DNA from: Lysobacteraceae bacterium | GTDB lineage: Bacteria > Pseudomonadota > Gammaproteobacteria > Xanthomonadales > Xanthomonadaceae | DNA length: 46,099 bases | Direction: 5' to 3' | Assembly: GCA_021299355.1 (NCBI GenBank) | Contig: JAJTGG010000007.1 | Span: forward strand, 1 to 46,099 | Part shown: in pieces, positions 1 to 46,099 of the stretch | Position numbering within the stretch: position 1 is the stretch's first letter | Layout: every line of letters begins with the position of its first letter | Made by a program: the position numbers and the translations under genes | The notes under the pieces: generated by a model | Seen by the model: only the letters and a program-made list of their open reading frames with translations | What the model was told of the DNA's origin: nothing | Database searches by the model: none

Positions 1-824
1 GGCAGGGTGAGGGTGGAAAGGGGTTTCAACCGCACCTTGGATTTCTTCGGCATCGGAAAAAAGGTGACCTGCTGGTAATTCAGTACCGCGATGGTGCGGT
101 TGTCCGGACTGAGGTCGGCGGCGGTGATTTGTGCCCGATAGCGGCCGTAATCGCCTTTTTTATTCATAGTGTCGGCGTCAGGTTGGGCGATGCCTTCGAG
201 TGTGGCGACTAAAACGGGTTTGGTGCCGTCGGCGGCATCGAACGGGAGCGCGAACAGCTCCGCAGGCACGCGTTTCTTGGATATCAGATAAAAGCTTCTG
301 TTTTTTGCGGAAGCAAAAAGTGACTCCGCATCCCGCGCCCCGTCGGGCCAGAGAAAGCGGATGCTTTTGATCGGAATGATATTCCCACTGCGCTTAGCGT
401 CAGAGGGTTCCTCGAAGATATGAATAAAGAGCTCATCGCGCACGCCACCGTTGTCACCGATATCTGCAACTGCCAGATAGTGCTTTCCGTTTTGTGAGTA
501 ATTAGCGATATCTTCCCAGTCGATGTTTCGAACGCCTTGAACAGAGAACGTGGCTAGCGTGCGGACATTGCCATCAACCGCGATGATTTCAGCGGGATTA
601 TTGCCGTCATTGATGGCCCAATATAGATTGTCAGTATGGTTTGATCGGGTCAGTCCCGATAGTTCGGAAAGTTTGCCGGCATCCGGAATGCCTGCAAACG
701 CGGGATCCGACCAGCGTGGCGCGTTGGCTTCCGAAGTGGCCTGGCAGGCTGACAGAAACAGATAGCCGACGGAAAAGAGTCCTAGGAACAGGCTGCGGGG
801 ATTCAAAAGAACGATGCTTTTCAT
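1..824 (-). CDS. Lipoprotein of a WEDIA/DIGDN beta-propeller type, 3' part cut by the window edge
   Basis: The reading frame starts at the ATG whose complement is at 822-824 and runs off the left edge, giving about 274 residues. The N-terminus has a hydrophobic signal followed by the lipobox LSAC with Cys27, so an outer-membrane or periplasmic lipoprotein is expected. After the signal there are motifs such as WAINDG, WEDIAN and VADIGDN, which recur in secreted beta-propeller proteins of unknown substrate (relatives of esterase-like phytase proteins). No catalytic residue can be assigned. It diverges from purT. A possible -10 (CATTAT on the minus strand) lies only 7 bases before the ATG and no Shine-Dalgarno is evident. 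The family assignment is from motif impression only; the lipoprotein call is solid. Confidence 0.75.
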
Positions 825-830
825 CAGGCG

Positions 831-836
831 TATAAT
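831..836 (+). promoter_or_regulatory. Candidate -10 element for purT
   Basis: A perfect TATAAT lies 30 bases before the purT ATG, in the 42-base gap between the divergent lipoprotein and purT start codons. No good -35 is visible at 16-18 bases upstream. The complementary strand of the same AT-rich patch (CATTAT, 832-837) could serve the leftward gene. Confidence 0.4.
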
Positions 837-866
837 GGCATAAACCGACACCTGCAGACAATTGCC

Positions 867-2063
867 ATGCACGAATCCCCGCCCGTTTTCGGTACTCCTG
901 AGGCGAAAAACGCCTACCGTGTCCTGCTTCTGGGTTCCGGCGAGCTTGGCAAGGAAGTCGCCATCGAACTTCAGCGCTTCGGGGTTCAGGTGATTGCCGC
1001 AGACCGCTACGACAATGCGCCGGCCATGCAGGTCGCGCACGAATGCCACACCTTGAATATGCTCGATCCCGCGGCTTTACGAGATCTCATCGCGCGGGTG
1101 CGGCCGCATCTGGTGGTTCCCGAAATCGAGGCCATCCACACCCAGACCCTGGTTGATCTGGAACAAAACCATGGTCTGCAGGTGATCCCAACGGCGCGTG
1201 CAGCCCGATTGACCATGGACCGTGAAGGCATCCGGCGCCTGGCCGCGGAAACTCTCGGGTTGCCGACCTCGCCTTATCGATTTGTCGATGATGAAGCCGG
1301 TTACCATGCAGCCTTGCCAGCGGTCGGCATTCCCTGCGTCATCAAACCGCTGATGTCCTCCTCAGGAAAAGGCCAAAGCACGGTAAGAAGCGAAGCCGAC
1401 ATCGACGCTGCTTGGCACAAAGCCCAGACCGGCGGCCGTGCCGGCATGGGCCGTTGCATTGTCGAGGGCTTCATTGATTTCGATTACGAAATCACTTTGC
1501 TCACCATGCGTCATCGTGATGGAACTTCGTTCTGTGCTCCGGTCGGTCATTTGCAGATTGACGGTGACTATCGCGAAAGCTGGATGCCACAGCCGATGAG
1601 TGAAACGGCGTGGGCCAAGGCACAGGATATCGCCCGAACCATTACCGATAACCTGGGCGGCTTTGGCCTATTCGGTGTCGAGCTGTTCGTCAAAGGCGAT
1701 GCCGTCTGGTTCAGCGAAGTCTCGCCACGTCCGCATGACACTGGATTGGTGACCCTGATATCGCAGGAGCTGTCCGAGTTCGCCCTGCATGCCAGAGCCA
1801 TTCTGGGTCTGCCTATTCCCGAAATCCGCGACTACGGTCCGTCGGCCTCGGTCGCGATTCTAGCCAAAGGCACCGGCGTTCCCGAGTTCAGTGGCGTGGC
1901 CGAAGCGCTGGCTGAAACCGGAACGGCGCTTCGTCTGTTCGGTAAGCCGTATGTCGAGGGCTCCCGGCGTGTGGCCGTGGCACTGGCGCGTGATGAAACA
2001 CTGGACGGGGCGCGGGAAAAGGCCCGTCGCGTCGCAGCCGCACTCAAGGTGGATCTGGTTTAA
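867..2063 (+). CDS. purT: Formate-dependent phosphoribosylglycinamide formyltransferase (GAR transformylase 2)
   Basis: PurT uses formate and ATP to formylate GAR in step 3 of purine synthesis, as a folate-independent alternative to PurN. The 398-residue protein matches the family's usual length (about 390). It has an N-terminal Rossmann-like region with [11 protein letters not shown] (around residues 20-30), then an ATP-grasp domain: the segment [15 protein letters not shown] carries the nucleotide-binding lysine and glycine loop, and [22 protein letters not shown] carries the acidic metal ligands. The start at 867 fits family alignments. It is a single-gene unit: the next gene converges and their stop codons overlap in the 4-base string TTAA. 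Identification is confident from full-length motif agreement. Confidence 0.96.
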
Positions 2064-3220
2064 TCGCCGCGCAGATCCACCCAGACCATGCGGTGGTCGG
2101 TGGCATCCAGCCAGTCGTGGCCCGGTTCACCGCTTTTCGGCCAAAAAACGCCATTGCCGACGACCTGCCAGCCCAGCGAGGGCAGCACATAATCCAGACG
2201 TAGATTGCCGACTCTTGGCCCGAAATCGCCGGTGTCATGTCGCGGAGAACCGCGGTGCTTGAGATTGGCGCCTCCGGTGGCTTCTGATGCCTGTGCAGCC
2301 CCTTCGGAACGCGGCGTCAGCATTCTTAGCATGCGCGGGTTTTCAAGCAGTTCGGTGATGGCGCCTCGAATGCCGTCACCGTCGGCATAATCGGCGTTCA
2401 AATCGCCGGCAATGACGAAACGCGCATCGTCCATCAGACCGCCGCGCAGGCCGAGATCATCGACAATCCAATCGTTGCCGCGATTCCAGACATACTCTCC
2501 CCAGAACCGGATTTCATCGGCATTGCGTTTGCCGTTGCGGTCTTCCGGGCCGTCGAACACCGGCGGCGTCGGGTGCGAGGCCAGAAAGTGCAGGGTACCC
2601 ATCGGAGTGGCGACCGGAATATCCCAATGCGATTTCGAAGACAGGCGGAAGGCATTCCAGGCCGCTTCCGAATACCACGGCGAACCATCGGCATGCAGCG
2701 GAATCCGTGCCTGCGGCATATCCTTCCAGAGGAATTTCTGGAATGTCCGGACAACTCGTTTATCGATGGGGAATTTCGACAGCACCAGCATGCCGTATTG
2801 ACCGGGATGGTTACCGAAACCGAAGGCGTCATTGCCGCCTTCGGTTTTTCCATCGCCATTCAGATCGAAACCGCTGGGTACGCCGGTATTGACCGGTGCG
2901 AAATAACGGTATTTGTAGGTAATGGGCTTCTGGCCGAACTGCGCTTTGCCCAGATAGCATTTCTGGAACAAGTCGGCGGCACGGCCTTCGGCATCGTAAT
3001 CGAACTCATTGAGCAGCAGCAGGTCGGGGCGTTGATGTTGGATGACGGCTGCGATTTTCCGGGCCGAGGCATCGCCGCGCTGCAGGCGTTGGATCAGTCC
3101 GCCGGCCTGGTCGGAATACAGGGAAGTATTGAATGTGGCAACACGGATCCGGTCAACAGCTACTACCGTATTCGCCGTCGGCAGGCTGGCGAGCAGAGTC
3201 ATAACGGCAAATAAACGCAT
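2060..3220 (-). CDS. Secreted endonuclease/exonuclease/phosphatase family protein
   Basis: This 386-residue protein has an N-terminal signal peptide ([18 protein letters not shown]) and an EEP (DNase I-like) metal-dependent phosphoesterase fold. Visible active-site motifs are VATFNTS (Asn31), [13 protein letters not shown] (metal-binding Glu), the catalytic-type [14 protein letters not shown] and the C-terminal TDHRMVW. A longer frame to 3355 exists, but its extra 45 residues are basic and low-quality and would displace the signal peptide, so the start at 3220 is chosen. Members of this family act on nucleic acids, inositol phosphates or sphingomyelin; the substrate cannot be read here. Export suggests an extracellular or periplasmic role, perhaps phosphate or nucleotide scavenging (inference). 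It is divergent from the SemiSWEET gene and converges on purT. Confidence 0.88.
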
Positions 3221-3268
3221 GCTGCGTCCGGTTCTGGATTTCGGCCATTGTGCCACAGGCTCTGGGTA

Positions 3269-3274
3269 TATAAT
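3269..3274 (+). promoter_or_regulatory. Candidate -10 for the SemiSWEET gene
   Basis: A perfect TATAAT sits in the 80-base divergent gap. Six bases after it is an ATG at 3281 that opens a 7-codon ORF; the SemiSWEET ATG is 20 bases further on. The predicted transcription start is therefore at or just before 3281. Confidence 0.5.
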
Positions 3275-3280
3275 CGCAGT

Positions 3281-3304
3281 ATGCCCCCATCGAGACTGCC
3301 ATGA
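3281..3304 (+). CDS. Possible 7-codon leader ORF (MPPSRLP) overlapping the SemiSWEET start
   Basis: The frame reads ATG at 3281, six further codons, then TGA at 3302-3304. The TGA overlaps the ATG of the next gene in the arrangement ATGA. The ATG is exactly 6 bases after TATAAT, so an mRNA from that promoter would begin at or next to this codon. I infer a leaderless mini-ORF whose termination could re-initiate ribosomes on the transporter gene, which itself lacks an obvious Shine-Dalgarno. It may equally be chance; the peptide has no recognisable attenuator run. Confidence 0.25.
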   Translation: MPPSRLP

Positions 3305-3555
3305 GCGCCACCGAACTGTTCGGCTTCCTCGCCGCGACCCTGACCACTGTTTCATTCATTCCGCAGGTCATCCAGGTCTGGCGCAGCAAGCAAACCCAGG
3401 ATATCTCTCTGGGCATGTATGCGATATTCACCGTCGGCATCTTGGCATGGTTGATTTACGGAATTTTGCTGGGATCGACACCGATCATCGTCGCCAACAG
3501 CATCACCATTGTATTGGCCGGCTCGGTGTTGGCCATGAAGCTCAAATACGGCTAA
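3301..3555 (+). CDS. SemiSWEET sugar transporter (PQ-loop, MtN3/saliva family)
   Basis: At 84 residues this is the standard length of a bacterial SemiSWEET, a three-helix half-transporter that dimerises to move sugars by facilitated diffusion across the inner membrane. The PQ-loop motif SFIPQVIQVWRSKQTQDIS spans about residues 18-36, followed by the second helix (MYAIFTVGILAWLIYGILL) containing the conserved W/Y region, and the third (IIVANSITIVLAGSVLAMKLKY) with the pore-lining Asn of the VAN motif. It is followed after 24 bases by a DUF4153 membrane protein gene on the same strand, probably co-transcribed. Substrate cannot be deduced. Confidence 0.93.
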   Translation: MSATELFGFLAATLTTVSFIPQVIQVWRSKQTQDISLGMYAIFTVGILAWLIYGILLGSTPIIVANSITIVLAGSVLAMKLKYG

Positions 3556-3579
3556 ACGCCAAACATCAGGGAATCAGCC

Positions 3580-5406
3580 ATGAGCAGTCTCGAAAGCTAT
3601 GTTCCGAAATCCTCGGTCAGCCGTTCCGTGGCGGGAGGCCGTCTGCTGATCGGACTATTGCAGGGGCTGGCCTTGTATCTGATTTACCAAGCGGCAGAAA
3701 ACAAGCTGTGGACCGCCGACAATTCTGGAATGTTCGCGGCCTTCCTGTTAGTGATGACTCTGGTGCCCGTGTTCCTGATATCGGCCTTTGGGCATTTTCC
3801 TGCCAGGATACTCTTGCGTTGGCTGTTGCCGGCGGTAGCAGTTCTGGCGCTACTCGGTTTTTACGACATCTGGCGCGGTGTGGGCGCACCTTACTGGGAC
3901 ACCCAGAAATTCGCCGACGATGCGCGTTTTCCCTCCCCGCAACTTTGGTTGAATACGGCCGCCGGATTTTTCATCGCACACACGATGGTCGGTGCGGCTG
4001 TTCTTGAAGGCCGCCGCATCGCCGGTTACCGGAGTTATTTCGAAAGCGCAACCAAGCTGCTGATTCAGTTTGCCTTCGCGGCCGTGTTTACCGGCATCAT
4101 CTGGCTGGTATTGCTGCTCGGCGCGGCCCTGTTCGACATGATCAAGCTCTCTTTCCTCAGGGACGTGCTGGATGAGTCCTGGTTCGCCATTCCGGTGACC
4201 ACCTTCGCGTTTGCCTATGCCTTGCACATCACCGATGTCCGCCCGGCCATCGTGCATGGCATTCGTGGTCTGGTTCTGGTGTTGCTGTCTTGGATTCTCC
4301 CCATTGCAGTGCTGCTCATTGGTGGATTCCTGCTGGCACTGCCGTTCACCGGTCTTGAGCCGCTGTGGGCCACCAAAGCTGCGACGGCGCTGCTGTTGGC
4401 GGCATCGGCAGTTTTGGCGGTATTGATCAATGCCGGGTTCCAGGACGGCAGCGTTACCGACGAAGTCGCCCTGCCGATTCGCATCGCTGCGAGAATTGCG
4501 GCTCTGCTGATTCTGCCTCTGGCCCTGATTGCCGCCTATGCCCTCAGTCTGCGGGTTGGACAGTACGGCTGGACCGTCGACCGTCTGGTGGCCGCGTTCT
4601 GTCTGGTGGTGGCTTTGTGCTGCGGAGCGGGCTATTTCTGGGCCGCGCTGCGCAGCCCGCAATGGCTGTCGCGGATTGCGCCGGTCAATATCTTCACGGC
4701 CTTCATTCTGCTTTTCCTGTTACTGGCTATTTTTTCGCCGGTGCTTGATCCGGCACGGATCAGCGTCAACAGCCAGATGTCGCATCTGAAGGCCGGAAAA
4801 GTGGGCGCCGATAAGTTCGATTACGAATACCTGCGTTTCCAGGGACAACGTTATGGCGCGTCTGCGTTGAAAGAACTCGCTGCTAATGCATCCGGAAAAG
4901 ATGCCGCTGTCATTGCACTGAAAGCGAAAGCGGCACTTCAACGCGATGCGATTTGGCAGGCCGCTCCGCAGAAGGTGGATGCCAAACTGCTCGCAGTGAA
5001 CATCGCCGTGCGTACTCCGGACGCCACATTACCGAAAAGTTTCCTGGCTCAGAACTGGAAAGAAGCCATCAAGGACAATGCCAGGCAGCATCCGGAATGC
5101 CTGCACAACAGCGGCAGAACCTGCGAAGCCTTTATTCTGGATATGGATACTGACGGTGCAGTCGAGGTCCTGCTGCGCGAACAGGGCGGCTCGCTGCAGG
5201 TTTTTCATCTCGTAAAAGACAGCTGGAGCCTTGCCGGCACGGTCGATTTGCCGGGAAACTGCGCTTCAGTCAATGATGCGCTGACCTTGGGTCGAATTGC
5301 CACAGCGCCGACGAAAATGGAGGACATCGTCATCACCGGAAGGCATTACCGTCTGGTCAACAAGGCGCCGCTGACCTGTCCGCCAGCGGTTGCCGGCAAG
5401 CCATAA
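3580..5406 (+). CDS. DUF4153 multi-pass membrane protein
   Basis: The 608-residue protein has roughly ten or more hydrophobic helices over the first 390 residues, then a soluble C-terminal domain of about 200 residues. The C-terminal part contains a calcium-loop-like string DMDTDG (D521-G526) in a context resembling FG-GAP/VCBS repeats (ILDMDTDGAVEVLL). This layout fits DUF4153 family proteins, which have no established function. The start at 3580 follows a plausible AGGGAA ribosome site and a 24-base gap after the SemiSWEET stop, suggesting co-expression. The gene ends one base short of the stop codon of the convergent psd. The topology would place the soluble domain outside the bilayer, but its side is not clear from sequence alone. 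Confidence 0.85.
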   Translation: MSSLESYVPKSSVSRSVAGGRLLIGLLQGLALYLIYQAAENKLWTADNSGMFAAFLLVMTLVPVFLISAFGHFPARILLRWLLPAVAVLALLGFYDIWRGVGAPYWDTQKFADDARFPSPQLWLNTAAGFFIAHTMVGAAVLEGRRIAGYRSYFESATKLLIQFAFAAVFTGIIWLVLLLGAALFDMIKLSFLRDVLDESWFAIPVTTFAFAYALHITDVRPAIVHGIRGLVLVLLSWILPIAVLLIGGFLLALPFTGLEPLWATKAATALLLAASAVLAVLINAGFQDGSVTDEVALPIRIAARIAALLILPLALIAAYALSLRVGQYGWTVDRLVAAFCLVVALCCGAGYFWAALRSPQWLSRIAPVNIFTAFILLFLLLAIFSPVLDPARISVNSQMSHLKAGKVGADKFDYEYLRFQGQRYGASALKELAANASGKDAAVIALKAKAALQRDAIWQAAPQKVDAKLLAVNIAVRTPDATLPKSFLAQNWKEAIKDNARQHPECLHNSGRTCEAFILDMDTDGAVEVLLREQGGSLQVFHLVKDSWSLAGTVDLPGNCASVNDALTLGRIATAPTKMEDIVITGRHYRLVNKAPLTCPPAVAGKP

Positions 5407-5407
5407 C

Positions 5408-6250
5408 TCAGCCCAGCCGCAGTCCCATGCGCCGTCCGAGCACGGTCGGCGCTTGATGTTCAAATTCATCCAACTGCACAGCCCCTTCGGGGAATAACAA
5501 AATCACGGTCGATCCATAGTTGAATCGCGCCATTTCCGCAAAGCGTTCCAAGCGGATGTTCTTGCCGCGGAAATCAAGCCGTTTCGGCGCATCGGCGTAT
5601 TCCGGGATATTGACCCCGTTCCAGACCGTTTCCACGCCGGAAACCAGCATGGCGCCGACCATCACCAAACACATCGGTCCGAAATCGGTGTCGAAATGGC
5701 AGACCAGGCGCTCGTTGCGGGCAAACAGACGGGGAACATCGGCAACCGTTCCCGGTGACACGCTGAACAGGCGTCCTGGAACATGCAGGGTTTCGGTCAG
5801 CGTACCGGTCCAGGGCATGTGCACGCGGTGGTAATCGCGCGGTGACAGGTAAATGTTCATAAACACGCCGTTCGCGTAGGCTTTTGCCAGTTCTGCATCA
5901 CCCAGCAGTTCGGCGGCACTGTAGTCCTGGCCTTTGGCCTGGAAGATGCGCCCGTTTTCGATGATTCCACATTGGCTGACTTTGCCATCGGCCGGCAGAA
6001 TCAGGGCCCGAGGATCGGCATCCGGACTGCGGGCGCCGGGTTTCAGGGCGCGCGTGAAGAAGGCATTGAAACTTTCGTAACTGTCCGGATCGGAATTGGC
6101 GGCTTCTGCCAGATTGACATCGAAATTGGCCAGAATCGTATAGATGAAATTTTGCTTGATCCAGGGGGTTTTCGAGTAGGCCAGTCGGTGCGCCAGATTC
6201 GACAGCAGGCGGTGCGGCAGAAGGTATTGCGCAAGGGAGGCGATTTTCAT
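5408..6250 (-). CDS. psd: Phosphatidylserine decarboxylase proenzyme
   Basis: Psd decarboxylates phosphatidylserine to phosphatidylethanolamine at the inner membrane. The 280-residue proenzyme has the conserved PADGK (Asp88) and HRVHMP (His144) charge-relay motifs and the self-cleavage site near the C-terminus: Y245-G246-S247-T248, where cleavage before Ser247 makes the pyruvoyl group. Most bacterial enzymes have LGST here, so the Tyr is a variant. Its start codon overlaps the stop of the SCO1 gene (ATGA), so the two are translationally coupled. The partnership with a copper chaperone is not explained by pathway. Confidence 0.95.
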
Positions 6251-6873
6251 GGACGGGCCTTTGCCAGTGCAATCAGGTCCGCGCCGATGGCCTCCGGCTT
6301 GAGTGGCGGCCGGATGATGCCGGCGAACTCAGCCTTGGGATTGAGCAAGACGATAGTGGCGGAATGGTCCATGGTGTAGGAGTCGCCTTGCGGAACCTTC
6401 ATGTACACCAGGCCGAGTGCGCGGGTGAATTCCGCCAATTGCGGTTCAGCGGCAGTGGCCGTCAGGGTGTCTTTGTGGAAATAGGTGGCGTATTCGGCGA
6501 TTTTTTCGGGCGTGTCGCGTTCCGGGTCAACGGATACGAACAGCAGCTTCGGTTTGGCCGGAAGCCCGGCTTTGGCCCACAATGCCTGAGCGCGTGCCAT
6601 GTCGGTCAGTGCGGTCGGGCAGACATCCGGGCAATGGGTGAACCCGACGAACACCACGGTCCAGTGACCTTTGAGTTGTTCGGCGGTCATCGGACCGGAG
6701 GCGCTCTGCAGTTTAAACGGGGGCAGGGCACGGGGACTGTCAATGACTTTGGCCGTGGCCAGCACCGGCAATGACTTGGCCGGCAATGCCGGCTTGAACA
6801 CGGCCACGGACAGTGCCAAGCCAAGACCGGCCGCCAAGGCGGCAGTGAGGATCAGGAGGATTTTACGGTTCAT
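6247..6873 (-). CDS. SCO1/SenC copper-binding thioredoxin-fold protein
   Basis: SCO1-type proteins deliver copper to the CuA site of cytochrome c oxidase or act as periplasmic thiol reductases. This 208-residue form has a single N-terminal membrane anchor (residues 4-25) and a periplasmic thioredoxin fold with the copper-binding CPDVC motif (Cys81, Cys85) and the distant ligand His170 in YTMDHSAT. The open frame extends to 6990, but the start at 6873 (MNRKILLIL) is chosen because it places the signal anchor at the N-terminus. It is upstream of and overlaps psd by four bases. A promoter with TATAAT on the minus strand (6905-6910) lies 31 bases upstream. Confidence 0.93.
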
Positions 6874-6904
6874 GCGCAGGCTCGAGAAGGCGTTTTCAGC
6901 CTGA

Positions 6905-6927
6905 ATTATAGCCTCTCGGGCTATAAT
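6905..6927. promoter_or_regulatory. Palindromic divergent promoter core between SCO1 and prmB
   Basis: The 23 bases are a perfect inverted repeat: ATTATAGCC (6905-6913), spacer TCTCG, GGCTATAAT (6919-6927). Each arm holds a TATAAT, one reading leftward to the SCO1 gene and one rightward to prmB. No convincing -35 is seen for either. The leaders would be about 20-30 bases. Confidence 0.5.
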
Positions 6928-6955
6928 ACGTGTACCGAATTGTACCGGAACCACC

Positions 6956-7870
6956 ATGACCGCCGAATTGTCCAGCATCATCGATTTCATCCGTTACGGC
7001 GCAAGCGCATTCGGCAGGGCCGGCCTGACTTTCGGCCACAGTTTCGACAATGCCCTCGATGAATCCACCCAGCTGGTGCTGCATGCCCTGCATCTGCCGC
7101 ATGATATCGGCCCGGCCTACGGGCAGGCCCGTTTGACCGCCGAGGAAAAGACGGCTGTTTTGGCTTTGTTCAAGCGCCGCATCGATGAGCGCATTCCGGC
7201 CTGCTATCTGACCGGCGAGGTCTGGTTCGCCGGCCTGAATTTCAAATCCGATGCCCGCGCCCTGGTGCCGCGTTCACCGATTGCCGAATTGATTGAATCG
7301 GGTTTCGAACCCTGGCTCGGTGGACGGCCTGTGGAATCGGCATTGGATCTGTGCACCGGATCGGGCTGCATCGCCATTGCCATGGCGCATTACAACCCCG
7401 AGTGGCGGGTCGATGGTGTCGATATCTCCGACGATGCGCTGAGTCTGGCCGCTGAAAACAAAGTCCGTCTGTATGCCGACAACTGCCATCTGATCAAGAG
7501 CGACCTGTTCACGGGATTATCCGGCAAGGTCTACGATCTGATCGTCACCAACCCGCCGTATGTGACCAATGACGAAACCGACGCTTTGCCGAAAGAGTAT
7601 GCGCATGAGCCCGATCTGGGTCTGCGTGCCGGCGATGATGGCTTGGATTTTGCGTTGAAAATCCTGCGCGATGCACCTGCGCATCTGTCCGAGCATGGCC
7701 TGCTGATCTGCGAAGTCGGTGAAAGCGAGCGCCACCTGATGCAACTTTTGCCGGAGGTCCCGTTTGCCTGGGTCGAGTTCAAAGTCGGCCAGATGGGCAT
7801 CTTCGCGATTGACCGCAACGACATCCTCGCCCATCATGAACGCATCAGCCAGTTGGCTGCCCAGCGCTGA
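6956..7870 (+). CDS. prmB: Ribosomal protein uL3 glutamine N5-methyltransferase
   Basis: PrmB methylates a glutamine (Q150 in E. coli) of ribosomal protein L3 using S-adenosylmethionine. The 304-residue protein has an N-terminal helical domain and a class I methyltransferase domain with the SAM loop DLCTGSG (131-137), the acidic residue of VDGVDIS and the catalytic NPPY (199-202). The N-terminal region (YLTGEVWFAGLNF, VPRSPIAELI) and the length separate it from the paralogue PrmC. aroC follows after 9 bases, the usual neighbour in this group, so prmB-aroC are probably one transcript, with asd behind. Confidence 0.95.
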   Translation: MTAELSSIIDFIRYGASAFGRAGLTFGHSFDNALDESTQLVLHALHLPHDIGPAYGQARLTAEEKTAVLALFKRRIDERIPACYLTGEVWFAGLNFKSDARALVPRSPIAELIESGFEPWLGGRPVESALDLCTGSGCIAIAMAHYNPEWRVDGVDISDDALSLAAENKVRLYADNCHLIKSDLFTGLSGKVYDLIVTNPPYVTNDETDALPKEYAHEPDLGLRAGDDGLDFALKILRDAPAHLSEHGLLICEVGESERHLMQLLPEVPFAWVEFKVGQMGIFAIDRNDILAHHERISQLAAQR

Positions 7871-7879
7871 AGGAAGACC

Positions 7880-8989
7880 GTGTCGGACAACCGCTTCGGA
7901 AAACTGTTTTCGGTCACCACCTTCGGCGAAAGCCACGGTCCCGCCATCGGCTGCGTCATTGATGGTTGTCCGCCGGGAATCGCCATCAGCGCCGAGGAGT
8001 TCCGCACCGATCTGGACCGCCGCGCCACCGGCAAGACCCGGCATACCTCCCAGCGCCATGAAGCGGATGACATCGAAATCCTGTCGGGCGTGTATGAAGG
8101 GCAGACCACAGGAACCCCGATTGCCTTGCTGATCCGCAATACCGACGCGCGCTCGAAGGACTACACCGGCATCGCCGAGCAGTTCCGACCGGGCCATGCC
8201 GATTACACCTATCATCACAAATACGGCGTCCGCGATCCGCGTGGGGGCGGGCGCTCTTCGGCACGTGAAACTACCATGCGCGTCGCGGCCGGGGTCATCG
8301 CCAAGAAATGGCTGGCCGATAAGTATGGAATCCAAATCCACGCCGGCATCAACCAGATTGGCAGCCTGCAGGCCGACATGCCGCAGAGCGTGGAGTGGTC
8401 GGTAGTGGAAAGCAATCCGTTTTTCTGGCCTATCGCCTCCCAGATCAGCGAACTGGAAACTCTGCTGGATGCCACCCGAAAATCCGGAGACTCACTCGGC
8501 GCCCGCGTATTCGTCATCGCCACCGGCGTGCCGGTCGGCTGGGGCCAGCCGGTGTACGGCAAGCTTGATGCCGAAATTGCCGCGGCGATGATGTCGATTA
8601 ATGCCGTCAAAGGGGTCGAAATCGGGGCGGGATTCGCCGCAGTCAGCCAACCCGGCACTATCCACCGCGATCTGATCAGTACCGACGGTTTTCTGAGCAA
8701 CCAAGCAGGAGGTATCCTTGGCGGCATCAGTACCGGTCAAGACATCACCTGCCAGATCGCGTTCAAACCGACCTCCAGTCTGCGTCTGCCCGGCAGCAGC
8801 TTGGATACCGATGGTAAAGCGGTTGAGGTGGTGACCACCGGCCGACATGATCCCTGTGTCGGTCTACGCGCGCCGCCGATCTGCGAAGCCATGATGGCCT
8901 TGTGCCTCATGGATATGGCATTGCGGCACCGCGCCCAATGCGGCGATGTCCCCGCTCAGACGCCGTTGGTGCCAAGCCAGCCCCTTTGA
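7880..8989 (+). CDS. aroC: Chorismate synthase
   Basis: AroC converts 5-enolpyruvylshikimate-3-phosphate to chorismate, the last shikimate-pathway step, with reduced FMN. The 369 residues match the family length. Visible signatures are [14 protein letters not shown] at the N-terminus, the [13 protein letters not shown]-like segment, [17 protein letters not shown] in the FMN site, and [18 protein letters not shown] near the C-terminus. It starts with GTG, nine bases after the prmB stop; AGGAAG provides a ribosome site. asd follows after 29 bases. Confidence 0.97.
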
Positions 8990-9018
8990 GTCCCGATACC
9001 CCGTAGAATGTCCGAACT

Positions 9019-10032
9019 ATGAAGACTTTTACCGTTGCTGTTGTTGGCGCCACAGGCGCCGTGGGCCAGACCATGCTGTCCATTCTGCAGGAACGCCGGT
9101 TTCCGGTCGGTACCCTACATTTACTGGCTTCCGAGCGCTCGGCCGGCGAACAGATCGAGTATGACGGCCGCAAGACCACCGTCCAGGATCTGTCCGGATT
9201 CGATCCGTCCGGCGTTGATTTCGCGCTGTTCTCGGCCGGTGGTTCGATTTCAAAGGAATACGCCCCCAAATTCGTTGCCGCCGGTGCCATTGTCATCGAC
9301 AACAGTTCCGCGTTCCGTATGGATGCCGATGTGCCACTGGTAGTGTCTGAAGTCAATCCGGAAACACTTGACAGTATTCCGCGAGGCATCGTGGCCAATC
9401 CGAACTGTTCGACCATGCAGATGCTGGTCGCGCTCGCGCCCATTCACCGCGCCGTCGGCATCAGCCGCATCAATGTCGCCACTTACCAGTCGGTTTCCGG
9501 CGCCGGCCGCTCCGCGCTGGAAGAACTCGGTCGTCAGACCGCCAATATCCTAAGCTTCAAGGATCCGGACCCGAAACGTTTCCCGGTGCAGATCGCCTTC
9601 AATCTGATTCCCCACATCGATGACTTCCTCGACAACGGCTACACCAAAGAGGAAATGAAACTGGTCTGGGAAACCCGCAAAATCCTTGGCGACGAAAGCA
9701 TCCAGGTCAATCCGACGGCCGTTCGCGTTCCGGTCTTCTACGGGCACTCGGAAGCGGTGCATGTTGAAACGCGGTCCAAGATCACCGCCGCCGAGGCTCG
9801 GGTACTGCTGGAAAAATCGCCGGGGCTGACGGTGGTCGACGACCGTGTGCCCGGGGGTTATCCGACACCGGTGACGCATGCCTCCGGCACCGATGCCGTC
9901 TATGTCGGGCGTATCCGCGAGGATATCTCCTGTGAAAACGGCTTGAATATGTGGGTGGTTTGCGACAATATCCGCAAAGGTGCGGCACTCAATGCCGTGC
10001 AGATTGCCGAGCTTCTGGCCAATAAACGGTGA
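9019..10032 (+). CDS. asd: Aspartate-semialdehyde dehydrogenase
   Basis: Asd reduces aspartyl-4-phosphate to aspartate semialdehyde with NADPH, feeding lysine/diaminopimelate, threonine and methionine synthesis. The 337-residue protein has the Rossmann motif VVGATGAVGQ (8-17), the active-site cysteine Cys130 in ANPNCST, and the C-terminal GGYPTPVTHASGTDAVYVGRIRED. It is of the shorter class common to Pseudomonas and Xanthomonas relatives. There is no clear Shine-Dalgarno; instead TAGAAT (9004-9009) stands 9 bases before the ATG, so the gene may have its own near-leaderless promoter besides read-through from aroC. The fimV gene follows after 19 bases. Confidence 0.96.
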   Translation: MKTFTVAVVGATGAVGQTMLSILQERRFPVGTLHLLASERSAGEQIEYDGRKTTVQDLSGFDPSGVDFALFSAGGSISKEYAPKFVAAGAIVIDNSSAFRMDADVPLVVSEVNPETLDSIPRGIVANPNCSTMQMLVALAPIHRAVGISRINVATYQSVSGAGRSALEELGRQTANILSFKDPDPKRFPVQIAFNLIPHIDDFLDNGYTKEEMKLVWETRKILGDESIQVNPTAVRVPVFYGHSEAVHVETRSKITAAEARVLLEKSPGLTVVDDRVPGGYPTPVTHASGTDAVYVGRIREDISCENGLNMWVVCDNIRKGAALNAVQIAELLANKR

Positions 10033-10051
10033 CCGTCGTCTGGGGAAATGC

Positions 10052-11464
10052 ATGACCCGTAGTACTTGCAAGCTGATAATGCTCCTGATGTTGGGTTGGA
10101 TGTCCTGTCTGCCGGCTCAGGCAGTCACGCTGGGCCAGGTGCAGATGAAGTCCGGGCTCGGTCAGCCCCTGTCGGCGCGGATACCGGTCTATGACGCCGA
10201 TGATGCGGACGTCCAATCGCTCACCGTACAGCTGGCGTCCGAAGATGCATTCCGCCGTATTGGAATCGACCGCAATCTGTATGCCGATTTGCAGGTCCGA
10301 CTGCACATCGATGATTCGGGCCGACCCTATGTGGAACTGACGACGAGCCGCCCCTTTCACGAGCCGGTATTCAATATCCTGATTGATGCCAGCTGGCGAA
10401 ATGGCGGCCGGCAGATCAAGGAGATGACTGCGTTGGTCGATCCACCTTTCATCTCCAAGACAGCTGTGCAGACCATAGACGCCCCCACGGTGGCGCTGAC
10501 GCCGGTCGTTGCAGCACCAGTTTCGCGTACACCGTCCATCCCGACCGGTTCCGAGACACCTCAGACTGTCGCGCTGAAGCCGCAGGCAGCACCATCCGCC
10601 AAAGCTCCGGAGCCCGCAGCCCCGAAGCCGGTACCGGCAATGCCAACACAGGTTCGGTCCGTGACATCCGCCGCGAGTATTCGAGCCACGCCGGACAATC
10701 AGCGGGAAGTCCAGAACGGCGAAAGCCTTTACACCATCGCCATCACACACAGGCAAACGCATACATCTGCGGTAAGTCTTAATCAGATGATGGTTGCCAT
10801 CCAGAGAGCCAATCCGGAGGCCTTCATTCAGGGCGATGCCAATCGTCTGAAACGCGGCAGTATCTTGCGTCTTCCCGATGAGAATCAGGTGCGTGCATTA
10901 TTGCCGGATGACAGTGCCGGACTGCTTGCAGGGCAGTGGGCCCGCAAAGTCCAAGCCCAGCCAGCACCCGTACTTGATGCGGCCAATCGTCTCAGCCGCC
11001 AATCCACAGCGTCGGCAGCAAACAGTCCGGGCAAGGCTGCGGCAAACAATCAAGGGCGACTCAAAATCGTGCCCACGGTAGGTACCATGAACAATGCAGG
11101 CAGTCAGTCCGGCGCCAGTAAATCCGGACAAGGCATGGAGCTCCGTGCCGAAAATACCCTGACCCAGGAAGAAATCGCCGCGCGTCAGGTCGAAATCGCC
11201 AATCTCCGGAATCAACTGGATGAAGCCGCCAAGCTGCAGACGGAGAGCAAGCGACTCATCGAGTTGCAGAACTCCCAGATCAAACAGCTCACGGAGCGCA
11301 TGCAGCAATTGGAAAAGGGCGGGCAGCCGGCCAATTCCGCTTCGGTTGCCGCACCTGCAGCTGCCACTCCGTCCGACCCCTGGTATTACAGCCCCTATGC
11401 AGCTTTCGCCGCACTGCTGTTGATTGCCGGGTTGTTGGGCGTTCTGCTGAAGCGCCGCCGTTGA
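10052..11464 (+). CDS. fimV: FimV/HubP-type polar landmark protein, lacking the cytoplasmic C-terminal region
   Basis: FimV-family proteins bind peptidoglycan through a periplasmic LysM region and organise type IV pili and polar complexes through a large cytoplasmic domain. This 470-residue protein has a signal peptide (cleavage expected after PAQA, residue 24), the N-terminal FimV domain (VTLGQVQMKSGLGQPLSARI), a Pro/Ala-rich linker, a LysM-like region (about 215-285), a coiled coil (about 370-424) and one membrane helix (about 446-466) ending in KRRR and a stop. The acidic cytoplasmic TPR domain of typical FimV is absent. The start at 10052 is chosen over the frame opening at 9980 because it gives a proper signal peptide. 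Location after asd is the usual one. The convergent DUF2007 gene ends 3 bases downstream. Confidence 0.85.
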   Translation: MTRSTCKLIMLLMLGWMSCLPAQAVTLGQVQMKSGLGQPLSARIPVYDADDADVQSLTVQLASEDAFRRIGIDRNLYADLQVRLHIDDSGRPYVELTTSRPFHEPVFNILIDASWRNGGRQIKEMTALVDPPFISKTAVQTIDAPTVALTPVVAAPVSRTPSIPTGSETPQTVALKPQAAPSAKAPEPAAPKPVPAMPTQVRSVTSAASIRATPDNQREVQNGESLYTIAITHRQTHTSAVSLNQMMVAIQRANPEAFIQGDANRLKRGSILRLPDENQVRALLPDDSAGLLAGQWARKVQAQPAPVLDAANRLSRQSTASAANSPGKAAANNQGRLKIVPTVGTMNNAGSQSGASKSGQGMELRAENTLTQEEIAARQVEIANLRNQLDEAAKLQTESKRLIELQNSQIKQLTERMQQLEKGGQPANSASVAAPAAATPSDPWYYSPYAAFAALLLIAGLLGVLLKRRR

Positions 11465-11467
11465 AGG

Positions 11468-11866
11468 CTAACTCTGGTTGATCAGCCGAATTCCCTGAAT
11501 CACCATCAGGCCAATGACGACCACCAGTAGCGCCATCCGGGCTTTATTGAGCCGATTCGCCGGTGCCGGTGCGGATTTCCGAGCTTGACGGTAGCTTTGC
11601 GGAACATAGGATTCCAGGGTGGTATCCAACAAACCATTTTCCAGAAGTATCTCCCGGGCACGCCGGTAATCATCGGCACGCAAGACCCAGAGCTGCGGCT
11701 GGGGATCATCCAGCGTGGCCTGACGTTCGTTATAGCTGAAGCCCCGGCGCGAGTAGGTTTTGTAGCTGCGGCCGCCGACGATCTTTGTGGCGATGCCGGC
11801 CTCCTCGAAAAGGGCACGGACATGTTCGACGTTTTCGAGGCGGGCCGAACTGAACATCATCCTCAT
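11468..11866 (-). CDS. DUF2007 domain protein with C-terminal membrane helix
   Basis: The 132-residue protein begins with MRMMFSSARLENVEHVRALFEEAGI and contains a compact alpha/beta domain of the DUF2007 (GlnB-like fold, putative signal transducer) type, including the typical RADDYRRAREIL segment. Residues about 108-128 form a single hydrophobic helix, so it is likely anchored in the inner membrane with the domain in the cytoplasm. The start overlaps the tesB stop by four bases, making it the last gene of an amidase-tesB-DUF2007 unit. No function is established for the family. Confidence 0.85.
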   Translation of the reverse strand: MRMMFSSARLENVEHVRALFEEAGIATKIVGGRSYKTYSRRGFSYNERQATLDDPQPQLWVLRADDYRRAREILLENGLLDTTLESYVPQSYRQARKSAPAPANRLNKARMALLVVVIGLMVIQGIRLINQS

Positions 11867-12747
11867 CCCGGTTTCTCCGGCGTGCCATCGGTGACCCGGA
11901 TAAGTCCCTCTTGGGCTACGGAGGCGACCAATAGGCCATCACGGGTGTAGATGCTGCCGCGCGCAAGACCACGCGCGCCACTGGCGGACGGGCTGTCGAG
12001 GGAATACAGCAGCCAGTCATCGATGCGGAACGGCCGATGGAACCAGAGCGCATGATCCAGCGAAGCCATCTGTACATTGTGCTGGTAGTAGCTGATTCCG
12101 CTCGGGAAGGTGCTGGTACCGAGCAGATAAAAATCGGACGCATAGGCCAGCATGGCGCGATGCATGTTCGCGTCATCGCCGATGTTGCCCATCAGCCGGA
12201 ACCAGACCTGCTGGTAAGGCGGGCGCTTGCTGGGGTTGAGTTCATCGCGCGGATACACCGGGCGCATTTCAAACGGCCCCATGCGCGAAAGCCAACGCTG
12301 CATTTTCGCTGAAAGTCCGGCCATAACCTCCGGGCTTGGTGGCGTCTGCGGCGGCACGTCTTCGGGCTGCGGCACTTCCGGAATATGGAACTGGTGCTCG
12401 ACGCCGGGTTCCTGTTTCTGGAACGAGGCCGCAAACACCAGAATCGGTTTGCCGTGCTGGATGGCTGTTACGCGGCGAACCGAAAAACTGTGGCCATCAC
12501 GCGAACGGTCGACATCGAACACGATGGGCGCCTCGATGTCTCCGGCGCGCAGGAAGTAGGCATGCAGTGAATGCACGGTGCGGGCATCATCCACCGTCTG
12601 CTGGGCGGCGCTGAGCGATTGTCCGAGGACCTGTCCTCCGAATACGTATTTGGTTCCGATATCACGGCTCTGGCCACGGAAAAGGTTTTCCTCCAGACGA
12701 TCGAGGGTCAGAAGATCAATCAGCTCGTTGACGACGGGTGCGCTCAT
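11863..12747 (-). CDS. tesB: Acyl-CoA thioesterase II
   Basis: TesB hydrolyses a broad range of acyl-CoA esters in the cytoplasm. The 294-residue protein is a double-hotdog enzyme with the family signatures LFRGQSRDIGTKYVFGGQVLGQSL near the N-terminus (given here only as a landmark), HSLHAYFLRAGD in the first hotdog, and DHALWFHRPFRIDDWLLY plus RGLARGSIYTRDGLLVASV in the second. Length matches the E. coli enzyme (286). Both ends overlap neighbours by ATGA: the amidase stop upstream and the DUF2007 start downstream. Confidence 0.95.
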   Translation of the reverse strand: MSAPVVNELIDLLTLDRLEENLFRGQSRDIGTKYVFGGQVLGQSLSAAQQTVDDARTVHSLHAYFLRAGDIEAPIVFDVDRSRDGHSFSVRRVTAIQHGKPILVFAASFQKQEPGVEHQFHIPEVPQPEDVPPQTPPSPEVMAGLSAKMQRWLSRMGPFEMRPVYPRDELNPSKRPPYQQVWFRLMGNIGDDANMHRAMLAYASDFYLLGTSTFPSGISYYQHNVQMASLDHALWFHRPFRIDDWLLYSLDSPSASGARGLARGSIYTRDGLLVASVAQEGLIRVTDGTPEKPG

Positions 12748-13328
12748 GCGGCGGTTTCCGGTTGAAGGCGGGTCAGCCCGGTTTCAGTGAGAATACGCGG
12801 CCAGGGAAAATGCGGACCGGGGTCGCGTTTGCGGTAGACTCGGATTTCGGGGTCATCGCTGGCTTCGACCATGGCCGTGTCGAGGTCTTCGTGACCGGCA
12901 ATCAGTCGCAGATTGGGTAGTGCCGCATGCAATTGCCGGAGCAGGGCTGATGTCGCGGCGATCTGCGCCTCCGTATAGGCTTCGTCCATGCTCTGGCGGC
13001 CGCTATGATACCAATCCGGATAACGCCCTGTGTTGACCAGTTCGATGCCGATGGCGCGCGGATTGTAGCCGCGGGTATGATGCGCGACGAATTCCGGACC
13101 GACATAGCAATGCACGCTGCCATCGCGGTCGATGTAATAGTGCCCGCTGTTGCCGGTGCCGGCCGGGTAAAGAACGCGTTCACCGTATTCGCGGGCCATG
13201 ACCATATCCGGCAGTTCGGTGCAGTGCATGACCACTAGGTCGATTTGACCGATTTCCCGAACCTCCAGCTTCGACTGGTAAGGCAGCCGGTGTTCACGGA
13301 TTGGCCATGCGGGGCTTAAATCATTCAT
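12744..13328 (-). CDS. AmpD-like N-acetylmuramoyl-L-alanine amidase (Amidase_2)
   Basis: Amidase_2 enzymes cleave the lactyl-amide bond between MurNAc and L-alanine with zinc. The 194-residue protein has the expected ligand set: His35 in VVMHCTE, His146 in IAGHED and Asp169 in KRDPGPHFPW, with the family segment IGIELVNTG around residue 94. There is no signal peptide, which fits a cytoplasmic AmpD-like recycling enzyme. The stretch between His146 and Asp169 is longer than in E. coli AmpD. The frame opens at 13421, but the ATG at 13328 gives the normal N-terminus. TATTAT on the minus strand (13338-13343) lies 9 bases before this ATG. The stop overlaps tesB. Confidence 0.88.
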   Translation of the reverse strand: MNDLSPAWPIREHRLPYQSKLEVREIGQIDLVVMHCTELPDMVMAREYGERVLYPAGTGNSGHYYIDRDGSVHCYVGPEFVAHHTRGYNPRAIGIELVNTGRYPDWYHSGRQSMDEAYTEAQIAATSALLRQLHAALPNLRLIAGHEDLDTAMVEASDDPEIRVYRKRDPGPHFPWPRILTETGLTRLQPETAA

Positions 13329-13394
13329 AATGGCGCCATAATACCATCGCCGGCCCGCCGCTTTCAGCATCCGGGCATTACCGGGAACATCTGC

Positions 13395-13913
13395 ATGAGC
13401 GGACACGTCATCATTTCGCACGGTCTCAACAGCGGGCCCGATGCCACCAAGGCCACGGCATTGGCGCAGGCCTGCGACTTGCTAGGCTGGAGCTGCGAGC
13501 GTCCGGATTACCGGGATCTGGACGCTGTCATGCCGCCTTTGGGCGATGTCCCGTCCCGGATCGCACGTCTGCAAGATGTCGCCGCCGCCATCAACGGCCC
13601 GGTCGTTCTGGCCGGGTCCAGCATGGGAGCCTTCATCTCCGCTCAGGTTTCGCTGCGCATGCCGGTCCGCGGCCTGTTCCTGATGGCGCCGCCAATCAGT
13701 CTGGAAGGCTATGAAATGCGTCTGCAGACCGCCGCCGTGCCGCTTTCGATCGTGCACGGCTGGCATGATGAACTGATCCCCGCCGATGATGTCGCCCAGT
13801 GGGCCAAGCACCATCAGGCCCGCATTTGTCTGGTCAATGACGATCACCGGCTGGGTGCGCATGTCGACTTCTGTGCCCAGCAATTCGCCCTGTTCCTTGG
13901 CAGTCTGTCGTGA
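13395..13913 (+). CDS. Small alpha/beta hydrolase (YqiA-like)
   Basis: The 172-residue protein is a minimal alpha/beta hydrolase: HGLNSGPDATKA near the N-terminus (oxyanion loop), nucleophile elbow GSSMG with Ser76, acid Asp125 in HGWHDELIP and histidine in DDHRLGAHVDF (His151 or His156). No signal peptide, so cytoplasmic. Substrate unknown; the fold is shared with small esterases of the YqiA/YcfP group. Its stop overlaps the GTG start of rlmKL (GTGA), so the two are translationally coupled. Confidence 0.85.
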   Translation: MSGHVIISHGLNSGPDATKATALAQACDLLGWSCERPDYRDLDAVMPPLGDVPSRIARLQDVAAAINGPVVLAGSSMGAFISAQVSLRMPVRGLFLMAPPISLEGYEMRLQTAAVPLSIVHGWHDELIPADDVAQWAKHHQARICLVNDDHRLGAHVDFCAQQFALFLGSLS

Positions 13914-16042
13914 AATTCTTCCTGTCCTGTGCCAAAGGCCTGGAGTATCTGCTGGTCGACGAGGCCGCCGCCATGGGTGTCAAGGCGACCGCCACGATGG
14001 CCGGGGTCAATGCCGAAGGCAATCTGAGTGATGCGCTTGCACTGGTCATGCATTCCCGTCTGGCTTCCCGGGTGCTGTGGCCGATTGCCCATTTCGATTG
14101 CCAGAACGAACAGGACCTGTATCAGGGTGTGCATGCCATCGATTGGGCCAAACACATCGGTCCGGGTGCGACCTTCGCCATCGATGCCCGCATTTCCAGC
14201 CAGACACTGACCCACGAGCGTTACGCGGCCCAGCGCAGCAAGGATGCCATCGTCGATCGGCTCCGCGCCCAGACCGGCACGCGTCCCGATGTCGACGTTG
14301 AACATCCCGATGTCCGCATCAATGTGCATGTGCGCAAGGACAAGGCCGATATCGCGATAGATCTGGGCGGCGGCTCTTTGCACAAACGCGGCTGGCGGCA
14401 GGACCAGGGCGAGGCGCCGATCAAGGAAAATCTCGCCGCAGCCATGCTCTACCGCGGCAAATGGCCGCAGGTTTACCAGGAAGGCGGCGGGCTGCTGGAT
14501 CCGATGTGCGGCAGCGGCACGTTGCTCATTGAAGCGGCCTTGATGGCTGCCGATGAAGCTCCCGGACTGCATCGGCATGGTGATGCTCTGCCGACGCAGT
14601 GGCTCGGATTCGATGGCGTAGCTTGGCAGGCACTGTGCGCCCAAGCGCGCCAGCGCGCCGATGCCGGACGCGCCGCCTTGAAACCGGTGTTCACCGGGTA
14701 CGACACACAGGCAGACGTGCTGCGCAAGGCCGTGGCCAACTGCGACCGGGCCGGACTGGCCGAACTGATCCGCTTTGAACGGCAATCGGTTTCGCAATTG
14801 AAAGCACCGGCCCAGGCTTCAGGTCTGGTGGTCTGCAACATGCCGTATAACCAGCGTCTGCAGGCCGATAAAGCCCTGTATCGCGAGACCGGCGATGCGC
14901 TGAGCGCCCAAGTTCCGCAATGGCGGGCCGTCCTGCTGTGCGGTAACGACGAGCTGGCGTATGCCACCGGCCTGCGTGCCAAGAAAAAATACGAATTCCA
15001 TAATGGCGCGTTGCCGTGTACGCTTCTGCTCTGCGATCCGGTATTCAGTCCACGTCCGGAACGCGAAGGTCCCAAGCTGCTGGCAGACGGTGCCCTGATG
15101 GTGGCCAATCGGCTGCAGAAGAACCTGAAGAAATTCGGCAAATGGGCGAAGCAGGATAAGGTTTCCTGTTACCGCGTGTATGACGCGGATCTGCCCGAAT
15201 ACGCGGCCGCCATCGATCTCTACCCCGAAGAGGATGGCGATGGCCGGCTTTTCCTGCATGTCCAGGAATACGAAGCTCCGGCCGAAATTCCCGAAGAAAG
15301 CACCCGTCGCCGCTTCGGCGAATTGCTCCAGGCCGTGGATTCGGTATTCGCGCTGCCGCGAGCCCAGGTCTCGGTGAAGACGCGCCGACGGGGCAAGGGT
15401 GGCAGCAAGTATGGCCGCATGGATGATACCCATGATTTCATCCCGGTCAGGGAAGGGCAGGTGAAGCTCTGGGTCAATCTTTTCGATTATCTGGATACCG
15501 GCCTGTTCCTCGATCACCGACCGTTACGGATGCGATTGGCCGCTGAGGCCCGGGGGAAACGATTCCTGAACCTGTTCTGCTATACCGGAACGGCCAGCGT
15601 GCATGCCATTGCAGGCGGAGCCGTGGCTTCGACCTCAGTGGACCTGTCGGCGACCTATCTGGACTGGGCCGAAGCCAATTTCGAGTTGAATGACATCCAA
15701 GGCGGCAGCCATCAGCTGGTCAAAGCCGACGTGGCGGAATGGCTCGGCAACTGCCGGCAAAAATTCGATCTGGTTTTCTGCGATCCGCCGACGTTCTCGA
15801 ATTCAGCCAGTGCCGCGGATTTCGACGTCCAGAAAGACCATGTCGCCCTGCTGAAGAAAATCATGGCAGTCGTTGCCGATGACGGCACCTGCTATTTCTC
15901 GAACAATTTCCGCAAGTTCAAGATGGATGCCGCCGCAGTGTCGGTCTTCGCTGCGGTCGAAGACATTTCAGCGGATACGATTGATCCGGATTTCGAGCGC
16001 AATCCGAAAATCCACCGCTGCTGGAAATTGACAAAGAAATAA
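13910..16042 (+). CDS. rlmL: Bifunctional 23S rRNA methyltransferase RlmK/RlmL (m2G2445 and m7G2069)
   Basis: The 710-residue protein is the fused enzyme found in gammaproteobacteria. RlmL (N-terminal half) has a THUMP region, SAM motif LDPMCGSGTLLIEAAL and a catalytic-type motif that here reads N310-M-P-Y313 instead of the usual NPPY. RlmK (C-terminal half) has FLNLFCYTGTASVHA as SAM motif and the catalytic D625-PPTFSNS. The domains methylate N2 of G2445 and N7 of G2069 (E. coli numbering) during 50S assembly. It starts with GTG inside the hydrolase stop. The Pro-to-Met change is in DNA as AAC ATG CCG TAT, so it is not a frame artefact. Confidence 0.95.
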   Translation: MKFFLSCAKGLEYLLVDEAAAMGVKATATMAGVNAEGNLSDALALVMHSRLASRVLWPIAHFDCQNEQDLYQGVHAIDWAKHIGPGATFAIDARISSQTLTHERYAAQRSKDAIVDRLRAQTGTRPDVDVEHPDVRINVHVRKDKADIAIDLGGGSLHKRGWRQDQGEAPIKENLAAAMLYRGKWPQVYQEGGGLLDPMCGSGTLLIEAALMAADEAPGLHRHGDALPTQWLGFDGVAWQALCAQARQRADAGRAALKPVFTGYDTQADVLRKAVANCDRAGLAELIRFERQSVSQLKAPAQASGLVVCNMPYNQRLQADKALYRETGDALSAQVPQWRAVLLCGNDELAYATGLRAKKKYEFHNGALPCTLLLCDPVFSPRPEREGPKLLADGALMVANRLQKNLKKFGKWAKQDKVSCYRVYDADLPEYAAAIDLYPEEDGDGRLFLHVQEYEAPAEIPEESTRRRFGELLQAVDSVFALPRAQVSVKTRRRGKGGSKYGRMDDTHDFIPVREGQVKLWVNLFDYLDTGLFLDHRPLRMRLAAEARGKRFLNLFCYTGTASVHAIAGGAVASTSVDLSATYLDWAEANFELNDIQGGSHQLVKADVAEWLGNCRQKFDLVFCDPPTFSNSASAADFDVQKDHVALLKKIMAVVADDGTCYFSNNFRKFKMDAAAVSVFAAVEDISADTIDPDFERNPKIHRCWKLTKK

Positions 16043-16066
16043 ATCTACTCGAATGCCATTACTGAT

Positions 16067-16097
16067 GAATGGACCGGGCATTTGTTCAGGTCCGTTC
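16067..16097. terminator. Weak hairpin between convergent rlmL and mfd
   Basis: GAATGGACC (16067-16075) pairs with GGTCCGTTC (16089-16097), including one G-T pair, over a 13-base loop. There is no T-run on either side, so it is a poor intrinsic terminator. It is the only structure I see in the 68-base convergent gap. Confidence 0.2.
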
Positions 16098-16110
16098 CGC
16101 CATGAGGTCA

Positions 16111-19100
16111 TTAGCATGCTCCAAGTTGTGCCAGCAGCGCCCTTAGGAACATTGCCCGCTGGACGCCGTCTTCGGTTTTGTTGGTAATTTTCAGCCGGTC
16201 CGATCCCTGCATCGCATAGGTCTTAGGATTGCGTTGAATCAGCTGGATGACTGTCATTGGATCAATCGTCGGTTTGGCGGTGAATGCCAGATAGCCGCCA
16301 TTGTCGTGCAAATCGATGCGCTGGATGCCGATCTGCTCGGCCATCAGGCGCAGATCAGCGCAGGCGAACAGGTGCTCTGCCGCCGGCGGCAGCAAGCCGA
16401 ACCGATCGATGATTTCGATCTGCAGCTCACGCAGATCCGCCGGTGATTTTGCCGAGGCGATGCGTTTGTAAAGCATCAGCCGGGTGTGCACGTCATCGAT
16501 CATGCTTTCCGGCAGAAGTGCGGGACTGTGCAGGTTGACCTGGGCGCTGGCCGGTGCCGGTGCCAGCACGTCGGGAATTTTGCCGTCCTTGATTGAGGCC
16601 ACGGCGCGCTCCAGATACTGGGCATACAGCGCGAATCCGATTTCGGTGATCTGCCCGGACTGGCCTTCGCCCAGCAGCTCGCCGGCACCGCGGATTTCCA
16701 GATCATGGGTGGACAGAGTGAAGCCGGCACCCAATTCCTCCAGCGAGGCCAGTGCATCCAGACGCTTCCGTGCATCAGCGGTGATGCGTTTGAGGTCCGG
16801 AACAATCAGATAAGCATAGGCCCGGTGATGGGATCGTCCGACGCGGCCGCGCAACTGATGAAGTTGGGCCAGCCCGAAACGGTCGGCCCGGTTGATGATG
16901 ATGGTGTTGGCGCTGGGAATATCGATGCCGGACTCGATGATCGTGGTCGAAACCAGGATGTTGAAACGCTGTTTGTGGAAATCCAGCATGACTTTTTCCA
17001 GCTGACGTTCCGGCATCTGGCCGTGGGCGATGCGGATGCGGGCATCCGGCAGCATCGTCTCGAGATCGCGGGCGGCCTTTTCGATAGTGTCGATGTCGTT
17101 GTGCAGGAAATAAACCTGGCCGCCACGCGCCAGTTCGCGCTGGAATGCCTCGAGCAGGATATTGGGGTCCCACGGACAAATGAAGGTTTTGACCGCGACG
17201 CGGTGCGCCGGCGGTGTTCCGATGATGGACAGCTGGCGCAAGCCGCTCATCGCCATGTTCAGCGTACGCGGTATCGGCGTGGCGGTCAGCGTCAGCAGGT
17301 GGACATCGGCCTTGAGGGCCTTCAATGCTTCCTTATGGCGCACGCCGAAGCGTTGCTCCTCATCGACGATGACCAAGCCGAGGCGTTCGAAGGTCACATC
17401 CTTCTGCAGCAGGCGGTGCGTGCCGATGATTACATCGATTTTTCCGAGGGCGAGATGTTCGAGAGCCCGCTTGATTTCTTTCGTACTCTTGAACCGGGAA
17501 AGCACCTCGATGCGGACCGGCCAATCGGCGAAGCGGTCACTGAAATTCCGGAAATGCTGCTCGGCCAGCAGGGTCGTCGGTACCAACACCGCCACCTGCT
17601 TGCCGGCCATGGCCGCGACGAATGCAGCTCTTAAGGCCACCTCGGTCTTCCCGAAACCGACATCGCCGCAGACCACCCGGTCCATCGGGTGCGGCATCGC
17701 CATATCCGAAAGAACTGCATGGATGGCCTGTTCCTGATCAGGGGTTTCCTCGAACGGGAAGCCGGCGGCGAAACGATCATAAAGTGCCCGCTCGGTATCG
17801 AGCGTGAATCCCTCCTGGGCAAGGCGCCTGGCTTGGATGTCCAGCAATTCAGCGGCTACGTCATGGACTTTTTCAGCCGCTTTGCGCTTGGCTCTATCCC
17901 AGGCTTCTCCGCCGAGACTGTGCAGCGGAGCGTGCTCGGTACTGGTGCCCGAGTAACGCGAGACCAAGTGCAGTTGCGCGACCGGAACATAGAGTTTGTC
18001 GCCTTTGGCATACTCGATACTGAGGAATTCCCCGGGCATGCCGCCGGTTTCCAGGCTGACCAAGCCCTGGTAACGACCGACGCCATGGTTTTCATGCACG
18101 ATCGGCGCGCCGATGCTGATTTCATTGAGATCACGCAGGATCGCTTCGGGATCTTTCTGCTGGCTTTTCCGGCGTCGGCTTTGACTAACCCGTTCGGGAA
18201 ACAACTGGCGTTCGGTCAGTACCGTCAGCGGCGGGGACACGCCGCCGAATCCGTCCGAGAGGTCTGCAATGGTCAGCATGAGTCGGTGTGGCTCGGCCGT
18301 CTGGAAAGCGTCCTGCCAATCGCCCGTCGTCATGATATCGATGCCAGCATCCTTGAACAGCGTTTTCAAGGATTCCCGGCGCCCGGCACTATCTGCCGCC
18401 AGAATCACTTTTCCGGGATAGGCCGCCAGGAAGTCCATCAGGGCTTGGCCCGGTTTGCCGGCTGAATCCAGCCACGCACCGGCGAAAGGCGGTGTCAGCG
18501 CCAAGGCTCTCGCCTTTGGGTGGTCCGGATCTTCTGCGCTCAACAGCTGATAACGGTGATGTTGATTGAACCGGGCACGCAGGGTTTCCGGCGTGAAATA
18601 CAGCTCCGCCGGCGCCAGTAACGGACGCTCGATATCGTGCCGCCGCTGTTCATAGCGTTCAGTCGTCTGCCGCCAGAAATGCTCGGAGGCATTCAGGACG
18701 TCGGGCGCAAGCATTAAATCGTAATCATCGGGAAGATAGTCGATCAGGCTCGCGGTCTCGGCAAAGAACAACGGCAGGTAGTATTCGATGCCCGCCGGTG
18801 CCACGCCTTCCTTGAGGTCGGCATACAGTCCGCAATTCCGCGGATTGATGTCGAAACGCTCCAGCAGCTGTTCCCGGGCACGTTTGCAGGCATCCGCATC
18901 GAGGGGGAATTCGCGGGCTGGAAGCAGCTTGAGGCTGCTGCGGGTTTCACCGGAGCGCTGGGATTCCGGATCGAACAGACGCAGTGATTCAATTTCGTCA
19001 TCCAGCAGTTCGATGCGTATCGGCAGCGCCGAACCTGCCGGAAACAGATCCAATATCGCGCCGCGGATCGAAAAATCGCCGGCATCCATCACCTGCGGAA

Positions 19101-19560
19101 CATGGCGGTAGCCGAATTTCTGCAGACGGCCCCGTTCAGCCTGCAGGTCGAACTTCATGCCCACGGACAAGTCGAGCACCTGCGAGGCAATCCAGTCCAC
19201 CGGGGTGATGCGCTGCATCAGACTGGTCACCGGAACCACCAGAATGCCCTGGGTGCTTTTGGGCAGCCGATACAGACAGTCGATGCGTTGCGATACCAGA
19301 TCCGGATGTGGGCTGAATTGGTCGTAGCTCAGCGTTTCCCAATCCGGAAAATGAAGAATCGGCAACGCGGTCCGCAGAGCGCGCAGATCCTGTTCCAGTT
19401 GCTGTGCCCGGTAACTGTCGGCTACCACGACCACCTGCAGGCCGGGCTTGGCCATGGCCTGGCTGCGGATGGCATAAGCCAGCGCCGCGCCGTTAGGCGG
19501 GGCCTGTACCGGAGTGAGGAGGTGATTGGGCGCTGGCTCGGGCAGCAATGCGTTGCTCAT
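16111..19560 (-). CDS. mfd: Transcription-repair coupling factor
   Basis: Mfd pushes stalled RNA polymerase off lesions and recruits UvrA. The 1149-residue length is typical. In order: a UvrB-homology region at the N-terminus, the RNA polymerase-interacting (CarD-like) domain with IVHENHGVGRYQGL, the RecG-like translocase with Walker A GDVGFGKT (632-639), DEEQRFGV (about 730) and the motif IGTPPAHR...; and the C-terminal TRCF domain. The ATG at 19560 has no Shine-Dalgarno. TAAAAT lies 6 bases upstream on the minus strand, preceded by TGA (the rlmJ stop), giving an extended -10 shape TGaTAAAAT. It lies at the end of the phoB-to-rlmJ block. Confidence 0.97.
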   Translation of the reverse strand: MSNALLPEPAPNHLLTPVQAPPNGAALAYAIRSQAMAKPGLQVVVVADSYRAQQLEQDLRALRTALPILHFPDWETLSYDQFSPHPDLVSQRIDCLYRLPKSTQGILVVPVTSLMQRITPVDWIASQVLDLSVGMKFDLQAERGRLQKFGYRHVPQVMDAGDFSIRGAILDLFPAGSALPIRIELLDDEIESLRLFDPESQRSGETRSSLKLLPAREFPLDADACKRAREQLLERFDINPRNCGLYADLKEGVAPAGIEYYLPLFFAETASLIDYLPDDYDLMLAPDVLNASEHFWRQTTERYEQRRHDIERPLLAPAELYFTPETLRARFNQHHRYQLLSAEDPDHPKARALALTPPFAGAWLDSAGKPGQALMDFLAAYPGKVILAADSAGRRESLKTLFKDAGIDIMTTGDWQDAFQTAEPHRLMLTIADLSDGFGGVSPPLTVLTERQLFPERVSQSRRRKSQQKDPEAILRDLNEISIGAPIVHENHGVGRYQGLVSLETGGMPGEFLSIEYAKGDKLYVPVAQLHLVSRYSGTSTEHAPLHSLGGEAWDRAKRKAAEKVHDVAAELLDIQARRLAQEGFTLDTERALYDRFAAGFPFEETPDQEQAIHAVLSDMAMPHPMDRVVCGDVGFGKTEVALRAAFVAAMAGKQVAVLVPTTLLAEQHFRNFSDRFADWPVRIEVLSRFKSTKEIKRALEHLALGKIDVIIGTHRLLQKDVTFERLGLVIVDEEQRFGVRHKEALKALKADVHLLTLTATPIPRTLNMAMSGLRQLSIIGTPPAHRVAVKTFICPWDPNILLEAFQRELARGGQVYFLHNDIDTIEKAARDLETMLPDARIRIAHGQMPERQLEKVMLDFHKQRFNILVSTTIIESGIDIPSANTIIINRADRFGLAQLHQLRGRVGRSHHRAYAYLIVPDLKRITADARKRLDALASLEELGAGFTLSTHDLEIRGAGELLGEGQSGQITEIGFALYAQYLERAVASIKDGKIPDVLAPAPASAQVNLHSPALLPESMIDDVHTRLMLYKRIASAKSPADLRELQIEIIDRFGLLPPAAEHLFACADLRLMAEQIGIQRIDLHDNGGYLAFTAKPTIDPMTVIQLIQRNPKTYAMQGSDRLKITNKTEDGVQRAMFLRALLAQLGAC

Positions 19561-19575
19561 CGCGCCATTTTATCA
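19561..19575 (-). promoter_or_regulatory. Candidate extended -10 giving leaderless mfd mRNA
   Basis: On the minus strand the order is TGA (rlmJ stop, 19573-19575), TAAAAT (19567-19572), six bases, ATG of mfd. TG one base before the hexamer is an extended -10 feature that compensates for lack of a -35. The expected start of transcription, about 7 bases after the hexamer, falls on the A of the ATG. Confidence 0.4.
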
Positions 19576-20430
19576 GTTCGCGGCTTCGGGGTTCTCGGTT
19601 TTTAGCCATTTCATGGTGAACGAGGCGCCGCCATCATCAAGCAGTTCGGCCAATTGCCGCATGCCCGGATGCAGGTCGGCATCGATCCGGTAGGGTGGAT
19701 TGATCAGCAGCATGCCGCTGCCGTTCATCCGAAGCGGCGAGTTGTCCGGACGCACCAGCAGTTCAACCGCCAGTATGGTCTGGCACGGCAGTTGCGCCGC
19801 CCTGCGCAGGAAGAATTTGATCGCTGCCCGTTGTTTGATCGGGTACCAGACCGCGAACTGGCCGGTCGGCCAGCGGCTGAGGCCGTCCTGCAGGCTCTGC
19901 AGGATCTGCGTGTATTCCAGCTCCTGCGCTTCGTACGGCGGATCGATCAGAACCAGGCCGCGGCGCGGCGTCGGCGGGAGCAGGGCCTTGATGGCCTGAT
20001 AGCCATTACCTTGCTGAACCTGGACCTTGCCGTCATGGGCAAACAGCTGTTTGAGCGCGTCCGCCTCGCCCTTCTGCATTTCCACGCAGACCATGCGGTC
20101 ACCTTCACGCAACTGTTGTGCGATCAGGAGCGGTGAGCCGGGATAGTTGATCAGACTGCCGACCGGATTGACCCGTTCCACCTGCTTAAGGTAGTTATTG
20201 AGGACTTCCGGCAGCTTTTTCAGGACAATCAGTTTGAAGATGCCGCCACGGGCCTCATCGGTCTTTCGTGCCTGCTCACCCTGGATCAGGTACTGACCGC
20301 GCCCGGCGTGCGTATCGAGAATGAAGAACGGTTTGTTTTTCTGCTTGAGGCGTGCCAGCAAGGCCAGTAGCACCATGTGTTTCAGCACATCGGCATGGTT
20401 GCCGGCATGGAAGCCGTGAAGATAGTTCAT
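19573..20430 (-). CDS. rlmJ: 23S rRNA (adenine2030-N6)-methyltransferase
   Basis: RlmJ methylates A2030 of 23S rRNA. The 285-residue protein has the diagnostic N-terminus MNYLHGFHAGNHADVLKH, the SAM-loop segment FILDTHAGRGQY (around 36-47) and the catalytic D163-PPY166. The start codon directly abuts the ppx stop codon, with no bases between, so it belongs to the phoB-phoR-ppk1-ppx transcript; this joins an rRNA modification gene to a Pho-controlled unit. Confidence 0.95.
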   Translation of the reverse strand: MNYLHGFHAGNHADVLKHMVLLALLARLKQKNKPFFILDTHAGRGQYLIQGEQARKTDEARGGIFKLIVLKKLPEVLNNYLKQVERVNPVGSLINYPGSPLLIAQQLREGDRMVCVEMQKGEADALKQLFAHDGKVQVQQGNGYQAIKALLPPTPRRGLVLIDPPYEAQELEYTQILQSLQDGLSRWPTGQFAVWYPIKQRAAIKFFLRRAAQLPCQTILAVELLVRPDNSPLRMNGSGMLLINPPYRIDADLHPGMRQLAELLDDGGASFTMKWLKTENPEAAN

Positions 20431-21951
20431 TTACGTCTCGATCACGGCCAGAGCGATATCCGCGGCCTTCAGGTAGGTAATTTCGTTGTCCAGATCCGAT
20501 CGGGTCAAGGGATGTTTGGCCAGCCATTTGCCCGGAATCTCTAGCTGCAGCTTCGAGCGTGCAACGGACAGTCTGAATTTCGGTATTTTTTCCGAAGAAT
20601 GGCTACGGTAAAGCAGAACGGAAAGCCGCAAAAGCAAAATACAGCGCAGCGCACGGATAGCACGGGATTCGTTCAAGGTCAACAGGCTTTTGAAATGGAT
20701 GCTCCGGCGCTGATTCCGGATAACAACGGAAATCTGCTGCTGCTCGGTTTTGGAAAAGCCGGAAATATCGGAATGCTCGATCAGGTAGGCACCATGGTGA
20801 TGATGCTGGCTATGAGCCACAGTGAGTCCGATTTCATGCAGTTTGCTGGCCCAGGACAGGGTTTCCCGGTCCACGGCGTCGAGATCCCAGAATTTCCGGA
20901 CCTGGTCGAACAATACGAGCGCGTAATTTTCAACCCGCTTCGCCTGTTCGGTATCTATCGAATAGCGTTCCTGCAACGCCTTAACCGAATCCAGGCGCGA
21001 ATCATGGTCTTTGTTTCGGCCCAGGATATCGAACAGTGCGCCTTCACGCAGCGCATAATCACTGGTCTGCATGCTTTCGATGCCCAGCTCTTCGAATGCG
21101 GTTTCGAGGGTGAGCAGGCCGCCTGCGATTGAATGCCGTCGTGATACAGAAATCTGCGGCCAGCGGATGCCCTGCATATTGCCGAATTCGATGAGTTCCA
21201 GGCGCAGCAGCTGCAGGGTCTTCAGGTTCAGCGTGCCATCGCTGATGCCGCGGTTCTTGGCGATATCAGAAAGGGCCTTGATGGTACCCGAGGCGCCATA
21301 GGCTTCCTTCCAGCCATGGTTTCGGTAGTTGCGCACGAACGGCTGCATATCGACGGCTATCTGGTTCTTGGCCTTCAGCCATTGGCGTGCGGTCCATTTT
21401 CCGGCGGGGAAGAAGCGGTGTAGATTGGCGATGCAGCCGATCTGCAGGCTCTCGCGTTCGAGGATCTCAAAGCCGCGCCCGAGCACGAATTCCGTGGATC
21501 CGCCACCGATGTCGATGACCAGACGTTTCCCTTTGCCCGGCGGCTTGTCATGCGCAACCCCGAGATAGATCAGCCGGGCTTCTTCGCGCCCTGCAATGAC
21601 TTCGATGCGGTGCCCGATGGCGGCTTCCGCCTTGGCAAGGAATGCGTCCGGATCGACCATGGTGCGGATGGTATTGGTCGCGACCACGCGTACATTGAGT
21701 GGTTTCACATACGCCAGCCGCTGGCCGAATACTGCCAGACAATCGAGCGCGCGCTTGGCCGCTTTCGGATTCAGATTCTTGTCCGCATCGAGTCCGTCCG
21801 CCAGCATGACGTGCTCTTTGATACGGTCGATGATTCGCAGCTGTCCAAGCACATATCTTGCGACCACCATATGGAAGCTGTTTGAACCGAGGTCGACCGC
21901 GGCGACCAGATCGCCGTCCTTTAGGGTCTTGTTATAGCGGCTGCCTTTCAT
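20431..21951 (-). CDS. ppx: Exopolyphosphatase (Ppx/GppA family)
   Basis: Ppx removes terminal phosphates from polyphosphate. The 506-residue protein has the actin-like ATPase-fold signatures AAVDLGSNSFHMVV (about 18-31), VVATNTIRTM, the catalytic-region EVIAGREEARLIYLG and DIGGGSTEF, followed by a C-terminal HD-like helical domain (SKLHEIGL). The length fits Ppx rather than a short Ppx1. Its start overlaps the ppk1 stop by four bases (ATGA), so synthesis and degradation enzymes are translationally coupled. Confidence 0.95.
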   Translation of the reverse strand: MKGSRYNKTLKDGDLVAAVDLGSNSFHMVVARYVLGQLRIIDRIKEHVMLADGLDADKNLNPKAAKRALDCLAVFGQRLAYVKPLNVRVVATNTIRTMVDPDAFLAKAEAAIGHRIEVIAGREEARLIYLGVAHDKPPGKGKRLVIDIGGGSTEFVLGRGFEILERESLQIGCIANLHRFFPAGKWTARQWLKAKNQIAVDMQPFVRNYRNHGWKEAYGASGTIKALSDIAKNRGISDGTLNLKTLQLLRLELIEFGNMQGIRWPQISVSRRHSIAGGLLTLETAFEELGIESMQTSDYALREGALFDILGRNKDHDSRLDSVKALQERYSIDTEQAKRVENYALVLFDQVRKFWDLDAVDRETLSWASKLHEIGLTVAHSQHHHHGAYLIEHSDISGFSKTEQQQISVVIRNQRRSIHFKSLLTLNESRAIRALRCILLLRLSVLLYRSHSSEKIPKFRLSVARSKLQLEIPGKWLAKHPLTRSDLDNEITYLKAADIALAVIET

Positions 21952-24020
21952 CGTTTTCGGCTGAGATCACTGAGCAGACGTGCCTGGGCGCAGAATGCCG
22001 GTTCGGATTCGGCCTGAATGACTTTCCGGTAGCTGCCGTCGGCATTCAGCATCCAGGACTGGCAGTTGTCGCGCAGGTAGTATTCGAGTTCTTCGGTGAA
22101 CACCCGTTGTGCGAGCTCAGGCTCGATGACCGGAAAACAGGTTTCCACGCGTCGCAGCAGATTGCGTTCGAGCCAGTCCGCACTGGAACAGTAGATTTCG
22201 GATTTGCCGTTGTTGGCGAACCAGTAAACCCTGCTGTGTTCCAGGAAGCGGCCGACCAGCGCGCGTACCGTGATGTTGTCGGAAAGTCCGGGAACGCCCG
22301 GACGCAGGCAACAGGCGCCCCGCACGATCAATTCGATGGTGACTCCGGCTTGCGATGCGGCGTAAAGCGCCTTGATGACATCCGGCTCGTTGATCGCATT
22401 CATCTTTGCGATGATGTGGCCTTTCTTGCCGTCGCTGGCGTTTTTTTCCTCACGCTTGATTTTCTTAAGGAGGCTGGCATGCAGGGTGAACGGGGATGTC
22501 AGCAGATGCTTGAGTGCAATCGGCTTGCTCAATCCGGACAGCTGCTGGAAGATCGAGTGCACGTCCTGGGTGATGCCGGGGTGGCAGGTCAGCAGGCCGA
22601 TGTCGGTGTAGACCTTCGCGGTTCCGGCATGGTAATTGCCCGTACCCAGGTGTGCATAGCGGCGCAATGTCTTGCCTTCACGCCGGACAATCAACATCAT
22701 TTTCGCATGTGTTTTGAAGCCGACAACGCCGTAAATCACCTGCACGCCGGCCTCTTGCAGACGGTTGGCAAGATTCAGGTTGGCTTCTTCGTCGAAACGC
22801 GCGCGCAGTTCGACCACGACTGAAACATCCTTGCCGTTATGCGCGGCGGTAATCAGGTGCTCGATGATCTTCGAGTCCTTGCCGGTCCGGTAAAGGGTCT
22901 GCTTGATGGCGAGCACATGCGGATCGCTGGCGGCATGCTGCAGGACGTCGAGCACGTCGTTGAAACTCTGGTAGGGGTGATGAAGAAGAATATCCCCGCC
23001 ACGGATGCTGCCGAACGGGTCATCCTCATCGAGCGTGGAGCGTCCCTGCTTGAAGTTCGGAAACTTCAGGTCGGCGCGTTTCGCCATGTCATAGACCTGA
23101 ATCACGCGGTTGAGATTGACCGGCCCGTTGATCCGCGATACTGCATTTACGGACAGATTGAAGTTTTCCAAGAGCACCTGGACGATCCGATTCGGACAGT
23201 CCTTGGCAATCTCCAATCGGACTGCGGGGTTGTACCCGCGTGAATGCAGTTCGTCCTTGAGTGCGCTCGCGAGATTCTCGACTTCTTCTTCGTCCACGAA
23301 CAGCTCGGAGTTACGGGTCACCCGGAATTGGTAGGCGCCCTTGACCTTCATGCCCGGAAACAGATCTCCGACGAATTCGCTCAGCATCGCCGAGAGGAAT
23401 ACGAAGTCGTCGCGGCCGCCGGACACCGACTCCGGTAGCTGGATGATCCGCGGCAGCGAACGCGGCGCGCGTACGATGGCGATGCCGCCACGCCGGCCGA
23501 AAGCATCTTTGCCGTCCAGTACGACCGCCACGTTCAGGCTTTTGTTGAGGATCTGCGGGAATGGATGCGCAGGGTCGAGCGCCAGCGGTGAAAGGATCGG
23601 AAGGACTTCGGTCTTGAAATAATGGTGCAGCCAGCGGCGTTGGGTGGCATTCCAGTTCGCGCGGTCCAAAATGCGCACACCGGCGGCCGCCAGTTCGGGG
23701 CGCAGGACGTCGTTCCACAGCGCATATTGCGCCTTGACCAGCCGGTTCGAGAGTAGATAGATTTTGTCGAGAGCCAGCTGCGGATCCATGTTGTCCGGCA
23801 GCAGCGGCGCCTTGTATTGAAGCGCGGTTTTTACCGTGGCGGCACGAATTTCGAAGAACTCGTCAAGGTTAGTGCAAGAAATGCACAGGTATTTCAGACG
23901 TTCGAGCAGTGGAATCGCGGGATCCTGCGCCTGCGCAAGTACGCGGAAATTGAACTCCAGTTGCGACAGCTCGCGGTTCAGGAACAGGTCCGAATCGGAA
24001 AAATCTTTAATATCGCTCAT
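21948..24020 (-). CDS. ppk1: Polyphosphate kinase 1
   Basis: Ppk1 makes polyphosphate from ATP, reversibly. The 690-residue length and domain order (N-terminal, head, two phospholipase-D-like C-terminal domains) are standard. The N-terminus FLNRELSQLEFNFRVL is diagnostic. The autophosphorylated histidine is His438 in THAKMML, and the second catalytic histidine is His457 in YAHLGTGN, with the family's 19-residue spacing. It follows phoR after 52 bases, the largest gap in the operon, and overlaps ppx. Pho-dependent expression is likely through the phoB promoter. Confidence 0.97.
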   Translation of the reverse strand: MSDIKDFSDSDLFLNRELSQLEFNFRVLAQAQDPAIPLLERLKYLCISCTNLDEFFEIRAATVKTALQYKAPLLPDNMDPQLALDKIYLLSNRLVKAQYALWNDVLRPELAAAGVRILDRANWNATQRRWLHHYFKTEVLPILSPLALDPAHPFPQILNKSLNVAVVLDGKDAFGRRGGIAIVRAPRSLPRIIQLPESVSGGRDDFVFLSAMLSEFVGDLFPGMKVKGAYQFRVTRNSELFVDEEEVENLASALKDELHSRGYNPAVRLEIAKDCPNRIVQVLLENFNLSVNAVSRINGPVNLNRVIQVYDMAKRADLKFPNFKQGRSTLDEDDPFGSIRGGDILLHHPYQSFNDVLDVLQHAASDPHVLAIKQTLYRTGKDSKIIEHLITAAHNGKDVSVVVELRARFDEEANLNLANRLQEAGVQVIYGVVGFKTHAKMMLIVRREGKTLRRYAHLGTGNYHAGTAKVYTDIGLLTCHPGITQDVHSIFQQLSGLSKPIALKHLLTSPFTLHASLLKKIKREEKNASDGKKGHIIAKMNAINEPDVIKALYAASQAGVTIELIVRGACCLRPGVPGLSDNITVRALVGRFLEHSRVYWFANNGKSEIYCSSADWLERNLLRRVETCFPVIEPELAQRVFTEELEYYLRDNCQSWMLNADGSYRKVIQAESEPAFCAQARLLSDLSRKR

Positions 24021-24072
24021 GGGCTTTCAATCGGTGCCTTTTCAACAAGCATAGCAGATGACGCGGGGTCGG

Positions 24073-25377
24073 TTAAGCCACGCGTTCGCGCGGGAAACGG
24101 CACATGAAGCGGCTGCCTTTGCCGGGCGTGCTCTCGATCCGCAGTTCGGCCTGATGCAGATTCAGTACGTGTTTACAGATGGAAAGGCCAAGTCCAGTGC
24201 CGCCCAGTTCGCGTGACCGGCTCGTGGAAACGCGGTAAAAGCGTTCGGTAAGCCGGCTGATCTGATCGGCAGGAATACCGAAACCGGTATCCTGAACCCA
24301 GAAATCAAGACCATTGATGTCATTACGGCGGAATCCGATGGCGATACTGCCGTCGGTGGGTGTATAGCGTACTGCATTCGAGACCAGGTTCGAGAATGCG
24401 CTGTGGATGTCCTTCGGGGACCCGATCAACAGACCGTTGAAATCGGGAACCAGGCTGATCTGATGGCGTCCCTGGCTGAGTGCGACGGCTTCCTGTTGCA
24501 ACGTATGCAGGAGTGCTCCCGTACTTATGGCCTCTTCTGGCAACATGTTCCCGGATTCAAGTCGTGACAGATTCAGCAGGTCCTCGACCAAATGATTCAT
24601 CCGGTTGGATTGTTTTTGCATCTCGCCGATGATGGTCTGAAGTTCCGGGTTTTCCTGTTGTTCAATCAGTTCCAGATAACCATGGATGACGGTCAGCGGC
24701 GTTCGCAGCTCGTGCGAGACGTTGGCCACGAAGTCGCTGCGCATTTTTTCGAGGCGCCGCATCTTTGTGGAATCACGCAGGACCACCAGGCTGTTAACGA
24801 GCGTGTAGGGTAGCTGGAAGAAATCGAGATAGGCATCATGCTCGCCCGGTGAAAGGACATTCAGAAGCGGCTTTTCGGAATCAGATGAAATGAACCAGTT
24901 TTTGACATCGGCATCGAAAAGACGGAACAGGTTGGCGTCTTCCTCGCCCGGATGCAGTCCGAGCATGCGCTTCGCGGTCTTGTTAGACCATACGATGTAA
25001 CCCGTTTCGCGACTGACCACCAACGCGCCTTCCGGCATGGCGCCGGCGGCAAGCCGGTAGCCGCGGAGCATCTGTACCAGACGACCGATCCGGATACGGT
25101 GCTCACGGTTCTTCTTGTAAATCAGCGATTCCAGCGCCGCCCAAACACCCTGACCCTCCGGCTGCGGGTTGAGTGCCCGCGATTCCAGCTGGTCGAGTAT
25201 GCGGCCGAGCTTGTGGTAGCTGCGGATAATCTGGAAGCTGGCGAGTAATATGAAAGCGATCAGCAGTCCGGTGAGGTTGCCTGTGGCATAGCCGATGCCG
25301 AGTCCAAGCACATAGGTGAAGCCCCAGAGTATCAGGGACTGTCGCCATGCCAATGCGGTGAGGGTCGCTTTCGGCAT
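24073..25377 (-). CDS. phoR: Phosphate regulon sensor histidine kinase
   Basis: PhoR phosphorylates PhoB when phosphate is scarce, signalled through the Pst transporter and PhoU. The 434-residue protein has two N-terminal membrane helices (about 12-30 and 33-51), no large periplasmic domain, a PAS-type region (about 112-205), the H-box FVANVSHELRTPL with His222, and N, G1 and G2 ATP-binding boxes (SNLVSNAVRYTP, DTGFGIP, GTGLGLSI). The start lies two bases after the phoB stop. This layout is that of canonical PhoR. Confidence 0.96.
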   Translation of the reverse strand: MPKATLTALAWRQSLILWGFTYVLGLGIGYATGNLTGLLIAFILLASFQIIRSYHKLGRILDQLESRALNPQPEGQGVWAALESLIYKKNREHRIRIGRLVQMLRGYRLAAGAMPEGALVVSRETGYIVWSNKTAKRMLGLHPGEEDANLFRLFDADVKNWFISSDSEKPLLNVLSPGEHDAYLDFFQLPYTLVNSLVVLRDSTKMRRLEKMRSDFVANVSHELRTPLTVIHGYLELIEQQENPELQTIIGEMQKQSNRMNHLVEDLLNLSRLESGNMLPEEAISTGALLHTLQQEAVALSQGRHQISLVPDFNGLLIGSPKDIHSAFSNLVSNAVRYTPTDGSIAIGFRRNDINGLDFWVQDTGFGIPADQISRLTERFYRVSTSRSRELGGTGLGLSICKHVLNLHQAELRIESTPGKGSRFMCRFPRERVA

Positions 25378-25379
25378 GC

Positions 25380-26078
25380 TCAGGATGCAGGGGGCTGCCC
25401 GACAAAGCGGTAGCCGGTGCCGCGCACGGTCTCAATCATGGATTCCAGCCGGAACGGTTCCAGTACCTTGCGAAGCCGCCGGACATGGACGTCCACGGTC
25501 CGGTCTTCGATGTCACTGCCGCCGCCCCAGACGAAATCGAGCAATTGGTTGCGGCTATAGACCCGATTGGCGTGACTCATCAGGAAGTGCAGCAGACGGT
25601 ATTCCGTCGGGCCAAGATGGACCTTTTCATCACGCACCAGCAGTTTCTGTTGGTTGGCATCCAGGCGCAGAGGACCGACTTCAATCGAGCCGTCTTCCTC
25701 GTTTTCACGGCTGCGGCGCAGAACGGCCTTGATGCGGGCCAGCAGTTCACGGGCCGAAAAGGGTTTAATCACATAATCATCGACGCCACTGTCGAAACCC
25801 GCAATGCGATCGGATTCCTCGCCTTTGGCGGTCAGCATGATAATCGGAACATCGCGGGTATTGCTTTCACGACGGAAGCGCCGTGCCAGTTCGATGCCCG
25901 GGGTGCCGGGAAGCATCCAGTCCAGTAATATCAAATCGGGGATGCGCTCGGAGACCGCCTGGATGGCTTCTTTGGCATCCTGGGCGCAGATGGGTTGGTA
26001 GGATTGTGTGCGCAGGGCATAGGCGATCATGTCGCGGATGGCCGGCTCGTCTTCGACAATCAGGATATGGGCTTGCAC
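25380..26078 (-). CDS. phoB: Phosphate regulon response regulator
   Basis: PhoB is an OmpR-type activator that binds PHO boxes. The 232-residue protein has a receiver domain with acidic pocket ILIVEDE (about 5-11), phospho-acceptor Asp53 in LILLDWMLPG and Lys of IKPFSAREL, and a winged-helix DNA-binding domain (LGPTEYRLLHFLMSH, VDVHVRRLRKVLE, VRGTGYRF). It begins with GTG; AAGGTG six bases upstream supports this start. A PHO box 46 bases upstream indicates autoregulation. Confidence 0.97.
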   Translation of the reverse strand: MQAHILIVEDEPAIRDMIAYALRTQSYQPICAQDAKEAIQAVSERIPDLILLDWMLPGTPGIELARRFRRESNTRDVPIIMLTAKGEESDRIAGFDSGVDDYVIKPFSARELLARIKAVLRRSRENEEDGSIEVGPLRLDANQQKLLVRDEKVHLGPTEYRLLHFLMSHANRVYSRNQLLDFVWGGGSDIEDRTVDVHVRRLRKVLEPFRLESMIETVRGTGYRFVGQPPAS

Positions 26079-26107
26079 GGCAGCACCTTAGGCTCGGGAG
26101 TTAAGGC

Positions 26108-26149
26108 ATTACATCCAATCATTATGACGGCTTTATGACAGTCTGTCAT
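26108..26149 (-). promoter_or_regulatory. PHO box and -10 of the phoB operon
   Basis: Reading the minus strand, CTGTCAT-AAAG-CCGTCAT (26141 down to 26124) is a PHO box with the standard 11-base repeat period and one mismatch in the second half. Ten bases later is TGTAAT (26113-26108), a -10 at the distance expected when PhoB replaces the -35. A third CTGTCAT at 26143-26149, on the plus strand, forms a perfect inverted repeat with the first half-site (centre one base). Confidence 0.85.
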
Positions 26150-26153
26150 AGAC

Positions 26154-27755
26154 TTAGCCACCCTGTTGTTCCGGCTTGATGCCCTGGCGCTTCAATTCCA
26201 GGGAAATGGGCATGAATTCGGTAATTCGGGCCTCAACCCTGGCGCGCTGGTAATAATCCAGATTATCGTTTTTCAGTAGGGTCGTGAGCTGGCTGATGGC
26301 ATCATCGACCCGTCCATTCAGGAAGGCCACCTCAGCATAGGCCTCGGCCGCCCGCAGCGTGTTTCCCGACAGTTCATAAGCCCGGGCCAGAAGACGTTGA
26401 TAGACGAAGTCCTCGCCGTCGCCACCGATCCGACGCAGGAGCTCCTGGGCGCGTTGCGCTTTATCGGCATTGTCCAGTTCCAACAGAAAGTCGGCGTAGG
26501 CGAGTACGACAGCCCGATTCTCGGGGTATTTGACAATCAGCTGCTCGAAACGGGTTTCGGCCTGTACCGGCTTTCTGGCCGCTTGCGCGGCCTGAGCACG
26601 CGCAATGGCGATCCAGAGATGATCGGGATGTTTGCGGTCCAGATCGGCCAGCAGGGCGTCCGCATCGCCGCCTTGACGGTTGGCGATGTAAGCCAAAGCC
26701 AGTCCGTATTGATGGGCATCGGTGGGCTTGCTTTCAAATCCGTCGATGCCACGGCGGTATTCGATGATGGCGGCGCCCGGACTTGTCGCTGACAGAACGC
26801 GCAGCCGCTCCTTGGCCCAGGAGAAGTCGCTGCTGGCCGTAGCACTTCCGGCTCCGCCCGGCTGCGCAAATTCCGGCAACAGTGGATTGTTCGGCTTCGA
26901 GGCGCCGGCCCCGTCCAGTTTGGCGCGGTTTTCCTGCATCTTGTGGGCGCGGTCACGGGCCTCGCTGATGCGCGTGGCGCTGACCGGATGGCTGCGCAGG
27001 TAGTCCGGGGCGTTGTAGCCTCCGGCATTGGCGCGGGTCACACTTTCCATGCGCGCGAAAAAATCGGCCAGCGCATCCGGGTTATAACCGGCGCGGTAAA
27101 GGGTCTGGATGCCGATCCGGTCGGCTTCGGACTCATTGGATCGGGTGTAATCGATTTGGCGCTGGATCATCAGGGCCTGTGCGCTCATCATGGCGGCGGC
27201 CGTGGCATTGTCCGCAGAGTTTCCCGAGCCGCCGGCTGATTGCGCCGCCACGATCATGCCCAGTGCCGCAAGCATGATCGGTATCTGGTCCTTTTTGGCG
27301 CGTTCAACCGAGCGGATGACATGCTTCTGGGTGACATGTGAAATTTCATGGCTGAGTACGCCAGCCACTTCGTCTTCGGTTTTGGCAGTCAGCACCAGGC
27401 CGGCATTGGTGCCGATATAGCCGCCGAGCGTAGCGAATGCATTGATCTGCCGATCACGCAGCAGGAAGAACGTGTAGGGCTGTCTGGGGTTATCGGAATT
27501 GGCGCCGAGCCGATGGCCCATGGTCTGCAGCCAGGAATCCAGCAGGGGATCATCCAGGACATAATTCATCTGCCGCAACTGGTGCAGCGTGTAAGCGCCG
27601 TATTGCGCTTCCTGGGCCGGAGTGATCATCTCGCCGGCCGAGGAACCCAGTTCCGGCAGTGCGGTTTCCTGGGCCGTGCCGGTGCTTCCGCAAAGGCACA
27701 GGGCCGCGAAGACCGCCAAGGCCAGTCCGTTCCGGGGGAAGGGGAATTTGTTCAT
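26154..27755 (-). CDS. bepA: Beta-barrel assembly-enhancing protease (M48 metalloprotease with TPRs)
   Basis: BepA is a periplasmic zinc protease/chaperone that works with the BAM complex to mature or degrade LptD. The 533-residue protein has a signal peptide (to about residue 28), the M48 zinc motif HEISH (His136, Glu137, His140), the third-ligand region ESEADRIG, and a C-terminal TPR half (FEQLIVKYPENRAVVLAYAD and following). Length is a little above E. coli BepA (487). It lies upstream of phoB's promoter in the same direction, with no visible terminator between. It diverges from grxC. Confidence 0.93.
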   Translation of the reverse strand: MNKFPFPRNGLALAVFAALCLCGSTGTAQETALPELGSSAGEMITPAQEAQYGAYTLHQLRQMNYVLDDPLLDSWLQTMGHRLGANSDNPRQPYTFFLLRDRQINAFATLGGYIGTNAGLVLTAKTEDEVAGVLSHEISHVTQKHVIRSVERAKKDQIPIMLAALGMIVAAQSAGGSGNSADNATAAAMMSAQALMIQRQIDYTRSNESEADRIGIQTLYRAGYNPDALADFFARMESVTRANAGGYNAPDYLRSHPVSATRISEARDRAHKMQENRAKLDGAGASKPNNPLLPEFAQPGGAGSATASSDFSWAKERLRVLSATSPGAAIIEYRRGIDGFESKPTDAHQYGLALAYIANRQGGDADALLADLDRKHPDHLWIAIARAQAAQAARKPVQAETRFEQLIVKYPENRAVVLAYADFLLELDNADKAQRAQELLRRIGGDGEDFVYQRLLARAYELSGNTLRAAEAYAEVAFLNGRVDDAISQLTTLLKNDNLDYYQRARVEARITEFMPISLELKRQGIKPEQQGG

Positions 27756-27829
27756 CCGTTATGCACTTGAATTCACTTACACTGGGACTCACATACTAGC
27801 GCATAGTTCCCCGCCATCCCAAGGACCCC

Positions 27830-28090
27830 ATGGCCGATATCCTCCTCTACAGCGCCGCCGTCTGCCCATACTGCGTTGCGGCCAAAAATTTCCTGAAAGC
27901 CCGCGGGCTGGATTACCGTGAAATCCGCATCGACCAGGATGCCGATGCCCGTGCCGAGATGATGGCCCGGGCCAAACGCACCTCGGTCCCGCAGATTTTC
28001 ATCAATGGCACCCATGTCGGCGGGTTCGACGACATGGTGGCGCTGGACCGTGCCGGACAATTCCAATCTCTGCTGGAGCAAGCCCCGTGA
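27830..28090 (+). CDS. grxC: Glutaredoxin 3 (dithiol, CPYC)
   Basis: This 86-residue dithiol glutaredoxin reduces protein disulfides and glutathione mixed disulfides. The redox site is C12-P-Y-C15; glutathione-binding motifs TSVPQIFI and GGFDD follow, as in Grx3. AAGGA before the ATG is a good ribosome site. The stop overlaps the GTG of the next gene (GTGA), so the glutaredoxin and an AhpD-like protein are translationally coupled. Confidence 0.95.
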   Translation: MADILLYSAAVCPYCVAAKNFLKARGLDYREIRIDQDADARAEMMARAKRTSVPQIFINGTHVGGFDDMVALDRAGQFQSLLEQAP

Positions 28091-28470
28091 GCGAGCAAGA
28101 CCGCGTCAATGCCTTTACCGAGTTCCGCCAGCGCATGAACGAGCGCATCCTGGCCCAGGATAATCAGGTGGTGCGCCGCTTCTTCGCGCTCGATACCCAG
28201 ACTTACAAGGATGGCGCCCTCGACCTGAAAACCAAGGAGCTTCTGGGCCTGGTGGCATCGATGGTGCTGCGCTGCGATGACTGCATCAGCTACCATATTG
28301 CCCAATGCAAAGAGGCGGGTGTGAACCGCGACGAGTTTTTCGAGGCGTTCTCCGTGGCGCTGGTGGTCGGTGGATCGATCGTCATTCCGCATCTGCGCCG
28401 GGGTGTCGACTTCCTTGATCAGCTCGAGGGGCAGGGCATCCATGCCGTTCCCGAGCACAAGCACGACTGA
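28087..28470 (+). CDS. AhpD-like / carboxymuconolactone decarboxylase family protein
   Basis: The 127-residue protein has the AhpD-type active-site pattern E51...C63-D-D-C66-x-x-x-H70 on the CMD fold, which in AhpD proteins supports thiol-disulfide exchange and peroxidase function. It starts with GTG inside the grxC stop codon. Coupling with a CPYC glutaredoxin suggests a shared thiol redox task, with the glutaredoxin as a possible reductant (inference). Sequence does not tell whether the substrate is a peroxide. Confidence 0.87.
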   Translation: MSEQDRVNAFTEFRQRMNERILAQDNQVVRRFFALDTQTYKDGALDLKTKELLGLVASMVLRCDDCISYHIAQCKEAGVNRDEFFEAFSVALVVGGSIVIPHLRRGVDFLDQLEGQGIHAVPEHKHD

Positions 28471-28501
28471 GTCCTGAGGCCTGTATTTGCCGGCTGTTTA
28501 G

Positions 28502-28525
28502 GCCCTGTTCGGCTCCGGACGGGGC
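28502..28525 (+). terminator. GC-rich hairpin after the grxC operon
   Basis: GCCCTGTTCG (from 28502) pairs with CGGACGGGGC (to 28525) with two G-T pairs and a 4-base loop. There is no T-tract after it, so it would be a weak or non-canonical terminator. It lies 32 bases after the stop codon and just before the icd promoter. Confidence 0.35.
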
Positions 28526-28529
28526 TTGT

Positions 28530-28544
28530 CCGCTATAATAGCGG
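28530..28544 (+). promoter_or_regulatory. Palindromic -10 region of icd
   Basis: CCGCTAT-A-ATAGCGG is a perfect 7+1+7 palindrome that contains TATAAT at 28534-28539. The icd ATG is 36 bases after the hexamer. No good -35 is seen, so the palindrome may be an operator or a sign of bidirectional initiation. Confidence 0.45.
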
Positions 28545-28574
28545 GCTAACTTCTATCCACCCAGGAATCAGCAT

Positions 28575-29585
28575 ATGTCGCAGACAATCGCCGTCATCAA
28601 AGGAGATGGCATCGGTCCGGAAATCATGGACGCAACCTTGCAGATGCTCAATGCCCTCAAGGTCGGCCTGCAGTATGATTTCGTGGATGCCGGTCTGAGC
28701 GCCTACGAAAAAACCGGTGAACTGCTGCCGGAAGCCACGCTGGCCGCGATCATCAAACATAAAGTCGCACTGAAAAGCCCGCTCACCACGCCGGTCGGCG
28801 AGGGCTTTTCCTCGATCAATGTCGCCCTGCGCCGTAAATTCGATCTGTATGCCAACGTCCGTCCGGCCATCAGCTTCCCGAACACCAAGTCGCGTTACAG
28901 CAACATCGATCTGATTACCGTGCGCGAGAACACCGAGGGTGCTTACATCGGTGAAGGCCAGAGCGTTTCCGAAGACGGCGAAACCGCGCTGCTGACCCAG
29001 AAAATCACCCGCAAGGGCTCAGAGCGCATCGTCCGCTATGCCTTCGATCTGGCCAACAACCTCGGTCGCAAGAAGATCACCGTGGTACACAAGGCCAATA
29101 TCCTGAAAAGCACCTCCGGCCTGTTCCTTAAAGTGGCCCGCGAAGTCGCTGCCGAATACCCGCAGATTGAATGCAACGAGATGATCGTTGACAACACCTG
29201 CATGCAGCTGGTGATGAAGCCGGAGCAGTTCGACGTCATCGTGACCACCAATCTGTTCGGCGACATCATTTCCGATCTGTGCGCCGGCCTGGTCGGCGGC
29301 CTCGGTCTGGCGCCGGGCGCCAACATCGGCAAGGACTGCGCGATTTTCGAAGCCGTGCACGGCTCCGCGCCGGATATCGCCGGCAAGGGCATCGCCAATC
29401 CCTGCGCTTTGCTACTGGGCGCCGTGCAGATGCTCGAGCACATCGGACAGGTCGATGCCGGCCGTCGCCTGAAGCAGGCCATCATCGACACCATGAACGA
29501 CAAAGATCATCTGACGCCGGACTTGGGTGGCTCGGGCAGCACGCAGACCTTCGCCGCGGCCATCATCAAGCACATCAAGGCCTGA
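28575..29585 (+). CDS. icd: Isocitrate dehydrogenase, NAD-dependent type
   Basis: The enzyme oxidises isocitrate to 2-oxoglutarate in the citric acid cycle. The 336-residue form is the short type of the isocitrate/isopropylmalate dehydrogenase family, close to eukaryotic NAD-IDH. Substrate motif SSINVALRRKFDLYANVRP and metal ligands in NLFGDIISDLCAGLVGGLG (around 226-244) are present. In the cofactor loop HGSAPDIAGKG, Asp267 and Ile268 stand where NADP enzymes have Lys and Tyr, which predicts NAD specificity. It ends at a strong bidirectional terminator. Confidence 0.93.
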   Translation: MSQTIAVIKGDGIGPEIMDATLQMLNALKVGLQYDFVDAGLSAYEKTGELLPEATLAAIIKHKVALKSPLTTPVGEGFSSINVALRRKFDLYANVRPAISFPNTKSRYSNIDLITVRENTEGAYIGEGQSVSEDGETALLTQKITRKGSERIVRYAFDLANNLGRKKITVVHKANILKSTSGLFLKVAREVAAEYPQIECNEMIVDNTCMQLVMKPEQFDVIVTTNLFGDIISDLCAGLVGGLGLAPGANIGKDCAIFEAVHGSAPDIAGKGIANPCALLLGAVQMLEHIGQVDAGRRLKQAIIDTMNDKDHLTPDLGGSGSTQTFAAAIIKHIKA

Positions 29586-29606
29586 TATCTAAAGGGTCTG
29601 AACTAA

Positions 29607-29632
29607 AAAAAACGCGCTTAGGCGCGTTTTTT
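29607..29632. terminator. Bidirectional intrinsic terminator, icd / thiD
   Basis: AAAAAACGCGC (29607-29617) pairs with GCGCGTTTTTT (29622-29632) around TTAG. The perfect 11-bp stem has a T-run on each strand, so it can end both icd and the leftward thiD operon. Confidence 0.92.
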
Positions 29633-29650
29633 GTCATTCGTTTTAAAGCA

Positions 29651-30439
29651 TTATGCAGAGAAGTGTTTTAAGACGGAAAGCTTGCTGGTACCCGGCGTAT
29701 AGGCTGCTTTGAGTGCCGCGTATACGTAGTCTCCGGCTGCCTCACAGGCGTCCGACAGGGACTTTTTCAGCGCCAGATTCGCGGCGATGGCCGCCGCGAG
29801 CGTACATCCGGTGCCGTGGCCGGAAACCTTCAAGCGTGGATGCTCGAACTCGTACAGGGCTTTACCGGTATCGAGCCGGTCGATGACTTTTTTGCCCGAA
29901 AGATGGCCGCCTTTCAATAAAACGGCTTTTGCCCCCATGGCCAGAAGCTCGACCAGCGCCCCTTCGGCCTGCTCGTCATTGTCGATGCTGTGGTCGAGCA
30001 AGAGCACGGCCTCGTCGATGTTGGGGGTAATGATCGTGGCCATAGGCAGCAAGCGTTGGACCAAGCGGCGAATGGCACGGGTTTCCAGCAGGGTGTGTCC
30101 GGAACTGGACACCATGACTGGATCGAGCACGATGGATTTAGGGCGGTAATGTTCCAGTGCATCGGCGACCGTGTCGATGATGCGTGCATTGGCCAGCATT
30201 CCGATCTTCACCGCGCACACATCAAAGTCCGTAAACACCGAATCCAGCTGGGCTTTGAGAAAGGAGGGCGGCGGCACGTGGATGGCCTGCACGCCCCGGG
30301 TGTTCTGGGCGGTCAGGGCCGCAATCGCCGACAGGCCGTGCAGACCATGTGCGGCGAAGGTTTTCAGATCGGCCTGGATGCCGGCACCACCGCCGGAATC
30401 GGATCCGGCGATGGTGAGCACGGACCTTACCCGCGCCAC
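29651..30439 (-). CDS. thiD: Hydroxymethylpyrimidine/phosphomethylpyrimidine kinase
   Basis: ThiD phosphorylates HMP and then HMP-P to HMP-PP for thiamine synthesis. The 262-residue ribokinase-fold protein shows [20 protein letters not shown] at the N-terminus, [13 protein letters not shown] (substrate/metal region), [10 protein letters not shown] and the anion-hole signature [19 protein letters not shown] near the C-terminus. It lies 3 bases after the phoH2 stop, so the two are co-transcribed. No TPP riboswitch is visible upstream. No other thiamine gene is nearby. Confidence 0.95.
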
Positions 30440-30442
30440 GGC

Positions 30443-31840
30443 TTACAAGACCTCGGACGCGTAGTCGGCCAGACGCGAACGTTCGCCGCGGCGCAGCGTG
30501 ATGTGCGCGGAGTGCGCCCAGTTCTTGAAACGGTCGACCGCATAGGTCAGGCCCGAGGTCGTTTCGGTCAGGTAGGGCGTATCGATTTGCTCGACATTGC
30601 CCATGCAGATGATCTTGGTGCCCGGGCCTGCACGTGTAATCAGGGTTTTCATCTGCTTCGGGGTCAGATTCTGGGCTTCGTCTACGATCAGCCAACGGCT
30701 CAGGAAGGTGCGGCCGCGCATGAAGTTCATGGCGCGGATCTTGATGCGCGAGGCCAGCAGTTCGTTGGTGGCGCCGCGCCCCCAGGAGTTCTGTTCCTGG
30801 GTGTTGGTCAGTACCTCCAGATTGTCGGTCAAGGCGCCCATCCAGGGCGTCATCTTCTCTTCCTCGGTCCCGGGCAGGAAACCGATGTCCTCGCCGACCG
30901 ACACCGTGGCACGGGTCATGATGATTTCACGGTAACGCTGGTTGTCCATGGTCTGGGTCAGGCCGGCGGCCAGCGCCAGCAGGGTTTTTCCGGTGCCTGC
31001 GGTACCGAGCAGGGTCACCAGGTCGATCTCCGGATCCATCAGGGCGTTCAGCGCGAAGTTCTGTTCACGGTTTCGGGCATTCACCCCCCAGACCTGATGC
31101 TGCGGTGTGCGGTAGTCGTCGACGATCTGCAGTACGATCTTGTCGCCGTCCATGCGGCAGACGCGCATTTCGACTTCGTCCTCGCCCGGCATGTACAGAA
31201 ACTGGTTGATGAACCAGTCGTCACCGCGCGTGCGTTGTATTTCGTAGAAGGTGCGGCCTTTGTCGGTCCAGGACCGGAGGCTGCCCTGATGACGCTCCCA
31301 GAAGTCGGCCTCCAGGTCGCGTACGCCGGTGAACAGCAGGTTGAAATCATCGATGGCGCGGTCGTTTTCGTAATCCTCGGCGGCGACGCCGCAGATCGAG
31401 GCTTTGATGCGCAGATTGATGTCTTTGGAGACCAGTACCACCGGAACGCCGGGGTTATCTTCCTTCAGCTGAAGAATGGAGCCCAGGATCAGGTTGTCGG
31501 GCAGCACGGTACCGAAGCGTTTGCCGGCTTCGACCTGTTTCAATTGAAAGTGGAGTTTGCCGATGCTTTGTTCGGCGCGTAGATTCAGACTTTTGGGCTG
31601 GACGAGAGCGATGCCCTCGGCGATGTCGCGGTTGCCGTGCGATTCGACCAGCTCATTCAGAAACCGGCTGACCTGCCGGGCGTTGCGTGAGGATTCAGAG
31701 TGGCCTTTCTTGCCGTTGTCCAGTTCCTCCAGGACCATCATGGGGATGAAAACATCGTGTTCTTCGAACTTAAACAGCGCGGTTGGATCATGCATCAGGA
31801 TATTGGTATCGAGGACATAGATGCGCTTGCTGCGGGTCAT
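30443..31840 (-). CDS. PhoH2-type PIN-PhoH protein
   Basis: This 465-residue protein joins an N-terminal PIN ribonuclease domain ([11 protein letters not shown], Asp11; later acidic residues Glu39 and Asp140) to a C-terminal PhoH ATPase with Walker A GTAGTGKT (279-286), Walker [15 protein letters not shown] and sensor region IICMGN. PhoH2 proteins are reported to unwind and cleave RNA. It follows the gcvR-like gene after 25 bases with AAGGA as ribosome site and precedes thiD. In many bacteria PhoH2 is a toxin-like gene with a small antitoxin upstream; no such partner is seen here. Confidence 0.92.
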
Positions 31841-31865
31841 TGATTTTTCCTTAATGGGGGAAAGG

Positions 31866-32435
31866 TCAGTACTTCATTGGATCCATGATCGCGTCGAGGT
31901 TCAGATGGTCGCAGAACTCCATAAAATCATCGCGCAATGCCGCGATGTGCATGTTGGCGGGAATGCCGATGGTCAACTGGGCGGTGAACATGGAGGCACC
32001 GGTATGCATGGCTTGGTAGCCATTGGACTGCATGTTCTCTATGGTGATGCCTTGCCGGTCGAAAAAATCTGCGAGCTGGAAAAGAATGCCGGGCTTGTCG
32101 GCGGCGACTACTTCCACCAGATACGGCAACAGATTGCTCTGCATTGGCTTCGGACCGGTCCGGTAGAAGGTCAGCTTGATGTCGTGCTCGCGTTCGAATT
32201 TGCCGAGCAGCGATTCGAGTTTGACGATGCTGTCCCAGCTGCCGGTGGCCAGCGCGACCAGCGAAACATCGCGGCCGACCGTCGCCAGGCGCGTGTCGAC
32301 CAGATTGCATCCGGATTCGGAAATCCGGCGAGAAACCATCAGCAGGGGTGAGTTCGGATAGATGCTGTAGGCACTGATCAGCAGATGATTGCCGGAAGCG
32401 GGAGAGGCAGGCAAAGCGGTTTCGTGTTCGTTCAA
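31866..32435 (-). CDS. gcvR: Glycine cleavage regulator-like double ACT protein
   Basis: The 189-residue protein has two ACT domains (about 18-95 and 105-180), as in GcvR, which represses the glycine cleavage genes by binding GcvA in E. coli. The open frame to 32681 crosses the dapA start and has no ATG near the conserved region; I choose the TTG at 32435 because AGGA lies 8-9 bases upstream and it gives the normal GcvR length. Synteny with divergent dapA-bamC supports the call. gcvA is not in the window, so the partner is unverified. Confidence 0.8.
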   Translation of the reverse strand: MNEHETALPASPASGNHLLISAYSIYPNSPLLMVSRRISESGCNLVDTRLATVGRDVSLVALATGSWDSIVKLESLLGKFEREHDIKLTFYRTGPKPMQSNLLPYLVEVVAADKPGILFQLADFFDRQGITIENMQSNGYQAMHTGASMFTAQLTIGIPANMHIAALRDDFMEFCDHLNLDAIMDPMKY

Positions 32436-32458
32436 GTGGCGTTCCTGCGACACGGAAA

Positions 32459-32483
32459 TCTGTGTCAGAATATTAAACACAGA
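32459..32483. promoter_or_regulatory. Inverted repeat operator between gcvR-like gene and dapA
   Basis: TCTGTGT (32459-32465) and ACACAGA (32477-32483) are perfect arms 11 bases apart, a T-N11-A shape typical of LysR-type sites. On the minus strand, TTGCCG and TATTCT are separated by 17 bases just upstream, so the repeat would lie at the start of the gcvR-like transcript. Confidence 0.5.
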
Positions 32484-32544
32484 ATAGAGTCTCGATGGCG
32501 GTCCGGCAAGCCCCGGCCCGTATTTAATTCCAAGGAGCCTGAAA

Positions 32545-33432
32545 GTGCAGTTGCAAGGCAGTATTACCGCATTGACCACCCCGTTTACCGAGTCCGGAAT
32601 GCTTGATCTCGGGGCATGGCGCGCCCAAATCGACATGCAGATCCGCAGCGGTACCGCCGCCGTTGTGGTGGCAGGCTCCACCGGCGAAGCCGCGACCCTG
32701 AGTGATGAGGAATACAGTCAACTCATTGAATTGGCGGCGATTCGCGTGGCAGGCCGAATTCCGGTTCTTGCCGGAACCGGTCTGTCTTCGACCGCCAAGA
32801 CCATCCGCCAGACCAAACTGGCCAAAGACAGCGGGGCCGATGTGGCGCTGGTGGTGACTCCGCCCTATGTGCGCCCGACGCAGGCCGGATTGCATGCCCA
32901 TTATTTGGCTGTGGCCGATGCCGCTGGTATTCCGGTCGTGCTCTACAATGTGCCGGGCCGCACCGGATGTGACCTGCAGCCACAGACCGTGGGGCGTCTG
33001 TGCAGCCATAGCAACATCATCGGATTGAAAGAAGCGGTCGGCGATGAGGCGCGCTGGGAAGAGCTATACCCTTTGGCCTCGCCCGCATTCAGCCTGCTCA
33101 GCGGTGACGATCCCACCTTCGTGCGGGCCATTGCCGGTGGCGCCCAGGGCGTGATTTCCGTGGCTTCCAATGTGGTACCGGCCGCCTTCGCCCGCATCTG
33201 CCGGATGTTGCAGGACCGCAATGTCGCCGGCGCGCAGGTGCTGGATGCCGATTTGCGGAACCTTTATGATTTCCTCGGTGTCGAACCGAACCCGGTTCCG
33301 GTCAAAGCGCTGATGCGCTTGATGGGATTCGGTCATGGCCTGCGTCTGCCGCTGCTGCCGCTCTCGGAATCGCATTCTGGCGAAGCACAGAAGATGCTGG
33401 AATTATGTAAAACTATCGAACAATCCATCTGA
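32545..33432 (+). CDS. dapA: 4-hydroxy-tetrahydrodipicolinate synthase
   Basis: DapA condenses pyruvate with aspartate semialdehyde in the lysine/diaminopimelate pathway, downstream of Asd encoded at 9 kb. The 295-residue TIM barrel has GSTGE (44-48), Tyr134 in YNVPGRT and the Schiff-base Lys162 in IGLKEAVGD. It starts with GTG, supported by AAGGAG seven bases upstream. It is followed after 13 bases by a BamC-like lipoprotein gene, the same order as dapA-bamC in E. coli. Confidence 0.96.
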   Translation: MQLQGSITALTTPFTESGMLDLGAWRAQIDMQIRSGTAAVVVAGSTGEAATLSDEEYSQLIELAAIRVAGRIPVLAGTGLSSTAKTIRQTKLAKDSGADVALVVTPPYVRPTQAGLHAHYLAVADAAGIPVVLYNVPGRTGCDLQPQTVGRLCSHSNIIGLKEAVGDEARWEELYPLASPAFSLLSGDDPTFVRAIAGGAQGVISVASNVVPAAFARICRMLQDRNVAGAQVLDADLRNLYDFLGVEPNPVPVKALMRLMGFGHGLRLPLLPLSESHSGEAQKMLELCKTIEQSI

Positions 33433-33445
33433 AGCAAGGATACCC

Positions 33446-33940
33446 ATGAACGGTTTCGTTAAAAACGGTGCGCGTCCCGCGCTTCTGGCCATGGTGCCCG
33501 CATTGCTGTTGTCGGGATGCGGCTGGCATCTGTTCAGCAAGAAATCCGAATATGAGGGCGTGGAACTGACCAAGGCGTTGGTTGTGCCGCCCGATCTGAG
33601 CAAGCCCAGCGACCGCGAGGCCTTGAAGATTCCACCCAAGAGTGCGGTCGGCATTAACGCCGTTTCCACCGAGATTGTCCGCAGCATCAATGTCAACACC
33701 GATGTGGCGACGGCCTGGAAACGCGTCGGTACCGCCCTGGGGCAAATCGAGGCTGCTGAAATTCTAAGCGCAGTGGAAGGCATATCCAGCTATGAAGTGG
33801 CCTTCGGCGGCGAGACCATGCTGGTTTCGGTACAAAACAACGCCGGGAAATCGCGTATCGTGGCGCTTGGACCGGATGGCGCGGGTTCTGAAAGCGCCGC
33901 TTCCGGACAGCTACTGGCGCTGCTCAAACAAAAACTCTGA
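33446..33940 (+). CDS. BamC/NlpB-like lipoprotein, short form
   Basis: The 164-residue protein has a lipoprotein signal (LLLSGC, Cys25) and, after it, the segment LVVPPDLSKPS that resembles the unstructured BamC N-terminus that contacts BamD, followed by one helix-grip-like domain (INVNTDVATAWKRVGTAL, LLALLKQKL). E. coli BamC is 344 residues with two such domains, so this is about half-length. The start at 33446 follows AAGGA. Position behind dapA supports the BamC relationship; sequence similarity by eye is modest. Confidence 0.7.
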   Translation: MNGFVKNGARPALLAMVPALLLSGCGWHLFSKKSEYEGVELTKALVVPPDLSKPSDREALKIPPKSAVGINAVSTEIVRSINVNTDVATAWKRVGTALGQIEAAEILSAVEGISSYEVAFGGETMLVSVQNNAGKSRIVALGPDGAGSESAASGQLLALLKQKL

Positions 33941-33955
33941 GCGACCTCCGTGTAT

Positions 33956-33987
33956 TGAAAACGAGCGCCGGACGGCGCTCGTTTTCA
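33956..33987. terminator. Bidirectional intrinsic terminator, bamC-like / fdxA
   Basis: TGAAAACGAGCGCC (33956-33969) pairs perfectly with GGCGCTCGTTTTCA (33974-33987) around GGAC. The 14-bp stem carries T4 on each strand and overlaps the fdxA stop codon. Confidence 0.9.
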
Positions 33988-34308
33988 TTTCTGCAGGAAC
34001 TGCAGTTTATCAGTCTTTCCGTCCCATTCCGCGGCTTCCGGCAGGGGTTCGCTACGGGTGGTGATGACCGGCCACTGTGCGGCCAAGTCCGCATTCAATG
34101 CCACGAAATGTTCCTGGCCTGCCGGAACGTCGTCTTCCGGAAAAATCGCCTTGGCCGGACATTCCGGCTCGCACAGCGTGCAGTCGATGCATTCGACCGG
34201 ATCGATGACCAGGAAATTCGGACCCTCGTGGAAACAGTCGACCGGGCAGACCTCGACACAGTCGGTATATTTGCAGCGGATGCAGTTTTCAGTCACGACA
34301 AATGGCAT
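33985..34308 (-). CDS. fdxA: Seven-iron ferredoxin
   Basis: FdxA is a soluble electron carrier with one [3Fe-4S] and one [4Fe-4S] cluster. The 107-residue length is typical. Cys9, Cys17 and Cys50 fit the 3Fe ligands, and Cys21, Cys40, Cys43 and Cys46 the 4Fe ligands; Cys12 is extra. The N-terminus [19 protein letters not shown] is characteristic. TAGGTGA precedes the ATG. Its redox partner is unknown. Confidence 0.95.
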
Positions 34309-34397
34309 AAATCACCTAATGGGAGTGAAAACCCTTAAAATGGCCAATCTGCCACAGGGTTTGCGTTTGTGAATATTTTACTGCATTTGGGAGTGCC

Positions 34398-35735
34398 ATG
34401 AGCGACCGCCAAGGGTCCGGTCATCAGACGGTCATCGACCGTGCCGACCACGGCGTTTCGCGCAAGGACATCAGCCCGAATGCCCTGCGGGTGCTCTACA
34501 AGCTCCGCGATGCCGGATTCGAGGCTTATATCGTCGGCGGCGCCGTCCGAGACCTGTTGATCGGCGGACACCCGAAGGACTTCGATGTGGCCACCAATGC
34601 CACGCCCGAGCAGGTGCGCGCGCAATTCCGCAATTGCCGTCTGATCGGACGCCGTTTCCGCCTGGCGCACATCATGTTCGGCCAGGAAATCATCGAGGTC
34701 GCGACCTTCCGCGCCTCCGGTGACGATGATACGGCGGTCGGCGACCGACAGGTGCATGAAGAGGGGCATTTGATCCGTGACAATGTTTACGGCACCCTGG
34801 AGGAAGATGCTTTCCGCCGTGATTTCACCGCCAACGCCCTGTACTACACAATCGAGGATTTCAGCGTGCGCGACATCGTCGGCGGTTACGCCGATGTGCA
34901 GGCGCGCATTCTCCGGCTGATCGGTGATCCGGTGACGCGTTACCGCGAGGATCCGGTCAGGATGCTGCGGGCCGTGCGTTTGGCCGCCAAGCTCGACTTC
35001 AGCATCCACGACAGTGCTGCCGCGCCGATTCCGGAACTGGCCGGCCTGTTGGCAAGCGCATCCTCGGCAAGGTTGTTCGATGAATGCCTGAAAATCTTCC
35101 TTGCCGGAAGCGCCGAAAAGAGTTTCCTGCTGTTGGAGGGTTTCGGTCTGCTCGACGTCCTGTTTCCCGATACCGCCAAAGCCCTGCAGACCAACCGAAC
35201 TGGCGCCTTACGCGATATGCTTCTGCAGTCCCTGCGCCAGACCGATGCCCGCGTCAATGCCGATAAATCCGTTGCCCCGGGGTTCCTGTTCGCCTGCCTG
35301 CTGTGGCCGGCGTATTGCCGCGAGCTGGCGATTCTGCAGAACTCCGGTGCCGAACTGAGCGTGGCCCAGCAACGCGCCGCCGACCGCGTTACCCTGCGTC
35401 AGGTCGAGCGTGTCGCCATTCCGCGTCGGTTCTCCCAGCCGATGCATGAAATCTGGCAGTTGCAGACCCGCTTCGGCCAGCGCACCCGAAAGCGCGTATT
35501 CCGTCTGCTGGCACATCCGCGTTTCCGTGCAGCCTTCGATTTTCTGACACTGCGGGCCGCAGGCATTCCCGAGCTGGCCGAGGAACTCCAGTTCTGGGAA
35601 CAGGCCCAAACCCTGGCACCGGAGCAGCTGGCGCAGATCATACCCGACCAAAGCAAATCCGGCGACGGCGAAAGCGCCCATGTGCCCCCCAAGCGCCGCC
35701 GACGGCGCAGTAAACCGAAAACCAACGACGGTTGA
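34398..35735 (+). CDS. pcnB: Poly(A) polymerase I
   Basis: PcnB adds A-tails to RNA 3' ends and promotes decay. The 445-residue protein has the class II nucleotidyltransferase head with VGGAVRDLLIGGHPKDFDVATNA (metal-binding DFD), RRFRLAHIMFG, the flexible-loop Arg of RDFTANALYY, and the RYREDPVRMLRAVRLAAKL neck. HPKDFDVAT and the Lys/Arg-rich C-terminus (PPKRRRRRSKPK) favour PcnB over a CCA enzyme. GGGAG precedes the ATG. folK begins six bases after its stop. Confidence 0.95.
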   Translation: MSDRQGSGHQTVIDRADHGVSRKDISPNALRVLYKLRDAGFEAYIVGGAVRDLLIGGHPKDFDVATNATPEQVRAQFRNCRLIGRRFRLAHIMFGQEIIEVATFRASGDDDTAVGDRQVHEEGHLIRDNVYGTLEEDAFRRDFTANALYYTIEDFSVRDIVGGYADVQARILRLIGDPVTRYREDPVRMLRAVRLAAKLDFSIHDSAAAPIPELAGLLASASSARLFDECLKIFLAGSAEKSFLLLEGFGLLDVLFPDTAKALQTNRTGALRDMLLQSLRQTDARVNADKSVAPGFLFACLLWPAYCRELAILQNSGAELSVAQQRAADRVTLRQVERVAIPRRFSQPMHEIWQLQTRFGQRTRKRVFRLLAHPRFRAAFDFLTLRAAGIPELAEELQFWEQAQTLAPEQLAQIIPDQSKSGDGESAHVPPKRRRRRSKPKTNDG

Positions 35736-35741
35736 GACGTC

Positions 35742-36260
35742 TTGGCCGCACGCACGTTTATCGGATTGGGCGGCAATCTGGGCGATGTCGCTACATCGTT
35801 CCGTTCGGCAGCGGCTTCAATCGCGGCCTTGCCCGAGACCCATGTCATCACCGGTTCCGGTCTGTACGCCAGTCCAGCCTGGGGCGGGCTAGCGCAGCCG
35901 GATTACCTCAATGCCGTACTCGAAATCGACACCGGCCTGTCTGCCATCGCATTGCTTGAGGCATTGCTTGCCATTGAGCGCGCGCACGGCCGCGACCGCA
36001 GCGCGGCGCCACGGTGGGGTCCACGGCCCCTCGACTGCGATATTCTGTTGTACGCAGATGCGATTATCGACAGCGAGCGCCTTCAGGTGCCGCATCCGCG
36101 CATGGCGGAGCGTGCATTCGTTCTGTTACCCTTGGCGGAAATTGCCCCAGACCTGAGCATTCCCGGCTTGGGTACATTGATGCCACTGCTCGACCGTATT
36201 TCCGAACAACCCATCCGGCGCCTCGCTGAAGGAATACCGAATGTACTCCAACTCCGCTGA
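35742..36260 (+). CDS. folK: 6-hydroxymethyl-dihydropterin pyrophosphokinase
   Basis: HPPK transfers pyrophosphate from ATP to hydroxymethyl-dihydropterin in folate synthesis. The 172-residue protein has FIGLGGNLGD at the N-terminus and the signature RDRSAAPRWGPRPLDCDILLY with the two metal-binding Asp, then VPHPRMAERAFVLLPL. No ATG lies upstream in frame, so TTG at 35742, six bases after the pcnB stop, is the likely start. The 3' end overlaps the panB remnant by 20 bases. Confidence 0.95.
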   Translation: MAARTFIGLGGNLGDVATSFRSAAASIAALPETHVITGSGLYASPAWGGLAQPDYLNAVLEIDTGLSAIALLEALLAIERAHGRDRSAAPRWGPRPLDCDILLYADAIIDSERLQVPHPRMAERAFVLLPLAEIAPDLSIPGLGTLMPLLDRISEQPIRRLAEGIPNVLQLR

Positions 36261-36573
36261 TCCGCCCCGCCGGCCCGCACGGACCGTTCCCGATCTGCGT
36301 CGGATGAAGATTGCAGGAGAGCGCATCGCCAGCTTGACGGCCTACGACGCCAGTTTCGCGCGCGCCATGGATGTGGCCGGCATCGATGCCGTGTTGGTCG
36401 GTGATTCGCTCGGTATGGTTGTGCAGGGCGGGGCCAATACGGTTTCGGTCTCGGTCGCGGATATGCTTTATCACAGCAGGTGCGTGGCCAAGGGGCTGCA
36501 ACAGGCCCTATTGATCGCCGCTTTTCTCGGGCGCACGCGCCTGATCGATAATCTCGAATTCAAAATCCCCTGA
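36241..36573 (+). pseudogene. PanB-PanC in-frame fusion remnant
   Basis: Residues 1-about 93 are the N-terminal third of PanB (ketopantoate hydroxymethyltransferase): RMKIAGERIASLTAYDASFA, VLVGDSLGM (first metal Asp) and YHSRCVAKGLQQALLIA. A normal PanB then reads D-L-P-F; here the text switches to AFLGRTRLIDNLEF and stops, which is the usual C-terminal end of PanC (pantothenate synthetase), the expected next gene. About 175 residues of PanB and 260 of PanC are thus missing, including PanB's second metal Asp and PanC's ATP-binding motifs. The start keeps a good AAGGA site. The product (110 residues) cannot have either activity. pgi follows after 15 bases. Confidence 0.82.
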
Positions 36574-36588
36574 ATAAGGAATCATGGC

Positions 36589-38109
36589 ATGTGGAATGAA
36601 CAGGATTGGCAGGCCTTGGCAGGACACGCACGGCGTTGCCGGCAGCGGCCGATAGCGGCGTTGATTGCCGCCGAACCGGAGCGGAACGCCGCTTTTGCCC
36701 GAAGGCTCGGCCCCTTGTATTGCAATTTTGCACGCCAGCATCTGGATGCCACGGCCCTGTCCGATATGCAGCGACGCCTCAAGGACTCCGGCATTCATAC
36801 GCAGGTGCGCGCGCTGTTCGACGGAGTCCGCATCAACCGCAGCGAAGACCGTGCCGTGCTGCATACCGCCCTGCGCAGCGATTTGGGCTCGAGCCCTGAA
36901 GCGCGCGCGGCGCATGCCGCCGCGCAGGCTGCACTGGAGACCATGGAAGGCCTGGTCGTCCGGCTGAAAGCACAGGGCTTCACCGATATCCTCAGTGTCG
37001 GCATCGGCGGATCGGATCTCGGCCCGCGTCTGGTGCTGAACGCACTGACGGAATTCGGCAATGGCGGCTTCAATGTGCATTTCCTGAGTTCCGCCGATGG
37101 CATGTATCTGGACCGTTACATGGGCGCGCTGAACCCGGAAAAAACCGCAGTGCTGCTGGTCAGCAAAAGTTTCGGTACCCAGGAAACGCTGATCAACGGC
37201 GCGGCACTCAAGGCCTGGGTCGGTGATTCGGAACGGGTATTCGCCATTACCGCCAATGGCCAGCGCGCCGCAGCCTTCGATGTGCCGGCGCACAACATCC
37301 TGCCGATCTGGGATTGGGTCGGTGGCCGCTTCTCGGTGTGGTCGGCCGTCGCGTTTCCGGTGGTGCTTGGTTTGGGCATGCCGGTGTTCCGCGAATTCCT
37401 GCGCGGCGCCGCCGCCATGGATGCGCATTTTCTGGAAGTACCGATCGAAGACAATCTGGTTTATTGGCAGGCCTTGATATCGGTCTGGAACCGCAATGCC
37501 ATGGGTTACAGCACTCAGGGCATCATTCCCTACGATGAACGATTGGAACTGCTGCCGGCGCATCTGCAGCAGGTGATCATGGAAAGCCTCGGCAAATCGG
37601 TCACCGTCGACGGTGCGGATTGTACGCAGGCGACCAGCCCGGTGCTGATGGGGGCCAGCGGCAATCCCAGCCAGCACAGTTTTTTCCAGTATCTGCAGCA
37701 GGGCATCGGCACGGTGCCGCTGGACATTCTCGGTGTGATCCAGTCCGGCCACTGCCAGCCGACCAACCATCATTTCATTCTCGCCAATCTTCTGGCGCAG
37801 GCCGAATCACTGGCCAACGGCCAACCCAGCGACGATCCCCAGCGCCGCTATCCGGGCAACCGGCCTTCCACGGTGATGCTGCTGGACGAGCTTACCCCTT
37901 ATGCGCTCGGCATGTTGCTGGCTCTTTATGAGCACAGCGTATTCGTGCAGTCTCAGATCTGGAGCATCAACGCCTTCGATCAATGGGGGGTTGAGCTCGG
38001 TAAAAACATCGCCACCGGATTGATGCCTTATGTCGAAGGCGAGCAGACCGATCTGTCGGGGGTCGATCCGGTGACCCGGGAGCTGATCGGCGTCATGCGC
38101 CGGAGCTGA
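36589..38109 (+). CDS. pgi: Glucose-6-phosphate isomerase
   Basis: Pgi interconverts glucose-6-phosphate and fructose-6-phosphate. The 506-residue protein has the phosphate-binding GIGGSDLGPRLV, SKSFGTQET, base catalyst Glu332 in MESLGKSV, His363 in GNPSQHSFFQ and Lys472 in VELGKNIA. It is shorter than E. coli Pgi (549), mainly at the N-terminus, as in related species. AAGGA precedes the ATG. Its last 17 bases overlap the convergent queG. Confidence 0.96.
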   Translation: MWNEQDWQALAGHARRCRQRPIAALIAAEPERNAAFARRLGPLYCNFARQHLDATALSDMQRRLKDSGIHTQVRALFDGVRINRSEDRAVLHTALRSDLGSSPEARAAHAAAQAALETMEGLVVRLKAQGFTDILSVGIGGSDLGPRLVLNALTEFGNGGFNVHFLSSADGMYLDRYMGALNPEKTAVLLVSKSFGTQETLINGAALKAWVGDSERVFAITANGQRAAAFDVPAHNILPIWDWVGGRFSVWSAVAFPVVLGLGMPVFREFLRGAAAMDAHFLEVPIEDNLVYWQALISVWNRNAMGYSTQGIIPYDERLELLPAHLQQVIMESLGKSVTVDGADCTQATSPVLMGASGNPSQHSFFQYLQQGIGTVPLDILGVIQSGHCQPTNHHFILANLLAQAESLANGQPSDDPQRRYPGNRPSTVMLLDELTPYALGMLLALYEHSVFVQSQIWSINAFDQWGVELGKNIATGLMPYVEGEQTDLSGVDPVTRELIGVMRRS

Positions 38110-39157
38110 GTTTCATTTCCAGCCGCTGCAATGCCCATTCCGCGTGTTCACGCACGATGGCATCGTCGTGGCTGCATTTCCCGCGCAGCGCCTCTCGGTG
38201 CGCCGGAGTCGGTTCGGCATTGCCCAACGCGACCGCCAGATTGCGCAGCCAGTTGATGTAACCGGTACGGCGTATAGCCGAACCTTCGGTGCGTTGCAGG
38301 AATTCGGTTTCGGACCATGCGAACAACTCCAGCAGACTGGTCTCATCCAGACGGTTCCGGGCCGCGAAATCGGGCTCGGCATGGACTTTGGCGAATTTAT
38401 TCCAGGGACAGACCAGTTGACAGTCATCGCAGCCGAAGATGCGGTTGCCGATGGCTTCGCGGAATTCCTCGGGAATGCTGCCCTGATGCTCGATGGTCAG
38501 ATAGCTGATGCAACGGCGGGCATCCAACCGGTTCGGCGCGATGATGGCGCCGGTCGGGCAGATGTCGATGCAGCGCGTGCAGGTTCCGCATTGTCCCTGC
38601 GGCGTCAATGCCGTTCCCGGCAACGTGAGGTCGGTATAGATTTCACCGAGGAAAAACCAGGATCCCTCGTCCTTGTCGATCAGGCAGGTATGTTTGCCGA
38701 TCCAGCCCAGTCCCGCATTCCGGGCCAGCGCCCGCTCCAGCGACGGCGCCGAATCGACCAGAACCCGGTAGCCGAAGCGGCCGATTTCGGATTCGATGAA
38801 CTGTGCCAGCCGTTTCAGACGATGGCGCATCAATTTGTGGTAATCACGGCCGAGGGCATAGCGGGCCACGTAGGCTTTATCGGAGGCGGCCAGCGTCGCC
38901 CATGCTTGTTCGGGGTCGGTGCCGTAATCCATGCGCACCGAAATCACCGAAAGCGTCCCGGGCTGCAGCAGTTCAGGGCGTGCGCGCATCTCGCCATGGC
39001 GCGCCATATAGTGCATTTGGCCGTGCTGGCCTTTGGCCAGCCAGTCCTGCAGATGGGCCTGATCCGCGTCCAAATCCGCGTTAGCGATGCCCAAGCCGGT
39101 GAATCCGAGCATCCGGCTGTGTGCCCTGATTTTATCCAGCAATGCCGAGGAATCCAT
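38093..39157 (-). CDS. queG: Epoxyqueuosine reductase
   Basis: QueG reduces epoxyqueuosine to queuosine in the wobble base of GUN tRNAs using cobalamin and two [4Fe-4S] clusters. The 354-residue protein has the cobalamin-binding N-terminal domain (YGRDYHKLMRHRL, RNAGLGWIGKHTCLI), the ferredoxin motifs CGTCTRCIDICPTGAI and CDDCQLVCPWN, and a C-terminal HEAT-like region. The frame opens at 39328, but the ATG at 39157 matches the family. On the minus strand TATACT lies exactly 6 bases upstream, and there is no Shine-Dalgarno. It needs a cobalamin source, not seen here. Confidence 0.95.
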   Translation of the reverse strand: MDSSALLDKIRAHSRMLGFTGLGIANADLDADQAHLQDWLAKGQHGQMHYMARHGEMRARPELLQPGTLSVISVRMDYGTDPEQAWATLAASDKAYVARYALGRDYHKLMRHRLKRLAQFIESEIGRFGYRVLVDSAPSLERALARNAGLGWIGKHTCLIDKDEGSWFFLGEIYTDLTLPGTALTPQGQCGTCTRCIDICPTGAIIAPNRLDARRCISYLTIEHQGSIPEEFREAIGNRIFGCDDCQLVCPWNKFAKVHAEPDFAARNRLDETSLLELFAWSETEFLQRTEGSAIRRTGYINWLRNLAVALGNAEPTPAHREALRGKCSHDDAIVREHAEWALQRLEMKLSSGA

Positions 39158-39177
39158 CGGCTCAGTATAATGCCTGC
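39158..39177. promoter_or_regulatory. 20-base bidirectional promoter, leaderless queG and tsaE
   Basis: The gap reads CAT (queG start) - N6 - AGTATAAT - N6 - ATG (tsaE start). The plus-strand hexamer TATAAT is 39166-39171; the minus-strand hexamer TATACT is 39169-39164. Each ends 6 bases before its ATG, so both mRNAs are predicted to begin at or within a base or two of the start codon. Confidence 0.55.
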
Positions 39178-39681
39178 ATGACCAGCCCGGACTCTGACGC
39201 CATTCTCCTGCACAGCGCGACGCCTGAAACCACGGCAGCCGTTGCCGAAAGGCTGGCGGCCTGCTGCCCCGATGCGGCTGTGGTGTATCTCGAAGGCGAG
39301 CTCGGTGCAGGAAAGTCCGTATTTGCAAGGGGCTTTCTCAAGGCTCTGGGCGTCAGCGGTTCGATCAAAAGCCCGACCTATACCTTGATTGAAACCTACG
39401 CGCTTCAGGACGGACGCGATGCCGTCCACATGGATCTTTACCGTATCGCCGATCCGGATGAATTGGATTATTTGGCCTTGGATGCAGTCCTTGAGCGCCT
39501 GCGGGTCATGCTAGTCGAATGGCCCCAGCGCGGGGCAGCGCGGCTTCCAGCCGCAGATGTGATTGTTGCGCTCGCATTCGCTGGCAACGGGCGGGAAATG
39601 CAGATGCGGGCAATCACACCGCGCGGCGTTACATGGCTACGCGCCTTCGGGCAGTCGCCTTCCGCCGACGCAGCGGTTTGA
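39178..39681 (+). CDS. tsaE: tRNA threonylcarbamoyladenosine ATPase subunit
   Basis: TsaE is the ATPase that works with TsaB and TsaD to make t6A37 in ANN-decoding tRNAs. The 167-residue protein has Walker A GELGAGKS (40-47), the SPTYTLIETY and HMDLYRI segments with their conserved acidic residue, and LVEWPQR. The ATG at 39178 is chosen over 39142, which would read through the queG promoter; it stands 6 bases after TATAAT without a ribosome site. amiC follows after 75 bases, the usual order with mutL. Confidence 0.94.
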   Translation: MTSPDSDAILLHSATPETTAAVAERLAACCPDAAVVYLEGELGAGKSVFARGFLKALGVSGSIKSPTYTLIETYALQDGRDAVHMDLYRIADPDELDYLALDAVLERLRVMLVEWPQRGAARLPAADVIVALAFAGNGREMQMRAITPRGVTWLRAFGQSPSADAAV

Positions 39682-39709
39682 ATGGCAGTTAAACCACGGC
39701 GTGGCTGTG

Positions 39710-39728
39710 TATAATCAAATCTTGATTA
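39710..39728 (+). promoter_or_regulatory. -10 and overlapping inverted repeat before amiC
   Basis: TATAAT (39710-39715) is 41 bases before the amiC ATG. A perfect inverted repeat, TAATCAA-ATC-TTGATTA (39712-39728), overlaps it, a location suited to a repressor site. A smaller palindrome CCACG-G-CGTGG lies at 39694-39704. Confidence 0.45.
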
Positions 39729-39756
39729 AACTCGGTTGCAGTGCTTCAATTCCAGT

Positions 39757-41286
39757 ATGCGTATTTCCCTGAACAGAATCCTGGGCTTGGTCGTGTTGGC
39801 ATGTGCCGGACTCGCTTCCGCAGCCTCCGCCACCCAGGTGTCACAAATCCTCCTGCTGCAGGACGATACCGCGACCCGTGCTTTCGTTGAAGTCAGCCAG
39901 CAGAGTGCTTATAAGGTCTTCCTGCTGAAAACGCCGGACCGCGCGGTACTTGATATCGAAGGTGCCGAGTTCGCGCCGCAGTTCAAGCTGCCGGCAGCCA
40001 ACGGCGTGGTGTTGGCTGTTCGGCAGGGAAAAACACCGACTGGTCTGCGCGTAGTGTTCGATCTTGCCCAGGGCGCCCAGCTCAAGGACCGCGTCGATCT
40101 TACCGGCGCAAAACCGCGCCTGATTCTTGAAATGATTCCGGCAGGGCCACCCACGGCATTACCAATGGCCAATGCGCCTCCGGCGCCTGAAACCAGTCCA
40201 TCAGCGCACGCGCCGGATGTGGTGAAAAGCGAACCGCCGGCCAAAGCCATCGCTCCACCGGTCCAGGTGCCGGCCAAAACGGTGACGCCAAGCCAGGGTG
40301 TGCCCGGCCGCAGCAACGTTGGCTATGCGCTCATGGACGATGAAATCGTACAGATCGATATCGACAGCCGAGGCGACAAGCCGCGTACCACGGTGCAGCC
40401 GGCTTCCAATAAAACCTCGCCGCCGTTGCCGAACATCAAGCCGACACTGAACCCGACCCCGGCACAATCCAAAGTCCTGCCCCGGAAGGGTAAGACGGTG
40501 AGTGATGTGCTGGGCGCCTCGGCCCGCAAGCTGGTCATCGCAATCGATGCGGGGCACGGTGGCAAGGATCCCGGTGCTCTCGGGCCGAACGGAACCCGCG
40601 AGAAGGACATTACGCTGCGCGTGGCCAAGGAGCTGGCGGCGACCATCAATGCCGATCCGGGTATGCGCGCCGTCCTGATCCGGGATGACGATACTTTAGT
40701 GCAATTGCAGGAGCGCTATCAGCGCGCACGCCGTGCGCAGGCCGATCTGTTCGTTTCCATCCATGCCGATGCCGCACTCAATAATGCCGCCAGCGGCTCG
40801 TCGGTATTCGTATTGTCGACCAAGGGCGCTTCTTCCCAGGCGGCACGCTGGCTGGCGGATAAGGAAAATGCCGCTGATCTGGTCGGCGGCGTCAGTCTTG
40901 ATGACAAGGACCGCAACCTGTCCGCCGTGCTGCTGGATCTTTCGCAGAGCGCCACCATGCGCATGAGCGAAGATGCGGCTGCCAATGTTCTGCGTTCGCT
41001 CAAGGAGCTTGGTAAAGCCCACAAAAAAGAAGTCGAGTACGCCAACTTCGTGGTGCTGCGTTCGCCGGATGTGCCCTCGATGTTGGTGGAAACCGGATTC
41101 ATCACCAATCCCGAAGAAGAGCGCAAGCTGTCCGATCCCCGGCACCGCAAGCGCCTAGCCTTCGCCATTGCCCAGGGCGTCCGCGCCTTTTTCATCGAGC
41201 AACCGCTGCCGGGCACCTATTACGCGCGCAAGAGCAGCAATCCGGGCGAGGGTATCGCTGCCGCCGGCTCTGGAATCATCCCCTGA
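39757..41286 (+). CDS. amiC: N-acetylmuramoyl-L-alanine amidase, AMIN plus Amidase_3
   Basis: AmiB/C-type amidases split septal peptidoglycan in the periplasm for daughter cell separation. The 509-residue protein has a signal peptide (ends near ASA, residue 25), an AMIN targeting domain (about 27-130), a Pro/Ala-rich linker and a catalytic domain with zinc ligands His267 (DAGHGG), Glu282 (TREKD), His336 (SIHADA) and catalytic Glu445 (VETGFITN). The start at 39757 is chosen over 39736. No LysM is seen, so AmiC-like rather than AmiB-like. mutL follows after 42 bases, a conserved order. Confidence 0.93.
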   Translation: MRISLNRILGLVVLACAGLASAASATQVSQILLLQDDTATRAFVEVSQQSAYKVFLLKTPDRAVLDIEGAEFAPQFKLPAANGVVLAVRQGKTPTGLRVVFDLAQGAQLKDRVDLTGAKPRLILEMIPAGPPTALPMANAPPAPETSPSAHAPDVVKSEPPAKAIAPPVQVPAKTVTPSQGVPGRSNVGYALMDDEIVQIDIDSRGDKPRTTVQPASNKTSPPLPNIKPTLNPTPAQSKVLPRKGKTVSDVLGASARKLVIAIDAGHGGKDPGALGPNGTREKDITLRVAKELAATINADPGMRAVLIRDDDTLVQLQERYQRARRAQADLFVSIHADAALNNAASGSSVFVLSTKGASSQAARWLADKENAADLVGGVSLDDKDRNLSAVLLDLSQSATMRMSEDAAANVLRSLKELGKAHKKEVEYANFVVLRSPDVPSMLVETGFITNPEEERKLSDPRHRKRLAFAIAQGVRAFFIEQPLPGTYYARKSSNPGEGIAAAGSGIIP

Positions 41287-41328
41287 GGAAACCGCCGGAC
41301 GACCTTGTATTCGGTACAATGAACGGCC

Positions 41329-43092
41329 ATGCCGATCCAGAAACTTCCCGACGTCCTGATCAACCAAATTGCCGCCGGCGAGGTGGTCGAACGCCCGTTC
41401 TCAGTGGTCAAGGAGTTGGTCGAAAACGCGCTCGATGCCGGTTCGACTCGGGTCGACATCGATCTTGAGGAGGGCGGCATCCGCCTGATCCGCATCCGTG
41501 ATGATGGCGACGGCATCGGACCGGAGGAGTTGCCCCTTGCCGTGCAACGGCATGCCACCAGCAAAATCACCAGTCTGGACGATCTCGAACAGGTCGCGAC
41601 GCTGGGATTCCGTGGCGAGGCGCTGCCCTCCATCGCATCGGTGTCGCGTTTCAGCATCCGTTCCCGCAGGGCTGACGGGGAACACGGCGCGATGCTGGCG
41701 ATCGAGGGCGGCAAACTGGGCGAAGTCCGCCCTGAAGCCCATCCCGTCGGCAGCACGATTGAGGTACGCGATCTGTTCTACAACGTGCCGGCACGTCGCA
41801 AGTTCCTGAAGACCGAGCGTACCGAGCTCAACCATATTGATGAGTGGCTCGGCGCGCTGGCATTGGCCAAACCCCAGGTCGAATTGCGCGTCCGTCACAA
41901 TGGCAAGGCCTTCAAGACCTACCGCGCGGTTGCCCGCGAGCAACGCATCCAGCGTATTGCCCAGGTACTTGGCGAGGCGTTCGCAGGACAGTGCCTTGAG
42001 GTGTCGGCCGAGCATCCGGAAATGCTCCTGAGCGGCTGGGTCGGACTGCCGACGGCGGCACGTTCCAGTCCGGATCAACAGTATTTCTTCGTCAACGGCC
42101 GAGCCGTGCGCGATAAGACCGTGGTGCATGCAGTCAAGCAGGCCTATGCCGATGTGCTGTACCACGGCCGTCATCCGGCGTTCGTACTTTTTCTCGACAT
42201 CGATCCGATGCGGGTGGATGTCAATGTGCATCCGGCCAAGCATGAAGTCCGTTTCCGTGACGGCCGCAGCATCCATGACTTCATCTTCCGCAGCCTGCAC
42301 CGGTTGATGGCCGATACCCGCGCCGGTGCACCGTCGCCGGATACGGCAGTGGCCGATGGCTTTTCTCAGCCAGCATCCTCCCTGCCACCCGCGCAGGGCG
42401 CCATGTCCTTGCCGGTGCACGAGCAGTTGGCCCATTACCGTACGATTTACGGCCAAAACCAAACGCAAGCGCCATCCGTGCCGATGCCGGAGACCGATCA
42501 GCAACGCGCACCGCCGCTGGGGTATGCCTTGGCGCAGTTGCATGGGATATTCATCCTGGCTCAGAATGATGCCGGTCTGGTGCTGGTCGATATGCATGCC
42601 GCGCATGAACGCATCACCTATGAGCAATTGAAAGCCGCACAGGGCGATGGTGGTATCCGGAGCCAGCCCTTGTTGGTGCCGGTAGCGGTGCCGCTGAGTG
42701 AAAACGAAGCCGCAGCCAGCGAAAGCCTGGCCAAGCCACTGCAGGAACTGGGCTTCGACGTGGTTCGGACCGGACCGCAATCAGTCAGTGTGCGCGCGGT
42801 GCCTTCATTGCTGGCCGATGTCGACGCGCGCCAGCTGTTTCTGGATGTGCTGTCCGAATTTCGCGAGTATGGCGCCTCCCGTCGTCTGCAGGAGGCGCAG
42901 AATGAGCTGTTATCCACCATGGCCTGTCATGGATCAGTGCGCGCCAACCGGCGTTTGAGCGTGCCGGAGATGAACGCGCTGTTGCGCGCCATGGAGGCCA
43001 CCGAGCGTTCCGGACAGTGCAACCACGGCCGACCGACCTGGGTGCAGCTCAGCCGATCCGAATTAGACCGTTTATTCCTGAGGGGAAGATGA
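41329..43092 (+). CDS. mutL: DNA mismatch repair protein MutL, endonuclease type
   Basis: MutL links mismatch recognition by MutS to strand incision. The 587-residue protein has a GHKL ATPase N-terminus ([43 protein letters not shown]) and a C-terminal dimer domain. The latter has D421[11 protein letters not shown], fitting the metal-binding DQHA(X)2E(X)4E motif with Met for Gln, plus [10 protein letters not shown] and C564-NHGRP, so intrinsic endonuclease activity is likely, as in bacteria without MutH. There is no Shine-Dalgarno; TACAAT (41315-41320) is 8 bases before the ATG. Confidence 0.95.
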
Positions 43093-44024
43093 TGCGTGCA
43101 TACACCATGGTTTTGGCCGCGCTGTTGCTGGCCGGTTGCCAGCAGGCCCCGAGTCCGGAGCAATTGGCCAAGGAAAAAGCCGAAAAAATGAAACATTACA
43201 GTGAAGTCATGCAGTGGCGTACGGATCGCATCGCACGCTTGACCAAACCCGACGGCTGGCTGTCCTTGGTCGGGATGCATTGGCTGCCGAAGTCGGGAGT
43301 AACCCGGGTCGGTTCGGGCGAAGCCAACGGCACGCGTCTCACGGTCGGTCCGGACAAGCTCGGTCTGATTACGATCGATGAAGCAAAACAGGTCTGGTTG
43401 CAGCCGGAAAACGGCGTCGCACTCCGCATCGATGGCCAGCCCGCCACTGGCCGGACCAAGCTGGTCCCGGATACCCAGGGCACGGCTACGGTGGTCGGTT
43501 TCAATGACGGCAAAGCCAGTTTCATCGTAATCGAGCGCGGCGGCCGCTTGGCGCTGCGCGTGCGCGATGCCGAGGCGGAGACGCGGGTCAAATTCACCGG
43601 CATCGACTATTTCCCGGTGGATACCGCCTTCCGTTACACGGCGACCTTCACGCCGCATGATGCCGGACGTACCATCGACATCGTCAATATTCTCGGCATG
43701 GTCGAGCCGATGATGAATCCTGGAACGGTGACCTTCAGCGCCGGTGAACAGACCTTCACCCTGGAAACCATCGATGAGGGCGATCACCGATTGTTCCTGG
43801 TGTTCGCGGACCGCACTTCCGGCAAGGAAAGTTACGCCGCCGCCCGCTTCCTGTATGCCGAATACCCAGGGGCAGATGGCAAGACGGTCGTCGATTTCAA
43901 CAAGGCCTACAATCCGCCCTGCGCCTTCACGGCATTCTCGACCTGTCCGATGCCACCACCGGAGAACCGGATGGATATGGCGGTAATTGCCGGTGAGAAA
44001 AAACCGCGCAAAATCACACCATGA
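43089..44024 (+). CDS. DUF1684 lipoprotein
   Basis: The 311-residue protein has a lipoprotein signal (LLLAGC, Cys17) and the DUF1684 body: [24 protein letters not shown], the phosphate-type loop region, [23 protein letters not shown] and the C-terminal signature [27 protein letters not shown]. No activity is known for the family. ATG at 43089 overlaps the mutL stop (ATGA); a second ATG follows at once. AGGGGAAG precedes. It is coupled downstream with a TraB/GumN gene. Confidence 0.9.
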
Positions 44025-44908
44025 GAAAAATCGCGATTTGGCTCGGGCTGACCTGTCTGGCTGCCGGTTGCGCATCGGGAACAGCGAGCACGCCAGCAAT
44101 CTGGAAGGTCAGCGATGCCGATAACCGCGTTTATCTGCTCGGTTCCTTCCATGCTCTGAAAGCCGAGGATTATCCGCTATCAGAAAACGTGTTGAATGCC
44201 TATGCCGATGCCGAACGAATGGCTTTTGAAGTGGCGCCGCATGAACTGCAATCTCCCGACCTGGCGGCAAGAATGCAGCAGGCGGCGCTGTTACCGGCCG
44301 GACAGAATCTACAGGCGCTTCTGCCCGAAGCATCATGGCGCCGGCTGTCGGTCTGGAGCCAAACCAACCCGTCATTTCCCATCGCCAGTCTGAACCGGCT
44401 TGAACCTTGGTTTGTGGCGATACTTGTGGTCAATACCCGGGCAAAGGCGCAAGGCTTCGAGTCCGAACTTGGTGTAGACCGGCACTTCATGGCGGCGGCG
44501 CAGCCAGCGGCTAAACCGGCTATTGGACTGGAAAAAGCCAGCCAGCAAATCGACCTGTTTGATGGCATGCCACTTAAGGCGCAACAGCAGTTGTTGCAGG
44601 AGGCCCTGGAGGCCAATGTAGCGGACAATTCCCGCGATCTTGAGAAACTACGTCGCTTGTGGAAATCCGGCGATGTCAACGGTCTGCAACGCGAGACCGT
44701 CGCACGTATGCGTCGCGAGTATCCCGATCTTTACCAAAGCATAAACGTGGACCGTAACCATGCATGGTTGCCGCAGGTTCAAGCAATGCTCGATGATGAA
44801 GCAAGCGAAGACGCGATGGTTGTGGTCGGCGCGCTGCATTTGCTGGGTGATGACGGCCTCGTCCAGCTTTTACGGAAGAAGGGTTATCGTGTCGAACGCC
44901 TGAAGTAA
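44021..44908 (+). CDS. TraB/GumN family lipoprotein
   Basis: The 295-residue protein has a signal with lipobox LAAGC (Cys17) and a full TraB/GumN domain: WKVSDADNRVYLLGSFHALK near residue 30, then LGVDRHF, and the C-terminal VVVGALHLLGDDGLVQLLRKKGYRVERL. Members are thought to be metal-dependent proteases related to TIKI/erythromycin esterase folds, using GxxH and GxxxH histidines, here SFHAL and GALHLLG. The start overlaps the DUF1684 stop (ATGA). It ends one base before the convergent rnfB-like stop. Confidence 0.9.
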   Translation: MRKIAIWLGLTCLAAGCASGTASTPAIWKVSDADNRVYLLGSFHALKAEDYPLSENVLNAYADAERMAFEVAPHELQSPDLAARMQQAALLPAGQNLQALLPEASWRRLSVWSQTNPSFPIASLNRLEPWFVAILVVNTRAKAQGFESELGVDRHFMAAAQPAAKPAIGLEKASQQIDLFDGMPLKAQQQLLQEALEANVADNSRDLEKLRRLWKSGDVNGLQRETVARMRREYPDLYQSINVDRNHAWLPQVQAMLDDEASEDAMVVVGALHLLGDDGLVQLLRKKGYRVERLK

Positions 44909-44909
44909 G

Positions 44910-45320
44910 TCAGCGCGCAACGATGTCGATGCAATCGACCGGGCAGGGCGGAATGCACAGGTTGCAACCCGTGCACCATTCTGCAATAACGGTATGCATG
45001 CGTTTCGAAGCGCCGATGATGGCATCGACCGGACACGCCTGAATGCATTTGGTGCAGCCGATGCACTCGGCCTCGCGGATGATCACTACGCTTTCCGGCA
45101 GCACGGCTCCATGTTCCGGATTCAGGGATTTCGGGGCGACCCCGAGCAGCACTGCCAGTGCGCGGATTCCCTCATCCCCGCCGGGCGGGCACTGATTGAT
45201 GTCGGCACGGCCCTCGGCGACGGCTTCGGCATAAGGCCGGCAGCCGGCATAATCGCATTGACCGCATTGGGTCTGCGGCAGCAGCGCGTTGATGTCGTCG
45301 GCCGTCGGCCTGTTTGGCAT
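44910..45320 (-). CDS. Soluble RnfB-like iron-sulfur protein
   Basis: The 136-residue protein has a 4Fe-4S motif of the Fes domain (Cys19, Cys22, Cys27, Cys44 in [13 protein letters not shown]...QCPPGG) followed by a two-cluster ferredoxin domain (Cys86, 89, 92, 96 and Cys116, 119, 122, 126). RnfB of the Rnf complex has these same modules plus an N-terminal membrane helix, absent here. No rnfA, C, D, G or E lies nearby. It follows metG after two bases, so it is co-transcribed. A role as a soluble electron carrier is likely; the partner is unknown. Confidence 0.9.
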
Positions 45321-45322
45321 GC

Positions 45323-46099
45323 TTATTTGACCGGATGCCCGGGTTGCGCGCCGTCATCGGCATCGAGCAGGTACAGCCCGTCATCGCCCCCGGCCGAGAG
45401 AATCATGCCTTCGGAAACGCCGAAGCGCATCTTTCGCGGTGCCAGATTGGCGATGAATACCACCTTGCGGCCAATCAGTTTTTCCGGCTCACCGTAACTG
45501 CCGCGGATGCCCGAGAAGATCTGGCGCTGGCCGAGCGGCCCGGCATCGAGCAGGAAGCGTAGCAGTTTGTCGGAGCCGTCCACGAGACCGCATTCCAGCA
45601 CCGTGCCAATACGCAGGTCGAGTTTGGCGAAATCGTCGATACCGATGGTGCCGGGTGTAGTTTCAGCAGCGGCCGCCTTTTTCGGTTCGGCGGCTTTAGC
45701 CGGTTTGGCATCGGCTGCAGGTGCGGCGGTGGTGGTGTCTTTGGAGGCGTCAATCATGGTTTGAATGTTCTTCGGGTCGATGCGGGTGAACAACGGGCTG
45801 TAGGCGGCGATGCGGTGGCCGAGCAACGGGGCGTTGAAATCGGCCCACTGTAGGATGGGGGCATTGAGGAACGCCTCGGCCTGCGTGGCAACCTGCGGCA
45901 GAATCGGCTTGAGTGCCACGGCCAGAACGCGGAAGAGATTGAGCGCCTGCGTGCATACGCCATGCAGCGCCCCGCTCTGATCGGGATCTTTGGCGAGCAC
46001 CCACGGCTTCTGTTCGTCAATGTAGCGGTTGGCGATATCGGCCAAAGCCATGATCTGGCGCAGGGCCTGGGCGGTTTCACCTTCCATATAGCTCTGCCG
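45323..46099 (-). CDS. metG: Methionyl-tRNA synthetase, C-terminal part (cut by window edge)
   Basis: MetG charges tRNAMet. The window holds the last 258 residues. The frame continues past the ATG at 46085-46087 to the right edge, so that ATG is internal. Visible are the helical anticodon-binding region ([20 protein letters not shown], a landmark string shortened here), an Ala/Lys/Pro-rich linker and the C-terminal tRNA-binding (OB-fold) dimer domain with [23 protein letters not shown] and [14 protein letters not shown]. The catalytic HIGH and KMSKS motifs lie outside. Confidence 0.96.

Follow-up and report, generated by a model that had tools for sequence, protein, structure and literature searches.

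In Enterococcus faecalis, 27 of 62 strains are presumed to have lost panDBGC, according to the available part of a study of gut genomes (PMC6593275). Among the vitamin B5 variants shown in that part, variant Apn keeps a kinase, CoaD and CoaE, the "CoA uptake" variant keeps none of these, and no variant combines CoaD and CoaE with the absence of a kinase (PMC6593275). Most mycoplasmas of another study, as far as its available text goes, have only PPAT (CoaD) and DPCK (CoaE) and have been proposed to scavenge 4'-phosphopantetheine, the source of which is called an open question there (PMC8721197).

Here we describe a pair of in-frame deletion scars in the genome of a gammaproteobacterium that probably belongs to the genus Arenimonas. 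None of the titles listed for Arenimonas deals with pantothenate or auxotrophy. The window is the whole stretch of DNA analysed, 46,099 nucleotides long, and corresponds to contig C28 of this genome (G000), a 1.66-Mb draft in 74 contigs that is 85.2% complete. Compared with the described systems, as presented in the parts of the sources cited above, G000 has in common with E. faecalis that de novo pantothenate synthesis is lost and relatives keep it; the differences are that the deletion lies within two genes, that it has left a fused scar, and that the kinase acting at the first step towards CoA has been deleted as well. As in the Apn and "CoA uptake" gut variants, vitamin B5 auxotrophy is accompanied by an incomplete downstream CoA pathway. 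If no kinase or CoaBC turns up, the residual enzyme set is the same as in the mycoplasmas (again as described in the available text), which, however, are host-dependent organisms with reduced genomes, whereas G000 is a gammaproteobacterium in which the scars can still be read and coaBC falls in an assembly gap. Auxotrophy for pantothenate (vitamin B5) is common and in itself ordinary; what is unusual here is that the kinase is lost while CoaD and CoaE are kept.

The panB–panC locus and its neighbours in the window are as follows.

34398-35735, + strand: pcnB, upstream neighbour, intact (PF01743, E 3.3e-38)
35742-36260, + strand: folK (HPPK), upstream, intact, overlapping the start of panB (PF01288, E 1.9e-35)
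36241-36573, + strand: panB'-'panC fusion ORF of 110 aa, the deletion scar (ATG at 36241, stop at 36571-36573)
36241-36511, + strand: panB remnant, the N-terminal third (PF02548 and alignment to panB of the sister genome G001)
36512-36520, + strand: 9-bp direct repeat TGATCGCCG at the junction, single copy left (in G001, panB and panC each contain a copy)
36521-36573, + strand: panC remnant, the last 17 codons and the stop, the first base of these codons lying inside the repeat
36589-38109, + strand: pgi, downstream neighbour, intact (PF00342, E 9.6e-125)

The initial annotation had read this ORF as a PanB N-terminus up to approximately residue 93 followed by a C-terminal string of PanC, and the comparison with G001 bears this out: the ORF consists of PanB residues 1-93 and the last 17 residues of PanC, joined in frame. 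Its residues 15-93 match positions 3-81 of the 259 positions of the PanB profile (PF02548, Pfam, E 3.6e-26), short of the full-length match expected of a functional PanB and seen in PanB of G001 (positions 3-258), and it is matched by five different PanB sequences of solved structure, all inside residues 8-94. In the tail, residues 84-105 align with positions 247-267 of the 268 positions of PF02569 at 11.9 bits and E 0.12, below the cut-off of 20.7, and therefore its identity as PanC is based on G001. The full-length PF02569 match expected of a functional PanC is likewise absent from the fusion ORF, and the assembly contains no PanC elsewhere.

G001, a sister with about 94% identical DNA, is the nearest relative at this locus among 30 other genomes. 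In its sequence L010, panB (5001-5831, 276 aa) and panC (5831-6679, 282 aa) both give near-full-length matches to their Pfam families. The window aligns with panB of G001 up to position 36520 and with panC from position 36512, the shared 9 bp being TGATCGCCG; exactly 1346 bp are missing from the window, between two 9-bp direct repeats of this sequence, and positions 36512-36560 are identical to the panC tail of G001. The two genes share one base and are read in different frames, so that a loss of 1346 bp (2 modulo 3) restores the frame. The earlier proposal of an approximately 1.3-kb deletion between short matching stretches, with the frame preserved, was right in length and junction site, the alignment to the sister placing the deletion ends at 36512-36520; the greater part of each gene has gone. 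The PanC of G001 ends in FLGRTRLIDNLEFEIP, that is, in a GRTRLIDN-like string, as the fusion reading implied.

Spontaneous deletions in bacteria occur between short direct repeats. One copy of the repeat is retained at the junction of known deletions of this kind, and the same is observed here, with no difference seen. For random deletions in the panB–panC region, the probability of an exact microhomology of at least 9 bp is 5.9e-5; a longer, 14-bp repeat is also present in panB–panC of G001 and was not used. The panB remnant differs from G001 in the amino acid at nine of 90 codons (four changed in G000, one in G001, four ambiguous), which is too few for dating the deletion. The remnants of panB–panC, and those of coaX described below, contain no stops or frameshifts, hence the event looks recent. 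As a sign of selection, the intact frame is weak evidence because a frame is kept with a chance of one third. Most likely, the panB–panC scar reflects a real deletion, recent and ordinary in type; its extension to the kinase step is uncommon.

This extension concerns coaX, which encodes the type III pantothenate kinase. Following the pathway led to this locus, so that panB–panC and coaX are chosen loci, no random draw, and the assignment of their contigs, C28 and C65, to one organism rests on binning. The scar is:

G000:C65:35972-36169 (= L042:15972-16169), − strand: coaX scar, a 65-aa remnant ORF left by a 531-bp in-frame deletion

Contig C65 is collinear with the coaX region of G001 on both sides, and the in-place deletion at a short repeat takes out 177 of 242 codons, leaving a remnant of 65 aa compared to 242 aa in G001; the remnant has no Pfam match with an E value of 1 or lower. 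The arms of the deletion in G001 are TGGCCGATGCCG and TGGCCGAAGCCG, with seven exact bases. A repeat of 12 bp considered at this junction was rejected, since on reading it proved to be seven exact bases within an 11/12 match. The probability of at least 7 bp of microhomology is 1.4e-3 for random deletions in coaX; the repeats at both loci are longer than random deletions would give. The left coaX remnant has one change in 43 codons relative to G001. In the genus, this kinase type is found in 25 of 27 genomes, the two without a coaX match being G000 and G017 (81% complete).

Downstream of the kinase, the two enzymes expected of a scavenger are both intact in G000: CoaE (PF01121, E 7.5e-47), encoded beside a gene that we take to be that of a prepilin peptidase, and a CoaD-like protein (PF01467, CTP_transf_like, E 9.6e-27), presumably CoaD given this domain and its motif. 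CoaBC (PF04127) has no match in the G000 assembly, and its locus would lie beyond the end of contig C47: this contig (11,041 bases) ends before the argS–coaBC region of G001, and that stretch is absent from the assembly. We considered the loss of CoaBC as a third hit and rejected it, as the G001 region runs off the end of C47 and argS, too, lies in the part without a match; the lack of a coaBC match comes from an assembly gap and does not speak for a loss. G001 keeps panB, panC, coaX and coaBC. In a separate observation, G206 has no PF04127 match despite its 99% completeness. Upstream, the search for panD and panE that had been suggested with the initial annotation gave no match to PanD in any of 19 genus genomes (six of 31 genomes overall) and none to PanE (PF08546, ApbA_C) in any of 27 genus genomes, and therefore the genus probably has other routes to beta-alanine and pantoate.

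Other copies of the deleted genes were sought as well: no second panB or panC is found in the assembled part of G000. PanB matches in 31 out of 31 genomes, in G000 as the remnant only and in G003 in pieces; the 18 congeners searched have it at full or nearly full length, except that in G003 it is split. PanC occurs in all 26 congeners, though split in G003 and G011, and, in a family sample of 395 genomes, in 386, including 352 out of 352 near-complete ones (completeness of 90% or more, contamination of 5% or less). The nine genomes without a match to PanC are G000 and eight others, each at most 86% complete; these eight apart, no second case of panB–panC loss has been seen. In G000 the loss is seen in place and not deduced from absence. 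As to the gene pieces, the panB, panC and coaBC matches are split in G003:C1, and panC is in three pieces in G011:C260, which may reflect sequencing indels or decay.

Beyond the two loci, 1,144,565 bases of G000 were compared with 413,502 bases of G001, giving 184,691 aligned bases in 25 pairs, after pairs with fewer than 800 aligned bases and pieces shorter than 150 bases or below 85% identity had been left out. Sixteen breaks between aligned pieces were counted, with DNA missing from G000 at 15 and from G001 at one; this bias suggests that either G000 has undergone net loss or G001 has gained DNA. Ten breaks are of at least 500 bp, panB–panC and coaX included. At the other eight, the missing DNA is intergenic or takes in ORFs completely or almost completely (two of the genes could be named by Pfam), and in none of these eight, within the 184,691 aligned bases, are two ends of a gene joined in frame. 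Rampant decay of G000 was considered and rejected in view of the kind of DNA missing at these eight untargeted large differences. Several individual differences are worth recording. At positions 16043-16117 of the window, G001 is approximately 1.7 kb longer and has a gene of a solute-binding protein and a 171-aa ORF, presumably a histidine phosphatase, both absent from the window. An MMPL-type gene (L166:16009-18252, + strand) shows a 201-bp in-frame difference (747 aa vs. 814 aa in G001); at L159:970-1031, a net 124 bp are missing where G001 has a 147-aa ORF (L116:13553-13996); and two further small differences are of 86 and 67 bp.

These observations bear on whether the scars belong to the organism. 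If they were an artefact of assembly or strain mixture, the true genome would have intact panB–panC and coaX, and the assembler would have joined sequences across short repeats, as might be imagined for a draft in 74 contigs, 85% complete, with short repeats at both junctions. Assembly k-mers, however, are usually well above 9 bp, and the repeats have only nine and seven exact bases; the flanks are collinear with and 93–96% identical to G001 on both sides; and it would take a coincidence for two artefacts to fall in a single pathway, given that none of the eight further large differences in the 185-kb sample joins two ends of a gene. We therefore consider the collapse of the assembly, offered in the initial annotation as an alternative, unlikely, and an artefact of either kind improbable. 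Still less credible, to the point of being very improbable, is the idea that selection maintains the 110-aa fusion ORF as a small protein that has taken on a new role. Its start and frame are kept and it has no stops, but frame retention has a chance of one third, the 18 congeners searched have full-length or nearly full-length PanB (in pieces in G003), and dN/dS in the panB remnant is 0.32, compared to 0.02 in pcnB, 0.24 in folK and 0.11 in pgi, and hence there is no sign of stronger constraint.

The best explanation as a whole, and one that we regard as likely, is that both the panB–panC and coaX deletions are real and the cell is fed with a CoA precursor. Both deletions would have arisen by replication slippage or microhomology joining, and may have been tolerated because the cell already received a precursor. 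Relatives have panB and panC, and G000, as far as its assembled 85% goes, lacks them, which is the pattern of pantothenate auxotrophy by gene loss. With PanB and PanC lost, no pantothenate can be made by the known route; with somewhat less certainty, the cell could neither make pantothenate nor phosphorylate it with CoaX. It had been suggested initially that such a cell, if it has no other copies, needs external pantothenate or pantoate. The proposed deletion mechanism holds up, but its consequence was drawn too narrowly: supplied pantoate is of no use once PanC is lost, and pantothenate alone is probably insufficient because coaX has been deleted in place too. G000 thus probably depends on precursors made by others.

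Which precursor is imported can be approached from gene content. Scavenging of 4'-phosphopantetheine or a later compound is a reading that, on these sequences, comes close to an even call without reaching it. In E. coli, uptake of 4'-phosphopantetheine or other phosphorylated intermediates is not known according to the available part of one source, which counts against it (PMC12570885), and no bacterial transporter for 4'-phosphopantetheine was met in the available parts of the literature cited. Possibly, though we hold this with some doubt, G000 takes up pantothenate or pantetheine as the substrate of a kinase yet to be found. It would then be an ordinary pantothenate auxotroph in which coaX had become redundant after a CoaA-type or other kinase was acquired, and would proceed through CoaD and CoaE, and CoaBC if present. 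In the available texts, type I kinases also accept pantetheine (PMC12570885), and type III kinases do not use it (PMC8721197). A replaced kinase also agrees with the absence of CoaBC being a mere contig-end gap beside argS, and 31% of the assembly and approximately 15% of the genome lie outside the scan for a type I kinase. Against it, the motif of CoaA, the type I kinase, is absent from the 1,144,565 of 1,658,816 bases of G000 scanned (69%), and a looser pattern matched in these bases a single ORF, which we take to be an ABC-type ATPase.

Returning to the deletions as real events in a precursor-fed cell, both scars can be read base by base, and the loss extends past vitamin B5 into pantothenate kinase. 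Tentatively, and with the reservations given above, G000 may be a gammaproteobacterium that has just shifted its CoA supply to imported 4'-phosphopantetheine or a later compound, dropping pantothenate synthesis and the kinase by two fresh short-repeat deletions and keeping CoaD and CoaE. Such a shift, if true, would imply an uptake route absent from E. coli. If G000 has no other kinase, it would be an indication that bacteria can take up phosphorylated precursors of CoA.
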